This document shows, piece after piece, positions 1-64,000 of a stretch of 64,000 bases of DNA; within the stretch, counting starts at the first letter, position 1; every line of letters begins with the position of its first letter. The notes under the pieces are model-generated. The model searched no databases. It saw nothing but the letters and a program-made list of their open reading frames with translations, and was not told the DNA's origin. Position numbers and translations under genes: made by a program. The DNA lies in NCBI RefSeq assembly GCF_028596125.1, contig NZ_CP117229.1, forward strand, positions 2,712,001-2,776,000, in the 5' to 3' direction. The stretch is from Listeria innocua. GTDB taxonomy: Bacteria > Bacillota > Bacilli > Lactobacillales > Listeriaceae.

Positions 1-349
1 CTTCTACGTGGGTGATGTTTTCGTCATCAAAACAACGAGTTACGTGGCAAATTGCATCCACTTGGCGAATATGAGATAAGAATTTGTTTCCAAGTCCTTC
101 GCCTTTACTAGCACCTTTTACAATTCCAGCTATGTCTGTAAATTCAAAAGTAGTTGGAACGGTTTTTTTCGGTTTTACAAGTTCCGTTAGTTTGTTTAAT
201 CTGTGGTCAGGAACTTCAACAATTCCTACGTTCGGGTCAATCGTTGCAAACGGATAATTCGCAGCCTCTGCTCCTGCTTTTGTGATTGCATTAAAAAGTG
301 TCGATTTCCCAACATTAGGAAGCCCGACAATACCAGCTGTAAGTGCCAT
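1..349 (-). CDS. ychF: YchF/Obg-family redox-regulated GTPase/ATPase, 5' part only
   Basis: The coding strand runs off the left edge, so only about the first 116 codons are present. The protein starts [24 protein letters not shown], with a G1 (P-loop) motif GLPNVGKS typical of YchF. YchF binds ATP in preference to GTP and associates with ribosomes; that is family knowledge. The start is fixed by AAGGAG about 10 bases upstream of the ATG. In Bacillus the homologue (yyaF) lies next to spo0J/soj, which fits the ParAB genes just to the right. Here the catalase gene is the immediate upstream neighbour. The C-terminal TGS domain lies outside the window. Confidence 0.93.
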
Positions 350-458
350 TATATATAAACTCCTTTTCATTAACTTCATTTTGAAAATGCCCGTCAAATA
401 GACATTTTTTCACTAACGTATATTATAAAGGTTTTTCAAATAAAAAGCCACCCACCAA

Positions 459-490
459 AAAACGAAAACCCTAAAAGGATTTTCGTTTTA
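459..490 (-). terminator. Intrinsic terminator of the catalase gene
   Basis: Imperfect inverted repeat AAAACGAAAA..TTTTCGTTTT followed on the minus strand by a run of T. It lies just after the kat stop codon. Confidence 0.8.
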
Positions 491-497
491 AGCTTAC

Positions 498-1964
498 TTA
501 TTTTAAATCTGCTACATGTTCCTCAAGATTAATACCAGTCCCATCAGCCACTCGATTAGCGAATTCTGGTTCTATTTGGTAGAAGTTTCGCAAATTGCGG
601 ATTTTAATATCATCGCGAACGCCAGACCAATCATCAACAATATTTTTCACAAGCGCCGCACGTTCAGCATCGGAATAGCGATCCCATACTTCTTTTGCAT
701 GACCAAAGTTATTTGGTTTTTCAGCAATAAGTCGGCCAGAAATATCCCCACGAATTTCTTGTTCTTGTTCAATAAAAGCTGGATTTTCTTTTGGTTCAGT
801 CTCGTAACTATTTGGCTCGTAATTAATTGAACTCGTTTGTTGTTTAAACGGCATATAGCCATCACGTTGGTTGTTGGCAACAGGTGCTTTCGGGCTGTTA
901 ATTGGCAGTTGCAAGTAGTTAGGACCTACGCGGTGTCTTTGAGTATCGGAATAAGAGAACAATCTCCCTTGAAGTAAACGGTCCTCAGAAGGAAGCATTC
1001 CGCGTACAAGTACACCTGGATTAAACCCAACAGATTCAGTCTCTGCAAAAATATTATCCGGATTTCGATTAAGTGTCATTGTCCCTACATGTTCATATGG
1101 GAAAACGTCTTCGAACCAATCTTTTGTTGCATCTAATGGGTTAAAATCAAAGCTGTCTAAGTCTTTCGGATCTAGCACTTGCACATATAAATCCCATTCA
1201 GGGTAGTCCCCATTTTCAATTGCTTCATACAAATCACGGCTCGCATGGTTAAATTCTTTTGCTTGAATTTGCGCAGCCTGCTCGGTGGAAAGGTTCACAA
1301 TTCCTGCTTTTGGTACCCAGCGTAGTTTTACGTAAACAGTTTTCCCCTCTTCATTAATCCATTTAAACGCATGAACACTAGAGCCACGGATTTCGCGATA
1401 AGAAGCCGGAGTTCCTTCATCACTAAATAAATACATAATCATAGTTGTAGCTTCAGGACTCAAGCTAAAGAAATCCCAGTAGCGGTTACCATCTTGAATA
1501 TTCGTGCGTGGATCAGGTTTCAGAGAATGAATAACATCCGGAAACTTAATCGCATCACGAATGAAGAATACCGGCAAGTTATTTCCGACAAAGTCATAAT
1601 TTCCTTCTTCAGTATAAAACTTAACAGAGAATCCACGCGGATCACGCAAAGTTTCTGGTGAATGCTGACCATGAATTACCGTTGAAAAACGAGCAAAAAC
1701 CTCTGTTTCTGTCCCTTCTTCTTGTAAAAAATTAGCGATAGTATATTTTTTCATGCTTTTTTTAGTAACAAATTTCCCGTGCGCACCAGCACCTCGAGCA
1801 TGCACAACTCGCTCCGGTACACGTTCTCTATCAAAATGCGCTAATTTCTCAATTAGAACATAATCTTCTAATAAAGTTGGTCCTTTAAGTCCCGCAGTCA
1901 TCGAATTTTGGTTATCGCCAACTGGCGTGCCTTGGTTCGTTGTTAAATTTTTTCTCTCTGTCAT
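498..1964 (-). CDS. kat: Monofunctional haem catalase
   Basis: A 488-residue small-subunit, clade 3-type catalase that turns hydrogen peroxide into water and oxygen in the cytoplasm. The distal haem histidine sits in RVVHARGAGAHG (His55), the active-site asparagine in VGNNLPVFF (about Asn128) and the proximal haem tyrosine in RLFSYSDTQRHRVG (Tyr338). Length is normal for the family. The start has TGGAGG eight bases upstream. It is monocistronic, with its own terminator, and carries a PerR-type operator in the promoter region. In L. monocytogenes EGD-e I recall the cellobiose PTS and bvr genes beside this locus; neither is present here. Confidence 0.97.
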   Translation of the reverse strand: MTERKNLTTNQGTPVGDNQNSMTAGLKGPTLLEDYVLIEKLAHFDRERVPERVVHARGAGAHGKFVTKKSMKKYTIANFLQEEGTETEVFARFSTVIHGQHSPETLRDPRGFSVKFYTEEGNYDFVGNNLPVFFIRDAIKFPDVIHSLKPDPRTNIQDGNRYWDFFSLSPEATTMIMYLFSDEGTPASYREIRGSSVHAFKWINEEGKTVYVKLRWVPKAGIVNLSTEQAAQIQAKEFNHASRDLYEAIENGDYPEWDLYVQVLDPKDLDSFDFNPLDATKDWFEDVFPYEHVGTMTLNRNPDNIFAETESVGFNPGVLVRGMLPSEDRLLQGRLFSYSDTQRHRVGPNYLQLPINSPKAPVANNQRDGYMPFKQQTSSINYEPNSYETEPKENPAFIEQEQEIRGDISGRLIAEKPNNFGHAKEVWDRYSDAERAALVKNIVDDWSGVRDDIKIRNLRNFYQIEPEFANRVADGTGINLEEHVADLK

Positions 1965-2001
1965 ATGTAAATACCTCCAATAAAATACTATATCATTTTA
2001 A

Positions 2002-2016
2002 TTATAATAATTATTA
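2002..2016. promoter_or_regulatory. PerR box upstream of kat
   Basis: TTATAATAATTATTA matches the PerR consensus TTATAATNATTATAA at 14 of 15 positions and lies about 40 bases upstream of the kat start, overlapping a TATAAT on the minus strand. Peroxide derepression through the Fur-family repressor PerR is established for Listeria and Bacillus catalase genes; its use at this site is inferred. Confidence 0.8.
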
Positions 2017-2079
2017 AATGATACTATTTATATTTTAAAGAAGAAAATACTAAACTTCAACTAAAAGGCTTTAAAAAAA

Positions 2080-2108
2080 GAGCAGACGACTGTATAAATC
2101 GTCTGCTC
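2080..2108 (-). terminator. Intrinsic terminator of the parAB-DUF951 operon
   Basis: Perfect 10-bp stem GAGCAGACGA/TCGTCTGCTC with a 9-base loop, followed on the minus strand by seven T. It sits five bases after the stop of the DUF951 gene. Confidence 0.92.
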
Positions 2109-2112
2109 TCTA

Positions 2113-2316
2113 TTACTCTTCAGCCTTAACTAAAATTTTCTTTACTTTTCGTTCAAATTCACGTCGAGGAATCATGACGCTATGTCCGCAACCTTCGCAC
2201 TTAATCCGAATATCCATACCCATACGAATAATCTTAAATCGATTGGTACCACAAGGATGAGGCTTTTTCATTTCTACTATATCATTTAAATCGAAATGCT
2301 TTTTTTCCATAAACAT
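2113..2316 (-). CDS. DUF951 family small protein (YyzM-like)
   Basis: A 67-residue protein with HPCGTNRFKI and IKCEGCGHSV, three cysteines that suggest a small metal-binding ribbon, and a basic C-terminus. This is the DUF951 pattern; Bacillus YyzM lies next to spo0J in the same way. Function is unknown, though a nucleic-acid-binding role is plausible. The gene follows parB by a few bases and shares its terminator, so it is the last gene of the parAB operon. The start is uncertain: GTG at 2319, ATG at 2316 or ATG at 2310 are all in frame behind a weak AGG; 2316 gives the best spacing. Confidence 0.85.
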   Translation of the reverse strand: MFMEKKHFDLNDIVEMKKPHPCGTNRFKIIRMGMDIRIKCEGCGHSVMIPRREFERKVKKILVKAEE

Positions 2317-2322
2317 CACAAC

Positions 2323-3174
2323 CTATTCATCATCAAACTGAATATCTAAAATCTCTAAAATACGATCCAAATCATCATCTGATAAAAATTCAATTTCAAT
2401 TTTACCTTTTTTATCACGACGTTTAATCGAGACAGCCGTACCAAATTTATCACGTAATTGACTTTCACTTTCACGAATAAAAATAGGCACTCTGGCAGGC
2501 TTAATTGTTTCACGTGAAACATTTTCGTTCAAGTTGTTCACAACATCTTCCAGTTGGCGAACTGTTAAACCTTGAGTCGCAGCCTTTTTAGCTGTTGGGA
2601 TAATATTTTTCTTAAGTTTCAAACCTAGCAACACTCGGCCATGTCCGGCTGACAATGAGCCGTCGCGTAACATTACTTGAACTTCTTCAGGCAAGGTCAA
2701 AAGACGTACAAAGTTAGCAATATATGGTCTACTTTTCCCAACGCGTTCTGCTAATTTGGCTTGCGTTAAGCCCAATTTTTTCATAAGGAACTGATATGAT
2801 TCAGCTTCTTCAAGTGGAGATAAATCTTCACGTTGTAAGTTTTCAATGACGGAAAGCTCCATCATCTCTTCTTCTGTTAAATCACGTACAACTGCTGGGA
2901 TTTCTTTTAGTTTAGCTTCTTTTGCTGCACGGAATCTACGTTCACCTACAACAATTTCATATCCTTTTTCAGCATTTCTTAAAATAATTGGCTGTAAAAC
3001 ACCGTGGATTTTAATGGAATCACGTAATTCATTGATTGCTTTCGTATCAAAAATTTTACGTGGTTGATATGGATTTGGCTTAATTTCTTTGATAGCGATA
3101 TTTTGTACTGTTTCTTCATTCGTATCGACATTGTTAAATAGCGCATTAATTCCTTTACCTAGACCTTTAGCCAT
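2323..3174 (-). CDS. parB: Chromosome partitioning protein ParB (Spo0J)
   Basis: A 283-residue ParB CTPase-clamp protein. An N-terminal basic peptide for ParA contact ([13 protein letters not shown]) is followed by the ParB/Srx CTP-binding domain with [11 protein letters not shown] (GERR/K motif, about residues 75-85). A central helix-turn-helix ([20 protein letters not shown]) reads parS, and a C-terminal dimerisation domain follows. The protein loads on parS sites, spreads and recruits condensin near the origin. The ATG at 3174 has AAGGAAG nine bases upstream and overlaps the end of parA, so the two are translationally coupled. A perfect parS lies inside the gene (2506-2521). Confidence 0.97.
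2506..2521. promoter_or_regulatory. parS: parS site 1 (within parB)
   Basis: Exact palindrome TGTTTCACGTGAAACA, the ParB/Spo0J binding site, inside the parB coding region as in Bacillus. Confidence 0.97.
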
Positions 3175-3928
3175 GTGCAACCACTTCCTTTGCTAATTCT
3201 AAATAAACTTCTGCCCCTTTTGATTTTGCATCGTACAACAAAATCGGTTTTCCGTGGCTAGGTGCTTCACTTAAACGAACATTACGTGGAATGATTGTAT
3301 TAAACACTTTGTTTTGGAAGTATTTTTTCACTTCTTCTATTACTTGAATACCTAGATTTGTTCTAGCATCAAGCATTGTTAGTAAAACACCTTCAATTTG
3401 TAAATCTTCATTAAGATGCTTTTGGACGATTCTTATTGTATTTAGTAACTGGCTTAAACCTTCTAACGCGTAATACTCACATTGAACAGGAATTAAAACA
3501 GAATCTGCGGCTGTTAAAGCATTTAAAGTCAAAAGCCCAAGTGATGGCGGACAATCAATAATTACATAGTCATAATCATCACGAATTGAGTCGATTGCTT
3601 TTTTCAATCTAATTTCACGTGAGATAGCTGGAACTAGCTCTACTTCAGCCCCTGCAAGTTGAATTGTAGCTGGGATAACATTTAGATTATCTAAATCTGT
3701 TTTTTGTAACACATCTTGAATCGCCACATCATCAACCAATACATCATAAATGCAGTGTTCGATTTCACCTTTATTTACACCAACACCACTTGACGCATTT
3801 CCTTGTGGGTCAATATCTACTAGTAATACTTTTTTACCTAAAAAAGCTAGGCTAGAGCTTAAATTAACGGATGATGTCGTTTTACCAACCCCACCTTTTT
3901 GGTTTGCTAGTGCAATCACTTTGCTCAA
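3167..3928 (-). CDS. parA: Chromosome partitioning ATPase ParA (Soj)
   Basis: A 253-residue deviant Walker-type ATPase. The P-loop is [16 protein letters not shown] with the signature lysine at residue 11, Walker A' is [15 protein letters not shown] and Walker B is [18 protein letters not shown]-dimers bind DNA; ParB stimulates hydrolysis, and the protein also modulates DnaA at the origin (family knowledge). The start is TTG with a GGTG-type ribosome binding site eight bases upstream; no ATG gives a better N-terminus. It is the first gene of the parA-parB-DUF951 operon, and a second parS lies 160 bases upstream. Confidence 0.96.
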
Positions 3929-4088
3929 TCTTTTTCACCAACCCTTATTTTGTACCGAGATTTCCGGTTCTTTTATCTTCTATTCTACCAAAAGATTTTC
4001 ATTTAGTCTTACAAAAAGTAAAAATAAATTGAAATTCGTATTTTGAAAGCTTAAAAATGGTGAAAATGATATTTTTAAAACCTAGAAA

Positions 4089-4104
4089 TGTTTCACGTGA
4101 AACA
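4089..4104. promoter_or_regulatory. parS: parS site 2 (upstream of parA)
   Basis: Exact TGTTTCACGTGAAACA between parA and the next gene, 160 bases upstream of the parA start. Confidence 0.97.
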
Positions 4105-4116
4105 TTTTAAAATAAA

Positions 4117-4146
4117 AAAAGCAACCAACCTAAGCTGATTACTTTT
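4117..4146 (-). terminator. Probable terminator of the HigBA-like fusion gene
   Basis: Stem of AAAAGCAACCA with TGATTACTTTT (two G-U pairs in the minus-strand RNA) followed by T-rich sequence, seven bases after the stop codon. Confidence 0.65.
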
Positions 4147-4152
4147 CTATCT

Positions 4153-4911
4153 TCAATCTACAGAGAATGTTGTCTTAACACCTAGAACCGTGCAGACTTT
4201 TTGATACATTCTAAGAGTTAAATCTGGGTCCCCTGCTTCTAAACGACCAATAATAACAGGAGATAAATCTGATTTAAGCGCCAAATCTAGTTGCGACCAT
4301 TTCTTCTCCATTCGCTTAGAGAAAATATATTTACCTAGGCTTGCTGAAAAACTATCTAAGTAATGAGCAATGCCTTCATTTGCTAAAGCTTGATTTTTTA
4401 GTGTTTCGAATTGATAGTCTGGGTGACCAATACTTGTTTCTGCTTCGATACGACGTAAGAATACGCGTTTGACTTCTTCGCGGTAAGCGCTCATTTGATC
4501 AGTGAACGGGTTTTTATCTTTAAAATAGCCTTTAACGAAGCAATAATATGTTTCATCTCCACTAAATGCAGTGAAGTAAATTAATCGACAATTTTTATCT
4601 TTAAAATGTGCTTTCATCTCTTGAATCGGTTGGTCTACAGTTGTTTCCACTCGAGTTGTTTGCAGTGAGTAAGCTTGACTTTTACCGATAATTAAATGGA
4701 CATCGGGGAGAATTTGCTTACCAGTGCTAAGTTTTCTTGTTTCTGCTGTTTCTAGTTGTAACAGGCCTTGAAATACTAAAGTGGCCATTAGTGGTTCTTC
4801 CACAATTAAATTTTGTAAGAAATCATACGCTTGGAACTCATTTTGTTCGTCTTTCACAAAAATGATCTTTGCCATTCGTTTCGTGATTCCACCCAGAGTT
4901 GAGTGAATCAC
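4153..4911 (-). CDS. HigB/RelE-like and XRE helix-turn-helix fusion protein
   Basis: A 252-residue protein in two parts. Residues about 95-155 (NCRLIYFTAFSGDETYYCF, then a charged helix KDKNPFTDQMSAYREEVKRV) resemble the core of phage-derived Gp49/HigB toxins of the RelE fold. Residues about 195-247 form an XRE-type helix-turn-helix (KRMEKKWSQLDLALKSDLSP, then a recognition helix and LEAGDPDLTL) like HigA antitoxins. It may be a toxin-antitoxin pair fused into one regulator. It sits alone between parA and noc. The start is unclear: a GTG at 4911 lies only two bases from GGAGG, an ATG at 4875 begins MAKIIFVKD. The N-terminal assignment is inferred; the HTH is clear. Confidence 0.75.
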   Translation of the reverse strand: MIHSTLGGITKRMAKIIFVKDEQNEFQAYDFLQNLIVEEPLMATLVFQGLLQLETAETRKLSTGKQILPDVHLIIGKSQAYSLQTTRVETTVDQPIQEMKAHFKDKNCRLIYFTAFSGDETYYCFVKGYFKDKNPFTDQMSAYREEVKRVFLRRIEAETSIGHPDYQFETLKNQALANEGIAHYLDSFSASLGKYIFSKRMEKKWSQLDLALKSDLSPVIIGRLEAGDPDLTLRMYQKVCTVLGVKTTFSVD

Positions 4912-5047
4912 TCCCTCCTTTACAACTTTACCTAATTCTATTGTACTTTTTTCTGCTCAAAATTGCACTTATTTTCTCTAATTTTTGTAAAACCGTAAGA
5001 AAGTTTATATTCCACTCAAATCGAGTTGTTTTAAATTTAAAAAGAAA

Positions 5048-5071
5048 AACCCTGCTTTAGTAAGCAAGGTT
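5048..5071 (-). terminator. Terminator after the noc/membrane-protein pair
   Basis: Hairpin AACCCTGCTT/AAGCAAGGTT with a TAGT loop, then T-rich sequence on the minus strand; it lies directly after the stop codon of the 99-residue gene. Confidence 0.8.
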
Positions 5072-5076
5072 CGTAA

Positions 5077-5376
5077 CTATTTTTTCGCTTCTTTCGCGAT
5101 TTGGTACCAACTGTAAATCTTCACTATCGCAAAGAAAGTATAGCCAAACGCGATGAGGTATGCCCCGTAATTAATTAATAGAATGTTGAAGCCACTTCCC
5201 CAACCAGACTCTTCTGCTACGGCTACTGCTCGGGCATAGGGGCTGGTGAAAAAGTAGGTAATATATAGTGGATTAAAACTTAAAATAGCACTTGTAATCG
5301 CTATTACGAAAGATGGAAGTACCATCAAACAACTAATGACACCAACTGCATGTCCAATTATCTTCAAAAACCTCAC
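5077..5376 (-). CDS. Small membrane protein of unknown function
   Basis: A 99-residue protein with two clear hydrophobic spans (about residues 10-33, GVISCLMVLPSFVIAITSAI, and 65-88, ILLINYGAYLIAFGYTFFAI) and a short basic C-terminal tail. No cysteines or catalytic motifs are visible. It starts at GTG with AAGAGGTG seven bases upstream. It lies 11 bases after noc and before a terminator, so it is probably co-transcribed with noc. I do not recognise the family; a conserved Listeria protein at this locus is my best description. Confidence 0.8.
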   Translation of the reverse strand: MRFLKIIGHAVGVISCLMVLPSFVIAITSAILSFNPLYITYFFTSPYARAVAVAEESGWGSGFNILLINYGAYLIAFGYTFFAIVKIYSWYQIAKEAKK

Positions 5377-5387
5377 TGCTACACCTC

Positions 5388-6242
5388 TTATTTCTTTTTA
5401 GGAATTTGAATGGTAATTTGATAAAAATCATCTGTCTCTTCTTCGGTGAAATCTAGGTCCATTCCGTTATCTTTAACCATTGTGACCGACTGTTTAATCG
5501 TATTCATCGCGATACGTACGTCACGACTAATAGCTTGGCGTTTTGGTTTGGTTTTTTTAGTAGCTACTGATTTTTTCACGCCTAAAATCTCTTGAATTCT
5601 TGCTTCGGTTTGTTTGACGTTCCAGTGATTTTCTTCTATTTCTTGTAAAAGGCTCACTTGCTGTTCTTCCGTTTCTAAAGCTAATAAAGAACGAGCATGG
5701 CGCTCTGAAATTTGTTTGTTAAGAACGGCTTCTTGGACAGTTTCTGGTAGTTTTAGAAGACGCATTTTGTTTGCGATGGCAGACTGGCTTTTCCCGACAC
5801 GTTGCGCAAGGGCTTCTTGTGTCACGTCCTGCATGTCTAGCAAGCTCCGATATGCTTTTGCTTCCTCAATGGGCGTTAATTCTTCACGTTGCAAGTTTTC
5901 AATTAACGCTATCGCAGCTACTTCTTCATCATCTAAATTTTGAATAATTGCTGGGATTTTTTCCAATTTCAAAGAAAGTACAGCACGAAAACGGCGCTCT
6001 CCTGCAATAATTTCATAATAATCCGGCTCCATTTCTCTAACCACTATCGGCTGAATAACACCGTGAATTCGGATAGTGCGAGCAAGCTCATCAATTTTAT
6101 CTTGATCAAATACTGTCCGTGGTTGGAATTGGTTCGGGAATATTTTATCCATAGGAAGTTCTAGTACGCGTTGTACTCCTTCTTCTACTATATCATCCAT
6201 TTGATTCTTATCTTTTTTTCCAAATAAACGTGAAAAAGGCAT
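5388..6242 (-). CDS. noc: Nucleoid occlusion protein Noc
   Basis: A 284-residue ParB paralogue that binds Noc sites and the membrane and blocks FtsZ ring assembly over DNA. The N-terminal [13 protein letters not shown] matches the amphipathic membrane-targeting helix of Bacillus Noc. The CTP-binding domain has [12 protein letters not shown] and the helix-turn-helix is [20 protein letters not shown]. The start chosen at 6242 has GGAAGG eight bases upstream; a longer in-frame extension of 20 residues has no such site and would mask the membrane helix. Position between rsmG and soj/spo0J equals that in Bacillus, except for the inserted nan operon. Confidence 0.95.
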
Positions 6243-6367
6243 CTGGGTCCTTCCTTTCCGGAAAATCTTGGGCGCTTCTTTAAATATGTTACTTATCCGC
6301 AAGTCTCTTAAACTATTTTAGCAGAAATGTCAGAGAAAAACACGCTTATTCTACAGTTTAAATGCGA

Positions 6368-6411
6368 AAAAATAGACAGAGCTGCTAAAATTCCCCAGTT
6401 CCATCTATTTT
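6368..6411 (-). terminator. Probable terminator of the nan operon
   Basis: Inverted repeat AAAATAGA..TCTATTTT extended by CTG/CAG, ten bases after the RpiR stop codon, with T-rich sequence on the minus strand. Confidence 0.6.
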
Positions 6412-6422
6412 CCTAATTTATC

Positions 6423-7229
6423 TTAATGAAATTCGTCCGTTACCGTATTGATAGTTTTTTCCATATTTTCTCGGTAAGATTCATTTTGTAGTAGCATCAT
6501 GGAAATAATGTCCATCACATACATTATCGAAAACTGGCTGTTGGCAAAATATCTTTTACTTACGAATAAAGTATTGTAAACCGGGATGGTTACGTCACTG
6601 ATTTCGGTCATTTCACTATTTTCAAAACTGGTAAATGTAGCTACTTTACTTTTGTTTTTCTTAGCGATTTTTAGCGCGGTGACTAGCTCTGGGGTATTAC
6701 CTGAATTGGAAATACCGATTACGAAATCTTCTTTTGTTGTGATCGAGCTGGTGATAATCATCATATGCGGATCGTTGACACTAATAACATTTAACCCCAT
6801 CCGAATAAGTCGCTGTGACATCTCAACAGCCGTGAGCCCCGAACTTCCGACGCCGCAAATATAGACTCGTTTGGCTTCTTGAATATACTGCACCACTTCA
6901 CGAATCTTCGCTGGTTCAATCAGCTTCACCGTATTATCAATCACTTTATGGTAAAACGAATAAACCTCTTCAAAAAGGTCATCATAACCAAGTGACGGAA
7001 CCATAGTTGCTGCAGTATTAACCCGCATTTTCAAATCCACAAAACTATCACAACGCACGTGCCGACAAAATCTCGTTATCGTCGAAATGGATGTGCCGGT
7101 TTCTTCAGCTAGCTCTTTAATATTAATATTCTTGAGTTCATCACTTTTTTCTAAAATATATTTCGCGATTTGCTTTTCTTTATTCGGTAATCGATTGTAA
7201 TTTTGCTGAATTTCATTTAAAATCGTCAT
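6423..7229 (-). CDS. RpiR-family transcriptional regulator
   Basis: A 268-residue RpiR/MurR regulator. Residues 1-75 form the HTH_6 domain (NIKELAEETGTSISTITRFC) and residues about 120-250 the SIS sugar-phosphate-binding domain (VYICGVGSSGLTAVEMSQR, GISNSGNTPELVTAL). It should sense a phospho-sugar made by the operon, probably an amino-sugar phosphate because nanE is present. It is the last gene of the seven-gene operon and overlaps the ROK gene by 17 bases. The two GAAAATGATTTT repeats at the operon promoter are candidate targets. Autoregulation is inferred. Confidence 0.9.
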   Translation of the reverse strand: MTILNEIQQNYNRLPNKEKQIAKYILEKSDELKNINIKELAEETGTSISTITRFCRHVRCDSFVDLKMRVNTAATMVPSLGYDDLFEEVYSFYHKVIDNTVKLIEPAKIREVVQYIQEAKRVYICGVGSSGLTAVEMSQRLIRMGLNVISVNDPHMMIITSSITTKEDFVIGISNSGNTPELVTALKIAKKNKSKVATFTSFENSEMTEISDVTIPVYNTLFVSKRYFANSQFSIMYVMDIISMMLLQNESYRENMEKTINTVTDEFH

Positions 7230-8118
7230 CTTTTTTGGCCTCTTTCTGGTTTAAGAAATGATAGAGCGCACCAATCATCCCTGCTTCATTTCCCAACTTT
7301 GCAAAAGTAAGATCTGCTGTATCGAACATTGGTGAGATTAATTTAGCTGAAATAGCTTTTTTTAGGCGAGGTTTGAAGAACGACTCTTCTTCCATTAATC
7401 CCCCACCAAGCACAATCACTTCTGGGTTTAAAATATAGATTAAGTTTACTACACCTTCGACTAAATTCTCAATCCATTGCTCTATTTCGGTCAGCACAAC
7501 CGCATCTCCGCTATAAGCCCATTCCATGATTTGACGGCCATTTAACGCATTTTCCTCGATATTTTTTCGCGAGGCAACTTGTTTAATTAATGCTTTTGTT
7601 GAAGCCACATCTTGGAATTTTCCTTGCGAAAGCTGCATATAACCCACTTCACACGCTGTAAAAGAGTAGCCATTTATTAGTTCATCATTTAAAAGCATTG
7701 CTCCACCGATACCAGTACCAATTGTCAAACAGAGCACGCTCGTTCGTCCCCGTGCTCCGCCTAACCAAAACTCGCCAAGACAGGCTGCATTTACGTCATT
7801 TTCTACTGCGCACGGAAGGTTAAATCGGTGCTCTAATTCTGCTTTTATTTCTGTCCCTGTGTATTCGGGAATTGTATAGCCCGCATAAATGATATTGCCG
7901 TTCAGAGGATCTACAACACCCGCTGAAGCAACACAGACGCCCGCTATGCCCGTTTTTTCCTGTTCGACAATCTGAATAAGCGCCGGCATGATTTGATTCG
8001 CTCCGTCGCTTATAGGGGTCGCACAAGACATAAGCTCACCTATCCGCTTGCCTGCTTGGTTAAACTTGGCATATTTAATACTAGTTCCGCCAATATCAAC
8101 ACAAAGATAATTTTCCAT
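7213..8118 (-). CDS. ROK-family sugar kinase
   Basis: A 301-residue sugar kinase: ATP-binding motif CVDIGGTSIKYAKF at the N-terminus, catalytic region ENDVNAACLGEFWLGGARG and LTIGTGIGGAMLLN. It probably phosphorylates an N-acetylated or unmodified hexose, as NanK does for ManNAc. The usual ROK zinc site (GEiGH..CxCGxxGCxE) is altered: the histidine position reads CEVGYMQL and no cysteine cluster follows, so it belongs to the zinc-free subgroup. The gene is within the operon, 24 bases downstream of the PTS IIA gene. Confidence 0.88.
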   Translation of the reverse strand: MENYLCVDIGGTSIKYAKFNQAGKRIGELMSCATPISDGANQIMPALIQIVEQEKTGIAGVCVASAGVVDPLNGNIIYAGYTIPEYTGTEIKAELEHRFNLPCAVENDVNAACLGEFWLGGARGRTSVLCLTIGTGIGGAMLLNDELINGYSFTACEVGYMQLSQGKFQDVASTKALIKQVASRKNIEENALNGRQIMEWAYSGDAVVLTEIEQWIENLVEGVVNLIYILNPEVIVLGGGLMEEESFFKPRLKKAISAKLISPMFDTADLTFAKLGNEAGMIGALYHFLNQKEAKKDDDFK

Positions 8119-8142
8119 TTCTTCACCTCTTTAGTGAAATTA

Positions 8143-8589
8143 TTATCCTTCTTTTGTTAACTCCTCGTAAAATGCCTGCTCTGAGTTCGCTGCAATCAAA
8201 CGAGCTACTTTTTCCTCGTCCATGAGTACTTCAGCAAGCTCCGACAATACTTCTAAATGGCTTTCTGAATCTGTTGCCGCGAGCGTAATAATTAGTTTCA
8301 CTGGGTCGAACATTTCACTCCCAAAATCCACGCCGTCAGCAAGTGTTGCGAAGGTTAAACCGCCGCGAATGACGCCAAATTCTGGTCGCGTATGTGCTAG
8401 GGCGATATGTTTAGCAATCACTATATATGGTCCATTATTTTCTACACTTTGAATCATTCCGTCGATATAGCTTTCTTTGATGGCACCTCGCTCTAGTAGA
8501 AGTCTCGCAGATGTTTGGATGGCTTCACGCCAATCTTTTGCTTTTAAATTTACCTCAATATCTTCCAAAGTTACTCGGTCTAATAACAT
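8143..8589 (-). CDS. PTS EIIA component, mannitol/fructose/ascorbate (EIIA-2) type
   Basis: A 148-residue EIIA domain protein that takes phosphate from HPr and passes it to the IIB domain of the partner permease. The active-site histidine is in IALAHTRPEFGV (His66), the arrangement found in UlaC-like EIIA proteins. It stands alone as a gene, so the IIBC protein encoded upstream lacks and needs it. The HAD phosphatase gene is 12 bases upstream. Substrate cannot be read from sequence. Confidence 0.9.
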   Translation of the reverse strand: MLLDRVTLEDIEVNLKAKDWREAIQTSARLLLERGAIKESYIDGMIQSVENNGPYIVIAKHIALAHTRPEFGVIRGGLTFATLADGVDFGSEMFDPVKLIITLAATDSESHLEVLSELAEVLMDEEKVARLIAANSEQAFYEELTKEG

Positions 8590-8601
8590 GCTCGTGCCCC
8601 C

Positions 8602-9258
8602 TTATTTATTATACTTAGCTATTATTTCTGTTAAATCTACATCCGCCAGCGACTCTCGTTCCATATAATTCGGTGTTAAATCGCTATGTTTCGTTACTTC
8701 ATTTGGGATGACAAGAACATTTACACCCGCACTATTCCCCGCCAAAAGACCATTGCGCGAGTCTTCTACGATAAGCGCCTCCGAAGGCTTAACATTAAGC
8801 GCTCTCAAAGCTTCTAAAAACAAATCCGGTTCCGGCTTGATTCGCGTAACATCCTCCGCCGTAATAATCGCATCAAAATATTCGAGTAAACCTAGTCGTT
8901 CCAAATGATAGAGCGGTTTTGGTCGCTGCGATGATGTCGCAAGCGCTAACTTTAAGCCGCGCTCTTTTAATTCACGAATAAAACTTTCCACGCCTTCTTT
9001 GGCTGGTAAGCTTTTACTATTTTCAATGAAAGTTGCTTGTGTTTCTGCTTCGAATGCTTGGCGATTAATATCCATTTGCTGCGTCTCATTTAATTCACGG
9101 AATAAATCGTCCACATTAGATCCGACGCACTGTAAAAATTCCTCAATAGAAAGATCATAATGTTGTTTTGTTTTAAACCAATCTTTAAAAATTTCGTACC
9201 AAACTACTTCTGTATCAATAACAATTCCATCAAAATCCATTACAACTGCTTTTAACAT
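8602..9258 (-). CDS. HAD-superfamily phosphatase / phosphoglucomutase-like
   Basis: A 218-residue class I HAD hydrolase. Motif I is VMDFDGIVIDTE with nucleophile and acid Asp, motif II is ATSSQ, motif III the lysine in ITRIKPEPDLF-like TRIKPEPDLF, and motif IV VEDSRNGL. The cap is of the beta-phosphoglucomutase/2-deoxyglucose-6-phosphatase type. It likely acts on a sugar phosphate taken up by the adjacent PTS. The start at 9258 has AGGAGG six bases upstream; upstream in-frame codons lack a site. Confidence 0.87.
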   Translation of the reverse strand: MLKAVVMDFDGIVIDTEVVWYEIFKDWFKTKQHYDLSIEEFLQCVGSNVDDLFRELNETQQMDINRQAFEAETQATFIENSKSLPAKEGVESFIRELKERGLKLALATSSQRPKPLYHLERLGLLEYFDAIITAEDVTRIKPEPDLFLEALRALNVKPSEALIVEDSRNGLLAGNSAGVNVLVIPNEVTKHSDLTPNYMERESLADVDLTEIIAKYNK

Positions 9259-9287
9259 CATCTTCCTCCTACCCACTTTACTATTCA

Positions 9288-9311
9288 AAGCGCTCCTAAA
9301 AAGAAGCGCTT
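9288..9311 (-). other. Intercistronic hairpin in the nan operon
   Basis: Stem AAGCGCT/AGCGCTT between the PTS IIBC and HAD genes. No good T tract follows, so it is more likely an RNA processing or stability hairpin than a terminator. Confidence 0.5.
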
Positions 9312-9320
9312 ACAAATAAG

Positions 9321-10727
9321 TTAATTCTTTTGTTCTCGGTCTGCAACTATTTTATCTATTAGTTCTTGGTATTCTGGCGCGCCGAGGTAATCCGTTATTT
9401 CCACATAATACGCATCTGGTTGTTTTTCTTTGGCTCGGTCGATAAGGGATTTATGCGTCACGACCACATCGCATTCGGTCGGCAATTCGTGGATGGCGAT
9501 ATGGAACACTTTAATATCGTCTAAGCCAGCGTTTTTGATTTTTTTCTGCAGCACGGTCGCGCCCATCGCACTGGATCCAAGCCCAGCATCACAAGCATAA
9601 GCGATTCTTTTAACATTTTTAAAATTAAAATCATCTACTGGAGCTTCGAAAACAGAGGAAATGCTACTTTTTTTGCCTTTAAGACCTTCCATTTTCTTCG
9701 CCGCGTCTTGTAGCTCTGAATCTTTGTTCCCCATGCGTTTAATAAATGGTATGGCGGTAATGAATGTAACAAGCGCCGCACATAGTACCGCGATAATGAT
9801 TTTAATATGATCGCCGGGTGCTGCCATCATCATGATTGTGATAATACTACCAGGAGAGGCCACACCAACAAGTCCCGCATTTGTCATTGTTAAAATAAAT
9901 GTTCCTGTCATACCACCAAGAATTAGCGGTAAAATAAGAATTGGATTCATTAAAACGAACGGGAAGTAAATTTCGTGAATACCACCAAATAGGTGAATAA
10001 CACTTGCCCCGTAGGAAGATGCTTTTGAGTTTCCTTTTCCAAAGAACATATAACCGAGTAAAATTCCAAGACCTGGTCCAGGATTTGATTCTAGTAAGTA
10101 AAGCACCGATTTTCCTGTTTCGGCGAGTTGCAAGGTTGCTAGCGGACTAAGAATACCTTGACCGATCGCATTGTTTAAGAATAAGACTTTAGCTGGCTCA
10201 ATAATTAAAGCCGTTAGTGGGAGCAAATGATTGTTAATTAACACATCCACGCCACTTGCTAATACTTTTGTTACAGTTTCAACCATCGGAGCAATTGCCA
10301 CATAAGAAAATAGCGCTAATCCCGCTCCAATAATCCCAATCGAAAAGTTATTAACTAATAGTTCAAAGCCAGCTGGAATTTTTCCATCAATACGTTCATC
10401 AAATTTTTTAAGTACCCAAGCAGCAAGCGGACCCATTATCATTGCGCCGATAAACATAGTTATATCCGAACTAATAATTGCTCCCATTGTTGCAACGGTA
10501 CCAATAACTCCTCCTCGGTAACCGTGAACCGCTCGACCTCCAGCAAAGGCAATAAGCAGTGGTAACAAGTAATTAAGCATTGGTGCAATAAAGCCTTTTA
10601 ACATTTCAGAGCCTGTTGCGACCCCAATCGCCGTTAAAATCCCCCAAGCCATAAAAGCTCCCAAATTCGGAATGACCATACCACTTAGCTTACTCCCAAA
10701 CTTCTGTACATGTACCCGAATAGACAT
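9321..10727 (-). CDS. PTS EIIBC permease, mannitol type
   Basis: A 468-residue protein: N-terminal IIC membrane domain with about eight hydrophobic spans (GMVIPNLGAFMAWG, GGIHEIYFPFVLMNPILIL with the conserved GxHE-like motif) and C-terminal IIB domain with phosphorylated Cys379 in YACDAGLGSSAMG. It resembles MtlA but lacks the fused IIA, which is encoded separately. It imports and phosphorylates a sugar or polyol at the membrane. With nanE beside it an amino sugar is as likely as a polyol. The start at 10727 has GGAGGGGG seven bases upstream. Confidence 0.92.
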   Translation of the reverse strand: MSIRVHVQKFGSKLSGMVIPNLGAFMAWGILTAIGVATGSEMLKGFIAPMLNYLLPLLIAFAGGRAVHGYRGGVIGTVATMGAIISSDITMFIGAMIMGPLAAWVLKKFDERIDGKIPAGFELLVNNFSIGIIGAGLALFSYVAIAPMVETVTKVLASGVDVLINNHLLPLTALIIEPAKVLFLNNAIGQGILSPLATLQLAETGKSVLYLLESNPGPGLGILLGYMFFGKGNSKASSYGASVIHLFGGIHEIYFPFVLMNPILILPLILGGMTGTFILTMTNAGLVGVASPGSIITIMMMAAPGDHIKIIIAVLCAALVTFITAIPFIKRMGNKDSELQDAAKKMEGLKGKKSSISSVFEAPVDDFNFKNVKRIAYACDAGLGSSAMGATVLQKKIKNAGLDDIKVFHIAIHELPTECDVVVTHKSLIDRAKEKQPDAYYVEITDYLGAPEYQELIDKIVADREQKN

Positions 10728-10760
10728 ATTTCCCCCTCCAATCATATGTGTGGCGCTATT

Positions 10761-11762
10761 TTATAGTGATACTTCTTTTCCTTCAGCAATGGAACGTTCA
10801 ATCGCATCTACTACTCGTAAGGAATCATACGCTTCTTTTGGTGTAATGATTGATTTTGTGTTATTCGCAACGTTATTAATAAATGCCATTACCTCCTCAG
10901 CTAAATCGCCGGAAACTTCTCCATTTGTGTAATACCAGTGTCTTGAATCCGGATAAGATACCCCTTTTTCACTAACAAAGCGAACGCCGTGATCACAAGA
11001 GTCTACATATGCCACACCTTTCGTTCCGACTAATTCAAGTTTGTCGTCAATGATGGTTGGCGAATTTTCTGGCAACACCCAGCAAGCTTCAAGACAAGCA
11101 ATTGCGCCATTTTCGTACGTAACAATGGCATAAATAACATCATTCATGCCATATTCTTTAAGTAAAACACTGCGGCTTTTGGCGATAACTTTGACTGGCT
11201 CGCTATCCATGTACCAGTTAATATAATCAATATCGTGAATCATTACGTGCATACTTAAATCAGAAGCACCTATGTAACGCTTTGGCCCAGTAATTGGGCT
11301 GTTACGACGACAATAAAGATGAATAATATCGCCTAATTCGCCGTTATCGAGGCGCTGTTTAATCATATTGAAACGAGGATCAAATCTGAGTAAAAATCCA
11401 ACTGTAAATACTTTATCGTAGTCTTTTGTCAGTTCATACATTGCTTTGCCGTCTTCTAGTTCTTTTGCAAGTGGTTTTTCAAGTAAAATATGTTTTTTGT
11501 GTTTTACAGCTTCCTCCACACAATCACGGTGCATATTATCAGGTAAAACAATGCTCACAGCTTCAATCTCAGTATTTGCTAGGAGTTCGTGGTAGTCTTT
11601 ATATGCTTTACACTGAAATTTTTCTGCCATTTCTGCGCGTCTTTCATCGTTAAACTCACAAATTGCCACTAACTCAACTTGCGGAAGTTTTTGATAAATT
11701 TCTGCATGATACTGCCCCATTTGTCCAACACCAATTACGCCAACTTTGATTTGCTTTGTCAT
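10761..11762 (-). CDS. Gfo/Idh/MocA-family oxidoreductase
   Basis: A 333-residue NAD(P)-dependent sugar dehydrogenase. The Rossmann motif is GVIGVGQMGQYHAEIY, the conserved EKP motif is HILLEKPLAKEL, and the C-terminal domain has HVMIHDIDYINWYM with the catalytic HDxD-like segment. inositol- or amino-sugar dehydrogenases share this fold. It is 19 bases downstream of nanE. The start has GAGGTAAG six bases upstream. The exact substrate is unknown. Confidence 0.9.
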   Translation of the reverse strand: MTKQIKVGVIGVGQMGQYHAEIYQKLPQVELVAICEFNDERRAEMAEKFQCKAYKDYHELLANTEIEAVSIVLPDNMHRDCVEEAVKHKKHILLEKPLAKELEDGKAMYELTKDYDKVFTVGFLLRFDPRFNMIKQRLDNGELGDIIHLYCRRNSPITGPKRYIGASDLSMHVMIHDIDYINWYMDSEPVKVIAKSRSVLLKEYGMNDVIYAIVTYENGAIACLEACWVLPENSPTIIDDKLELVGTKGVAYVDSCDHGVRFVSEKGVSYPDSRHWYYTNGEVSGDLAEEVMAFINNVANNTKSIITPKEAYDSLRVVDAIERSIAEGKEVSL

Positions 11763-11781
11763 GTCACTTACCTCTTTCTTC

Positions 11782-12477
11782 TTAGATTTTTTTAATTTCA
11801 TTTGTAAAGCGGGTGGTTATTTCCTGTGGCCGAGTTACTGCGCCGCCAACAACAACGGCATAACAACCTAACGTAAGAACTTGTCGTGCTTTACTAGGCG
11901 AATCGATTTTCCCTTCTGCAATTACTGGGCGCTTCGTACTTTTCAATACTTCTTTCATATGGGAAAAATCGTGGTCGCTGATATTTTTATTCGCCGTTTC
12001 CTCGGTATAGCCGTAAAGTGTCGTGCCAATTAAGTCAAAGCCAAGGGAATCAGCGTAATAAACGTCTTCAATACTGCCTGTGTCTGCCATGAAAAGCGTG
12101 TTTGGAAACTCTTTTCGAATGGCGCTTAGTATGTCTTTGAGGTCTTCGTTATGTGGTCTTTTTCTCGTTGTTGCATCCATCGCAACAATTTCTACTCCCG
12201 TTTCACATATTTCTCTGACTTCTTTTAAGGTTGGTGTGATAAATACGTCGGAATCATCGTAATCTTTTTTGTAAATACCGATAATTGGGACGTCCACCTC
12301 GCTTTGAATTGCCCGAATATCTTTTGCGGTATTTGCTCGGATACCAACAGCACCACCTTGAACTGCGGCCAGAGCCATTTTCGACATAATAAATGCACTA
12401 TGAAGTGGTTCGTCTTCTAAAGCTTGGCAGGAAACCACTAACCCACCTTTGATTTTTTCCATAACAGAATTGCCCAC
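11782..12477 (-). CDS. nanE: N-acetylmannosamine-6-phosphate 2-epimerase
   Basis: A 231-residue TIM-barrel epimerase (NanE family) that converts ManNAc-6-P to GlcNAc-6-P. Visible family motifs: GGLVVSCQALEDEPLHS at the N-terminus, GAVGIRANT, PIIGIYKKDYDDSDVFITPT, ATTRKRP and the C-terminal AEGKIDSPSKA and VVVGGAVTRP. It is the first gene of the operon; the start is GTG with GGAGGAG five bases upstream. No sialate lyase is present in the window, so the operon may use a ManNAc-like sugar brought in directly by the PTS. Confidence 0.93.
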   Translation of the reverse strand: MGNSVMEKIKGGLVVSCQALEDEPLHSAFIMSKMALAAVQGGAVGIRANTAKDIRAIQSEVDVPIIGIYKKDYDDSDVFITPTLKEVREICETGVEIVAMDATTRKRPHNEDLKDILSAIRKEFPNTLFMADTGSIEDVYYADSLGFDLIGTTLYGYTEETANKNISDHDFSHMKEVLKSTKRPVIAEGKIDSPSKARQVLTLGCYAVVVGGAVTRPQEITTRFTNEIKKI

Positions 12478-12511
12478 TGATACTCCTCCTCTATACTGTG
12501 TTTCAGTGTAA

Positions 12512-12525
12512 AGTATGCGTTTTCA
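12512..12525 (-). promoter_or_regulatory. cre site at the nan operon promoter
   Basis: On the minus strand TGAAAACGCATACT matches the CcpA consensus TGWAARCGYTWNCW at 13 of 14 positions. It lies at the transcription start region, where CcpA would repress. Confidence 0.7.
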
Positions 12526-12530
12526 AACAG

Positions 12531-12559
12531 ACTATATCATAAGAAAATGATTTTATCAA
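12531..12559 (-). promoter_or_regulatory. Promoter of the nan operon
   Basis: -35 TTGATA (12554-12559), 17-base spacer, -10 TATAGT (12531-12536) on the minus strand, upstream of nanE. Confidence 0.8.
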
Positions 12560-12586
12560 TATCGATTAAATGAAAATGATTTTCAT
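12543..12586. promoter_or_regulatory. Duplicated operator GAAAATGATTTT
   Basis: Two copies of GAAAATGATTTT (12543-12554 and 12572-12583) lie between -35 and -10 and just upstream of -35. The second is extended to the near palindrome ATGAAAATGATTTTCAT. The position suggests repression; the RpiR regulator of this operon is the natural candidate. It also resembles a Fur box (13 of 15 positions). Confidence 0.6.
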
Positions 12587-12647
12587 ATTTGGGTGTGGTT
12601 GCTTATGGAAACTAGCTTTAAAAAATGACGTTGCTGTTAAAAATAAA

Positions 12648-12671
12648 AAGTCCTTTCGTTTGAAAGGACTT
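12648..12671 (-). terminator. Terminator of rsmG
   Basis: Perfect stem AAGTCCTTTC/GAAAGGACTT with a four-base loop, then T-rich sequence on the minus strand, seven bases after the rsmG stop. Confidence 0.9.
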
Positions 12672-12678
12672 TGTTAGT

Positions 12679-13395
12679 TTATTCGATTGGTAATTTGTTG
12701 GGTGTTCCGGGTTTGCGCGGATATTTATTAGGGGTTTCTTTTGTTTTAGTGATGACGTAGATGTTTCGTTCGCTTTCTTCTACTGGTAATGCGAAAGCGA
12801 AATGTTCCTCGACTTTTCCGCCGAATAGTTTGATGGCTTTTTCGGCTGTTTGCAGCTCTTGTTCGGCTTGGGCTGCTTTCATTACTAGGAATGAACCGCC
12901 TTTTTTTACAAGTGGCATGCAAAGTTCGGATAATACGCTCATTCTTGCTACGGCACGTGCGGTTACAAGGTCGTATTTTTCGCGGTGCGCTTTGTTTTGG
13001 CCAAATGTTTCGGCGCGGTCATGGTAGAAATGCACATCGGTTAGGCCTAATTTTTCTGCTAGCGCGTCAAGGAAAGTCATGCGTTTTTTCAAGGAGTCTA
13101 CGATGCTTACTTTTAGATGCGGGAAGCAGATTTTAATTGGGAGACTTGGAAAACCAGCGCCAGCCCCGACATCACAAATAGTATCGAATTTAGTAAAGTC
13201 TACATAAAACGCGGCAGAAATAGAATCGTAAAAGTGCTTTAAATACACTTCTTTTTCGTCGGTAATAGCTGTTAAATTCATTTTTTCATTCCAGTCTACT
13301 AACATTTCGAAGTAATCATGGAATTGTTTCATTTGGTCGTCGCTTAGTTCTATTCCTTTTTCAGCGAGCGCCATTTGGAATTGCTCTGGATTCAT
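12679..13395 (-). CDS. rsmG: 16S rRNA (guanine527-N7)-methyltransferase RsmG
   Basis: A 238-residue SAM-dependent methyltransferase (GidB) that methylates G527 of 16S rRNA; loss gives low-level streptomycin resistance in other bacteria. Visible motifs: N-terminal [23 protein letters not shown] site [16 protein letters not shown] and [14 protein letters not shown]. The start has GAGG-type site nine bases upstream. In Bacillus rsmG directly follows mnmG; here the two are parted by the accessory insert, and rsmG has its own promoter within the insert boundary. Confidence 0.96.
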
Positions 13396-13505
13396 ATTTT
13401 TTCCTCACTTTATTTTCGCGATTTTTGCCGTGTTTAGGATGGTAGACGGGTTTGGTTTATACTTTTAAACAGGCTTGTACCGTATATTTTAGCTCATTAT
13501 TTTCA

Positions 13506-13534
13506 AGTATAAGTACTTTCGTTCTTTTTAGCAA
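13506..13534 (-). promoter_or_regulatory. Promoter of rsmG
   Basis: Minus-strand -35 TTGCTA (13529-13534), 17-base spacer, -10 TATACT (13506-13511), giving a leader of about 110 bases. It makes rsmG independent of the toxin operon upstream. Confidence 0.7.
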
Positions 13535-13547
13535 GTTCGTATTACGT

Positions 13548-13826
13548 TTAACAATTATCAAACTTGTTGGCATTCTCTTTAAAACTTTTTTTGGCTTGAT
13601 TTACCCATTTTCCTTTTGCTGTGGTGGAAAGTCCATCTATGTAACCCTGACAATTGCTTTTGATATCGGCTATTTTGTCCCGCTTGATCATTTTTAACAT
13701 TCGTTTGCGATTTTCTGATGTTGCATGAGTTTGACTCGCCACAAACATCCCAATAAGATTTTTTTCTAGATTTCTGCGTGACTCTAATAATTCTGCTTTT
13801 AGTTTATCTATCATGTTATAGATCAC
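13548..13826 (-). CDS. Small helical protein, candidate LXG-partner (Lap1/TlaA-type)
   Basis: A protein of 92 residues (88 if the ATG at 13814 is used instead of GTG at 13826), predicted all-helical, with many Lys and Asn, one Trp (GKWVNQAKKSF) and no signal peptide. Size, helicity and place downstream of an LXG-type toxin are those of the small WXG100-like partners that guide LXG toxins to the type VII secretion system (DUF3130-like Lap1/TlaA proteins). I see no clear YxxxD/E or FxxxD signal at its C-terminus. Last gene of the toxin operon; overlaps its neighbour by 11 bases. Confidence 0.7.
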   Translation of the reverse strand: MIYNMIDKLKAELLESRRNLEKNLIGMFVASQTHATSENRKRMLKMIKRDKIADIKSNCQGYIDGLSTTAKGKWVNQAKKSFKENANKFDNC

Positions 13827-14181
13827 GATCCTTTTTTAGCTGATGTAGTTCTTCTTCATAAGAATTCGCTTGTTTCTTATAAAGTGCTTGATGCTCTTCG
13901 TGTTCATTTTCTAGTTTTGTTAGTGTTTTTTTTACTGTCCAATCGCCTTCTGCTTGGATAGAACTGATTAAATGGTAGGCTTTTTGCAAGTCTTCAGATG
14001 TTTCGTAATCTCTTTTTTGATGGATGTACCTGATTTGTTCAGAAAGGTTTTCTAGTTCTTGGTGAAACCGCCATTTTTCTTGGGATGCATCGTCCATCGC
14101 TTCATCCAATTGACGTCTTTTTCTATTAAACTCATCGTCCAAATTTTCTAGTTTTAGCAGTAGTTGTCTTTGTTTATCCAT
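13816..14181 (-). CDS. Coiled-coil protein, candidate LXG-partner (DUF3958-like)
   Basis: A 121-residue, very charged, all-helical protein with heptad-like repeats over most of its length (LLLKLENLDDEFNRKRRQLD; LENLSEQIRYIHQKRDYE; LEEHQALYKK). The pattern fits DUF3958/Lap2-type partners of type VII LXG toxins. It overlaps the end of the lipase gene by eight bases, so the two are translationally coupled. The partner role is inferred from architecture and position. Confidence 0.72.
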   Translation of the reverse strand: MDKQRQLLLKLENLDDEFNRKRRQLDEAMDDASQEKWRFHQELENLSEQIRYIHQKRDYETSEDLQKAYHLISSIQAEGDWTVKKTLTKLENEHEEHQALYKKQANSYEEELHQLKKDRDL

Positions 14182-15457
14182 ACATGCTCCCTATCTGTTT
14201 GGCTAATTCTTGGTCGGTTTTTAGCTGGCTTTTTATCGCTTCGTTGATTTGTTCTAGTAATTTATCATATTCTTGCTCTATCTTGGTTGCTTCGACTAAG
14301 GATTTTTCGCAATCTTGCACTGTGTCTATCACAATTTTCGGCTCAGTCGTCCCGCCCCAAGCAAGTGCGGCGAGTATTTCTGACTCAGATAGATTGGAGC
14401 CGATATCCCTTGCATCTGAAAGCGTATCGCGCCACAACTCTTCAGCATTCTCGATTTCTTTATCAAAAACATCTTTTAAAGCTCTAATTTCGACTTGAAT
14501 CGTTTGTTTCATCCCTTGCGTAATTGCTAGTGCTTCCGCTGCATCCAAGAATATTTCTTCGGATGAGGATAGGCCACCACCGCTTTTTGTAAAACTGGTT
14601 CGCATAATGTTGATTGCTGCTAATTGTTGAGCTGTTGCGTATTTGGCTAGTTGAAGGCTGCCTTCTTTATTTGTTAGAATGTTTCCTTCTTTGTCAAACT
14701 GATAACCACCCCACATATGCTGCTCAACCAAACCAGCTTTTTTCGACTCAACCTCTATTAAATGACCAATTGTCGGGTCTCCAGTACCATAACCAATTGC
14801 CACATAATCCTTCCTATCAATAAAATTAAATAATCTATCTAAAGCGTTTATTGCTTTTACGGTATCTTGTTGTTTTGGCGTTAGGTTGGAGTAGATATTC
14901 GGACCTTGGTAGAAGAAACCGCCGCTGATGCGTTTGATGTCTTTTTTATCTAAGTCTGCGATAGCGTACTGGGCGTTCATGGATCCTAGAGAATGGCCGT
15001 ATACATAGATTTGGGCGTTTGGGTAGAGTTTCATGGTTTGTTTTAAGGTTTCTGCAGAGGTTTTTAGTTGGGGTGTTACTGTGGATCCTCCGCCATGTGT
15101 AATTTGGATTGCGGTTGGAATATCATTTAAGCCCCAATCCGTCCACACATCAAGACTATCCTTATGAAATGGCGTAAGACCACTTGCCAGAGTGGGCGCA
15201 GTGGAACCTCTGTAAAGAATTGTTAACTCTTTTACTTTACTTCTCTCAATATGGGAAGCTGTGGGTGGCGTGTATTTTTCTGTGATGATATAGGTTTGCT
15301 GTCCGGCTGCTTTGTTGTTGATTGTTTGGGATACGATTCCTATCTTTTTTTCTCGATTGGATATTGAAATATTCACCTCCTTCTTAAGTTCTAGCTTACT
15401 GTACTCTTTTTTTGCCAATTCTACTCTTTCTTGATCAGTATTTACATGCCCCGTCAT
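14174..15457 (-). CDS. Type VII secretion lipase toxin with reversed LXG layout (TslA-like)
   Basis: A 427-residue protein. Residues about 45-260 form an alpha/beta-hydrolase class 3 lipase domain: nucleophile Ser156 in YVYGHSLGSMNAQ, likely acid among Asp214/Asp217 (FNFIDRKDYVA) and His247 in EQHMWGGYQF. Residues about 295-427 are a helical, coiled-coil-rich tail (EEIFLDAAEALAI to QELAKQIGSMYG) that looks like an LXG targeting domain placed at the C-terminus. This order, toxin first and targeting domain last, is that of S. aureus TslA. The start at 15457 has GGGAGGAG eight bases upstream, three bases after the upstream immunity-like gene. No Sec signal peptide, as expected for type VII export. 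Confidence 0.82.
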   Translation of the reverse strand: MTGHVNTDQERVELAKKEYSKLELKKEVNISISNREKKIGIVSQTINNKAAGQQTYIITEKYTPPTASHIERSKVKELTILYRGSTAPTLASGLTPFHKDSLDVWTDWGLNDIPTAIQITHGGGSTVTPQLKTSAETLKQTMKLYPNAQIYVYGHSLGSMNAQYAIADLDKKDIKRISGGFFYQGPNIYSNLTPKQQDTVKAINALDRLFNFIDRKDYVAIGYGTGDPTIGHLIEVESKKAGLVEQHMWGGYQFDKEGNILTNKEGSLQLAKYATAQQLAAINIMRTSFTKSGGGLSSSEEIFLDAAEALAITQGMKQTIQVEIRALKDVFDKEIENAEELWRDTLSDARDIGSNLSESEILAALAWGGTTEPKIVIDTVQDCEKSLVEATKIEQEYDKLLEQINEAIKSQLKTDQELAKQIGSMYG

Positions 15458-15459
15458 CA

Positions 15460-15846
15460 CTACTCCTCCCAACGACCTAATAGTTTAGAAAGCTTTTCAG
15501 ATACAACTGAAGCACCACCACTTAATTCTCCATTATTCTTGCTCAAGGTATATGATACATTTAGTTCTGAATCATTATTAATTATTAATTCGACTTCTAT
15601 ACCCCCCATTGGGTTGTGCTCTACGCTTCCTTCTTCAATTTTATAAGAATGAATTATACCTTTTTCTGTAAAAGCATTTGGATCTAAATTTGTTAACCTT
15701 TTTTTGAATACTTGTTTCGCTTCATCACTATAAACCACTTTCTTCATTTCTTTGTTTAATTTCTCTTCATCCATATAGAATTTCACCCCTAAACTAAAAA
15801 TGGTTATTACTGTAATTGCTAGTGCTATTATCCATCTTTTTTTCAA
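15460..15846 (-). CDS. DUF1310-like membrane-anchored protein 1, candidate immunity protein
   Basis: A 128-residue protein: short basic start, one transmembrane segment (WIIALAITVITIFSLGVKF, no lipobox Cys), then an extracytoplasmic domain with YSDEAKQVFKKRL, GIIHSYKIEEGSV, HNPMGGIEVELIINN and GELSGGAS. The domain looks cystatin-like, as in DUF1310. Start TTG with GAGGTGAAGAG upstream. Immediately precedes the lipase gene, so it may neutralise that lipase at the membrane, as TilA lipoproteins do for TslA. Function inferred. Confidence 0.8.
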   Translation of the reverse strand: MKKRWIIALAITVITIFSLGVKFYMDEEKLNKEMKKVVYSDEAKQVFKKRLTNLDPNAFTEKGIIHSYKIEEGSVEHNPMGGIEVELIINNDSELNVSYTLSKNNGELSGGASVVSEKLSKLLGRWEE

Positions 15847-15957
15847 CTCTTCACCTCTGCTGTATGCTTTTTATTTGTAGGTCTATTTTATCACATGTTA
15901 GAAATTTTCACTTTCTTTTTTTTCAGTCTTTTAATCGTCTCTTAGCTCTATAAAAAC

Positions 15958-16350
15958 TCATTTATATCCATTCAAAAGTCCCAATTTTTTTGTAAGCTCC
16001 TTAGATATGCTTGCTCCACCGCTCTTTAATTCTTTATTATTTTTCTTCAGTGTGTATGTTAATTTCAAAGCAGGATCCTTATTAATAACTAATGTAACTA
16101 TTATTCCACCCATTGGATTAGGCTCTATACTTTCCTCCTCAACTTCATATGACTGAATTATCCCTTCTTTTGTGAAAGCTTTCGTATCAATAAGTTTTAT
16201 ATCATCATTGAATACTTGTTTCGCTTCATCACTATAAACCAGCTTTCTCATTTCTTCGTTTAATTTCTCTTCATCCATATAGAATTTTACCCCTAAACCA
16301 AAAATGGTTATCACTGTAATTCCTAGTACTATTACCCATCTCTTTTTCAA
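15958..16350 (-). CDS. DUF1310-like membrane-anchored protein 2, candidate immunity protein
   Basis: A 130-residue paralogue of the neighbouring proteins: TM anchor WVIVLGITVITIFGLGVKF, then VYSDEAKQVFNDDIK, GIIQSYEVEEESI, PNPMGGIIVTLVIN and KSGGASISKEL. Start TTG with the same GAGGTGAAGAG site. The spacer upstream, including TATATGTTAGAAATTT and a T-rich tail, is repeated upstream of the first copy, so gene plus spacer was duplicated as a unit. Confidence 0.8.
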   Translation of the reverse strand: MKKRWVIVLGITVITIFGLGVKFYMDEEKLNEEMRKLVYSDEAKQVFNDDIKLIDTKAFTKEGIIQSYEVEEESIEPNPMGGIIVTLVINKDPALKLTYTLKKNNKELKSGGASISKELTKKLGLLNGYK

Positions 16351-16477
16351 CTCTTCACCTCTGTTGTATGACTTTTTATCTATGGGTTAATTTTATTATA
16401 TGTTAGAAATTTCCGCCTTCTTTTTTCAGTCTTTTTAACATCTATGATTAGTATTGGCGTAATTCATTAGCTCTCTT

Positions 16478-16855
16478 CTAGTCCATAAGAAGTTTATCAA
16501 GATTTCCCGATGTAACTGAAGCTCCACCGCTCAGTTCTCCATTAAAATTGTTCATAGTATATTTTATATATAATTCAGAATTTCCGTTTATAATTAATGT
16601 GACATTGATTCCTCCCATTGGATTTTTCTTTATACTTTTCTGATCTATTTCATACGATTGAATTATGCCTTTTTCTGTAAAAGCATCTGCATCCGCGGCT
16701 TTCAATCTGACTTCAAATACCTTTTTCGCTTCATCACTATAAATCACATTCATCATTTCTTTATTTAATTTCTCTTCATCCATATAGAATTTCACCCCTA
16801 AACCAAAAATAATCATTATTACAATTCCAAATAGTATTATCCATTTCTTTTTCAC
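16478..16855 (-). CDS. DUF1310-like membrane-anchored protein 3, candidate immunity protein
   Basis: A 125-residue paralogue, first in the operon: TM anchor WIILFGIVIMIIFGLGVKF, then IYSDEAKKVFEVRLK, GIIQSYEIDQKSI, KNPMGGINVTLIING and ELSGGASVTSGNL. Start GTG with GAGGTGAATGT upstream. It differs from the other two mainly in the middle of the outer domain, as expected if the copies guard against different lipase variants; that reading is inference. Confidence 0.8.
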   Translation of the reverse strand: MKKKWIILFGIVIMIIFGLGVKFYMDEEKLNKEMMNVIYSDEAKKVFEVRLKAADADAFTEKGIIQSYEIDQKSIKKNPMGGINVTLIINGNSELYIKYTMNNFNGELSGGASVTSGNLDKLLMD

Positions 16856-16880
16856 ACATTCACCTCTGTTCTATGTCTTA

Positions 16881-17030
16881 TATGTAATCCCATTTTACCT
16901 TATAGGTAGATAAGAAAAAACCACATTGTTCAGCGGAAATTTCAGACTTGGGTGGTAAGTTTGAAGTTTCCGTGAACAAGTGGTTTTGGTTGTAGTAGTA
17001 ATCCAATTTTCACTTACGTACTTTCGCAAT
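16881..17030. repeat. Direct repeat copy A flanking the AbiH/HEPN cassette
   Basis: About 150 bases matching 20275-20425 in the same orientation with scattered changes. It contains TATGTAATCCCAT, the long hairpin at 16917-16987, AGTAATCC, and at its right end the minus-strand codons ATT GCG AAA GTA CGT AAG TGA, which read IAKVRK-stop, a remnant of the MnmG C-terminus (IAKVSK-stop). Homology stops there. Confidence 0.88.
16917..16987. terminator. Long hairpin in repeat A
   Basis: Arms AAAACCACATTGTTCAGCGG and the complement of CCGTGAACAAGTGGTTTT form a stem of about 20 pairs with small bulges and a 27-base loop, flanked by A and T runs on both sides, so it could stop transcripts from either direction. 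Confidence 0.8.
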
Positions 17031-17085
17031 TTGATATTACTCAATACAGTCTAAATATTGAATTCCAATCACTTATAATATCATG

Positions 17086-18048
17086 TCAATTAAATTCAGA
17101 AAAAGAACCTAAAAATCCGCATTTTTTTATTTTCAGTTTAAACTCATTATGTTGTTGTCTGTCATAACTATGGAGATACCATATCATATTTTTAGAATTT
17201 AAATGTTTAAATATTTCCTTAAGATAAATCAAATCGACTTCTCCAAAAGAAAAACCGTATGAATAAATAGAATCAATTTCTCCCTCTAAGTTCTTAAAAA
17301 AATACGATTTTTCTTCAATAATTCTATCTGTTGGTTTCTTTAAAGTTTCATTCATAGTATTTATATAGGTATCTTGATGATAACTTTGTTCCTCTATTCG
17401 TGAGGTATTATTGTGACCTAACACAGGGGAAGTTTGATTTCCATGTATGTGCGTAACATTCTCTGCCTCATATAGATTTTCCAGAGTCTCTGTATAATTA
17501 AAAGTTAGAAAAACATCATGTTCTTTGTCAATTAATTCTAAAATAGAATAATAGTTATCTAAATTGAACACAGAAAAGCAATTTTCCAGAATAGGGATAT
17601 TATTTATCCATTCAGAGAAAAGCTCAGGTAATTTTAACATTACATTACTTAAATCATTATATGCATCTTCATAATTATTTCCCGTATGAAAAGGATTTAT
17701 ATCCCCTTCCTTATCATATTGAATTTCTATATCCTCTTCTAGCAAAGAATAATCAAAACGCCCAATAGCTCTTTCAAAATCACTCCAGTTCTCTCCTTCG
17801 TCTTCAGAACCAATCCTTAAACAACTATCACAAATCATAAAATCAATTATTTGTGCACAATCTTCAATTTTATAACATATCTCACCATCGTAATCTGTAG
17901 AAGCAGGTAACCACAGACTAGGATATACATCGTGTTCATATAAATATGTACATCTAAGATACTCTTTAAAATGATTAAAAGTAGATGGAACTCCATGCGC
18001 TAAATCAAACCCGTTCCCTATAATAAACAACTTATTTATACTGCTCAC
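17086..18048 (-). CDS. AbiH-family phage abortive-infection protein
   Basis: A 320-residue protein with the AbiH pattern: nucleotide-fold motif KLFIIGNGFDLAHG (residues 7-19), NWSDFE (87-92), FLTFNYTETLENLY (180-193) followed by THIHG (199-203), and IYSYGFSFGEVD (261-272). AbiH was first described as a lactococcal abortive-infection gene; its fold is related to SIR2-like nucleotide-binding proteins. It starts at GTG, three bases after the stop of the upstream 663-codon gene, so the two form one operon. It is AT-rich compared with mnmG and rsmG and is flanked by direct repeats, which suggests recent transfer. Confidence 0.87.
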   Translation of the reverse strand: MSSINKLFIIGNGFDLAHGVPSTFNHFKEYLRCTYLYEHDVYPSLWLPASTDYDGEICYKIEDCAQIIDFMICDSCLRIGSEDEGENWSDFERAIGRFDYSLLEEDIEIQYDKEGDINPFHTGNNYEDAYNDLSNVMLKLPELFSEWINNIPILENCFSVFNLDNYYSILELIDKEHDVFLTFNYTETLENLYEAENVTHIHGNQTSPVLGHNNTSRIEEQSYHQDTYINTMNETLKKPTDRIIEEKSYFFKNLEGEIDSIYSYGFSFGEVDLIYLKEIFKHLNSKNMIWYLHSYDRQQHNEFKLKIKKCGFLGSFSEFN

Positions 18049-18051
18049 TCC

Positions 18052-20043
18052 CTATCTCTCGTTAAGGATCAGTTCCTCGTTTATTTTAATAATATATACT
18101 ACTAAGACGATTAGTAAATAAAAATAATCATCCTCGTTTTCGTCTACAATAGATCCATGTGAATATTTGTTTCTTATACCCAATGCATTGTCAAATTCAG
18201 AATTATTAAGGATGTAGTTTAGATAGTCTACCTCAGGTTTGGCAAAAAAAGTATTCTCATAAATTAATAATTCCTCTTCAATCATTTCATCTATCTCTTG
18301 TTGTTGATATGTCAACTCTTTATTAATATCCAGTTTTTTATTCGAATGGTAATAATGAATAACCCCATATTTATAAATATTAGAAAAAATACGGATTCGT
18401 AATAACTGCTTTTCAGTTATGAATATATCTCCTTTTTTATCAATCGAAATAATATAATTATCAAGTAAAAATTCAATATCTAATCGTTGATAATTATGAA
18501 AATCATCTTTTTTAATTTTATTATTAACTATTAGTTCTACAAAATTATCTCCATTTGTCTCTTTAGTTATATACGTTATATGTGATTGATCTGAAAAAAG
18601 TAAATACATAACTCTGAGAATGGCTTTATTATTCTGATTTATATATATATATTTCCTGTCTAATCTACTCTTTAACGACTTAAGCGTTGGCGTTTCTTCT
18701 AGTTCGAATAATTCTTTATCTATTTCATTTTCCTCAATATATAGTTTCCATTGTTTTCTTAATTGTTCCTCTATAGTAACTAAGTTTTTAGTCTGAATAT
18801 GAATTTTTTCTGACTTGTTCGTAAAATCTATTGGTAGCCAGTTTACAAGAAAGTATTCCTTACTATATTCTGAAAAAAAGTAAACTATCAGTTCTTCTAT
18901 TCTTATATCAAAAATCTCTTGTAGTTTATCCTGATATATTTTAAAGCTTATTAACATCAAGATATTTTTACCATTGAAATAAAAACTTGTTTCATAATTT
19001 TTTTTAGTATGAATCCCCAATAACTTTTTCATTAAAGTTGAACTTTCGATGTTAGGAAAACTACATAAATTTAAAATCCAATTTCCTGTGAAAAAACCAT
19101 TAAAATACATCATATACTCTAATAAATTTTCTTTGGATTTTTCTTTTTTTAAATAGTCAATGTCAATTAAGTTTTTAAAATCTTCTTTCGCCATATCATA
19201 CTTTTCTTTGTCTGAATAAATAACTATTGATTGCTCTATTCCATTATTTGCATTGCCATTTTCATCACTAAAAATTTTCTTCTCTATTTGCGCACATCTT
19301 TTCCTAGACTTTAATTTTAATTTAGCATCAATTTGAAGTTCCTTAACACCTTGAATTCCTTGCCCAACCAAATAAAGATAATTTAAATCAGCTGCCTCAC
19401 CCTTTATATATAGTTTGCAAAGATTATACATTTCATCTTTCGTAATGTTGTTAGGAATAAAATACCTAGTTTCACTAGGAGTATAGTTATCTAAAACTAA
19501 TTCGAAATTTCTTGCTTTCGCAAGAAATATATCCTTTATTACAGTAGGATAATGTTTCACAAAATAATTAGTTTTCAAAAAATATTCAACAGGGATTTCG
19601 TGTTCTTTAAAAAAGCCTCTCATGTCATTTCCACTAATTTTCGCATCTAATTTATACTTTTCAAAGCATTCTAAAAAGTCTTCTTTATAAAGAGTGTCAC
19701 TATACTTGTCCATATCAGTATATTTTACTACATTTCCACCTAAATCCGGATTATTTTGAGCAAAAAAATAATCAAAAAATTCTAAAATATCTTGTTTTGA
19801 TAACTCTCGGAAAAATTGATTAAGTTTTCTGTTAAGTATACTCTTAGTCTCTTTAATCTGCTTATCTGATAAATTGACAGGATAAGTTTCTTTACTCATG
19901 AATTTCAAAATATTATATACTTCTAGCATATCCAAAAGATTGTTTGTTTCTATGTCTTCACTAGACTCGATAAGTTCTTTCAGCCTCTTAAAATGATAAC
20001 CGCTAGATATATCTGATGAACTATAAAATTTAATCCGTTCCAT
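18052..20043 (-). CDS. Large protein with C-terminal HEPN-type RX4H motif, AbiH partner
   Basis: A 663-residue, Lys/Asn/Ile-rich cytosolic protein that I do not recognise as a whole. Near the C-terminus, LGIRNKYSHG has Arg624 and His629 in the RX4H spacing of HEPN RNases, followed by a long hydrophobic helix (DDYFYLLIVLVVYIIKINEE) as in HEPN four-helix bundles. The rest (about residues 1-560) shows mixed helix and strand with no obvious catalytic motif. ATG start with AAAGAGGTG nine bases upstream; first gene of the pair. RNA cleavage or abortive infection together with AbiH is a hypothesis. Confidence 0.75.
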   Translation of the reverse strand: MERIKFYSSSDISSGYHFKRLKELIESSEDIETNNLLDMLEVYNILKFMSKETYPVNLSDKQIKETKSILNRKLNQFFRELSKQDILEFFDYFFAQNNPDLGGNVVKYTDMDKYSDTLYKEDFLECFEKYKLDAKISGNDMRGFFKEHEIPVEYFLKTNYFVKHYPTVIKDIFLAKARNFELVLDNYTPSETRYFIPNNITKDEMYNLCKLYIKGEAADLNYLYLVGQGIQGVKELQIDAKLKLKSRKRCAQIEKKIFSDENGNANNGIEQSIVIYSDKEKYDMAKEDFKNLIDIDYLKKEKSKENLLEYMMYFNGFFTGNWILNLCSFPNIESSTLMKKLLGIHTKKNYETSFYFNGKNILMLISFKIYQDKLQEIFDIRIEELIVYFFSEYSKEYFLVNWLPIDFTNKSEKIHIQTKNLVTIEEQLRKQWKLYIEENEIDKELFELEETPTLKSLKSRLDRKYIYINQNNKAILRVMYLLFSDQSHITYITKETNGDNFVELIVNNKIKKDDFHNYQRLDIEFLLDNYIISIDKKGDIFITEKQLLRIRIFSNIYKYGVIHYYHSNKKLDINKELTYQQQEIDEMIEEELLIYENTFFAKPEVDYLNYILNNSEFDNALGIRNKYSHGSIVDENEDDYFYLLIVLVVYIIKINEELILNER

Positions 20044-20274
20044 ACTATACTCACCTCTTTTTAAATTTATTTTAACAAATCGTTAAATATTATAAGAAAT
20101 AAGTTTCTTCTCTTACTCTTATAATAATATCAGTTCTTGAATTATCTTCAATAGCTTTTTCACGCACTTACTGTAGATTATATTTCTTCATCTATATTGG
20201 ATGTCATTCTCTAAGAAAATAATTACTCTCAACGCTTTAACCGATTTCTTTTTCATCTCTAGTATGCCTTCTTC
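20044..20274. other. Intergenic region upstream of the AbiH/HEPN operon
   Basis: AT-rich and non-coding. It must carry the operon promoter: a minus-strand TATAAT occurs at 20089-20094, but I see no convincing -35 at the right distance. No other feature recognised. Confidence 0.4.
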
Positions 20275-20425
20275 TATGTAATCCCATTCTACCTTAATTA
20301 AAAACAAGAAAAAACCACATTATTCAGCGGAAACTTTCAACTTAGATGGTAAGTTTGAAGTTTTCGTGAACATGTGGTTTCAGTTATTATAGTAATCCGT
20401 GTTCTTATTTACTTACTTTCGCTAT
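20275..20425. repeat. Direct repeat copy B (mnmG 3' end and terminator)
   Basis: Second copy of the repeat, same orientation as 16881-17030. Its right 21 bases are the true last six codons and stop of mnmG; the rest is the mnmG 3' flank with the terminator hairpin. Confidence 0.88.
20309..20383 (-). terminator. mnmG terminator hairpin (in repeat B)
   Basis: Arms AAAACCACATTATTCAGCGG and TTTTCGTGAACATGTGGTTT pair over about 20 positions with minor bulges; followed by TTTTTTCTTG on the minus strand. Lies 20 bases after the mnmG stop. Confidence 0.82.
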
Positions 20426-22294
20426 CTTCCCTTGCTCGATGTAAACTAGCAATATAGATATATCGGCTGGGTTTACCCCGCTGATACGGCTCGCTTGGGC
20501 GATGGAAAGGGGTTCGATTTTCTTTAGTTTTTCTAGGGCTTCTGTTGCGAGGCCGCTGATTGCATCATAATCGATGTTTTCTGGGATTTTTTTGTCTTCC
20601 ATGCGTTTCATTTTTTCTACTTGAAGGTTTGATTTTTGGATGTAGCCTTCGTATTTAATTTGAATTTCTACTTGTTCAGCGATTTCGTCGGTCACAAATG
20701 TTTCACGTGAAACAATTTGGGCGATTTTGTCGTAAGTTATTTCTGGGCGACGAAGTAAATCTGCTGCTAGAATTCCGTCTTTTAGTTCACCTGAGCCGAT
20801 TTCTTTTAACATTGCTTGAACTTCAGCAGTTGGTTTAATGCGTGTTTTTTGTAGTCTTTCTTTTTCTGCTTCAATCGCTCTTTGTTTTGCTAAAAAGCGT
20901 TCATAACGTTCGTCGCTAATTAAGCCGATTTCGTGACCGATTTCTGTTAAACGTAAATCTGCATTATCATGACGTAATAGTAAACGGTATTCGGCGCGAG
21001 ATGTAAGTAAACGATATGGTTCTTCGGTTCCTTTTGTTACTAAATCGTCAATTAAAACGCCGATATAAGCTTGATCGCGACCGAGGATAACTGGTTCTTT
21101 TTCAAAAACTTTGCGTGCTGCGTTGATTCCTGCCATTAAGCCTTGGCCGGCTGCTTCTTCGTAACCACTTGTACCGTTAATTTGGCCGGCTGTGAAAAGT
21201 CCTTCAACTAATTTAGTTTCAAGTGATGGCCACAGTTGGTCTGGCATAACTGCATCATATTCGATAGCGTAGCCAACACGCATCATTTCTACATTTTCAA
21301 GTCCCGGAATAGTTCTTAGCATTTCGCGTTGCACTTCTTCTGGCAAACTGGTGGAAAGACCTTGGACATATACTTCTTCGGTGTTTTTGCCTTCTGGTTC
21401 AAGGAAGATTTGGTGTCTTGGTTTGTCGCTGAAACGAACAATTTTATCTTCAATGGATGGGCAATATCTTGCGCCAGTGCCTTTTTTCGTTGCTGTAAAC
21501 ATTGGTGAACGGTGTAAGTTCGCTTGGATTATTTCGTGAGTTGTTTCGTTTGTATAAGTTAACCAACACGGTAATTGTTCTAGCATCATTTCTACTGTAT
21601 CAAAACTAAATGCGCGCGGATGATCGTCACCCGGTTGTTCTTCTGTTTTTGAATAGTCAATCGTACTTGATTTTACACGCGGTGGTGTTCCTGTTTTAAA
21701 GCGGCGCAGTTCAAAACCTAGTTCTTCCAAGTGCTCTGAAAGTTTCACAGATGGTTGTTGGTTGTTCGGACCGCTGGAATAGCGCAGTTCACCGACAATA
21801 ATTTCGCCACGTGAGAAAGTTCCGGTAGTAATAACGACTGTTTTCGCGTAGTAAATTGCACCACTGTTTGTAATAACGCCTTTACACACGCCATCTTCAA
21901 TCACTAAACGGTCAACAAGACCTTGGCGCAAAGTGATATTTTCTTCTTTTTCAATCGTGTGTTTCATTTCGTGTTGGTAATCCCATTTGTCTGCTTGGGC
22001 ACGTAATGCGCGAACAGCGGGACCTTTACCTGTATTTAGCATCCGCATTTGAATGTAAGTTTTGTCTGTATTACGGCCCATTTCTCCGCCAAGTGCATCA
22101 ATTTCGCGCACAACTACTCCTTTTGCTGGGCCTCCAACAGAAGGATTACATGGCATAAAAGCGACCATATCTAAATTTATCGTTAACATCAGCGTTTTGG
22201 CGCCCATTCGACCACTGGCAAGACCTGCTTCTACTCCCGCATGGCCTGCACCAACAACGATGACGTCAAAAGTTCCTGCATCATAGGTTTGCAT
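20405..22294 (-). CDS. mnmG: tRNA uridine-5-carboxymethylaminomethyl synthesis enzyme MnmG (GidA)
   Basis: A 629-residue FAD enzyme that, with MnmE, modifies U34 of tRNAs reading two-codon boxes. FAD motif [20 protein letters not shown] at the N-terminus, MnmG signature [14 protein letters not shown] and [15 protein letters not shown] [11 protein letters not shown], and [16 protein letters not shown]. Length is normal. It lies 25 bases downstream of mnmE in one operon. A perfect parS lies inside (20699-20714). Its last codons are repeated at the far end of the AbiH/HEPN cassette. Confidence 0.97.
20699..20714. promoter_or_regulatory. parS: parS site 3 (within mnmG)
   Basis: Exact TGTTTCACGTGAAACA inside mnmG. 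Confidence 0.97.
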
Positions 22295-22318
22295 TTTATA
22301 AAAACATCTCCTAAAAAA

Positions 22319-23692
22319 TCATTTTCCAAGGCAAAATTGATTGAACAACTGATCGAGTAATTCATCCTGGACAGAATCACCAGTAATTTCACCTAGTAAA
22401 TCCCATGCACGAGTCATATCAATCTGGACAATATCCACTGGCATGCCGAGCTGAATCCCTGTTGTAACGCCATTTAAAGCTTCAAGTGCTTGATGAAGGA
22501 GCGCAATATGTCGAACGTTTGAAACATACGTGGCATCACCGGCATCAATGTCCCCAGCAAAAAATAGTGCTTTAATCGCTTCTTCCAAAGCCTCTAAACC
22601 TTCATCGTTTACTAGAGAAGTGGAAACAATCGGGTTTTCTCCCGCAAGTTCACGCACTCTATTTATATCAAGCTTTGTTTCCAAATCTGTTTTATTTAAA
22701 ACGACCACATAATTATGACCCGCAGCTGCTTCAAATAACGCTTCATCTTCCACTGTCAGCTCTTCGTTTTGATTTAATACTAACAGGATAAAATCGGCAT
22801 CCGCCAAGGCTTTTCTTGAACGTTCTACACCAATTTTTTCTACAATGTCTTCTGTTTCGCGAATTCCAGCTGTATCAATTAAACGCAGCGGTACGCCGCG
22901 AACATTGACGTATTCTTCTATAATATCTCGCGTCGTCCCAGCAATATCTGTGACAATTGCTTTTTCTTCTTGAATTAGTTGGTTAAGCAAGGATGATTTC
23001 CCGACATTTGGTCGACCGATAATGGCTGTTGCAAGGCCTTCACGTAGAATTTTCCCTTGGCTTGCTGTTTGTAAAAGTTGCTCGACGGAAGCGCGAACTA
23101 GCTCTGTTTTCTCCAGTAGCATTCGCTGGGTCATTTCCTCTACATCATCGTACTCCGGATAGTCGATATTTACTTCGACTTGGGCTAATGCATCCAAAAT
23201 TTCTTGGCGCAAATTGCGAATCAACCGTGAAAGATTTCCGTCCATTTGTCTAATTGCAACGCCCATCGCCCGGTCTGTTTTAGCGCGAATTAAATCCATC
23301 ACAGCCTCCGCTTGCGACAAATCAATTCTTCCATTTAAAAATGCCCGCTTTGTGAATTCACCTGGTTCAGCTAAATTGGCACCATTTCTTAGTAATAGTT
23401 GCAAGACGCGATTGACCGAAACGATTCCGCCATGTGCATTTATTTCCACAACATCTTCCCGTGTAAAAGTACGCGGAGCACGCATAACCGTGACCATTAC
23501 TTCCTCAATTACTTCGCCGTCTTCTTTTATATGACCGTAGTGAATTGTGTGACTTTCTGCTTCACTTAAGCTATTTTTGGCATAAAAAATACGATCCGCT
23601 ATCTGAATCGCCTCTGGACCGCTTAATCTAATAATAGCAATGGCCCCTTCTCCCGGCGGTGTTGAGATTGCAGCAATAGTATCAAATTCCAT
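22319..23692 (-). CDS. mnmE: tRNA modification GTPase MnmE (TrmE)
   Basis: A 457-residue protein: N-terminal tetrahydrofolate-binding domain ([20 protein letters not shown]), G domain with [14 protein letters not shown] (G1), TDIAGTTRD (G2), [10 protein letters not shown] (G3) and NKTD (G4), and C-terminal FNQFCLGK with the catalytic cysteine of the family. Forms a complex with MnmG for U34 modification. First gene of the mnmE-mnmG operon. In Bacillus jag lies upstream; here the upstream interval holds DnaA boxes and a divergent carboxypeptidase gene instead. Confidence 0.97.
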
Positions 23693-23836
23693 TCTTTACT
23701 CATCCTTTCTCATTAGAAGTTCAGCTCAAATAAGCCTTATCCTATTTTGAATAAATTTTGGCACGTGATTTTGTGCATTTTCAACAACTTACGCTCCGCT
23801 TTGACCAAAGCAATTAAATTGTTAGTATTTTGAAGG

Positions 23837-23922
23837 TTATCCATAGATTTATTAACATATCCACAGAAAAACCATTAATAAAAATTCATCCCTACCATTT
23901 TAACTTATCCACATGTGAATAA
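23837..23922. promoter_or_regulatory. DnaA-box cluster upstream of mnmE
   Basis: Four boxes in 86 bases: TTATCCATA (23837-23845), ATATCCACA (23857-23865), perfect TTATCCACA (23905-23913) and, on the other strand and abutting it, TTATTCACA (23914-23922). All within the 357-base gap between mnmE and the carboxypeptidase gene; nothing else is recognised in that gap apart from the expected promoters. Confidence 0.72.
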
Positions 23923-24049
23923 CAATAGTTTTATCTCTACTAGTTAAGAAAACTTAAATTTTCTCGTTAAAGCTTTAACATATCCTTCCACTTCCTTGGA
24001 TTTAACTCAACTCTTTTACTCTATACTAAAGTCAAAAGGAGGAGAAATA

Positions 24050-24868
24050 ATGAAACTACATAAGCTAACATGGATACTACTAATGGGGCTATTACTACTC
24101 TCATCGTGTTCCACAAAGCAACCGAATGTATACTTATCAGCAAATGCCGCTGCGGTTTATTCGACCGAAAATGGTAAGGCGTTTTACGAAAAAAATGCCG
24201 ATAAAGTCATGCCAATCGCGAGTTTAACAAAATTAATGACGGCATTTTTAGTACTTGAGGCTGTGGATAACAAAAAATTATCTTGGGATGAGGAGTTAGA
24301 TCTCATTCGTCTGGATGATCCTTCCGCGGTTTCACTTTACGCAATTACACAAAAAAGAACATGGTCAGTCCGGGACTTATATAGCGCTATGCTCGTTATG
24401 TCAGCAAATGATGCTGCAGAGACACTAGGCAACCGTTTAGATGATGCTAATTTCCCCCAAAAAATGAATAATGAAGCTAAAAAATTAGGATTATCGAATA
24501 AAACCAAATTTGTCAGTGCCAGCGGACTCGATGTTGATGGTAAAATGGCTGTTTCTACCACAAAGGATTTATTTTTGCTATCATCTAAATTAATTTCCAC
24601 TCATCCCGAAGTGTTAGAGACAACTTCCAAATCTAGCATCATAACCGAAGAAGGAGCAACCCTTGAATCAACCAATGACTCTATCGGTTCAATACAAGGT
24701 TTAGATGGACTGAAAACTGGTTTTACAGATGAAGCCGGCTATTGCTTTATCGGAACAGCAAAGCGCGATGGAAAGCGTGTTATTTCAATTGTTTTGGATG
24801 CGGATACTGCGGAGAAACGTTTTAAGGATACGGAAAAATTGATGGGGATTGGGTTTAAAGGACTTTAG
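24050..24868 (+). CDS. D-alanyl-D-alanine carboxypeptidase lipoprotein (class C PBP, S11)
   Basis: A 272-residue penicillin-binding protein that trims pentapeptide stems of peptidoglycan. Lipoprotein signal MKLHKLTWILLMGLLLLSSC with Cys20; SxxK is Ser58-Lys61 (IASLTK), SxN is Ser118-Asn120 (VMSANDAA) and KTG is Lys222-Gly224 (DGLKTGFTDEAG). It lacks the long C-terminal beta domain and amphipathic anchor of DacA, being held by lipid instead. Matches the Listeria lmo2812 type. The start at 24050 has AAAGGAGGAG seven bases upstream; the in-frame extension to 23996 does not. Confidence 0.93.
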   Translation: MKLHKLTWILLMGLLLLSSCSTKQPNVYLSANAAAVYSTENGKAFYEKNADKVMPIASLTKLMTAFLVLEAVDNKKLSWDEELDLIRLDDPSAVSLYAITQKRTWSVRDLYSAMLVMSANDAAETLGNRLDDANFPQKMNNEAKKLGLSNKTKFVSASGLDVDGKMAVSTTKDLFLLSSKLISTHPEVLETTSKSSIITEEGATLESTNDSIGSIQGLDGLKTGFTDEAGYCFIGTAKRDGKRVISIVLDADTAEKRFKDTEKLMGIGFKGL

Positions 24869-24874
24869 TCACAC

Positions 24875-24912
24875 AAAAAAGGGATTCGGCTTTTTAGCAA
24901 AATCCCTTTTTT
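24875..24912. terminator. Bidirectional terminator
   Basis: AAAAAAGGGATT/AATCCCTTTTTT stem between the convergent carboxypeptidase and DUF4303 genes, with A and T runs on both sides. Confidence 0.93.
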
Positions 24913-24918
24913 GATGGC

Positions 24919-25449
24919 TTATTTTTTTTGAAAAAGTTGCATTCGCGTCATTGAATCCGCTAATTCTTCGTCATGATCTATACAGAAAAATTTAAAATCC
25001 GCTGTTTTATTGATTTTTTGGAAGGTTTTTGTCTCCGAAAATTGAATTATACTTTCTGTAAAAGCATCTAGCAGCTCATTTACAAATGCTTTCCATGCTT
25101 GATAATCATCATCGACTTCATTAGGGTATATTTTATTAAATATGGCGCTCAGTTCTTCTTCACTAAAAACATAAAATGTATCAAAACATTGGTATTTCCA
25201 GTCGCCTGTATTGTATTTCAAGACTTGAATATTTTCTTCCGTTTGATAGTTTTCACCATACTTGCCACTTTGATAATATGCCAGTATTTCAGCAAAAGCT
25301 TCTTCCGTATTTACGCATAAATTGATTTCCGCATATTCAGCATTACAATCGAACGCAAAAGCATAATATGTTAACTCAGGGTTTTCTTGCAGGAATTTTC
25401 CCACCCCTTCAATCGCGAAATTAACGATTTTTTGTGTATCAATCTTCAT
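24919..25449 (-). CDS. DUF4303-like protein
   Basis: A 176-residue acidic, soluble protein. YYAFAFDCNAEYAEINLCVNTEEAF near the N-terminus and YNTGDWKYQCFDTFYVFSEEEL are typical of the DUF4303 family, whose function is unknown. No catalytic motif is apparent. The start at 25449 has GAGAGG about ten bases upstream; the in-frame extension overlaps the preceding gene. Lies 26 bases downstream of the SMUG2-like gene and probably shares its transcript. Confidence 0.75.
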   Translation of the reverse strand: MKIDTQKIVNFAIEGVGKFLQENPELTYYAFAFDCNAEYAEINLCVNTEEAFAEILAYYQSGKYGENYQTEENIQVLKYNTGDWKYQCFDTFYVFSEEELSAIFNKIYPNEVDDDYQAWKAFVNELLDAFTESIIQFSETKTFQKINKTADFKFFCIDHDEELADSMTRMQLFQKK

Positions 25450-25475
25450 GTTGCTCTCGTCCTCTCTGTTTGTTG

Positions 25476-26183
25476 TTAGATTTTTAAAGCACAAAGATAC
25501 TTCTCCATGTACGTATCTTTATTTTTAGAATTATATTGCATAATAAAACGTGGATGTTCTAAAGGTATAATCGTCTCAAAAAAATGATGTTCTTCATTTA
25601 TTCTTGATAAAAATTTAAAATTCTCTCCGCTACCAATGCAGTAACAAACCGAAGTATCCATTCCAAAGTCTATCTGACTACGAATCGACTCTATAATAAA
25701 CGGCATTAGCGCTTCTCGTAATTGCTTGTTCTCGTAATAGTTACAATTGACTTCATTACCTTTTGCATTTATACGAACGATCCCTAGCGGACAGACAAAA
25801 TTCATATAAAAATCACTATAAAATTGCTCACAACCCCCGTATTCATTCATAACATCATATAAAAAATCTGATGAAGACTGATTTATATAAAATGTATCAA
25901 TAAAAATGCCTGTTTCACTTTGGAGATGTTTGGCATCTTCAAAAGGAACGCCTGTCACAGCAGAACCTCGGCGAGCAGGTGAACTTCCGAATATTATCCG
26001 GCGTGGTTTTGTATCATTGTAGTATTTCTGATAAAACCTAGTCGTTATATTTCGCACTAGTTCTTTTTGATCGCCCTCATATGGGTTAATTACGCGATAC
26101 CCGGCCGGCAAATCCATTGAGTTACTCGAAAGTGTTTCGTTAAAATGTAATATTTGTTTAGCCAAAGTTGCTTTTTCTGTCAT
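25476..26183 (-). CDS. Uracil-DNA glycosylase-like protein (SMUG2/DUF4918 type)
   Basis: A 235-residue protein with the SMUG-type active-site arrangement: YRVINPYEG then RIIFGSSPARRGSAVTGVPF, a variant of the GINPG..G..TGIPF motif of SMUG glycosylases, and FYMNFVCPLGIV. The family removes uracil or damaged pyrimidines from DNA; this subgroup is poorly studied and the catalytic residues are only partly conserved here, so activity is not certain. ATG start with GAGAGGAG six bases upstream. Follows the tetR-like gene by 19 bases on the same strand. Confidence 0.78.
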   Translation of the reverse strand: MTEKATLAKQILHFNETLSSNSMDLPAGYRVINPYEGDQKELVRNITTRFYQKYYNDTKPRRIIFGSSPARRGSAVTGVPFEDAKHLQSETGIFIDTFYINQSSSDFLYDVMNEYGGCEQFYSDFYMNFVCPLGIVRINAKGNEVNCNYYENKQLREALMPFIIESIRSQIDFGMDTSVCYCIGSGENFKFLSRINEEHHFFETIIPLEHPRFIMQYNSKNKDTYMEKYLCALKI

Positions 26184-26202
26184 GTAGCACTCTCCTCTCT
26201 TA

Positions 26203-26730
26203 CTATCTCACAACCTGCCAAACACGCTCGAATAATTCCACGTATCCCGCTTTTTCCCAGCGGCTCGCAAAATAAGGGTTGTGAAAATAAATAAATGCCG
26301 TAATAATCGCGTCACCTTGGTTCACCCGGCCGCTAACTTCCTCTGCTTTTTGCGCGAGATGTTCGATATGATTTTTCACTAATTCTTCCTTTTGTTCAAT
26401 ATAATCGGTGTAAAGTAAAAACATTTTCCGGTCGGTTTTATACAGGGTTTTCTTGGTGTCAGCTAAGAGCCATAACCAGTCATGGAGCGCATCGTCCGGG
26501 GAAGCATCTTTCTCTTTCGTCCAAGCAAAAATCTCCCGCGAGGTCTCCTCTAGCCACCGTAACGCCAGCTTTTGAAATAAATCTTCCTTGTTTCGATAAT
26601 GCTTATAAAGCGCCGCATGCGTGACGTTCAAATTTCCCGCAATATCATAAAGTGTCGTTTTTTCCATCCCTTTTTCATAAATAATTTGTTCAGCCATATC
26701 TAAAATAATTTCTTGGGATAATCTCGCCAT
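26203..26730 (-). CDS. TetR-family transcriptional regulator
   Basis: A 175-residue repressor: residues 8-55 form the TetR HTH (MEKTTLYDIAGNLNVTHAAL YKHYRNKEDLF), followed by a helical ligand domain (TetR_C of the YbjK/ SDR-linked kind). Divergent from the SDR gene at 26883. The intergenic region has paired GTTAC/GTAAC inverted repeats that are likely its operators. Start ATG with GAGGTATT upstream. Effector unknown. Confidence 0.9.
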   Translation of the reverse strand: MARLSQEIILDMAEQIIYEKGMEKTTLYDIAGNLNVTHAALYKHYRNKEDLFQKLALRWLEETSREIFAWTKEKDASPDDALHDWLWLLADTKKTLYKTDRKMFLLYTDYIEQKEELVKNHIEHLAQKAEEVSGRVNQGDAIITAFIYFHNPYFASRWEKAGYVELFERVWQVVR

Positions 26731-26785
26731 TGTAATACCTCGATTCCACTCATTCTTTGTTTCTAATTATACAGGAAAATTAAAA

Positions 26786-26862
26786 AGTTACAAATCCTTG
26801 ACAAAGTAACCAAAAGGAGTATACTTCCAACTATAAAGTTACTTAACATGAAAAAAGTAACT
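26786..26862. promoter_or_regulatory. Two inverted-repeat operators around the SDR promoter
   Basis: GTTAC-N14-GTAAC occurs twice with identical inner spacing (26787-26810 and 26838-26861), exactly 51 bases apart. The first covers the -35 box, the second the start of the transcript. Confidence 0.72.
26798..26825 (+). promoter_or_regulatory. Promoter of the SDR gene
   Basis: -35 TTGACA (26798-26803), 16-base spacer, -10 TATACT (26820-26825). Confidence 0.82.
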
Positions 26863-26882
26863 AATGAAGGAGAGAATAGATT

Positions 26883-27614
26883 ATGACTAATAAACGTGTC
26901 GCATTTATTTTAGGGGGATCTGGCGGTATTGGGAAAGCCATTGCCGAAAAGTTAGTCGAGCAAAACTTTGCGGTTGCTGTCCATTATTCAGGTAACAAAG
27001 TAAAAGCCGAAACACTTGTCGAGGAAATAGTAAAAGCTGGTGGTGAAGCGATTAGCGTTGGTGGTGACGTGGCTGACGAAGCGCAAATGATTGACGCATT
27101 TGATTTAATTACAGCCCATTTTGGTGGCGTAGATGTTGTAATAAATACGGCAGGTATTATGAAATTAAGTCCCATTGCTACTTTAGATATGGAAGATTTC
27201 GATCAGATTCAACGTACCAATGTGCGAGGAACTTTCGTCGTTTCCAAACAAGCTGCCCTAAGCGTTCGAAAAGGTGGCGCGATTATTAATTTCTCCACTT
27301 CGGTAACGCGCACCAGTTTTCTGGCATATGGGGCTTACGTTGCTAGTAAAGCCGCAGTCGAGTCGCTCACTTTAATTTTAGCGCGCGAGCTTCGTGGGAA
27401 AGATATTACCGTTAACACCGTCGCACCCGGACCAACCGCAACCCCGCTATTTTTAACCGGAAAAGATGATGAAACAATTGAAAACTTAGCAAAAGCAACC
27501 CCGTTAGAACGTCTAGGACAACCTGATGATATTGCTGAAACAGTAGCTTTTTTAGCTGGACCGGCACGCTGGGTAAATGGCCAAACAATTTTCACCAATG
27601 GCGGATTAGCTTAA
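26883..27614 (+). CDS. Short-chain dehydrogenase/reductase (FabG-like)
   Basis: A 243-residue classical SDR. Cofactor motif ILGGSGGIGKAIAE (TGxxxGxG type with Gly for Thr), NAG as NTAG (VVINTAGIM), catalytic Ser in NFSTSVTRT, and YxxxK in YGAYVASKAAVES. The C-terminal MARWVNGQTIFTNGG-like ending is usual. FabG-like by sequence, but the TetR partner and isolation from fatty-acid genes point to a detoxifying or secondary reductase. AAGGAGAG ribosome binding site seven bases upstream of the ATG. Confidence 0.92.
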   Translation: MTNKRVAFILGGSGGIGKAIAEKLVEQNFAVAVHYSGNKVKAETLVEEIVKAGGEAISVGGDVADEAQMIDAFDLITAHFGGVDVVINTAGIMKLSPIATLDMEDFDQIQRTNVRGTFVVSKQAALSVRKGGAIINFSTSVTRTSFLAYGAYVASKAAVESLTLILARELRGKDITVNTVAPGPTATPLFLTGKDDETIENLAKATPLERLGQPDDIAETVAFLAGPARWVNGQTIFTNGGLA

Positions 27615-27615
27615 T

Positions 27616-27660
27616 AAAAATGGGAGGAAAACCTAGTCTATCTGGTCTTCCTCCCATTTT
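27616..27660. terminator. Bidirectional terminator
   Basis: AAAATGGGAGGAA/TTCCTCCCATTTT stem between the convergent SDR and MFS genes. Confidence 0.92.
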
Positions 27661-27664
27661 TTAT

Positions 27665-28867
27665 TCACTGATTACCGAACGTTTTTTTTATCGCTAGAAC
27701 AATAATTCCTGATACTAAGAAAGTGAGCGCCAAGAAGAGAAAAGCTGATTGATAAGAGTTCGTCGCATTTACTAAATCCCCAATAATCATCGGTGCGAAA
27801 AAGCCACCTAAAACTCCGCCCGAGTTAATAGCAGCGTATTTTGTCGCAATATGGCTCTGTTTAAATAATTTATGCGGCAATCCCATTAAAGTCGTAAAGG
27901 CCATAATTAGAAAAATATTACATAAACATAAACAAATAATCGAAAGCATCAACTGATCAAACAAATACACCCCGTAAACCGTAAACGCTCCGAGCACACT
28001 AAATGTAAAAATGACGATTGGCTCTTTCCCTTTGAAGAAACGACTAATAAAATAGCCACCAATAACACCCGCAATTAAAATACAAAGTCCGGCTAAAGAA
28101 CTAATATAGCTCACTTCGCTAATAGAAATTCCCCTCGCCTCATTCAAATAAGAAGCAAGCCAACTTGTTAAACCGTAGTTCGCTGCATTTATAAAGAGTG
28201 CCGATAATAAAAGAATCCACAGCTGTTTATCCTTTAAAAGCTCTGAGAAAGGTACTTTAATTTTTTCTTTTTGCGTACTTTTATCTATTTTTGGCGCTTT
28301 TGGAACTACTAATAAAATTAATAATCCAATGAAAATCACCACAATACCAATCCAATAATAAGTATTACGCCAGCCAACTGATAGCAATAGTTGCGCAATC
28401 AAAAGCGGACCAATAAATGCCGCAAAACCAGAGGAAGCGAGCATTGCTGACTGCGCAAAACCTCGCTTGTTTAATGGAATATGAAGAGAAATATAGTTGC
28501 TAACAGATGGCGGATAACCCGCATGCCCGAACGCTCCAGACAAGAAACGAATCACAACCAAAAACAGCAAGGAATAACCAAAACCAAAAATAATAAGAAA
28601 CAGCCCAACGATAATTATCGATATAGCAAGAACAGGACGTGCACCAATCCGATTATTTAAATACCCCATTGGAATTTGAAAAAGCGTGTAACCAAGAAAG
28701 AAGGCACTTAAAATCAACCCCTTTTGACTTGGATCAAATCCTAAATCCTGAGAAACAGTCACAAGTGAAATTCCGATAGTATATTTATCCACGTATACAC
28801 TGGTATAGCCTATAAATAGAACAAGTAATACCATTAACGAATGCTTTTCTCCTTTTACCTGATTCAT
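27665..28867 (-). CDS. MFS transporter, anion:cation symporter-like
   Basis: A 400-residue, 12-TM major facilitator. MFS motif A-like sequence GYLNNRIGARPVLA lies after TM2, and DKYTIGISLVTVSQDLGF in TM1 resembles ACS-family organic acid carriers. Charged loop SKVPKAPKIDKSTQKEKIKV separates the halves. It is monocistronic or read with the amidohydrolase upstream genes; its nearest functional neighbours are the two M20 hydrolases. Substrate unknown. Confidence 0.88.
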   Translation of the reverse strand: MNQVKGEKHSLMVLLVLFIGYTSVYVDKYTIGISLVTVSQDLGFDPSQKGLILSAFFLGYTLFQIPMGYLNNRIGARPVLAISIIIVGLFLIIFGFGYSLLFLVVIRFLSGAFGHAGYPPSVSNYISLHIPLNKRGFAQSAMLASSGFAAFIGPLLIAQLLLSVGWRNTYYWIGIVVIFIGLLILLVVPKAPKIDKSTQKEKIKVPFSELLKDKQLWILLLSALFINAANYGLTSWLASYLNEARGISISEVSYISSLAGLCILIAGVIGGYFISRFFKGKEPIVIFTFSVLGAFTVYGVYLFDQLMLSIICLCLCNIFLIMAFTTLMGLPHKLFKQSHIATKYAAINSGGVLGGFFAPMIIGDLVNATNSYQSAFLFLALTFLVSGIIVLAIKKTFGNQ

Positions 28868-28905
28868 TTGACCTCACTCCACTCTTCTATAGTCCCACTA
28901 CTAAA

Positions 28906-28946
28906 AAAAGAGCATACCCAGATTCATTTTCTGACTATGCTCTTTT
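28906..28946 (-). terminator. Terminator of the M20-DHA2-M20 operon
   Basis: AAAAGAGCATA/TATGCTCTTTT stem followed by T-rich sequence on the minus strand, after the stop of the amidohydrolase at 28955. Confidence 0.9.
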
Positions 28947-28954
28947 CAAAGCTA

Positions 28955-30145
28955 TTATCCATTCAATTTAAAATAATCTAAAACGACGTCGGCAACTGAT
29001 TTAGCAGCAACTAACAACGCATCTTCATCAATATCAAATTTCGGATGATGATTAAAATAAGCGTGCGGGGTGTTTTTCGGTTTCGCACCAATATAGAAAA
29101 AGACACCCGGGATTTTTTGTAGATAATATGCAAAATCTTCTGACCCTGAAAGCATATCATACATGGAGATGTCTGTTAAGTACTCTCCTAGACCTTTTTG
29201 CAAACTAGCGACAACTTGTTCTGTCACTGCTGGATCATTGTATAGCGGCGGGTAATCGTTCGTATAAGTGAGTTCCACGCTCACGCCAAACATCGCCTCA
29301 ATACCAGAAACAATACGGTGAATTTCTGCGTCTATTTTATCACGATTTTCCGTGTTCATATAACGCACATCGCCTTCTAACTCAACCGCATCCTTAATAA
29401 CGTTAAAACTACCTTTACCGTCAAAAGAACCAATCGTTATAACGCCAGTATCAAATGGGTTCAAACGGCGGCTCACTACTGTTTGAATGGCTGTCACAAA
29501 ATAAGCACCCGCGACAATCGCATCATTTGCCATATGTGGAGACGAACCATGCCCGCCAACGCCTTGAATTTTAAGTTTAAAATAAGTGCGACCAGCCATC
29601 GCGTAGCCACTATGGTAATAAACTTGTCCGCTTTCACCAAATGGAAATACGTGAATACCAAAAATTTGATCCACATCATCTAAAATACCAGATTCAACAA
29701 CGCTTTTCGCTCCGCCGGGTGGTGTTTCTTCAGCATGTTGATGAACAATTTTTATCGTTCCCGGGATATTTTCTTTTAGTTGAATTAAACAATCTGCCAA
29801 AACAAGTAAATAAGCAGTATGCCCATCATGACCACATGCATGCATTACGCCAGGGTTTTTAGATTTAAATGGTAAATCAGTTTGTTCTTCGATGGGAAGA
29901 GCATCAAAATCGGCACGTAACGCAATTGTTTTTCCCGGTTTTCCGCCTTTAATCGTTACAACAACCGCATGGCCATTTCCCACTTCAGTTGCAACTTCTA
30001 CGTCTTTTCCTTTGTAAAAATCTTGGATGAATTTTGCGGTTTCTGCTTCATGGAACGATAATTCAGGATGTTCGTGCAAATGACGTCTAATCTGAGTGAT
30101 TTCATCTTTTCGTTCCTGAAGCATATTCATTAACTTGGTACGCAT
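28955..30145 (-). CDS. M20-family amidohydrolase / N-acyl amino acid deacylase (copy 1)
   Basis: A 396-residue metallo-amidohydrolase (M20D, hippurate hydrolase/IAA-amide hydrolase type). Metal ligands are visible in MHACGHDGHTAYLL, VHQHAEETPPGGAKS and the His of IFGIHVFPFGES; DFAYY near the C-terminus completes the set. It probably frees amino acids from N-acyl or peptide-like conjugates in the cytosol. About 60 percent alike to the protein at 31561-32748, with identical stretches such as SFNVIKDAVELEGDVR, so this is a duplication. A transporter gene lies between the two. Confidence 0.92.
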   Translation of the reverse strand: MRTKLMNMLQERKDEITQIRRHLHEHPELSFHEAETAKFIQDFYKGKDVEVATEVGNGHAVVVTIKGGKPGKTIALRADFDALPIEEQTDLPFKSKNPGVMHACGHDGHTAYLLVLADCLIQLKENIPGTIKIVHQHAEETPPGGAKSVVESGILDDVDQIFGIHVFPFGESGQVYYHSGYAMAGRTYFKLKIQGVGGHGSSPHMANDAIVAGAYFVTAIQTVVSRRLNPFDTGVITIGSFDGKGSFNVIKDAVELEGDVRYMNTENRDKIDAEIHRIVSGIEAMFGVSVELTYTNDYPPLYNDPAVTEQVVASLQKGLGEYLTDISMYDMLSGSEDFAYYLQKIPGVFFYIGAKPKNTPHAYFNHHPKFDIDEDALLVAAKSVADVVLDYFKLNG

Positions 30146-30160
30146 GATAAATCCAACCTC

Positions 30161-31561
30161 CTATTCTTTTGCGGCTTTTAATTCGAGCGCTTTTTTCGCT
30201 GACGGTGTTGTTACAGCGACGGAAATAAGTGAAACAACACAAAAACCGACGTTAGTTAAAAGCCCCACCATTGCGGCTAAATCAATATTTCCAGAAAGTG
30301 CAATTACACCATAAATCGTAGCGGAAATTGCCACACCGAATGAGCCACCTAGCGAACTTGCCATTTTGTAAATACCAGAAGCTACTCCGACTTTATCCTC
30401 TGGAGCATTAGAGATAGCTGTATCTGTTGAAGGAGTTGCATACATACCAAGTCCGATACCAAATAAAGCAAATCCAACAAACACAAGCACCGTATACAAT
30501 GTTCCTGGAATAAAAGTGAGCGCCATTAAAGCAATACCAACCGCCGTAATCCCAGAACCTAAAATCATTGGTTTACGCGCGCCAACACGTTGAAGAATTT
30601 TTTCACCTATCCGAATCATTCCAAGCACACAGACAAGGTAACCGATAGAAAGTAAACCGGATTGGAATGCTGTAAAACCGCGACCAATTTGCACATAAGT
30701 ATTTGCAACAACCAGCGTTCCAGCAGCTGCATTTAACAAGAAGTTGGAAAGTGTCGCGCCTGTATAAGCTTTATTTTTAAATAACGAGAAATCAATAAAT
30801 CCATTTGCTTGTCGTAGTTCCACTCGGAAAAATAATCCCGCAGAAACAAGGAAAACAACGAGCATCGCGATAGTAATTGGGCTTGTCCAACCAAATGTAG
30901 CCCCACGAGTGATGATAAGGTTTAAGCAAACCATTGCGATAACAAAAAGAACAAGACCAAATGAATCAAATTTTGCTTTTGTATTTTGAACGACTTTACT
31001 TTCTGGAGTACCTTTAATTAGTAGCATTCCAAGTAGTGCGAATACGATGGAAATAATGAAAATCCAGCGCCAGCCCATGTATGTTGCGATTGCGCCACCT
31101 GCGAACGAACAAATACCTGATCCGCCCCATGAGCCAATTGACCAGTAACTAAGTGCTCTTTGTCTATCTGCCCCTTCAAAATAAGTTTTCATTAAGGCAA
31201 GAGTTGCTGGCATAATACAAGCAGCTGAAAGACCTTGAATAATCCGGCCGATAATAAGTAGCGTCGACCCTTGAGTGACAACGAGTAGCAGTGAACCGAT
31301 GATACTAAGAATAAGTCCGATATAAGTTAATTTCACGCGACCAAATTTGTCAGCCATACCACCTGCTACAACAATAAAAATACCTGAAAATAGCGCGGTT
31401 AAGCTGATGGCAATACTAAGTAAATCAGAGGAAATTCCAAGGTCAGATTGCACGGCCGGAACGATATTCACCATTGATTGAGCAAAAAGCCAAAACGTGA
31501 TAACCCCAAAAACAATCCCAACGATTAGTTTATTTGTACCTTTATACGCTGTTGAAGTCAT
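30161..31561 (-). CDS. DHA2-type MFS transporter between two M20 genes
   Basis: A 466-residue major facilitator with about 14 hydrophobic spans. Motif A is GGMADKFGRVKLTYIG, motif C-like GSWGGSGICSFAGGAIATYM. DHA2 members export drugs or metabolites; between two N-acyl hydrolases, uptake or export of their substrate or product is likely. Its ATG shares one base with the stop of the upstream hydrolase (TAATG), so expression is coupled. Confidence 0.9.
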   Translation of the reverse strand: MTSTAYKGTNKLIVGIVFGVITFWLFAQSMVNIVPAVQSDLGISSDLLSIAISLTALFSGIFIVVAGGMADKFGRVKLTYIGLILSIIGSLLLVVTQGSTLLIIGRIIQGLSAACIMPATLALMKTYFEGADRQRALSYWSIGSWGGSGICSFAGGAIATYMGWRWIFIISIVFALLGMLLIKGTPESKVVQNTKAKFDSFGLVLFVIAMVCLNLIITRGATFGWTSPITIAMLVVFLVSAGLFFRVELRQANGFIDFSLFKNKAYTGATLSNFLLNAAAGTLVVANTYVQIGRGFTAFQSGLLSIGYLVCVLGMIRIGEKILQRVGARKPMILGSGITAVGIALMALTFIPGTLYTVLVFVGFALFGIGLGMYATPSTDTAISNAPEDKVGVASGIYKMASSLGGSFGVAISATIYGVIALSGNIDLAAMVGLLTNVGFCVVSLISVAVTTPSAKKALELKAAKE

Positions 31562-32748
31562 TAGTTATTCTCTCCTTTTAAGTAATCTACAACACATGCT
31601 CCCATTGCTTTTGATGCAATTAATAATGAATCTTCATTGATGTCGAATTTTGGATGATGATGCGGATAAAAATGACCATCTGCCGGCATTGCTCCCACAT
31701 AGAAAAATGAGCTTGGGCGTTCTTTTGCATAATAAGCAAAGTCTTCTGAAGGTGGTTGCGGTTCACAACGCACAACATCCGTGATTTCAGGGATTTTCGC
31801 CCCTTTAATAGATTTAACAACGAAATCAGTCAAAGCTTCGTCATTATTTAAAACCGGATAATCATTTTTGTAATCAAGTTCACAAGTAACGCCAAACATT
31901 GCTTCTATGCCGCTAACGATACGGGTAATTTCTTTTTGAATAATGTTGCGTGCCTCTTCAGACATCGAGCGCACATCGCCTTCAAGCTCAACCGCATCCT
32001 TTATAACATTAAAACTACCTTTTCCGTCAAAAGAACCAATCGTAATCGAGCCAACATCAAATGGGTTTAAACGGCGACTAATAACAGTTTGCACAGCTAC
32101 TACAAATTCACTTGCCGCAACAATAGCATCATTCGCTAAATGCGGAGATGAGCCGTGTCCACCTTGACCTTGTACCTTAAGTTTAAAATAAGAACGACCA
32201 GTTTGAATCGCACCCTCACGGTAGAAAACTTCGCCTGTTTTCATCGTAGACATCACATGAATTCCAAGCACATTATCCACACCATCCAGCGCCCCGTCTT
32301 GAATCATTTGAATCGCGCCACCAGGAGGAGTTTCTTCCGCATGCTGATGTAAAATAACAAGTTTTCCTGTTAATTCTTCTTTCATTTCAATAAGTGTTTC
32401 GCCTAAAATAAGCATATAAGCAGTATGACCGTCGTGACCACAAGCGTGCATTACACCAGGATTTTTAGATGCAAAAGCTAAGCCAGTTTCTTCTTGGATA
32501 GGAAGTGCATCAAAATCAGCGCGAATTGCAAGTGTCTTGCCCGGCTTGCCTGTATCAATCGTTACTACAACGCCATTCCCGCCAACATGCGTCCGCACAT
32601 CGCAGTCCATTTCTTTATAAAAATCCGCAATATACTTCGCCGTATTCTCCTCTTGAAAAGAAAGTTCAGGGTGTTCGTGTAAGTAACGACGAATTTCTAT
32701 CATTCGATCTCGTTTTTCGTCTAGTTTTTGAAATAACTTCTCTTTCAT
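31561..32748 (-). CDS. M20-family amidohydrolase (copy 2)
   Basis: A 395-residue paralogue of the protein at 28955-30145, with the same metal motifs MHACGHDGHTAYML and LHQHAEETPPGGAIQ. It differs at the C-terminus (EPQPPSEDFAYYAKERPS) where substrate is held, which suggests different acyl groups. Start at 32748 with GGAGGTTTG seven bases upstream; the 14-codon extension has none. First gene of the three-gene operon; the AraC-GH39 regulator just upstream on the same strand is its likely regulator. Confidence 0.92.
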   Translation of the reverse strand: MKEKLFQKLDEKRDRMIEIRRYLHEHPELSFQEENTAKYIADFYKEMDCDVRTHVGGNGVVVTIDTGKPGKTLAIRADFDALPIQEETGLAFASKNPGVMHACGHDGHTAYMLILGETLIEMKEELTGKLVILHQHAEETPPGGAIQMIQDGALDGVDNVLGIHVMSTMKTGEVFYREGAIQTGRSYFKLKVQGQGGHGSSPHLANDAIVAASEFVVAVQTVISRRLNPFDVGSITIGSFDGKGSFNVIKDAVELEGDVRSMSEEARNIIQKEITRIVSGIEAMFGVTCELDYKNDYPVLNNDEALTDFVVKSIKGAKIPEITDVVRCEPQPPSEDFAYYAKERPSSFFYVGAMPADGHFYPHHHPKFDINEDSLLIASKAMGACVVDYLKGENN

Positions 32749-32925
32749 TATCCAAACCTCCATTTTTAATACATCTGCTGGCCAGAACATCCGTATTTTT
32801 AACTACACCTTTATTATAAAAAAAAACAAACTAAAAGAAGTTTGCTTTTTTGCTTAGTTTTAGCTTGAAATTTTCTTCTTTTCTAAACCGCGTCAACCAA
32901 TGTCAAAAATTCGGTGTTCAGGGCA

Positions 32926-32960
32926 TAAAAAAAGCTCAACTGCAAGAGTTGAACTTTTTA
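32926..32960 (-). terminator. Terminator of the AraC-GH39 gene
   Basis: Stem AGTTCAACT/AGTTGAGCT with T7 on the minus strand; overlaps the stop codon of the regulator gene by a few bases. Confidence 0.88.
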
Positions 32961-35300
32961 AATCGTACTTCTAAACTCATAAAAGTGAATCGCATTAATA
33001 TCCAAATACGCATAAAACGACCAATCTTCTGTAATCGTCTCATCGCTCACCGTAAGTGTCGGCTGAGAGGCATCAACAATATAATCCAAAATCTCTTTAT
33101 CCAGTCCATACTTACTATTAAGCTGCCAATACTTCGAATAAAGTGCCCCATTATCGCGGTCGAATTGCCATTTACACACTTGGTATTCCCCAGCTTGAAG
33201 CCCCGTTATTCGAATATGCATTTCTTTCTGCTCTTCCTTAGTAAATCTCTCTTCCACAGAATATCTCGGGTTAATATTCGCACAGTTCATCAGAATAAGT
33301 TGGTATCCGTCTGTATGCTTCGTCATAATAAAATCCGCACCCTCAGCAACAACAACACCCTTAAGCCTCCTCAAAAACTTCACCGCATAAAACGCCGGTC
33401 TTTTTCCGTCAAAAAAGTGGAACATTTCAATCCCATCTAAACTAATATTTAACTGGCTGTCATCACCTTCATGCAGTTCTGTATTAATCCAAAACCCTAA
33501 CGCATCCACTTCTGGCGCCAAATCTAGCATTGTTTTTAAAACCAACGCACCTCGGAAAAACGTACCATTCGTATACCGCGTATTTCCCGTGAGCGTATTC
33601 CAGTTCACCAGCATAAGAGGTTTATTAATATGATGATGTTTCAAAAAAGCCTTCAACTTCCGCGTTTTAGATAAACAATAATCTTCGGAAATCATAAACG
33701 ACTTCATATCTTCTTTCGAAAAATCCACCGCTTCATTTTGATTCGCATTATAGGCCACAAAATCAATTTCATCAGCCACATCTAAAAACCACGTATGCCG
33801 TTCTGGAACTTCATTTTTAGAAAGTGAAAACGGGACAAAATTTCCGACTTGGATAGCTGGAAAACGCGATTTTATAATATGATATATTTTCAAATAAATT
33901 TTTTTCAGCTCGTCTTTATCAGCATATGTATTTTTCGGTTCAAAAAACATAAAATGCCACTTAGAAACAAATTCCCGCCCAAAAACTTGCATACAATGCT
34001 TTAAAAAATGATCCAAGCGCTCAAAAACAGCGGCTTCCTCACCTACAATATCTTGATACTCTATGCGAATGAACAACTGTAAATTTTGCTGTTTTAAAAA
34101 CGTGAGCGCCAAATCTGCATTAGCGTACGGTGAAGATGTCGGCACTAGCTCGTCCGTTTCCGTTTCAGGCAAGAATGTCGAACCTCTAAACAAATGACGA
34201 ATGCCAATATAATTAATCCCAATTTCATCGCGTGTCGTAATAATCTGCTTTTGCACGTTAGCTTTAAGCACTTCTTTAAGCTCACCAATGGTTAAAATAT
34301 TCATATTTTCGCTAAGGCAACGAGCCGCCTTTTCCGTAATATCAATTTTCTTTTTCTCAAATGGCGCTTTATTTAATTCCTTACCCGGCTCCACATCATG
34401 ATAAAGCCGCGACAAATTCACTAAAATTTCCGGAGATGGCACAATTTGCTCTATACTAGCGCCCAGCTCGGATGTCTTATTGTCTATTAACAAATTCGTT
34501 TCCACATGATGTTCGGATCGGTACTCACTTGGCGTTAGCTCAAAATGAAACTTAAACACTTCCGAAAAATGCTTTTGACTCGAAAAACCGTTTTTTAACG
34601 CGATTTCCGTAATACTTTCCGCCGAATGCAGTAAATCTTGAATCGCATGCTTCAATCGAACTTCCGTCAAATACTGCAAGAATCCAAGCCCCGTCGTCTT
34701 TTTAAAATAACGTGATAAATACGCCTCACTTAAAAACTCTTTTTGCGCAAACTCACGAAGCGACAAGGCTTCATCAAACCGCTCTTCCACTTCTCGAATA
34801 ATGCGCGAAATCCGTTTATCATTGACTTCTTTCCTAGCAGAAGATGGAATCCCTTTTTTCAAGAAACGCGTAAGTAATAATAAGATTTGGAACAACGCCG
34901 ATTGCGCTTCTAATTTATTCGCTCGTTTCTTCGTCGCCGAAGCAATCAATAGCTCACTCACCGACTTCCTCAACGACCCCACAACCCGCTCTCTCCCAGG
35001 GTCACTCTCCTTCGAGAAAAATTTAAAAGAATGCTGAAAATAATCCTCATAATAATGCGCAAAAAATGTATCTGAAATCGTTAAATCAATAATTAAGTTA
35101 GCTTCATTTCCTTCAATTGTATAAAAAGTGTTGCGATCAAGGACTAAAATATCGCCTTCCTGCAAGTAAAATTTTTGCTCAGAAATCTTAATTGTTATTT
35201 GTCCAGAAATAGCAAATACCAATTTAGTTCCAAGTGAAATTTCCGACGTCAGCTGCTTTATGTGTTGAATACCAATCGTATAATCTTTTAAATGAGACAC
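32958..35300 (-). CDS. AraC-family regulator fused to a GH39-like domain
   Basis: A 780-residue protein in three parts: an N-terminal cupin (about 15-110), an AraC HTH pair (about 175-270, LSLREFAQKEFLSEAYLSRY then AESITEIALKNGFSSQKHFS) and a C-terminal TIM-barrel of GH39 (beta-xylosidase) kind (about 300-770). The barrel's usual acid/base region Asn-Glu is not evident (FFEPKNTYADKDELKK at the spot), so it may bind sugar rather than cut it. Start GTG at 35300 with AAGGAG eight bases upstream. In EGD-e the inlJ gene lies next to the homologue; here only 209 bases separate it from the M20 gene. Confidence 0.88.
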   Translation of the reverse strand: MSHLKDYTIGIQHIKQLTSEISLGTKLVFAISGQITIKISEQKFYLQEGDILVLDRNTFYTIEGNEANLIIDLTISDTFFAHYYEDYFQHSFKFFSKESDPGRERVVGSLRKSVSELLIASATKKRANKLEAQSALFQILLLLTRFLKKGIPSSARKEVNDKRISRIIREVEERFDEALSLREFAQKEFLSEAYLSRYFKKTTGLGFLQYLTEVRLKHAIQDLLHSAESITEIALKNGFSSQKHFSEVFKFHFELTPSEYRSEHHVETNLLIDNKTSELGASIEQIVPSPEILVNLSRLYHDVEPGKELNKAPFEKKKIDITEKAARCLSENMNILTIGELKEVLKANVQKQIITTRDEIGINYIGIRHLFRGSTFLPETETDELVPTSSPYANADLALTFLKQQNLQLFIRIEYQDIVGEEAAVFERLDHFLKHCMQVFGREFVSKWHFMFFEPKNTYADKDELKKIYLKIYHIIKSRFPAIQVGNFVPFSLSKNEVPERHTWFLDVADEIDFVAYNANQNEAVDFSKEDMKSFMISEDYCLSKTRKLKAFLKHHHINKPLMLVNWNTLTGNTRYTNGTFFRGALVLKTMLDLAPEVDALGFWINTELHEGDDSQLNISLDGIEMFHFFDGKRPAFYAVKFLRRLKGVVVAEGADFIMTKHTDGYQLILMNCANINPRYSVEERFTKEEQKEMHIRITGLQAGEYQVCKWQFDRDNGALYSKYWQLNSKYGLDKEILDYIVDASQPTLTVSDETITEDWSFYAYLDINAIHFYEFRSTI

Positions 35301-35392
35301 TCGATTCACTCCTTCGTTTAACTTAATCGGACACTTTTATATTATCATAAATAGCGGAAATTGATTGGTTTGTTTTAATTTACTCATGCAAA

Positions 35393-35422
35393 AAGCCAGC
35401 CGAAACTAATTCCGACTGGCTT
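35393..35422 (-). terminator. Terminator of the serCA operon
   Basis: Stem AAGCCAGTCGG/CCGGCTGGCTT with one mismatch and an eight-base loop followed by T5 on the minus strand. Confidence 0.9.
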
Positions 35423-35428
35423 CTAATC

Positions 35429-35752
35429 TCAATCTTCTTCCACTTGAATAGAAACACCCACATCAAGTAATTCCTCAACTGCATCAAACACAGAAAACTC
35501 CCCATAATTGTATATCGCTCCATCTACAACTAAAATCGGCAAAGCATCCATCCCATTCTTATCAATTAGCATTTGAACCCTCTCTGGCAAGTCCACTTTC
35601 CCGACTTCTCCTAGCTGAATATCAAACACGATTCCAGTATAATCAAAATGGATTTTTCGCTCAGCTTCACTTTTATTCATAAATACGTTCCATATCTCTA
35701 GGTTAATCTCAGACTCATTTTCCGCAGAATAAAAGTAACTAATTCGCTTCAT
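35429..35752 (-). CDS. Small thioredoxin-fold protein, ArsD-like without cysteines
   Basis: A 107-residue acidic protein. The C-terminal half MDALPILVVDGAIYNYGEFS followed by VFDAVEELL resembles ArsD and related thioredoxin-fold proteins (..LPLVLVDGEIV..GxYP), but no cysteines are present, so metalloid binding as in ArsD is ruled out. Last gene of the serC-serA-DUF1015 operon, seven bases after the DUF1015 gene. Function unknown. Confidence 0.75.
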   Translation of the reverse strand: MKRISYFYSAENESEINLEIWNVFMNKSEAERKIHFDYTGIVFDIQLGEVGKVDLPERVQMLIDKNGMDALPILVVDGAIYNYGEFSVFDAVEELLDVGVSIQVEED

Positions 35753-35759
35753 CTTAAAA

Positions 35760-37001
35760 CTACTTACTTTCTAAATCGTGGACAAACAGCCCACTTAATA
35801 ATTTCGGTTCAAACCAAGTCGATTTTGGCGGCATGATTTCTGCGGCATCTGCCACACCAAGTAAATCGTCCATTGTCGGCGGGTACATCGCAAATGCCAC
35901 CGAATGACTGCCATTATCCACCAAACGAGTTAGCTCTTCTAAGCCACGTATTCCGCCGACAAAATCAATGCGGTTGTCGCGACGAATATCTTCAATTCCA
36001 AAAATCGGCGTTAAAACTTGCGCTTGTAATATCGAAACATCCAGCTGACCGATAACATCACTTGGAATCACATCGCTTTTCGCCGTAAGTTTGTACCAAT
36101 TTCCATCTAAATACATCCCAACTTGTTTTGGCTTCTCAGGTTTAAATGCTTCTTTCCCAACCTTCTCCACGTCAAAACTAGCCTCAACTTTACTAAGGAA
36201 ATCTGCTTCAATAGGCACATTCACAACCCGATTATAATCAAGAATTTCTAATTGCTCTTCTGGAAAAACAACCGATAAGAAGAAATTAAATTCTGCTTCT
36301 GGTCCAGCCTCTGGAAACTCTTCGCGCCGTTTCAAACCAACTTTTACAGCAGATTCCGTTCTATGGTGGCCGTCTGCGATATATAGTGCTGGGACTTCCG
36401 AGAACGCCGCTGACAGGTCTTCTAGAATATGAGCGTCCGTAATTGCCCAAGCCTTATGAGTGACCCCGTGGAAGCTCTCAAAGTCGTATTCAGGTTCATT
36501 TTCATTCACCCAAGACTCAATAAGCGTATTAATCGCTTCTTTTCCACGATAAGTAAGGAAAATTGGACTTGTATTCGCATCACAAACATCCACATGGCGA
36601 ATCCGGTCTAACTCCTTCTCTTCCCGAGTCAGCTCATGTTTTTTAATCTTGCCGTTCAAATAATCATCAATCGACGTACAAACAACCAGTCCCGTTTGCG
36701 GACGACCATCCATCGTCAGTTGATAAATATAAAATGCCGGGTTTGCTTCTCTTCCAAGCCAACCATCCAGCTCAAATTGCTCCAAATTATCAGCCGCTTT
36801 TTGATAAACAGCTGGGTCATAAGGGGAGATTGCCGGATCTAAATCAATTTCCGCCTTATCAATATGTAAAAAAGAATACTTATTTGCATCGCCAAGTTCG
36901 CGCGCCTCTTCCGAATTAAGTACATCATATGGCAACGAAGCCACTTTTTCCGCTAGATTTTTAATTGGACGTAATGCTTTAAATGGACGTATATTTACCA
37001 T
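35760..37001 (-). CDS. DUF1015 family protein
   Basis: A 413-residue protein of the DUF1015 family, often linked to serA/serC in Firmicutes. Family motifs: VASLPYDVLNSEEARELG, FLHIDKAEIDL, IADGHHRTESAVK and FVGGIRGLEEL. The HHR segment suggests a nucleotide- or phosphate-handling enzyme, but the reaction is not established. The start at 37001 has AAGGAGGAT seven bases upstream. Preceded by a hairpin with a T4 tail in the serA-DUF1015 gap. Confidence 0.9.
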   Translation of the reverse strand: MVNIRPFKALRPIKNLAEKVASLPYDVLNSEEARELGDANKYSFLHIDKAEIDLDPAISPYDPAVYQKAADNLEQFELDGWLGREANPAFYIYQLTMDGRPQTGLVVCTSIDDYLNGKIKKHELTREEKELDRIRHVDVCDANTSPIFLTYRGKEAINTLIESWVNENEPEYDFESFHGVTHKAWAITDAHILEDLSAAFSEVPALYIADGHHRTESAVKVGLKRREEFPEAGPEAEFNFFLSVVFPEEQLEILDYNRVVNVPIEADFLSKVEASFDVEKVGKEAFKPEKPKQVGMYLDGNWYKLTAKSDVIPSDVIGQLDVSILQAQVLTPIFGIEDIRRDNRIDFVGGIRGLEELTRLVDNGSHSVAFAMYPPTMDDLLGVADAAEIMPPKSTWFEPKLLSGLFVHDLESK

Positions 37002-37024
37002 TGTTATCCTCCTTTTTAGTAAAA

Positions 37025-37066
37025 GAGCATGAACCCGTCTGGCAATAACCATAAAGTTTCATGCTC
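37025..37066 (-). terminator. Attenuating hairpin between serA and DUF1015
   Basis: Stem GAGCATGAA/TTCATGCTC with a 24-base loop followed by TTTT on the minus strand; a weak intra-operon terminator or processing site. Confidence 0.6.
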
Positions 37067-37070
37067 TCAT

Positions 37071-37086
37071 TATTTCCCGGGTAATA
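37071..37086. promoter_or_regulatory. Noc-binding site
   Basis: TATTTCCCGGGTAATA, one mismatch from the Bacillus Noc site TATTTCCCGGGAAATA. The same 16-mer recurs at 59333-59348. Confidence 0.7.
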
Positions 37087-37089
37087 ATT

Positions 37090-38277
37090 TTAAACTGTCA
37101 CACCTAATGGTTCAATAACTCGAACACGCAAAACCCCTTGGACAGCCAATAAATCACTTTTCAGTTGTTCCAAATTAGCTTGCGTTTCCTTATCAATATC
37201 AATTAATGTGTAGGCATATTCATTTTTACTACGGTTGATCATATCTAAAATATTTAGGGAATATTTCCCAAGCTCTGTCGTGATTTGCCCGACCATGTTC
37301 GGAATGTTTTTGTGGCAAATACCAATTCGCGGATGCCCGTTATAAGGCATTTCCACATTTGGATAGTTAACAGAGTTTTTAATGCTACCAGTTTCAAGGT
37401 AATATTGTAATTCTTTTGCAGCCATTTTAGCACAGTTGGTTTCGGCTTCTTCCGTTGATGCGCCTAAATGAGGAAATACATGCACTTTTTTATGGTTTAA
37501 TAATTCTTTTGTCGCAAAATCTGTAATATATAAACGTAAAAGTCCATCATCTAAAGCTTCTTTCACAGAGGCTGAATCCACTAGCTCACCGCGTGAAAAG
37601 TTTAGTAAGACCGCATTATCCTTCACTAATTGTAACGTTTCTGCATTGAACATGCCACGAGTTTTATCCGTTAATGGCACATGAACCGTTAAATAATCGC
37701 ATGTTGCCAAAACTTCCTCAATCGTCATCGCGCGTTCCACTTCTTTAGAAATTCTCCAAGCAGTGTCTACGGAAACGAATGGATCATAACCGACCACATC
37801 CATCCCAAGCGATAGCGCATCATTTGCCACTAGCGCCCCAATTGCACCTAGACCGATAATTCCTAGTTTTTTGCCTGCCAGTTCTGTTCCCGCGAAAGCT
37901 TTCTTCCCAGCTTCAACTTTTTGTTCCACATCATCTTCGGCCGGTAGTTCTTTCACCCATTCCGTACCTTCCAAAATTGGACGCGCCGAAACGAATAAAC
38001 TTGCAAGAACCAGTTCCTTTACAGCATTGGCATTCGCGCCAGGCGTATTAAATACAACAATACCTTTTTCAGAACAATTTTCTACTGGGATATTATTAAC
38101 TCCTGCACCAGCTCTAGCAACTGCCTTCACTGTTTCTGGAAAGTCAAAATCGTGTAAGTTATAACTCCGTAGTAAAATCCCGTCTGCTGGCTGGTTCGCA
38201 TCGATCACATATTTCTCAAGATCAAATGTCTTTAAGCCTTCTTTAGCGATAGCATTAAACGTTTGGATATTAAACAC
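37090..38277 (-). CDS. serA: D-3-phosphoglycerate dehydrogenase
   Basis: A 395-residue NAD-dependent first enzyme of serine synthesis, oxidising 3-phosphoglycerate. Rossmann motif [18 protein letters not shown], catalytic Arg in NFSRGELVD, Glu in [14 protein letters not shown] region and His in [14 protein letters not shown] single C-terminal ACT domain ([19 protein letters not shown]) may bind serine. Start GTG at 38277 ([14 protein letters not shown]) with AGGGGGAG six bases upstream, overlapping serC by eight bases. Confidence 0.95.
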
Positions 38278-39361
38278 GTACTTCTCCCCCTTTTCTTGCA
38301 TTGGCAAATTTTTCCATAAAGGCGATTAATGCTTCTACCCCTTCAATTGGAAATGCATTGTAAAGACTTGCTCGCATACCGCCCACGGAGCGATGTCCTT
38401 TCAAGTTTTTAAAACCATTTGCTTCAGCTTCTTTAACAAAAGCTTTATCAAACTCTGCAGAATTCGTCACAAAAGGAATATTCGTGAGCGATCTTGCAGA
38501 AGGCTCGACCGGTGAAGAAAAGAAATCCGATTGATCAATATAATCATATAATAATGCCGCTTTTTTGCGATTTAACGCTTCAATTCCAGCAACGCCACCT
38601 TGTTCTTTAATCCATTCGAATACTAATTTTGCTACATAAACAGCAAAAGTTGGTGGTGTGTTGTACATGGAACCATTTTCGGCCTGTACTTTAAAATCTA
38701 ACATAGAAGGAAGTCCCTCTACTTGTCCGATTAAATCTTCACGCACGATGACAAGCGTTAACCCAGCAGGACCAATGTTCTTTTGCGCTCCTGCATAAAT
38801 CAAACCGAATTTTTTCACATCATAAACGCTTGATAAAATATTAGAGGACATATCTGCAACGACCGGGACAGCTGAGTCTGGCACATCAAACATTGCTGTT
38901 CCTTCGATTGTATTATTTGTTGTTACATGTAAGTAAGCAGCATCAGTTGAAACTGTAGGAATTTCAGGAATATAGCTGAAATTACGGTCTTCCGATGAGG
39001 CAATTACTTCCACCTCAACACCCTGAATTTTTTTAGCTTCAGAAATTGCTTTCTTCGCCCAAGATCCAGTGTTTACATAGACTGCTTTTTTACCATTTGC
39101 AAGATTCATCGGCACCATATCAAACTGCAAACTCGCGCCACCTTGCAAAAATAGTACTTTGTAATTTTCTGGAATCCCCATCAATTCTCGAATTAAACTC
39201 TCCGCATCGTCTATGATGTTTTGAAATAATTCTGACCTATGACTCAGCTCCATTACTGACATTCCTGAACCATTATAAGAGAGTAGCTCCCTTTGAACCT
39301 TTTCAAGTACCGGTACTGGTAAAACTGCCGGACCTGCCGAAAAATTATAAACACGTTCCAC
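38270..39361 (-). CDS. serC: Phosphoserine aminotransferase
   Basis: A 363-residue class V, PLP-dependent aminotransferase, second step of serine synthesis. Start [42 protein letters not shown], and PLP lysine in [13 protein letters not shown]-terminal [15 protein letters not shown] binds phosphoserine. First gene of the operon serC-serA-DUF1015-ArsD-like. Preceded by a leader with a strong terminator, so attenuation is possible. Confidence 0.96.
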
Positions 39362-39492
39362 TCAACATCTCTCCTGTCATCAAATTTCCCCAATTACTTA
39401 CAAAAATTTTTCACCAGTAATTCATAACTACTGGCCGGATATGAGCCTTCCTCGTTACACTTATGCTTTTCGAAGTTCTGTTCTTAAGAAAT

Positions 39493-39532
39493 AAAAAAGC
39501 CGAACCTGTGATATTCTACACAATATTCGGAT
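39493..39532 (-). terminator. Leader terminator upstream of serC
   Basis: Stem CCGAA/TTCGG with inner AATATT pairing options, followed by T6 on the minus strand. A -10 TATAAT lies at 39577-39582, so a transcript of about 75 bases would end here, 130 bases before serC. It may be an attenuator or a small RNA. The rest of the 370-base gap holds a second stem CCAGTA/TACTGG (39415-39436) and the terminator of the next gene. Confidence 0.65.
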
Positions 39533-39658
39533 TTTTCAGCGCTTAAAAGTAAACACTGCCTTTTGTACTTTTGTATATTATAGCAGAAATAGAGCTGTTT
39601 TTCAGAAAATTTATACTAAATCTCCAAATAAATGTGATGTTTAAACATTCTGACATTA

Positions 39659-39698
39659 AAAAAGTGCGAGAATCCTCTATTTAAAGCGATTCTCGCAC
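39659..39698 (-). terminator. Terminator of the MFS/MarR operon
   Basis: Perfect 11-bp stem GTGCGAGAATC/GATTCTCGCAC followed by T6 on the minus strand. Confidence 0.93.
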
Positions 39699-39731
39699 AT
39701 ATAAAATTTGAAAACAGCTTCACAAGAGATG

Positions 39732-40880
39732 TTAGCTATTTTTCACTTTTCGCCCTAAAGTTAACCAATAAACCACAAAAAATATGACAAGCGCAATAAT
39801 TGCTGTGCGGTACATAATAGCATAATTGTAGTAAGTCGCCACAATACTTAAACCAAAACTACCAACAGCCATCCCAATGTCCATTCCTGAAAGAAAAGTA
39901 CCGTTCGCAGTTCCTTTGTTATGTGGCGCAGCTCGGTCAACAGCAAGTGCTTGGAGTGCCGGTTGTGCCATCCCGTAACCTAGTCCAAAAAAAAGTGATG
40001 CGACAAATAAGCTGATCGCTCCGGTTGCAAAAGAAAGAATTAATATTCCAATAATCATGGATAGCGCACCCGGAATAATAACAAAACGATGTCCTTTTGT
40101 ATCATAAAGGCGCCCGGCAAACAAACGACTAATAAGCACCATAATTGCTTGCCCAATAAAATAAACCCACGTTGTCGAAATCCCAATTTCTGTCCCGTAT
40201 ACCATCATAAACGTCTGAATACCACCAAGCGGAATAGCCATTAGCAAGCATAGCCCTGCCGGAAGTAGCGCCGTTTTCTCGAACAATTTCATTTTTTGAT
40301 GGACGATCTTTTCTGATTTTGGAATCTTCACTTGTGTCATTAAAAGTAAAATAAATACCATCAAAACAAGCGAAAAAGTCACTAAAACATCAAAAGAAAA
40401 ATAATTCATGATTAAAATAGCAATAATTGGCGCTAGTGACATTCCAAGCGCAGTCGTAAGCCCATAAAAGCCAATTCCTTCTCCCGTTCTGCTCGGCGGT
40501 ACTAATTTAGATACCCCTGTCGCAATTGACGTCGTGCCGATACCCCAGCCAGCCCCGTGAAAAAGCCGTAATATAAGCAAAGCCGCAACCGCCGTCGACC
40601 AATAAAAGTTCACAGTCGTTAAAATTAAAATCAAAAAACCTGCAATAATTAATACTTTAGGTCCAAATTTATCGTTCCAACTTCCAGCAATCGCCCGCAT
40701 AAGTAAGGCGACAATTGAAAATAGCCCTACCGCTAAACTAGCTTCCATTTGTGTTCCGCCAAGTTCAATAATTCGAGCTGGTAACGTCGGCATAAACACC
40801 ATAAACCCAATATATAAAAGCACACTGCCTAATAATAAAAATACGTAGTCCTTCGTCCAAAGTCTTGTCTTATTTTCCAA
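39732..40880 (-). CDS. MFS efflux transporter
   Basis: A 382-residue, 12-TM major facilitator of the YfhI/multidrug-efflux type. Motif A is AGSWNDKFGPKVLIIAG after TM2; AGRLYDTKGHRFVII at the second half. Cotranscribed with the MarR regulator 13 bases upstream, the usual arrangement for inducible efflux. Substrate unknown. Confidence 0.9.
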   Translation of the reverse strand: MENKTRLWTKDYVFLLLGSVLLYIGFMVFMPTLPARIIELGGTQMEASLAVGLFSIVALLMRAIAGSWNDKFGPKVLIIAGFLILILTTVNFYWSTAVAALLILRLFHGAGWGIGTTSIATGVSKLVPPSRTGEGIGFYGLTTALGMSLAPIIAILIMNYFSFDVLVTFSLVLMVFILLLMTQVKIPKSEKIVHQKMKLFEKTALLPAGLCLLMAIPLGGIQTFMMVYGTEIGISTTWVYFIGQAIMVLISRLFAGRLYDTKGHRFVIIPGALSMIIGILILSFATGAISLFVASLFFGLGYGMAQPALQALAVDRAAPHNKGTANGTFLSGMDIGMAVGSFGLSIVATYYNYAIMYRTAIIALVIFFVVYWLTLGRKVKNS

Positions 40881-40893
40881 AATTTACCCCTCT

Positions 40894-41316
40894 TTACTCT
40901 ATATTAGTAGAAATGTTCTTTAAAATAGCCGTGAATTGCTCCAAATCCGTGCGAGTAACCCCAGCAAACATTTTTTCACAACTCGCCTCCACAATATCCC
41001 GAAGTTCTGTCGTTTCTTTTCGCCCTTTATCCGTTAATGACAAAAGCGAAATTCGTCTATCTTCTGTGCTAATTTCCCTCACAATAAGCTCTTTTCGAAG
41101 CAAAACGTCGACAATCCGGTTCACTGTGGGCGTGTCTTTTTTTGTCCAAAGCGCAATTTCTTTTTGAGAAATCGGTTCGTTGGCCTCAATCCCCTCCAAA
41201 ACTGACCACTGCTCAGGCGTTACATCATAGCTTGCAATAGAACGCATCAAAAATAAGTGCATTTTCTTCGCAGTCGTATTCACATCAAATGAGATTTCAT
41301 CATAATATCCGCGCAT
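40894..41316 (-). CDS. MarR-family transcriptional regulator
   Basis: A 140-residue winged-helix repressor: NEPISQKEIALWTKKDTPTV (recognition helix region) and the wing REISTEDRRISLLSLTDKG with the typical DxRR/K motif. Start at 41316 (MRGYYDEISF) with AAAGAGGT seven bases upstream; codons further upstream cross the operators. Two palindromes immediately upstream, inside the transcribed leader, point to autorepression. Confidence 0.9.
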   Translation of the reverse strand: MRGYYDEISFDVNTTAKKMHLFLMRSIASYDVTPEQWSVLEGIEANEPISQKEIALWTKKDTPTVNRIVDVLLRKELIVREISTEDRRISLLSLTDKGRKETTELRDIVEASCEKMFAGVTRTDLEQFTAILKNISTNIE

Positions 41317-41333
41317 TTCCAACCTCTTTTCCA

Positions 41334-41360
41334 TTGTCGTAACAATAATTGTCATAACAA
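41334..41360. promoter_or_regulatory. Tandem MarR-type operators
   Basis: TTGTCGTAACAA (41334-41345) and TTGTCATAACAA (41349-41360): two imperfect palindromes spaced 15 bases centre to centre, directly after the -10 box. Confidence 0.75.
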
Positions 41361-41362
41361 CC

Positions 41363-41391
41363 ATTATACATATGGATTCCTTTTTTGACAA
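41363..41391 (-). promoter_or_regulatory. Promoter of marR-MFS operon
   Basis: Minus strand -35 TTGTCA (41386-41391), 17-base spacer, -10 TATAAT (41363-41368). Confidence 0.82.
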
Positions 41392-41419
41392 GAAAAAACA
41401 GCCGAATAAACGACTGCTT

Positions 41420-41773
41420 CTATAATAATTCAACATCTATAATATCTCTAAATTCAATTACATATTCATGTCCAACAATATCTGTAAAAATAACTTCTTC
41501 CGTTAACATGTCGATTTCAAGTGGCACCAAATCTTGTTTTTCAATTTCTCCTAGCCCAAGAAAGGCGGAAGGATATTCAAATGATGCTAGACGTAAAGAA
41601 GAAACATCTGCTTCTTGAAAAAACTTTAGTCGAACGACCCATTCTCGCTTCATGGCGTCTTTTAATGTGATAAAGAAGCTCTCGCGTTCTAAATAATCCA
41701 CTTCTGGCCGACTCGTTAAAAAAGCAGCATTCTTCTCTGTCCGCACTTGCTCTTTCTGAATTGCCGTAACCAT
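41420..41773 (-). CDS. YolD-like small protein under a LexA box
   Basis: A 117-residue soluble protein with DYLERESFFITLKDAMKR and a C-terminal beta-rich half ending VIGHEYVIEFRDIIDVELL-like (VGHEYVIEFRDIIDVELL). The ending resembles YolD-like proteins, which accompany SOS polymerase UvrX in Bacillus and Listeria; similarity is weak. The start at 41773 has GAGGTGAT four bases upstream. Its promoter contains a perfect GAAC-N4-GTTC LexA box. Confidence 0.7.
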   Translation of the reverse strand: MVTAIQKEQVRTEKNAAFLTSRPEVDYLERESFFITLKDAMKREWVVRLKFFQEADVSSLRLASFEYPSAFLGLGEIEKQDLVPLEIDMLTEEVIFTDIVGHEYVIEFRDIIDVELL

Positions 41774-41795
41774 AATTATCACCTCTTAATTTCAT

Positions 41796-41825
41796 TATAC
41801 GAACAAACGTTCTTAAAAGCAAGTT
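41796..41825 (-). promoter_or_regulatory. Promoter with LexA (SOS) box
   Basis: LexA box CGAACAAACGTTCT (41801-41814, consensus GAACNNNNGTTC) lies in the 17-base spacer between minus-strand -35 TTGCTT and -10 TATAAT (41796-41801). Confidence 0.78.
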
Positions 41826-41899
41826 TTTTACTTAAAAAGTTTTTTTATAAGAGCCGTAATCGGTTTAGCGCTTACATAATCTTTTTCCGACAAAAACAC

Positions 41900-41927
41900 T
41901 TGCAAATTAATAAATAGTTGCTATACT
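41900..41927 (+). promoter_or_regulatory. Promoter of the nitroreductase gene
   Basis: -35 TTGCAA (41900-41905), 16-base spacer, -10 TATACT (41922-41927). Confidence 0.7.
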
Positions 41928-41966
41928 TATGTAAGTAAATAACATTAACAAAGGAGTTTTATTATT

Positions 41967-42566
41967 ATGACTAATACATTTTTAGATTCTATTAAAGTTC
42001 GTCGTTCCATTTATGCACTAGATAAAAACGTTTCCGTAGAGGATTCCAAAATTGAAGAAATCATTAAAGACGCAGTTAAATACAGCCCATCTTCTTTCAA
42101 CTCTCAAAGTTCTCGCGCTGTTATTCTTTTAGGAGAAAACCATGATAAACTTTGGAATATCGTAGAAGACACATTACGCGCTATCGTACCTGCTGAAAAC
42201 TTTGCAGCTACTGAAGAAAAAGTTGGTTCTTTCCGCGCTGGATACGGAACAGTTCTTTTCTTTGAAGATACTGCTGTTATTGAAGGTCTACAAGAAAACT
42301 TTGCACTATATGCAGATAATTTCCCTGTATGGTCTGAACAATCTTCAGGTATTGCACAACATTCAGTATGGGTTGCTCTTGCAAACGCTGGAATTGGTGC
42401 ATCTCTACAACATTACAACCCACTAATTGACGATGCTGTTAAAGCTGAATGGAATATTCCTGCAAGCTGGAACTTACGCGCTCAAATGCCGTTTGGTAAC
42501 ATCGTTCAAGAAGCTGGCGAAAAAGAATTCATCGATGACGCTGACCGTTTCCGCGTTTTCAAATAA
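41967..42566 (+). CDS. Nitroreductase-family protein (FRM2/HBN1-like)
   Basis: A 199-residue flavin-dependent oxidoreductase. Motifs: IKVRRSIYAL at the start (FMN phosphate contact), YSPSSFNSQSSRAV, and AQHSVWVALANAGIGASLQHYNP. This subgroup is fungal FRM2-like and reduces quinones or nitro compounds with NAD(P)H, often under oxidative stress. AAAGGAG six bases before the ATG. Codon use is strongly biased, suggesting high expression. Confidence 0.92.
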   Translation: MTNTFLDSIKVRRSIYALDKNVSVEDSKIEEIIKDAVKYSPSSFNSQSSRAVILLGENHDKLWNIVEDTLRAIVPAENFAATEEKVGSFRAGYGTVLFFEDTAVIEGLQENFALYADNFPVWSEQSSGIAQHSVWVALANAGIGASLQHYNPLIDDAVKAEWNIPASWNLRAQMPFGNIVQEAGEKEFIDDADRFRVFK

Positions 42567-42570
42567 TAAA

Positions 42571-42586
42571 TGTTTCACGTGAAACA
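42571..42586. promoter_or_regulatory. parS: parS site 4
   Basis: Exact TGTTTCACGTGAAACA five bases after the nitroreductase stop codon. Confidence 0.97.
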
Positions 42587-42625
42587 AAAAATTCCGCGAC
42601 CATTAAATTGGATCGCGGAATTTTT
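42586..42625. terminator. Bidirectional terminator
   Basis: AAAAATTCCGCGA/TCGCGGAATTTTT stem between the convergent nitroreductase and thioredoxin genes. Confidence 0.93.
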
Positions 42626-42944
42626 ATTTTGCTAGACTATTAAACCTACTTCTAAGTTCATCACAACTGACAATACCAGCAATTGCGCCTTTAATTTCTC
42701 CATCAACAAGAACAAGCGAATTCGGTATCCCTTTTACATCAAACTTTTGAGCTAATGCACGTTGTTTATCTACATTAATTTTCACAACTTGGACATTACC
42801 TTCTTCCACCTCAGAGAATTGCTCAAGCGTTGGCCAGAAACAGCGGCACGGAGCACACCATTCTGCCCAAAAATTAAGTAATATTTTAGGATGGCTACTA
42901 ATAATCTCTTCCAAGTTCTCTTCTTTTGCAAAAATAATCGCCAT
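42624..42944 (-). CDS. Thioredoxin-family protein
   Basis: A 106-residue thioredoxin fold with active site EWCAPCRCFWP; classic thioredoxins have WCGPC, so the Ala changes redox potential, and a third Cys follows. Other signatures are VVKINVDKQ and the cis-Pro in VKGIPNSLVLVDG. Start at 42944 with GAGGTGG eight bases upstream. Monocistronic. Confidence 0.9.
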   Translation of the reverse strand: MAIIFAKEENLEEIISSHPKILLNFWAEWCAPCRCFWPTLEQFSEVEEGNVQVVKINVDKQRALAQKFDVKGIPNSLVLVDGEIKGAIAGIVSCDELRSRFNSLAK

Positions 42945-43048
42945 ACATATCCACCTCACATTCAGAATATTCCAAAGTTGTATCGTGGTCAAGCAAAGGG
43001 TTTTAGAATAGCAATATATCTTGCTTTTTGTTCACTTTTTGACACTTT

Positions 43049-43064
43049 TGTTTCACGTGAAACA
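43049..43064. promoter_or_regulatory. parS: parS site 5
   Basis: Exact TGTTTCACGTGAAACA just after the stop of the phosphoglucomutase gene, 485 bases from site 4. Confidence 0.97.
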
Positions 43065-43066
43065 TT

Positions 43067-43729
43067 TTATTTGCTATGTAATATCTCTAAAATACGTAAA
43101 TCTAGCAAACCAGTATTTTTCACTGTCATATCCGCATCACGAAGTCCAGAACCAACACCCACGCTTATAATTCCAGCTGCGTTAATTGCTTCAATTCCAG
43201 CTTGGGCATCTTCAATTCCAACTACTTCTGATGGTTCTAAGCCTAAACCGCGACATGCTTCCACAAAAATTTCTGGATCAGGCTTTGATTTAGTAATTTT
43301 AGCAGCATCAACAATGTAATCAAATTCTTGTTCCATTTCAAGCGCACTCAATACCGTACGAGCATTTTTTGAAACAGATGCAATCGCGCATTTAAGATTT
43401 TGCTTTTTAAGAGCTACTATAAGTTCTTTTATACCTGGTAAAACATCTGCCGGCGTAATTTCTTCGAGCAAGCTCACATAGAATTCATTTTTATCTGCTG
43501 CAAGTGCTTCGATTTGTTCTTGTGTGAAGTCATTTTCGCGGCCGTCTTTCTTTAAAATAAGAAGTAGGGAGTCAATTCTACTCACTCCTTTTAAATTCTC
43601 ATTAAATGCTTCATCGAATTCAATTCCAATGCTCTCTGCTGTTTTTTTCCAAGCTAAGTAATGGTAATGCGCTGTATCTGTGATGACACCATCTAAATCG
43701 AATACTACTCCTTTTAATGCTGTTGTCAT
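43067..43729 (-). CDS. pgmB: Beta-phosphoglucomutase
   Basis: A 220-residue HAD enzyme that interconverts beta-glucose-1-phosphate and glucose-6-phosphate. Nucleophile pair in GVVFDLDGVITDTA, cap with LKGVSRIDSLLLIL, and GIEDAQAGIEAI (motif IV). It takes the beta-glucose-1-P made by the GH65 phosphorylase of this operon, as YcjU does in E. coli. Start at 43729 overlaps the glycerate kinase stop (ATGA). Last gene of the ten-gene operon. Confidence 0.95.
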   Translation of the reverse strand: MTTALKGVVFDLDGVITDTAHYHYLAWKKTAESIGIEFDEAFNENLKGVSRIDSLLLILKKDGRENDFTQEQIEALAADKNEFYVSLLEEITPADVLPGIKELIVALKKQNLKCAIASVSKNARTVLSALEMEQEFDYIVDAAKITKSKPDPEIFVEACRGLGLEPSEVVGIEDAQAGIEAINAAGIISVGVGSGLRDADMTVKNTGLLDLRILEILHSK

Positions 43730-44847
43730 TCTACTCGTCCTTTCCAAACTGCCGCAACATTTCGTGCGGTTCTTCTTAGATTATTTGGGGTTTCTTTAAG
43801 TATTTTTTCTAAAGTTGTTGGACTCGCAATTGAGGGAAATACCGCGTGGATTCCGGCCTTATAGACAGCTTCAAGACCCTCTCCTACGCTTCCACAAATT
43901 GCAAAAACGGGTGTTCCATCAGGTACTTCTTTCGCCACGCCCACTGGTGCTTTTCCTTGAGCAGTTTGTCCGTCCATTTTCCCTTCACCAACGATGACTA
44001 AATCGGCATCTTTGCAAACTGCTTTAATTTGAAGCGCCTCGATTACAAAATCAATGCCAGACAGCAAATTCGCCTCTGCAAACGTTGCAAGTCCAGCGCC
44101 AATTCCTCCCCCAGCACCAGCTCGTGCCATTGTTATCATCGCTGGATTGGCCAGCTGATAAAAATGACGCATTGCCTCATCTGCGCTTGCTAGATCAGTG
44201 GCAGCTAACCCTTTTTGTGGGCCGAATACATAGGATGCGCCTTCTTTTCCACAAAGCGGATTTTCAACGTCGGTTACTATATTTATCGTGATGTTTTTGA
44301 GCTCAGTAGGAACATTTTCAGAGCGGATGGTTGCGATGCTAGCTAAATTGGCGCCGATTGGATTTACGACATTGTTTTCTAAATCTAAAAATTCATAGCC
44401 AAGCGCGCTAGCCATGCCAATTCCGCCATCATTTGAAGCGCTTCCACCTATGCCAATGATAACCTCGGTCGCACCTTTTTTCATTACGTGCAAAATTAGT
44501 TCGCCCACTCCTTTTGTGCTCACTTGAAGTGGATCACGTTTAGTTGCTGGAACTAGATGCAAACCGCAAACCTCAGCCATTTCGATCAGCGCTTTTTTAT
44601 TGCCCTCTGTAAAGGCAACTTTTGCTGAAACAGGCTCGCCAAACGGACCAGAAACATTGATTTTCGTCGTTTTCGCATCCACGGCTCTACTTAAAACATC
44701 AAGCGTACCCTCGCCCCCATCTCCAACTGGGAGTAAATGATAGTCTGCATGCGGATAAACTTCTTGAAAGCCCTCTTTAATATACTCTGCCACCTCGTGC
44801 GCCGTCAAACTTTCTTTAAATGAATCCGGTGCAATGACAATTTTCAT
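43726..44847 (-). CDS. glxK: Glycerate kinase
   Basis: A 373-residue GarK/GlxK-family glycerate 2-kinase. Motifs: MKIVIAPDSFKESLTAHEVA at the start, GDGGEGTLDVL, GIGGSASNDGGIGMASALG and VGEGKMDGQTAQGKAP. It makes phosphoglycerate from D-glycerate and ATP. In this operon it fits a glucosylglycerate phosphorylase (the GH13 gene), which would release glycerate. Overlaps both neighbours by four bases. Confidence 0.95.
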   Translation of the reverse strand: MKIVIAPDSFKESLTAHEVAEYIKEGFQEVYPHADYHLLPVGDGGEGTLDVLSRAVDAKTTKINVSGPFGEPVSAKVAFTEGNKKALIEMAEVCGLHLVPATKRDPLQVSTKGVGELILHVMKKGATEVIIGIGGSASNDGGIGMASALGYEFLDLENNVVNPIGANLASIATIRSENVPTELKNITINIVTDVENPLCGKEGASYVFGPQKGLAATDLASADEAMRHFYQLANPAMITMARAGAGGGIGAGLATFAEANLLSGIDFVIEALQIKAVCKDADLVIVGEGKMDGQTAQGKAPVGVAKEVPDGTPVFAICGSVGEGLEAVYKAGIHAVFPSIASPTTLEKILKETPNNLRRTARNVAAVWKGRVE

Positions 44848-47021
44848 AAAGACACATCCTTTTGTTCCATCTTAATCGTTAATGTATCCGTTAATTGCTG
44901 TTTTTCTCCGTAGATAACTAATTCTAGCATGCTTTTTGTGTTTTTTGAAAGTTGTAACGTGTTTGGGGCTATTTCCACTAGAATTGTTTCACCTTTCCAC
45001 ATGAATTCAAATTTAACAAACCGCCATGCATCTGGCAAATCTGGCGCTATTTCTAATAATTCTCCGCTAGTATCAATGCCTGCAAACCCAAAAACCACTG
45101 CCAGCCAAATTGCCCCAAGTGAAGCCGCATGAAGGCCGTCATCTGATGAATGTGGTTCGTCCCCAAGATCAATTAAACACGCTTCTTGGAAAAATTGATA
45201 GGCTTGCTCGCGGTTTCCCGTACGATTTTCCACAATGGCATGAATCGCTTTACTTAAAGATGAATCGTGAATGGTTCGTTTTTCATAATAATCTAGGTTT
45301 TTCTTCACAGTTTCTGGCGCAAACCTCTGAGGAAACAAATAGAATAACATCACTAAATCAGCTTGCTTTAAAATCTGTAATTCATTCACTTCTTGCCGCG
45401 AGTAATCTAGTAAAATCCCTTGTGTTCCTTGCGCAGCCTTATATTTATCTAAATTTATCCAATCTTTTTGTAAAAAAGTATCATCTTGCGGAATTAAACC
45501 TTTTTCATTTGCGACCGGTAAATATAAGTTTTTAAGAAACGCTTTCGCTCGTGACTGAAAAGCTTCATTATCGCGGTTCCATTCCAGTGCCATTTTCACA
45601 TTATAGTGCGCCATGTAGTTGGTGTAAGTATTATTATCGATGTGCTCTGTATATTCATCCGGTCCAATCACATCGAGAATTTCCAGTCGACCGTTGCGGT
45701 TAGTTGCTCGACTTATCCAAAATTCTGCTGTTTCGAGGAGCAGTTCAGCACCACAGTCACTCATAAACTGAGCATCACCTGTTGCAGCTTCATATTCACA
45801 AACGGCATAAGCAATATCCGCCACTAAATGATGCTCTGAGATGGCAGAAGCTACTTTTTGCCGTGTTCCAGTCCGAATGTTAATCGCTGCAAATTCCGGC
45901 GTTTCTTCCTCACCAGAGAAGGCACTTTCCCACGGGTAAAGCGCCCCATTATATCCATTTTTCAATGCTTTTCCTTTCGCTTCTTTCAAATGAAGATAAC
46001 GATATTCTAGCAGTTGTTTGGCAATTTCCGGCTTATTATAAAGGAAAAATGGCATAATGAAAATTTCCGTATCCCAAAAAACGTGTCCTTTGTAACCTTC
46101 CCCGGTCAGCCCTTTCGCACCAACACTACAACGAAAATCATCTTTCGGCGTCATAATTTCTAAATGATAGCACGCAAAATCTAGTGCAAACTGGTCAAAA
46201 TCATTCGTGCTCTCAACGCGAACGCCCGCATGCTCCCAAAAATCTGCCCAAGCTTTTTCTGAATTTGCTTTCAGTTCAGCATAGGTTGCATTTGGAAACT
46301 CCACGTCCACCTCATCAAGAGATGTTTTAACCAGGCTTATTTTCTCCAAAGCGAATGTTTGGTTGGCTGCGATTCCTTGCTCAACTTCAGTCATTAATTG
46401 GCGATTTTTAGCAGTGAAAACCCCTTTTTGACTGACTTTTGTTGCCACAGTAATTCGCTGTTTGCTTTCAATCGTTTCATATTCACCAACCATCAGCTCT
46501 TCATCAAAAATCCGTAAACTAGATTCTGCCAACTGTTGCGTTCCAAAATTGGTTTGTTGTGCATCAATACCTGTTTTTATTTTCACTTTCGCACATCCAC
46601 TTAAAGGCGTTATCTCCACTCTTGCCGCAATAACATGTTTCACAACCTTTGAAGCAAATCGATAAAAATTTAGTTGGTACTTGTCGCCGGCACTGTTTTC
46701 CCAAATAATTTTCCTAACTAATTCTCCTGTATTCATATCTAAAAATCGTTCATACCCATGGACTTTCCCTGCTTGCATCGAAAAAACTTCCCCGTCAAGC
46801 GTCACTTGGAACCGTGTCACATCCGGCAAGTTCACTAGCTCCGAACTCACTGAACCGCTCGGACGATTATAAATTCCTGCCACATACATACCACGAACTT
46901 GCTCCGGATATTCTTCTTCAAGAGCACCGCGCACACCCAAATAGCCGTTTCCGACAGTCATTTGGCTCCCATATTTATTTAGATAATTTAATGCAAATTC
47001 CTTCTCGATTATTTTCCTCAT
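44844..47021 (-). CDS. GH65 disaccharide phosphorylase (kojibiose/maltose phosphorylase family)
   Basis: A 725-residue inverting phosphorylase of GH65: N-terminal beta-sandwich, (alpha/alpha)6 barrel with HVFWDTEIFIMPFF (donor site), catalytic acid Glu in VIGPDEYTEHIDNNTYTN (near residue 455) and a phosphate-binding HxSxLS-like segment RTIHDSSLSKAIH, then C-terminal sheet. It yields beta-glucose-1-phosphate plus sugar. Commonly annotated maltose phosphorylase; gene order matches E. coli ycjT (kojibiose phosphorylase), so I prefer kojibiose or a related alpha-1,2 disaccharide. Confidence 0.9.
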   Translation of the reverse strand: MRKIIEKEFALNYLNKYGSQMTVGNGYLGVRGALEEEYPEQVRGMYVAGIYNRPSGSVSSELVNLPDVTRFQVTLDGEVFSMQAGKVHGYERFLDMNTGELVRKIIWENSAGDKYQLNFYRFASKVVKHVIAARVEITPLSGCAKVKIKTGIDAQQTNFGTQQLAESSLRIFDEELMVGEYETIESKQRITVATKVSQKGVFTAKNRQLMTEVEQGIAANQTFALEKISLVKTSLDEVDVEFPNATYAELKANSEKAWADFWEHAGVRVESTNDFDQFALDFACYHLEIMTPKDDFRCSVGAKGLTGEGYKGHVFWDTEIFIMPFFLYNKPEIAKQLLEYRYLHLKEAKGKALKNGYNGALYPWESAFSGEEETPEFAAINIRTGTRQKVASAISEHHLVADIAYAVCEYEAATGDAQFMSDCGAELLLETAEFWISRATNRNGRLEILDVIGPDEYTEHIDNNTYTNYMAHYNVKMALEWNRDNEAFQSRAKAFLKNLYLPVANEKGLIPQDDTFLQKDWINLDKYKAAQGTQGILLDYSRQEVNELQILKQADLVMLFYLFPQRFAPETVKKNLDYYEKRTIHDSSLSKAIHAIVENRTGNREQAYQFFQEACLIDLGDEPHSSDDGLHAASLGAIWLAVVFGFAGIDTSGELLEIAPDLPDAWRFVKFEFMWKGETILVEIAPNTLQLSKNTKSMLELVIYGEKQQLTDTLTIKMEQKDVSL

Positions 47022-48049
47022 AAAAAAACACTCTCACCTTTTTCTGCCGATTCGTATAAACTTTCAACGATTTTTTGTATGATATAACCTTGTTCAGCGC
47101 CAGCAAGCTCCACTTTTCCAGCACCAAGAACGCTATCAACAAATGCTTTCATGCTGTTTTCGTGTTTATTTTCTTCCAGTTGTCCTAACTTCTCTAACAA
47201 CTGAAATTCACCTGCATTATCTGTATAAATTTCAGCCGGATATAAACTTCCTCCTGCTAAATCACCAAAAAAGTCAACATTTAGCGCACTTTCTGGCTTA
47301 ATATGTAGCGCAAAAGAAGTATCTAATTCAATTAATCCGCCATTTTCCAGTTCAATAAAGCCGAATAAAGAATCCTCTACCGTATATTTTTCCGGATCCC
47401 ATGAACCAAATGTTCCCGCACTTTTCTTGGTTCCGATTTTTTGAAAACTTTTTGCCGTTACTTTCTTCACTTTTGGAAAGCCAAGGACAAACATCGCCGC
47501 GTCGAGCATATGAATTCCCATATCAATCAGCGGACCGCCGCCTTGCATTTCTTTATTCGTAAAAGTTCCCCAACCTGGCACACCAGAACGACGAAGCGCG
47601 GTTGCTTTCACACAATAAATTTCACCTAAAAGCGCCGAATTTTTCTTTAAAAACTGTGCTTCACTAGAAAAACGATGATGAAAATCATACGCTAAAATAG
47701 CTTCTTTTTCCTTAGCAAGATCCCACATCGCCTTCGCTTCTGCTGCACTCATTGCGGGTGGTTTTTCACACATAACCGCAGCCCCGTGCCTAAGAGACAA
47801 CATCACATTATCAAAATGAAACCGATTAGGCGTACAAATACTAACTATATCAATTTTTTCTGTAGCAAACATTTCCTCCGCCGTGGCATAATGCTTCAAA
47901 AAACCATTGTTTGAACGAAACTCTTCGCCTCGTTCCATACTAGGATCACATACTGCCACAAGTTCGAGCTCATTTCTTGTCTTATAATATGCCGCATGAA
48001 CCTTCTCAGCGACTTGTCCTGCTCCTATGATTGCAACTCTTTTCTTCAT
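47018..48049 (-). CDS. Gfo/Idh/MocA-family sugar dehydrogenase (YcjS-like)
   Basis: A 343-residue NAD(P)-dependent oxidoreductase. Rossmann motif VAIIGAGQVAEKVHAAYY, AVMCEKPPAMSAAEA (EKP motif) and GGGPLIDMGIHMLDAAMFVL in the catalytic domain. By position it matches E. coli YcjS, a glucoside 3-dehydrogenase. Overlaps the GH65 gene by four bases. With the YcjR- and YcjQ-like enzymes it would convert glucosides through 3-keto intermediates to gulosides or the reverse. Confidence 0.9.
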   Translation of the reverse strand: MKKRVAIIGAGQVAEKVHAAYYKTRNELELVAVCDPSMERGEEFRSNNGFLKHYATAEEMFATEKIDIVSICTPNRFHFDNVMLSLRHGAAVMCEKPPAMSAAEAKAMWDLAKEKEAILAYDFHHRFSSEAQFLKKNSALLGEIYCVKATALRRSGVPGWGTFTNKEMQGGGPLIDMGIHMLDAAMFVLGFPKVKKVTAKSFQKIGTKKSAGTFGSWDPEKYTVEDSLFGFIELENGGLIELDTSFALHIKPESALNVDFFGDLAGGSLYPAEIYTDNAGEFQLLEKLGQLEENKHENSMKAFVDSVLGAGKVELAGAEQGYIIQKIVESLYESAEKGESVFL

Positions 48050-48068
48050 ATCCGAAACTCCTTTTAGA

Positions 48069-48100
48069 AAAATCCGTCCGCTTTGATTGGGACGGATTTT
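48069..48100 (-). other. Intra-operon hairpin between ycjR- and ycjS-like genes
   Basis: Perfect 11-bp stem AAAATCCGTCC/GGACGGATTTT; T5 on the minus strand. Partial terminator or processing site that would lower expression of the four downstream genes. Confidence 0.65.
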
Positions 48101-48105
48101 CTATT

Positions 48106-48900
48106 TTAAATTAAACAGCTTTTTAAATGTGCCAACGCATCTTTATAAGCTTGTTCAGGATTTTCACTACGAACACGACATTCAAAAGTTAAAAATCCGC
48201 TGTAACCATTCTTTTTCAGTTGATCAAAACTTGTTTTAAAATCAAGGCTGCCGCTTCCTGGTTGATAGCGATGATTGTCAGCAACATGAATATGACCAAT
48301 GGAATCTTTATGCTCTTCAAGCGCAGTTGGAATGCTATCTTCTTCAATATTCATATGATAGAAGTCAGCGATAATTTCTACATTTTTAAGTTCATTTTCA
48401 TCAATATATTTCTGCGCATCACTTAGCAAATTAATCATGTGATCTTGGTATCTGTTAAGTGGCTCAAGATAAACTTTCGTCCCAGTTTCACCAGCAATTT
48501 TATCCAAATAAATTAACGACTCGCTCACTGCTTTGAAATCTCCGGCTTGGCTACGCGGCGAAACCATTGGTGGAAGACGATAAGTGAACATTCCCCACGC
48601 CGCTGGAACAACAATCCCTTGCCCGCCAACTTCTGCTAAAGCTTCTAAAATTGCCTTAATTTCTTCTAAACCGTTCAGTCTGCGCTCTTCAATGAAGTCA
48701 CCAATCCAGCCGTCATAACCGCCACATGCAGTACTAACAGGTAGCCCCGTTTTCTTGATAGCACTCTTCACTTCATCCAAATTCTCAACAAGCAATTTAC
48801 CATCAATTTCAAAACCTTCAAAGCCCATTTCTTTTACATAAGCAAATTTTTCTTCTATATTTTCTGGGAAAAATGCTTGGTTCTGTGTGCCTAATTTCAT
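48106..48900 (-). CDS. Sugar phosphate isomerase/epimerase, TIM barrel (YcjR-like)
   Basis: A 264-residue AP-endonuclease-2-like TIM barrel (xylose isomerase-like). Metal-site residues are in VYLEPLNRYQDHMINLL (Glu), IIADFYHMNIEE (Asp, His), GHIHVADNHRYQPGSG (His) and GFLTFECRVR (Glu). The order matches E. coli YcjR, a 3-keto-glucoside/3-keto-guloside 4-epimerase. Start ATG with AAGGAGCG upstream. Confidence 0.9.
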   Translation of the reverse strand: MKLGTQNQAFFPENIEEKFAYVKEMGFEGFEIDGKLLVENLDEVKSAIKKTGLPVSTACGGYDGWIGDFIEERRLNGLEEIKAILEALAEVGGQGIVVPAAWGMFTYRLPPMVSPRSQAGDFKAVSESLIYLDKIAGETGTKVYLEPLNRYQDHMINLLSDAQKYIDENELKNVEIIADFYHMNIEEDSIPTALEEHKDSIGHIHVADNHRYQPGSGSLDFKTSFDQLKKNGYSGFLTFECRVRSENPEQAYKDALAHLKSCLI

Positions 48901-48912
48901 TATTATCGCTCC

Positions 48913-49965
48913 TTAAAGGGTAATCCCCATTTTAATACTTAAATCAGGTTGTTGGTCGACATATTTCATGTAGCTCTCAGCTGAATCAGCGAATGGAACA
49001 ACTGGATCAATGATGTCCGTACAATCTAAGTAACCGTTCATCAGTAATTCCCAACAAGTTTCCTCGATACGCTTACGATCCCAGCGCGGATAATCCGGAT
49101 TTGGTTCACTAGCCGCACGTGAAAAGACGATTTTCGCATTGTTAAAATGAGCTTCCCGCCCAAGGTTAAATCCTTCTGGGAAAGGTTTCGCGAAGGCTAC
49201 ATAAGAAATTGTTCCGCCGTAAGCAATTCCGCGTAGTGCTGCTTGAAGTGCCGCCGCGTTCCCGCTTGTTTCAATAATCGAATCCGCACCCAGCTTACCA
49301 GTCAGACGTTTTACTTCTAAACCAACATCTGTCGTAATCGGATCAAAAGTAGCATCTGCTCCGTGTTTTTCAGCAATTTCACGACGATGACTAAGAGGAT
49401 CCACCCCGATAACAACACTAGCACCAGCTTTTTTCGCCAGTTGAATCGCAATTTGGCCAATCGCGCCAAGTCCGACAACGACAACGTAATCCCCCGCACG
49501 AACATGTGCATCTCGCACGCCACTCATCGCAAATTGAGCCGGATCATAGCAAACCGCATTTTTCCAATTAGCACCTTTTGGCAATTTACGTAGTTTATAA
49601 TTATCGACAGCTTTCACAATAACAGTTTCCATAATCGGTCCATAAGAACAAACAATGTCTCCAAGTGCATATTCCGTCACTTTGCTTCCACATTCAACTA
49701 CTTCACCAACGACCATATTGCCTAGCTGAAACTCGCCAAACACAATGCCTCGCGCACTATTTGTTTCACGTGAAACAAATAGATTCCATTCTGGTGAAAA
49801 TTCTTCATCAATAAAAGGACTAATTCCTCTAAAATCAACTACTTCTGTACCATGTTTTGGAGAAGCGAATTGAACTTTAATTTTTACTTCATCTTCTACA
49901 ACTTCACGATCATGATATTCTACTAATTCCGCCACACGAGGGGCAGTCGCAACTAATTTTTTCAT
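48913..49965 (-). CDS. Zinc-type medium-chain dehydrogenase (YcjQ-like)
   Basis: A 350-residue MDR-family protein. NAD motif VVVVGLGAIGQIAIQLAK and IGVDPLSHRREIA are clear; the canonical catalytic Cys/His zinc site (GHE) is not obvious: FASPKHGTEVVDFRG sits where CGTD is expected. Matches position and family of E. coli YcjQ, D-guloside 3-dehydrogenase. A perfect parS lies inside (49762-49777). Confidence 0.88.
   Translation of the reverse strand: MKKLVATAPRVAELVEYHDREVVEDEVKIKVQFASPKHGTEVVDFRGISPFIDEEFSPEWNLFVSRETNSARGIVFGEFQLGNMVVGEVVECGSKVTEYALGDIVCSYGPIMETVIVKAVDNYKLRKLPKGANWKNAVCYDPAQFAMSGVRDAHVRAGDYVVVVGLGAIGQIAIQLAKKAGASVVIGVDPLSHRREIAEKHGADATFDPITTDVGLEVKRLTGKLGADSIIETSGNAAALQAALRGIAYGGTISYVAFAKPFPEGFNLGREAHFNNAKIVFSRAASEPNPDYPRWDRKRIEETCWELLMNGYLDCTDIIDPVVPFADSAESYMKYVDQQPDLSIKMGITL
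49762..49777. promoter_or_regulatory. parS: parS site 6 (within the ycjQ-like gene)
   Basis: Exact TGTTTCACGTGAAACA within the coding region. Confidence 0.97.
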
Positions 49966-49983
49966 TTTAAAAAACTTCCTTTC

Positions 49984-50835
49984 TTATCCTTTAACTCCAC
50001 CGTCTGTTAAATTTCCTTTGATAAATCGTTCTGAAATTGCGTACATAATAACGACCGGAAGCGCCGTAACTAGCGAGGCCGCCATCATTCTACCCCAAAT
50101 ATAATCTGGTGTACTAAATAGTGTATTTAAGCCAATTGGTAACGTGAATTTCTCTGAGCTAGATAGGAAAATCGACGCAAACAGATAATCATTCCAAGCT
50201 ACCATGAAGCAATATACAAACACTGATACAATACCTGAAATCGCTAGCGGAACAATAATTCGTAAAATAATCTGGAAGCGATTTAGCCCATCCATCATCG
50301 CAGCTTCTTCAATATCAGTTGGAATCGTGTCGAAATAACTTTTTAGCATAAATACCGCAGTTGGTAGTGTTTGTACAACCATCGTGATAATTAAAGCTGT
50401 TTCTGTATCATATAACCCCAAACTCGAAATTATTTTAAACAACGGAACAATTAACAAAATTCCGGAGAACATATAAACCGTGTAAAAACTCGCGTTAATC
50501 GTCATTCGCCCTTTAAAGCGTAATTTAGACAACGCATAAGCTCCTAAAATCCCCAAAACGACCGCAATTCCTGCCGCAAAAACCGAAACAACCAAACTAT
50601 TTTTAAAGTACGTTAAAAACGGAAAAATATCTGGATTAAAAATATCGATATAATGCTGGAAAGTGAAATCTTTCGGGAAAAATGTTGGATGCGTAGAAAT
50701 GGCTTCTTTGCTGCTCTTAAATGAAGTCATTAACATAATCGCAAATGGGAACAATGTAATACATAAAAATGCAACCATCGTCACATAAAACGCGATTTTC
50801 TTTGTTCTTTTTGACTTTTTACTACTTACCGCCAT
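49984..50835 (-). CDS. Carbohydrate ABC transporter permease (YcjP/MalG type)
   Basis: A 283-residue, six-TM permease with the EAA loop EEAAMMDGLNRFQIILRIIVPLA that docks the ATPase (here MDGLNRF). MalG/YcjP family. Overlaps the partner permease by 14 bases. No ATPase gene in the operon, so a shared MsmX/MalK-type ATPase elsewhere must drive it. Confidence 0.93.
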   Translation of the reverse strand: MAVSSKKSKRTKKIAFYVTMVAFLCITLFPFAIMLMTSFKSSKEAISTHPTFFPKDFTFQHYIDIFNPDIFPFLTYFKNSLVVSVFAAGIAVVLGILGAYALSKLRFKGRMTINASFYTVYMFSGILLIVPLFKIISSLGLYDTETALIITMVVQTLPTAVFMLKSYFDTIPTDIEEAAMMDGLNRFQIILRIIVPLAISGIVSVFVYCFMVAWNDYLFASIFLSSSEKFTLPIGLNTLFSTPDYIWGRMMAASLVTALPVVIMYAISERFIKGNLTDGGVKG

Positions 50836-51703
50836 TCAAATCCACCCGCTTTCTTGCAAAAATAATCACAACAAAAATAATGACAAATAATATGACAGAA
50901 ATCGCTGCTGCTTTTCCTAAATCATTGAATGCGAATGCTGTTTTATATAAATAAACTCCAAGGATATTTACTTTATTCGTGAGTAAGTATACATCGGTGA
51001 ACATATAGAACATCCAAATCGCACGAAGCGTAATAACTGTTGCAAGTACCGGCATAATCGCTGGCAAAGTAACAATTTTGAATTTATCCCAAATGTTCGC
51101 TCCGTCCATATCAGCCGCCTCATAAAGCGACTTATCGACCGTTTGCAAAATCGCCAAAAACGAAATAAATGCATACGGGAAATAACGCCATATCGCAAAA
51201 AAGGTTACTAAAAAGAAACTAGAAACTGGATTATCAAACCATAGTGGTGCTTCTTTAAACATATGAAGCACATCTACAGTCATAAAATTAATCACACCAT
51301 AACCATTATTAAACATATACTTCCATGCAAAAATAAGAGAAATAGATGGTGTTACATACGACAAAATAATAAGCGACCGAGCCGTTCTTCTAAAACGAAA
51401 TTCACGATTAAAGAAAATCGCTACAAGTAGCCCCATCCCCGTACTCCCAATTACTACAAGTGCTGTATAAGCCACGGTAAGACCTAGTGATTTATAAAAC
51501 TCTGGATCCTTCAAAATATCTATATAGTTTTGTAAACCGATAAAGACCGATTTAATATTCGGATTTAGCGGCATATCTAAAAAACTAATCTGGATATTTG
51601 AAATCATCGGATATAACACAAGTGCTGCCAGTAAAACAAAACTTGGCGCAAGTAAAATCATTGCTAACTTAAAGTCGGACCTTTTATATACTTTTGTTTT
51701 CAT
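50822..51703 (-). CDS. Carbohydrate ABC transporter permease (YcjO/MalF type)
   Basis: A 293-residue, six-TM permease with EAA loop YEAADMDGANIWDKFKIVTL. MalF/YcjO family; forms the channel with the downstream permease for an alpha-glucoside. Separated from the binding-protein gene by a hairpin. Confidence 0.93.
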   Translation of the reverse strand: MKTKVYKRSDFKLAMILLAPSFVLLAALVLYPMISNIQISFLDMPLNPNIKSVFIGLQNYIDILKDPEFYKSLGLTVAYTALVVIGSTGMGLLVAIFFNREFRFRRTARSLIILSYVTPSISLIFAWKYMFNNGYGVINFMTVDVLHMFKEAPLWFDNPVSSFFLVTFFAIWRYFPYAFISFLAILQTVDKSLYEAADMDGANIWDKFKIVTLPAIMPVLATVITLRAIWMFYMFTDVYLLTNKVNILGVYLYKTAFAFNDLGKAAAISVILFVIIFVVIIFARKRVDLNGGK

Positions 51704-51743
51704 AATGCCTCCTTAAATCAAAAAGCGACGTGCTAAACTGTAT

Positions 51744-51770
51744 AAAAAGACGGGGAGACTCACCTCCCCG
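51744..51770 (-). terminator. Partial terminator after the binding-protein gene
   Basis: CGGGGAG/CTCCCCG stem, six-base loop, then TCTTTTT on the minus strand. Such hairpins give more binding protein than permease. Confidence 0.82.
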
Positions 51771-51778
51771 CTATTTGA

Positions 51779-53071
51779 TTATTTACCCTCTTCTGCCTTT
51801 TTCTGTGCTGCTTTTAAGTCCGCTGAAACATCCCCACCGCCAACAGTTACGTTGTTAACCATTTGTGCGATAATACCTGAACTAGTTATATCACCCATTT
51901 TTGTTAGGTTTTTACCATCAACAAGTCCGAAAACTTGGATGTCGTTGAAAGATGCAGCGATTTCGTTTGGAAGATCACCAAATGATTTAATTACTTCATT
52001 TTCTTTGTATGCTTTTTGTTCTACTACTTCTTTATTTACTGGTTGTGCGCCACCTGGAGACATTAATACCCACGTTGCCATATTTTCTGGTTGAGACAAG
52101 TATTCAACAAATTTCTTCGTTGCTTTCTTTTGGTCATCATCCAAACCAGCAGAGATAGTCAATCCGGAAACTGTTCCATAAACTGCTTTTTCTTTTTCTT
52201 CTGGAATAGCGAATCCGATGTTAGATGGGTCGCCTTCTTCATATACAGATGGAAGAATATACGTAGAGTACATTGCCATTGGAACAGTACCATTCATAAA
52301 CGCATCTTTAATTTCAGTTACGTCATTTGAACCAGGCATTGTGTAGGCTGAAAGATCTTTGTAGTACTGAAGAGCCTCTTTCATTTCTGGTGTATCAATC
52401 GTTACATTTCCTTTTGCATCTAAAACATTGGCTTTGTTAGAAAGTGCAAATTGAGAGAAAGCTTGCTCACTCATCGTACTTTCTGCTGTTGGAATTGCAA
52501 TACCGTATTTTTTATCAGCTTTATTCGTGAATTTTTTCGCTACTTTTTCAATATCCGCCCAGTTTTTTGGTTCTTCAAAACCAGCATCGGCTAAAGCTTT
52601 TTTGTTGTACCAAATACCTTGAACCCAACCGCTTAATGGTGCTGCGATATAGCTTTTACCATCTTCAGAACGCACTAAGTTTGTTGCACCTTCATAGTAT
52701 TTATCTTCTCCAACCGAGTCGATAACTGCTTTCACTGCATCTTGGTCAATTAACTCATCTTTATCCATTACTTTGGCAAAATCTTGGCTTACTTCCATAA
52801 CTGCTGGAAGTTTACCAGAACGAGCAAGTGTGACAACTTTTGTATTAAAAGCATCTTCTTCAACTGGAATTTGTTTGATTTTGATCGTTGGATTTTCTTT
52901 TTCAAAATCAGCAATTAATTTATTAATAACATCTAAACGCTCTTTTTCAACGGATGAATGCATAAATTCAATTGTTACTTCCTTACTACCAGACTCTTTC
53001 CCTCCACATGCAGCTAATACCGCACTTAGAACCAACACAACAACAAGTAATACAAGACTTTTTTTCTTCAT
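51779..53071 (-). CDS. ABC transporter sugar-binding lipoprotein (YcjN type)
   Basis: A 430-residue extracytoplasmic binding protein. Lipoprotein signal MKKKSLVLLVVVLVLSAVLAACGGKE with Cys after LAA, then a family-1 solute-binding fold (IEFMHSSVEKERLDVINKLI, GSNDVTEIKDAFMNGTVPMAM). It captures a disaccharide or glucosylglycerate. Its start overlaps the GH13 stop (ATGA), and its ribosome binding site AGGGAGGAA lies in the last GH13 codons. Confidence 0.95.
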   Translation of the reverse strand: MKKKSLVLLVVVLVLSAVLAACGGKESGSKEVTIEFMHSSVEKERLDVINKLIADFEKENPTIKIKQIPVEEDAFNTKVVTLARSGKLPAVMEVSQDFAKVMDKDELIDQDAVKAVIDSVGEDKYYEGATNLVRSEDGKSYIAAPLSGWVQGIWYNKKALADAGFEEPKNWADIEKVAKKFTNKADKKYGIAIPTAESTMSEQAFSQFALSNKANVLDAKGNVTIDTPEMKEALQYYKDLSAYTMPGSNDVTEIKDAFMNGTVPMAMYSTYILPSVYEEGDPSNIGFAIPEEKEKAVYGTVSGLTISAGLDDDQKKATKKFVEYLSQPENMATWVLMSPGGAQPVNKEVVEQKAYKENEVIKSFGDLPNEIAASFNDIQVFGLVDGKNLTKMGDITSSGIIAQMVNNVTVGGGDVSADLKAAQKKAEEGK

Positions 53072-54771
53072 TTTTGTTCCTCCCTGTAATTTTTGGTTTT
53101 TAGCCAGCAGAATTCATAGCCTCTAAGCTTTATGGAATCGCTCCCAGTTACCGTGGAGCCCTTATAAAGATTTGTATAAACACCGCTGTCTAGTGAATAA
53201 CTCACTTCTTTTTCTGATAAATTATGAATCAATATAATCGATTCCGCGCCGGATGAACGTTTAACAACAAACAATTCCGCCGTAGATTCTAAAACTTCCA
53301 TCGCGATTTCTGGATGGAAAAGTGATTCCGCTTTTCGTGTGCTAATTAATTTCGTTAACGCATCATAAGTTTCTTTTCGTAAGGAGTCAGCCTGTTCTAG
53401 CTCTGCTGTAATTTCCGCTAAGTCGTATTTTTTTCGATTAATAGAGCGATTGTGCCCTGTTGTTTCTACGCCTAAATAATCATTGCGGCTTCCTAAAATA
53501 CTTTGAACATAAACGGCTGGGACGCCTGGGATAGACATTAATACTGCATGAGCGACAAGAAATCTCGATAGTCTCAAGTCATCCGTGTCCGCCTGTTTAC
53601 TTAACGCATCCATGTAAGTCACATTAATTTCATACGGACTTTTAGTACCATCTGGATTTTGTTTATAAGAAACGAGTGCTCCTTCTTTTTCCAAATCATC
53701 TACCAATGCTAAAATGTCTGCTTCTGGAATAATTCCGCGCACTGGATTTAAGCCAATTCCATCATGTGAGGCAAGGAAATTAAAGAATGTCCGCTTGCCT
53801 TCTGGGAGCTCTAAATTCTTCGCCCAATTGCTTAAAAACTCGGCATTGCCATGATGTATCGCATGGAGCACGAGTGGTGGAAGCGGGAATTGATAAACCA
53901 TATGCGCTTCCTTTTCACCATTTCCAAAATAACTAATATTATCAACATGCGGCACATTCGTTTCAGTTATAATAATCGTCCCCGGAGCTGCAATGTCTAC
54001 TAAATCTCTAAATAATTTCACGATTTCATGCGTCTCTTCTAAGTGAATCGAACTCGTTCCCGGCACTTTCCACATAAAGCCAACCGCATCAAGTCGCACA
54101 TATTCCGCACCTTCTTCTAAATAGAACATCAAAACATCAATCATCTTGTAAAGCACTTCCGGACAAGCAAAGTTTAAATCAATCTGATCCTCACTAAACG
54201 TCGTCCAAATATAACCCTCTTTACCAGAAGCAAATTGAAACGGCGTGAGCACTGGTGTTGCACGTGGTCTTGTAACCGAACTAAGGTCAGTATCAGGATC
54301 CATTTCCACGAAAAAGTTTTGAAATTCCTTATCGCCCGCTAAATATCGCTTAAACCACTCACTTTTCGCCGACATATGATTACAAACAAAATCAAACATC
54401 AATCGCGCCGACTGTTCCATTTCCTTAATATCTTCCCAATCGCCAAGCTCCGGATTAACCGCTTTGTAATCAATAACCGAAAACCCATCATCCGAGGAAT
54501 AAGGATAGAAAGGTAGGAAATGTACTACCTCAAAAGTCGATTTTAAATAACGATCATACATTTTCTTAAAGGTTGGTAAAGTTTTTTTGGATTCCTCTTT
54601 AAATTGGTCTCCATATGTAATTAAAACTATATCTTTCTCGTCCCATTTGTCTTTTCGTACTAACTTTCTTTGTTTCGTTTGGTTTACCCGCGCTTCAATT
54701 CTCGTTGCTAAACTCTCAACTACATCTTCAGAATATAACCGCGAAAGTCGTTTTCTTAAATTCGTCATCAT
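53068..54771 (-). CDS. GH13_18 phosphorylase (glucosylglycerate/sucrose phosphorylase family)
   Basis: A 567-residue retaining phosphorylase: nucleophile Asp228 in EYVRLDAVGFMW, acid/base Glu270 in IIITETNVPHVD, and HD in LASHDGIGLNP. Products are alpha-glucose-1-phosphate and the acceptor. Usually labelled sucrose phosphorylase; the glycerate kinase in the same operon and the match to E. coli ycjM argue for glucosylglycerate. First gene of the operon, ATG with AGGAGG three to six bases upstream. Confidence 0.9.
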   Translation of the reverse strand: MMTNLRKRLSRLYSEDVVESLATRIEARVNQTKQRKLVRKDKWDEKDIVLITYGDQFKEESKKTLPTFKKMYDRYLKSTFEVVHFLPFYPYSSDDGFSVIDYKAVNPELGDWEDIKEMEQSARLMFDFVCNHMSAKSEWFKRYLAGDKEFQNFFVEMDPDTDLSSVTRPRATPVLTPFQFASGKEGYIWTTFSEDQIDLNFACPEVLYKMIDVLMFYLEEGAEYVRLDAVGFMWKVPGTSSIHLEETHEIVKLFRDLVDIAAPGTIIITETNVPHVDNISYFGNGEKEAHMVYQFPLPPLVLHAIHHGNAEFLSNWAKNLELPEGKRTFFNFLASHDGIGLNPVRGIIPEADILALVDDLEKEGALVSYKQNPDGTKSPYEINVTYMDALSKQADTDDLRLSRFLVAHAVLMSIPGVPAVYVQSILGSRNDYLGVETTGHNRSINRKKYDLAEITAELEQADSLRKETYDALTKLISTRKAESLFHPEIAMEVLESTAELFVVKRSSGAESIILIHNLSEKEVSYSLDSGVYTNLYKGSTVTGSDSIKLRGYEFCWLKTKNYREEQK

Positions 54772-54784
54772 TTACCTCCTAACC

Positions 54785-54828
54785 GGGAGCGCTCCCACAA
54801 AAAGAATTATAGTATGGAAAGCGCTTTC
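54785..54828. promoter_or_regulatory. Two perfect 12-bp palindromic operators
   Basis: GGGAGCGCTCCC (54785-54796) just downstream of -10 and GAAAGCGCTTTC (54817-54828) between -35 and -10, centres 32 bases apart. Shared AGCGCT core is LacI/CcpA-like; likely bound by the divergent LacI regulator and possibly CcpA. Confidence 0.8.
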
Positions 54829-54834
54829 TGTCAA
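54806..54834 (-). promoter_or_regulatory. Consensus promoter of the phosphorylase operon
   Basis: Minus strand -35 TTGACA (54829-54834), 17-base spacer, -10 TATAAT (54806-54811): full consensus, so control must be by repression. Confidence 0.92.
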
Positions 54835-54990
54835 ACACAATTTAAAAGGAATTTCCTAACATGTTGACAGTATTGAGTTTTTATCCCTATATAACATCTA
54901 GTTGGACATTTAGCGTAAAATTGAGTAATATAAACATGGATGATAATGACCGGAACCGATACCGGAAACAATAGAGAAAGGAAGATTACC

Positions 54991-56016
54991 TTGGCAGCTA
55001 CCATTTATGACATAGCAAAACACGCGGGAGTTTCAAAATCAACGGTATCCAGAGTACTAAACAATCAAGCTAATATTTCCAAAGAATCAAGACAAAAAGT
55101 ATTAGAAGCGATTGATGAACTCAACTACCAGCCAAGCAAACTAGCTCGCGCACTTACTTCTTCAGGCTTTGATGCTATCATGGTTATCTCAAATCGCTCC
55201 ACAACCACAACAACAGGAAATCCATTTTTTTCCGAAATAATTCAATCCATTTCCACTCAAGCTGAGTTGGAAAATTTCGACCTTATTCTTCAGACCGCCA
55301 AAAACAGCGAAGACGAACTCAAAAAATGCCTCTCAAAAATCCAAGAAAAAATGATTAAAGGTATAATTATGCTAAGTTCCCCGGCTGATGAAGATTTTTT
55401 CCATCAATTAGACCCGTATAATATCCCCATTGTCGTTACCGGAAAAGTAGAAGGACATTACAAAAATATTTATTCCGTTGACACAGACAATTTTGGTGAT
55501 AGTTATGCTCTAACTAAACATTTAATCAAGCAAGGTCATAAGAAAATTGCTTGTATCCACGCACCGCTTGATTATCATGTTTCGATTGATCGCCTTGCTG
55601 GTTTTCGAAGCTGCCTATTTGACCACCAATTAGACCTTCGCAATGACTGGATTATTGATAGCGGTTATAGCATTGAAGACAGTTACAAAGCCGCATTACG
55701 CCTAATGGAAAGCACCGATAAACCAACCGCAGTTTTCGCAACCGACGATTTAAAAGTACTTAGTATTTATAAAATGGCAGCCGATAAAAATTTACAAATA
55801 CCTGCAGATTTTTCTGTCATCGGCTATAATGATAAAGTAGCATCATCTTTCTTGTCACCGCCACTTACTTCTATTGACATACCAATTAATAAACTAGGAA
55901 AAAAAGCGACTAACTTATTATTCCGCTTAATCCACCAAGATAAAAACGTACCAAAAACGACCATCATTAAAACCGAAATGATTGAACGTGAATCCATTCA
56001 GAAAATAAACGATTAA
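54991..56016 (+). CDS. LacI-family transcriptional regulator
   Basis: A 341-residue repressor: HTH TIYDIAKHAGVSKSTVSRVL at the N-terminus, hinge YQPSKLARALTS, then a periplasmic-binding-protein-like effector domain. Start TTG at 54991 with AAAGGAAG seven bases upstream; an upstream in-frame ATG would add 17 residues before the HTH without a site. Divergent from the phosphorylase operon, in the place of E. coli ycjW. Own promoter likely TTGACA at 54864-54869. Confidence 0.92.
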   Translation: MAATIYDIAKHAGVSKSTVSRVLNNQANISKESRQKVLEAIDELNYQPSKLARALTSSGFDAIMVISNRSTTTTTGNPFFSEIIQSISTQAELENFDLILQTAKNSEDELKKCLSKIQEKMIKGIIMLSSPADEDFFHQLDPYNIPIVVTGKVEGHYKNIYSVDTDNFGDSYALTKHLIKQGHKKIACIHAPLDYHVSIDRLAGFRSCLFDHQLDLRNDWIIDSGYSIEDSYKAALRLMESTDKPTAVFATDDLKVLSIYKMAADKNLQIPADFSVIGYNDKVASSFLSPPLTSIDIPINKLGKKATNLLFRLIHQDKNVPKTTIIKTEMIERESIQKIND

Positions 56017-56037
56017 GCTTATTTTCTGAGTTTACTT

Positions 56038-56110
56038 GGTCCTGTAGCTCAGTTGGGAGAGTATCACCTTGACATGGTGGGGGTCGCTGGTTCGAGACCA
56101 GTCGGGACCA
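56038..56110 (+). tRNA. tRNA-Val (anticodon GAC)
   Basis: A 73-base cloverleaf: acceptor GGTCCTG/CGGGACC, D arm GCTC/GAGT, anticodon stem TCACC/GGTGG with loop TTGACAT (GAC at 34-36), five-base variable loop and T arm GCTGG-TTCGAGA-CCAGT. The 3' CCA is not encoded beyond the discriminator A. It lies 21 bases after the lacI stop and may share its transcript. Confidence 0.93.
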
Positions 56111-56118
56111 TTTATAAA

Positions 56119-56151
56119 AAAGCACCCCTTATAGAAAGGGATGCTTTTTTT
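56119..56151. terminator. Terminator after tRNA-Val, bidirectional
   Basis: AAAAAGCACCCC/GGGATGCTTTTTT hairpin between the tRNA and the convergent transglutaminase-like gene. Confidence 0.88.
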
Positions 56152-56155
56152 ACGT

Positions 56156-58150
56156 TTATTTAAATAGCTTACCTAATTTCTTAAACAGACCATCTTCAAT
56201 GATATCAATACCAATTCCCCAGTTACTATCTAGAACTTTTTTATTAGCTTTAATATATTCTTCTAAATCTTTCCCAGAAATAGTAAGGTTGTGATATGGA
56301 CGATACTCTAAATAACACGAAGCACCGTTTTTGTGAATTTTCTTCGTCACACGATGATTTAAATACTTAGACTTGATGTCACATTCTTGACGTGTGTAGG
56401 AATCCGTCTGATCTATCGAGTGGTCAGTCGTTAAATGAATCTCCATTTTGATGATATTTCGATCAACCCAATACGGGAAATCTTTATGGAAATGTTTTTC
56501 CGCGCCATCATCAATAAAATTACCCCAACTCCAAAAATGTAAAAAGCGTTTTTTGTTTTCTACAATATATGGGTCAGTTATTGTTGCTTTATAAACTAGC
56601 GAAATCTCATTCATTTCCTTATTATCTTCCACAATTTGAATGGACGTGTTATTAAAGTGCTTATCAATCTCATTTTCTTCATATTTTTTATATAAAGTCA
56701 TATTGCTATAAATCGCGAAGTTATAGCGATTAACAATATCTTTATTTGATTCATTTTTAAACATTTCACGTGATCCGTTTGCCATTCCACCGCGTAATTT
56801 TCTTTCAAAAACAACCTCGGCTTCATTTCCTTTAACATCACATCGGAAAATTTCTTCAACAGAAGGCGTTCTATCTTGAAAAGGCTCTTGTTTTTGTAAT
56901 TCGGTTCCTGGTTTAATTTCCAAATAATACATGAAACTATTTCTTTGGCGGTTAGCTAAAAAGCCTTGGTCACTACTCATTGTGGCATCAATAAAATAAA
57001 CTTGATTATCATCTGTTACTTTTAAAATCGCATGGTTAAAATTAAATGGTGACGGCGTATAAACCGGTAAAAAGACATCACTGCCATAATTAACCAAAAT
57101 CAGCTCTGAATCGACTTCTAAATAATCTAAAATCACTTTTAAAAGAACCGTTTTCGCCTTACAATCACCTTGTTTCGTTTGATAAGTTACTTCTGCCGCT
57201 TGAGGCTCATGTCCATCCATTTCCGTTTCATTATACAAATAGTATATTTCTTTTTGAACAAAATCAATCGCATGCCTAATTTTATGTTTTAAAGAAGGTA
57301 ATGCATCTAATTCAGAAACCAAATCACCAGCAAAACTGGCTAAATCCACTTGATAGAATTTCTGATAAACGTCACTGATTGCTTTGGTAATTTCTGGATA
57401 GGTCTTTTCAGTAACAAAATCAATAAATGGCGTAAGTTCAAACTCTTTTGGATCATTTCCAATATAGTCTTCTTTTTCAATTGTATAAGATTGGCTATTT
57501 TCAATAATAACTTTTTCTTTATCTAAAATTGCCCCTGCTTCATCGCGGAAATAATGGAAATTCGTTTCTAAATTCTGTCCTGTCTCGTTCTTCAATTCAA
57601 AACGATACTTTCCGTAAGCCCAGTATGAATTTGGAGCCGAATAAATCCAGCGGAAAAATTGGTTACGAATGCTGCTTTCTTCATATTTACGTTCAATAGT
57701 TGTTTCAATTAAGAAAATATCATTTAAATGTAAATCACGAATTAGAACCGTTACTTTTTTCTCATCATTAAAACTAGCTTGATTTTCATCACGAACATAA
57801 TCCAAGACTTTCACATTAATATCATTTATTTTATCAATGACTTTGCCGTCGCGAATGACGGACAGAGTGTGTATATATAACACTTCATCTTCTGCCAAAA
57901 TAAAATTGGTTTTTGCAGCGGAGTTGAGCATATTAGGATCATTCAAAGTATAAGCCATAGAAATATAACTTTCCCGTGAATTCGTTTTAGCCGTTTCTAC
58001 AATATCACACCAAAAACAATAATCCCGTTCTTGGGCAATTTGAGCATTATAAAAATCTGTATCTTGGGTATCTAACCAAGAAGAAATGTTTTCTTGCTTT
58101 GTTTCAGGAGAGCTTAATTCAGGTTTTATAAAATAATATTCTTTTGTCAT
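56156..58150 (-). CDS. DUF3857 / transglutaminase-like protein
   Basis: A 664-residue protein without a signal peptide. An N-terminal DUF3857-type beta domain (about 40-250) is followed by a transglutaminase-like core with Cys in TKQGDCKAKTVLL, His in FNFNHAILKV and Asp in VYFIDATMS. The order and spacing fit a Cys-His-Asp triad, so peptidase or amide-forming activity is plausible. Such proteins are common in Bacteroidetes and rare in Firmicutes; role unknown. Monocistronic. Confidence 0.85.
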   Translation of the reverse strand: MTKEYYFIKPELSSPETKQENISSWLDTQDTDFYNAQIAQERDYCFWCDIVETAKTNSRESYISMAYTLNDPNMLNSAAKTNFILAEDEVLYIHTLSVIRDGKVIDKINDINVKVLDYVRDENQASFNDEKKVTVLIRDLHLNDIFLIETTIERKYEESSIRNQFFRWIYSAPNSYWAYGKYRFELKNETGQNLETNFHYFRDEAGAILDKEKVIIENSQSYTIEKEDYIGNDPKEFELTPFIDFVTEKTYPEITKAISDVYQKFYQVDLASFAGDLVSELDALPSLKHKIRHAIDFVQKEIYYLYNETEMDGHEPQAAEVTYQTKQGDCKAKTVLLKVILDYLEVDSELILVNYGSDVFLPVYTPSPFNFNHAILKVTDDNQVYFIDATMSSDQGFLANRQRNSFMYYLEIKPGTELQKQEPFQDRTPSVEEIFRCDVKGNEAEVVFERKLRGGMANGSREMFKNESNKDIVNRYNFAIYSNMTLYKKYEENEIDKHFNNTSIQIVEDNKEMNEISLVYKATITDPYIVENKKRFLHFWSWGNFIDDGAEKHFHKDFPYWVDRNIIKMEIHLTTDHSIDQTDSYTRQECDIKSKYLNHRVTKKIHKNGASCYLEYRPYHNLTISGKDLEEYIKANKKVLDSNWGIGIDIIEDGLFKKLGKLFK

Positions 58151-58298
58151 TGGATAATCTCCTTGAGTTTGTATTTTTTATAGCTCCTTTTATTTTAGCA
58201 ATAACTAAATATAATAAACAAGAAATAATCTTATATGATTACTATCTTTCCATTTTTTAGTAAAAAATTCGACACATTTATCATTCTTATGTACAAAA

Positions 58299-58322
58299 AA
58301 AGAGCTCTATACAGCGCTCTTT
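58299..58322 (-). terminator. Terminator of the GNAT gene
   Basis: AAAGAGC/GCTCTTT stem with T7 on the minus strand. Confidence 0.8.
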
Positions 58323-58330
58323 AAATGTAG

Positions 58331-58873
58331 TTATTTACCTGTATCTAACCAAGAAAATAACTTCAAACTTTGATATTCCGTGCCAATTTTTTCATAATCT
58401 CTAAGTAATCCTTCTTCTAAAAAACCAAGCTTCTCTAGCAAAGTAATTGACGCCTCATTTCTCGGGTCTACTTTTGCTTCAATCCTGTGTAATTTAAAAG
58501 ATTCTTTTCCCCACTCCATCAAGGCTTTTACAGCTTCTGTAGCATATCCTCGTTTCCAGAATCGTGTTCCTAAATCATAAGCGATTTCTGCTCGGTGATT
58601 TTCATGATCAATATAGTTAAAGCCACATGTACCAATAATTTCTCCTGTTGCTTGCAAAATAATTACACATCTAAGTGCTTTTCCTTCTATCTCTAGTTGC
58701 CTTAGCATCCGAATCATTTCTTCTACAGGCTGTAAACTTTGGAAAGGCTCAATGTTCATATATCTAGTAACTGAATCATCTGACCAGTATCCAAATAAAA
58801 TTTCCGTATCAGCCAACGTCATTTCACTTAAAAAAAGTCGTTCGGTTTTTATCATTTGCTTCCGATTTTCCAT
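58331..58873 (-). CDS. GNAT-family N-acetyltransferase (RimJ/RimL-like)
   Basis: A 180-residue acetyltransferase: TERLFLSEMTLADTEILFGY at the start, GTCGFNYIDHENHRAEIAYD, the acetyl-CoA motif LGTRFWKRGYATEAVKALMEW and KLGFLEEGLLRDY. Likely acetylates an amino group on a protein or small molecule. GGGGGT ribosome binding site six bases upstream. Confidence 0.92.
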   Translation of the reverse strand: MENRKQMIKTERLFLSEMTLADTEILFGYWSDDSVTRYMNIEPFQSLQPVEEMIRMLRQLEIEGKALRCVIILQATGEIIGTCGFNYIDHENHRAEIAYDLGTRFWKRGYATEAVKALMEWGKESFKLHRIEAKVDPRNEASITLLEKLGFLEEGLLRDYEKIGTEYQSLKLFSWLDTGK

Positions 58874-58932
58874 ACGTTTACCCCCGCATTATTAATAAAA
58901 AAAGCTTATCAAATCTTGCCCTCAAAGTAAAA

Positions 58933-58948
58933 TGTTTCACGTGAAACA
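58933..58948. promoter_or_regulatory. parS: parS site 7
   Basis: Exact TGTTTCACGTGAAACA between the divergent GNAT and MFS genes. Confidence 0.97.
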
Positions 58949-59027
58949 TTGGCTCTTTCTTTAATATAGTAACGTTTAGGTTTATAATGAAAAATATCTC
59001 AAAAAGCTTCAAAAAGGAGAATGATTC

Positions 59028-60440
59028 ATGGAACAAACGGATAAACGTAAAACTTTAGCACTTATTTCAATAATGCTTGGAGCTTTTATTTCATTATTAG
59101 ATACGACAATTGTTAATGTGGCCTTGCCTGATATTACGACAGCCCTACATGCGACAAGCGAGACGATTGAATGGGTTATTTCAGGTTATGCTCTTGCATT
59201 TGGCCTTGTGCTTATTTTAGCTGGACGACTTGGGGATAAATTTGGTCGGAAAAACATTTATATTATCGGGATTACCCTATTTCTAATTATGAGTGTTACT
59301 GCCGGTTTAGCGGGTTCGGAAAATAGCCTAATTATTTCCCGGGTAATACAAGGTCTTGCTGCCGGGTTATTTTTCCCGCAAATCAATGCGACGATTATGG
59401 ATATGTATTCCGGAAAAAGCCTCGGGAAAATCTTCGGCATTCTTGGTTCAGTTATTGGTGTTGGTACTGCCATCGGACCTCTTACAGGAGGACTTTTAAT
59501 TGAACTGTTCGGCGCTACAAACGGTTGGCGCGCAGTTTTCTTCGTTAACGTACCTTTTGTGTTAGTAACACTTGTCCTAGCAATGCTTTATCTTCCTAAG
59601 AGAACCGTCTCCACGAAAAAAATCAGCTTTGATTTGCCTGGAGTTGGCTTACTGACAATCGCACTTTTACTATTACTTTTCCCACTTATTTCAAATGGTG
59701 CAAATGATTTCAAACCAATAGATTACCTTTTAATGGCGCTTTCTATTCCGCTCTTCATCATCCTTTATAAATGGAGTGTTTACCAAGAAAAGAAAGGCAA
59801 TCAACCATTAATTGCGCCAAACTTACTTAAAAACAATCAATTTGTCTCAGGAATGCTCTTATCACTCGTATATTTTGCTGCATTTACTAGTATTTTCTTC
59901 GTTCTATCGCTAACTTGGCAAACTGGTTTCAATCGTTCAGCTATTTTATCTGGACTTGCAATTAGCCCCTTTGCATTAGGTAGCGTACTGGCAGCATCCA
60001 ATAGTTACCGATTTATCCCGCTACTAGGAAGAAAACTGTTAATGCTTGGGGTCTCGCTCGTTATTGTCGGTCTTGGCACGGTTTCTATAGTTTTCCATCT
60101 CAATGACGGCGCTTTTTCTGCTTGGCTCTTATTCCTACCACTTTTCATTGCGGGGCTTGGTAGTGGTTTAACTATTGCACCATTAAATAGTTTTACCCTT
60201 TCCACCGTGACTGGTATAGATCGCGGCGGAGCTAGTGGTATGTTTAATACAGCGCAACGAATTGGTTCGTCCTTTGGGATTGCAGTTGTTGGATCAGTAT
60301 TTTTCCGCACTCTCGGTAATACTACAGCCACCTCAAAAGCAAGTGCCTTTTCCGACAGTTTGCAAATGAGTATGTACGTTAATATTTTTCTACTCGTAGT
60401 TTGTTTCCTACTCATATTCCGCTTACCAAAAAGTATTTAG
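59028..60440 (+). CDS. DHA2-family MFS drug exporter (EmrB/QacA type)
   Basis: A 470-residue, 14-TM exporter. LDTTIVNVALPDI in TM1 is the DHA2 signature, motif A is GRLGDKFGRKNIYIIG, motif C is LGSVIGVGTAIGPLTGG. It should expel drugs with proton import. AAGGAG seven bases before ATG. A Noc-type site lies within (59333-59348). Confidence 0.94.
   Translation: MEQTDKRKTLALISIMLGAFISLLDTTIVNVALPDITTALHATSETIEWVISGYALAFGLVLILAGRLGDKFGRKNIYIIGITLFLIMSVTAGLAGSENSLIISRVIQGLAAGLFFPQINATIMDMYSGKSLGKIFGILGSVIGVGTAIGPLTGGLLIELFGATNGWRAVFFVNVPFVLVTLVLAMLYLPKRTVSTKKISFDLPGVGLLTIALLLLLFPLISNGANDFKPIDYLLMALSIPLFIILYKWSVYQEKKGNQPLIAPNLLKNNQFVSGMLLSLVYFAAFTSIFFVLSLTWQTGFNRSAILSGLAISPFALGSVLAASNSYRFIPLLGRKLLMLGVSLVIVGLGTVSIVFHLNDGAFSAWLLFLPLFIAGLGSGLTIAPLNSFTLSTVTGIDRGGASGMFNTAQRIGSSFGIAVVGSVFFRTLGNTTATSKASAFSDSLQMSMYVNIFLLVVCFLLIFRLPKSI
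59333..59348. promoter_or_regulatory. Noc-binding site within the MFS gene
   Basis: TATTTCCCGGGTAATA, identical to the site at 37071-37086. Confidence 0.7.
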
Positions 60441-60446
60441 AAAAAA

Positions 60447-60474
60447 GACATGACTTTGCGTTAAAGTCATGTCT
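60447..60474. terminator. Bidirectional terminator
   Basis: GACATGACTTT/AAAGTCATGTC stem flanked by A and T runs between the MFS gene and rhaM. Confidence 0.93.
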
Positions 60475-60480
60475 CTTTTC

Positions 60481-60795
60481 TTATGCTAAATAGAAAACTT
60501 CTTTTAAATCAACCGCGACCGGGCTATTATTAGGATTTGATTTCATGATTGGAGCCATATATTTCCACCACTTTTGACAAATTTCTGTTTCTGCTATTTT
60601 GTCATAAATGGCTTTATCCTCGACTTCCACATAAGCAAATAATGTATCCGTTTTTTCTTCTAAAAATATCGAATAATTAGCTGCTCCATGCGCTTTTAAG
60701 GCCTCTTTCATTTCTGGCCAAAGTTCGTCGTGTCTTTTTTTATATTCTTCTTGATTACCAGGATATAAATACATAATAGATGCCACTCGTTCCAT
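60481..60795 (-). CDS. rhaM: L-rhamnose mutarotase
   Basis: A 104-residue ferredoxin-like protein that interconverts alpha- and beta-L-rhamnose. Family motifs: [36 protein letters not shown], and [10 protein letters not shown]. Last gene of the rha operon, 12 bases after rhaD. Confidence 0.95.
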
Positions 60796-60807
60796 TATTC
60801 TTACCTC

Positions 60808-61629
60808 CTAATTATTTAAATAACCTGCCTTTGCTTCAACGCCAAATCTTTCACCCAGTGCTTTCAATTGTTCATCTGTAATCGCTTGTTTAATACCGCC
60901 TTGTGACATCACAATAGTATAAACTTCTGCTGCTTTCTCGGCGGTTTCAATTAATCCAAATGTTTCATCCATTGATTGTCCCGCACCATAAATCCCGTGA
61001 TGAGGCCAAACGATTAAACGATTTTCCTTCATTTTTTCTGATGTAGCTTTTCCAATGTCATTCGTACCAGGAACCAGCCAAGGAATAATCCCAACACCTT
61101 CTGGAAAAACGACTAAACATTCTGTACACATTTGCCATAAAGTTCTTGTAAATGCTCGTTCAGTCAGCTCATGTGTAAATGTCATCGCGAGCAAATGAGT
61201 AGCGTGACAATGCATAACAACGCGGTTTTCCGGATCAACAGAAAGTCTTGCAATGTGACTCATAAAATGCGCTGGAAGTTCGCTTGTTGGTAGTCCGCCG
61301 TCTGTGTAGCCCCACAGCAAATGAACTGCTTTCCCATCTTCACTTACTTGAATTACACCTAAATTAACAGCTGGAGCTTCTTCAACATTTTTAAAATATT
61401 TACCCGAACCAGTCACCAAGAAATATTTACCAGCGAGCTTTTCGCCATCAAAGTCCATTGGAATTGTGCGGATAATTTGTTTTACATCTAAATATTCCAC
61501 AACTTCTTTTTCATCCAACAAATAAGTGATATTGCCACCGTTTCTTTCATCCCAGCCTAACCGGTATAAATTTGAAGTAGTTTTTGCCATTTCCTTAATA
61601 AAATCAGCATCAAGTATATCCTTTGTCAT
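60808..61629 (-). CDS. rhaD: L-rhamnulose-1-phosphate aldolase
   Basis: A 273-residue class II aldolase that splits rhamnulose-1-P into dihydroxyacetone phosphate and L-lactaldehyde. Zn ligands in [15 protein letters not shown] (HxH) and His in [24 protein letters not shown] binds phosphate. Start at 61629 with AGGAG nine bases upstream. Confidence 0.95.
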
Positions 61630-61641
61630 CGTCACTATCTC

Positions 61642-62904
61642 CTATCTTTTTAGTAATACATCTTTCTCATAAGCTTTTACTTCCTTCAACCAGTCAAGAC
61701 CAACTGGGACACCATTAATTTCACAGAAGTAGTTCCATACATCGCCAAATGGGAAGTCTTTTAATTCTTCTGTAATTGCCATACGAGATGTAAAGTCATT
61801 TTCCAGTTCCATTTTTTTCAAATCAGCTGTAGGTTCTAAAAGGGCTTTAAGTAATGATTTTTGCGTATTTCTAGTCCCAACAACCCATGCAGCAATTCGG
61901 TTGATTGTTGCGTCGAAGAAATCAAGACCAATATTTGTAATTCCGAGTAAATCATTGCGCACCAATTCGCGACCAATTTCAATTAATTCATCATCCATAA
62001 TCACCACATGGTCACTATCCCAGCGGACTGGACGGCTCACATGTAACATTACACCTTTACTGAAAAGTGCTAAAGAAGACAATTTATTAGAAATAACTTC
62101 AGTTGGATGGAAATGTCCCGCATCCAAGCAAATCAATTTGTCCCGCGTAATTCCGTAACCCATATAAAATTCATGCGAGCCAACTGTATAAGCCTCTGCG
62201 CCTAAGCCAAACAACTTACTTTCTACAGCTTCTTGGGTATATTTTTCATCTAATTTTTCTGCAAAAACTTCATCTAAAGCTTCCATCAAACGTTTTCTCG
62301 GGGTGTAGCGATCAATCGGGCAATCTTTTATACCATCCGGCACCCAGAAATTATTAATACTTGTTTGACCAAGTTCTTTCCCAAAGTACTCAGAAATTTT
62401 CCGCGAGCGTTTCCCGTGCTCTATCCAAAAATCGCGAACTTCTTTATCTGGTGAAGCTAAAGTATAATTATCTTTAAACATTGGATGTGAAAAGAAAGTT
62501 GGATTGAAATCGAGCCCCAATCCTTGCTCTTTCGCCCATTCTACCCATGGAGTGAAATGTTTAGGTTCAATTTCATTTAAATCTACTTTTTCATCTGTAT
62601 CTACGTAAATTGCGTGTAAGTTAAGTTTATGTTTTCCGGGAATAAGTGAATAAGCTTTTTCCAAATCTTGGCGTAATTGCTTAGGAGTATGAGCAGCACC
62701 CGGATAATTCCCAGTCGCCATGATTCCGCCTGTAAGTTCGCCGTCTGGATTTAAGAAACCTTTAACATCATCGCCTTGCCAGCAGTGCATCGAAATTTTA
62801 ATGTCTTTCAGTGTTTTAAGTGCTTTTTCCGTATCAACTCCAATTGCTTGATAACGTTCTTTCGCCACTTGATATCGTTTACTAATTTCTGTTTCTTGTC
62901 CCAT
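61642..62904 (-). CDS. rhaA: L-rhamnose isomerase
   Basis: A 420-residue Mn-dependent isomerase converting L-rhamnose to L-rhamnulose. ISMHCWQGDDVKGFLNPDG at the N-terminus, CLDAGHFHPTEVISNKLSS and VSRPVRWDSDHVVIMDDE contain metal and substrate residues. Twelve bases from rhaB. Confidence 0.96.
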   Translation of the reverse strand: MGQETEISKRYQVAKERYQAIGVDTEKALKTLKDIKISMHCWQGDDVKGFLNPDGELTGGIMATGNYPGAAHTPKQLRQDLEKAYSLIPGKHKLNLHAIYVDTDEKVDLNEIEPKHFTPWVEWAKEQGLGLDFNPTFFSHPMFKDNYTLASPDKEVRDFWIEHGKRSRKISEYFGKELGQTSINNFWVPDGIKDCPIDRYTPRKRLMEALDEVFAEKLDEKYTQEAVESKLFGLGAEAYTVGSHEFYMGYGITRDKLICLDAGHFHPTEVISNKLSSLALFSKGVMLHVSRPVRWDSDHVVIMDDELIEIGRELVRNDLLGITNIGLDFFDATINRIAAWVVGTRNTQKSLLKALLEPTADLKKMELENDFTSRMAITEELKDFPFGDVWNYFCEINGVPVGLDWLKEVKAYEKDVLLKR

Positions 62905-62916
62905 TCTAAAAGCCTC

Positions 62917-64000
62917 CTAATTAAATTCAAGTACCTTAGTAAATCTTTCTTTTATTTCCTCAAATCTCACATCGCCACAAGAAAATTCGCCAATTTCAAA
63001 TGAATTTCGAATAATTTTTCTTCCTGCACGCATGGATTCGATTTCACCCTGATTAATCATTTGTACAACTAAATTTCCAATCGCCGTTGCTTCTGAAGGT
63101 CCCGCAAACACTTCTATCCCTGCAAGTTTAGCTGTTAATTGATTTAGCATAGCTACATTACTTCCACCACCGACAATATAAAGTTTTTCGATTTTCTTAC
63201 CAGTAATTTCAGTCATTTTTTCCAATTCTAGTGCATAATAGAGTGCTAGACTTCCATACACACAATTTGTCAGTTCGCCAATTGTCTCCGGTACAGTTTG
63301 TCCAGTTTCTTGGCAATACAATTTAATCTCATCCACCATGTTTTCCGGGTTATTAAACCGCGCATCATTGACATTAATAATTTGCTTGAAATAAGGATAA
63401 TTACTCGCTTCCTCAGCCATCTCAGCAAAACTATGCTTATAGTCGTCCATGCGCGCAATTTCTTGAACAATCCAAAGTCCCATAATGTTTTTTAAAAAGC
63501 GATAAGTTCCATATGCGCCCCATTCGTTCGTGTAATTTTCTTTAAAAGCTGCTTCGTTATTAATTGGCGCGATTAGCTCCATCCCTATTAGCGACCATGT
63601 CCCGCTACTCAAGAATGCCCAGTTTTCTCCTTCTGCCGGAGTTCCCACCACTGCCGAAGCTGTATCATGTGTTGCCACTGTCACTACATCACAATTAGGA
63701 ATATCGTACTCCTCTAGCCACTCCGCTTTTACTTTACCTAAATACGTCCCTGCATCCGTCAGTGGTGCAAATTTTTCCACATCAATGTTCAAATGCGAAA
63801 GTAAATCCTTATCAAATAATTGTTCTCGCAAATTAAGCATTTGAGTAGTCGATGAATTTGTTGTTTCTGCCACCTTAACTCCCGTGAGCACATAACCAAT
63901 ATAGTCAGGAATCAACAAAATTTTCTCCGCTCGTTCTAGTAAATTCCGCTCTTCCACGTACAGCTGGTATAGAGTATTTAATTCCATAAACTGAATACCT
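62917..64000 (-). CDS. rhaB: Rhamnulokinase, 3' part (N-terminus outside window)
   Basis: FGGY-family kinase that phosphorylates L-rhamnulose. The reading frame stays open to the window edge ([14 protein letters not shown]), so about 120 N-terminal residues, including the first ATP motif, are missing. Visible: [34 protein letters not shown] and [18 protein letters not shown]. First known gene of rhaBADM in this window. Confidence 0.95.

Follow-up and report, generated by a model that had tools for sequence, protein, structure and literature searches.

In the 64,000-nt stretch of Listeria innocua DNA analysed here (the window), a gene of the catalogued candidate defence family PDC-S56 is followed, after only 3 bp, by abiH. 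This cassette is considered, with a probability of roughly 0.55, to be a horizontally acquired, co-transcribed abortive-infection pair drawn from two usually solitary families, comprising a sensor-RNase and an NAD-targeting effector. Both proteins carry conserved motifs, the model of AbiH is Sir2-like, and the pair recurs in two bacterial families, its genes 3 bp apart in each case. While both families are known or catalogued, the pairing alone appears to be new: it was not described in the literature searched on AbiH with HEPN, Sir2, NADase, Listeria or Lactococcus and on PADLOC and PDC-S, a scope that leaves aside preprints and most subscription papers.

The gene pair and the predicted structure of the 663-aa protein

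The initial annotation described two AT-rich, tightly coupled genes, the second encoding AbiH and the first a protein that could not be assigned, and proposed an undescribed defence system. The coordinates, strand and 3-bp separation of the two ORFs (Table 1) are confirmed by the ORF list. The GC content is 26 % and 29 % for the two genes versus 38 % for the window. The identity of AbiH is equally secure, given a full-length match to Pfam PF14253 (E 1.1e-52, 180.1 bits versus a cut-off of 30.9). The 663-aa protein can nevertheless be named, as the PADLOC-DB 2.0.0 profile of PDC-S56 (PDLC05039) matches it over its full length (residues 2–662, E 9.7e-122); with a catalogued partner, and with AbiH not adjacent in 22 of 25 PDC-S56 genomes, the term undescribed is not supported. 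PDC families are presented as guilt-by-embedding candidates that mostly await validation, PDC-S families being single-gene candidates (PMC12988326). The name PDC-S56 is absent from the main texts of the papers searched.

Neither Pfam nor NCBIfam assigns the 663-aa protein above cut-off, and a PDB sequence search with single proteins and profiles gave no match; NADAR was rejected at an E value of 0.08, far below the cut-off of that family. A protein search returned 56 matches at E <= 0.001 among 7999 scored candidates, including the window's own entry. The named matches come from Listeria, Enterococcus, Vagococcus, Pediococcus, Breznakia and a Saccharibacteria bacterium, the nearest being a Listeria seeligeri protein (P0002, 75 %). 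The alignment used for conservation (A2) consists of the window protein and 52 matches, excluding its own entry (P0001) and P0023–P0025.

Table 1. Positions of the cassette, its boundaries and the motifs of its two products
Feature	Position in window	Strand	Basis or remark
Upstream copy of duplicated mnmG/DUF1310 spacer	20270..20398	.	direct repeat D3
663-aa PDC-S56 family gene	18052..20043	-	ORF; PADLOC PDLC05039; AF2 model
Helical-repeat-like N-terminal part, residues 12–258, possible sensor	19270..20010	-	
Second HEPN-type motif [E/D]x3K, residues 426–430, on model helix 414–438	18754..18768	-	conservation
Winged-helix-like insertion, residues 465–596, between putative HEPN helices	18256..18651	-	secondary structure of model
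RX4H motif RNKYSH, residues 624–629	18157..18174	-	conservation; model helix 623–628
3-bp spacer before abiH GTG start	18049..18051	-	GGA in window
abiH, 320 aa, GTG start	17086..18048	-	ORF; PF14253; AF2 model; Sir2-type PDB matches
AbiH GNGFD, residues 11–15, presumed position of Sir2 GxG motif	18004..18018	-	conservation
AbiH Asn184 in FNYT, candidate Sir2-type catalytic Asn	17497..17499	-	conservation
AbiH His202-Gly203, candidate Sir2-type catalytic His	17440..17445	-	conservation
Downstream copy of duplicated mnmG/DUF1310 spacer	16876..17004	.	direct repeat D3

The AF2 model of the 663-aa protein (pLDDT 88.3, pTM 0.84) places helices at residues 414–438, 602–612, 623–628 and 637–662 of the C-terminal region, which are candidates for the four helices of a HEPN bundle. 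The RNKYSH motif reported earlier is present and agrees with the RX4-6H pattern of HEPN proteins, with R624 in 50 and H629 in all of the 51 sequences that have a residue at the site (53 aligned), although a lone RX4H carries little weight, since 0.29 are expected by chance per shuffled 663-aa protein. The second motif is of the HEPN second-acidic Ex3[KR] type and is similarly conserved (E/D426 in 53 of 53 sequences, K430 in 50 of 53). What had been described as a long hydrophobic helix corresponds to model helix 637–662 (maximum 19-residue hydropathy 1.95); the helix is there, but a membrane helix is no better a fit for it than the final helix of a HEPN bundle would be. The winged-helix-like insertion, in the region of which HTH_69 matches weakly in 2 of the 53 members, is mostly absent from a plasmid homologue (L117). 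The matches listed in a structure comparison (VIA) of the model are helical-repeat, 14-3-3 and similar proteins aligned to residues 1–343 at most; no HEPN entry is among them, and as all concern the N-terminal part this is not evidence that a HEPN domain is absent.

The nearest HEPN family is DUF4209 (PF13910), in which membership was rejected since the window protein has no Pfam match; only 2 of the 53 PDC-S56 members reach E <= 0.05 (best E 0.021). Profile similarity between the two families is weak (probability 1–14 %, E 0.042–0.002), rises to 22 % when residues 590–663 are compared alone, and spans the RX4H end rather than helix 414–438. In a control comparison by hhalign, residues 411–465 joined to 590–663 scored 25.8, while one of 60 column shuffles reached 27.7 and the next 17.8; two N-terminal blocks gave 0.2 %. 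The pairing of helix 414–438 with the Ex3R helix of DUF4209 thus gains no support, because the hhalign alignment covered the RX4H part only. From its model and motifs, PDC-S56 is predicted to combine a helical-repeat sensor with a HEPN-type RNase.

The Sir2-like model of AbiH

The AF2 model of AbiH (pLDDT 90.6) matches Sir2-type PDB structures, including those of SIR2/HerA and KomBC, and shows the Sir2 Rossmann fold. Each residue of GNGFD is found in 37 of the 37 sequences with a residue there (38 aligned), and N184 and H202-G203 are present in 38 of 38, as would be expected for the conserved GxG, Asn and His of a Sir2 NADase. These elements are matched to the Sir2 residues by motif and not by a residue alignment, and the assignment of N184 and H202 to Sir2 chemistry is a putative one. 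AbiH is probably Sir2-like and is predicted by its model to bind and hydrolyse NAD+. The initial annotation cast AbiH as a nucleotide-binding sensor feeding the HEPN protein; because the model is Sir2-like, a role as a second effector seems the more likely.

An AbiH homologue (P0097) carries a C-terminal extension, NNWRSSHAYPL, similar to the way in which RelA/SpoT-type domains begin, and this protein is possibly a fusion of AbiH with an alarmone synthetase.

Genomic site and recurrence of the pair

The cassette lies between genes that we take, by sequence recognition rather than family search, to be mnmG (20405–22294) and rsmG (12679–13395). It is bounded by two copies of the mnmG/DUF1310 spacer, which match at 82 % over 129 nt, while relatives without the cassette have a single copy, and it may have been inserted by recombination at this spacer. 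No transposon or integrase ORF was recognised between mnmG and rsmG in the ORF list of the window, and such an element at the cassette was rejected; the boundaries are formed by the duplicated spacer. Within the duplicated spacer, AAACCAC...GTGGTTT forms an inverted repeat with T after it; the terminator scan does not list this repeat, because its loop exceeds the length that the scan allows. No RNA family reached the gathering score in 15400–20500, and a promoter scan was uninformative (28 sites versus 24.9 expected).

PDC-S56 was found in 2 of 25 genomes of the genus. The mnmG–rsmG interval was fetched for 12 of these 25 (the window's own excluded): nine contain one to six DUF1310 genes and a lipase-like gene, rsmG directly follows mnmG in two, and only fragments remain in one. 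One of the nine (G013) also carries the cassette, at the same place as in the window and with proteins 96 % identical. Between these two copies the dN/dS ratio is 0.14 for AbiH (30 nt changes) and 0.46 for PDC-S56 (37 nt changes); the latter may indicate weak constraint, with few changes behind the figure.

The remainder of the variable mnmG–rsmG locus (13548–16855 of the window and loci L100–L111) holds a gene for a lipase-like protein of 432 aa, whose match to the SA1320 family is below cut-off, two small genes, and one to six DUF1310 paralogues, each about 125 aa long and with repeated leaders. This arrangement looks like a toxin with an array of immunity genes.

In wider searches, PDC-S56 was detected in 15 of 295 genomes of the order, in 8 of 105 Enterococcaceae (four of them additional to the order set), in 3 of 299 of the phylum (two additional) and in four further genomes from five public contigs. 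This gives 25 PDC-S56 genomes in total, in which several copies are fragments or split and L032 (Enterococcus canis) and G259 are counted once. AbiH is adjacent in three (the window genome, G013 and the Enterococcaceae genome G251), elsewhere in one (G296) and not found in 21, a count that is no proof of absence, as one search was empty including its controls, although the same model did match in others. Conversely, AbiH occurs in 30 of the 295 order genomes, PDC-S56 being found in three of these and giving no match in 27. Neither gene can therefore require the other in general.

The initial annotation had staked its proposal on the two genes being found together elsewhere, and they are, in another family. 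In G251, AbiH is 77 % identical to that of the window and the PDC-S56 reading frame is split in two. The 3-bp spacer and the GTG start of abiH are kept in all three pairs, the spacer letters being GAA in G013 and GGA in the other two, and both the spacer length and the start remain unchanged at 62–77 % protein identity to the Enterococcaceae copy. Among 31 AbiH loci, the three that are at least 76 % identical to the window protein (itself counted) are the same three that have PDC-S56 in their 1.5-kb flanks; the next nearest full-length AbiH is 49 % identical and has none there. In the 105 Enterococcaceae genomes, close AbiH is confined to G251, with distant pieces in G633. PDC-S56 relatives were also found in five plasmid records (eight with P0003 as query). 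In the three of the five that were inspected, no complete AbiH lies beside the gene (two scanned whole, the third by annotation within 6 kb); NZ_CP042292.1 holds an AbiH fragment of 39 positions at a distance of about 6 kb. The coupling is real, but it is seen in one close group only.

Proposed function and relation to known systems

The defence role put forward in the initial annotation is supported by association. Nine neighbours from seven PDC-S56 loci were scanned, and no rate of defence neighbours can be derived from them because they were chosen for looking defence-like. Represented among these nine are a PtuA/PDC-M01A-like ATPase (L003), a flanking pair of a type I methyltransferase and PDC-S06, one on each side (L008), a TIR protein near the CAP12 type, below the Pfam cut-off (L018), a ThsB TIR on the opposite strand (L005), AbiC at about 1.5 kb (L117) and a weak PDC-M34B match only (L030), while both proteins scanned in L034 were without a match. 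Several further PDC-S56 loci have ordinary or mobile-element neighbours only. The L030 protein, encoded at 3106–4458 on the same strand as the Breznakia PDC-S56 and some 0.5 kb upstream, has an RX4H of its own, RNHVAH. A serine-recombinase gene accompanies PDC-S56 in three loci of Enterococcus plasmids, immediately ahead of it in L005 and L006 and about 1 kb after it in L117. PDC-S56 had no match in 50,697 phage records, and in viral contigs none was confirmed with queries A3 or P0003, nor was there a pattern match for AbiH.

As an abortive-infection pair, the cassette may act as follows. On infection, the helical-repeat sensor of PDC-S56 would recognise a phage product, upon which its HEPN-type RNase would cut RNA; Sir2-like AbiH would add NAD+ loss as a second growth-stopping activity, and RNA cutting and NAD+ loss, possibly within a common pathway, would abort phage replication. 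The frequent absence of an adjacent AbiH, the split frame in G251, the weak DUF4209 similarity and the dN/dS of PDC-S56 speak against this reading.

The main rival explanation, which is possible though not probable, holds that two independent single-gene defence systems, a PDC-S56 sensor-RNase and a Sir2-type AbiH effector, happen to be neighbours, the 3-bp spacing reflecting shared expression only. It agrees with the mostly separate occurrence of the families, with the separate listing of PDC-S56 by PADLOC and with the narrow phage protection conferred by an AbiH system in Streptococcus thermophilus (PMC12322248). Against it stand the spacing and GTG start maintained from the genus to Enterococcaceae, and the restriction of close-type AbiH genes, in the genomes searched, to sites with PDC-S56. 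The same conserved coupling would suit a two-part Sir2-HEPN machine, with PDC-S56 detecting the phage and activating AbiH as an NADase and both proteins being required, and structures exist of other Sir2 defence proteins bound to a partner (SIR2/HerA, KomBC); this is more doubtful, given that each partner also occurs alone. The fuller version, in which PDC-S56 senses infection, cuts RNA and itself activates AbiH so that one trigger hits both RNA and NAD+, is rather unlikely, though if true it would supply mechanisms for AbiH and PDC-S56 together. A toxin–antitoxin-like pair, with AbiH modifying or restraining a HEPN toxin as in nucleotidyltransferase/HEPN modules, is very improbable despite the HEPN-type motifs and the close two-gene coupling, as the AbiH model is Sir2-like and not the nucleotidyltransferase partner of an MNT/HEPN module, and the 22 genomes without adjacent AbiH imply that it is no obligate antitoxin.

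The cassette offers a natural AbiH–PDC-S56 combination with named candidate catalytic residues (AbiH N184/H202 and PDC-S56 R624/H629) that can be tested in one construct, and it raises the questions of whether AbiH is a NADase, whether PDC-S56 is an RNase and whether they cooperate.

Among known systems, the catalogued PDC-S56 is a single-gene candidate, whereas the window copy has AbiH 3 bp downstream; adjacency alone does not amount to need. The C6orf70/DUF4209 HEPN family shares with PDC-S56 a length of about 600 aa, a C-terminal RNx3HG motif and an Ex3R motif, but PDC-S56 does not reach Pfam DUF4209 beyond a weak profile match and has the winged-helix-like insertion as a feature of its own. 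The AbiH of Lactococcus abortive infection and that of the window are alike in the full-length Pfam match, while the latter follows a PDC-S56 gene and is distant from the PADLOC AbiH model (E 3.9e-16). To our knowledge, a HEPN-like PDC-S56 protein is not among the partners or fused domains of the Sir2-type defence systems SIR2/HerA, KomBC, ThsA, DSR2 and AVAST5, from which the cassette differs in having such a protein as its neighbour.
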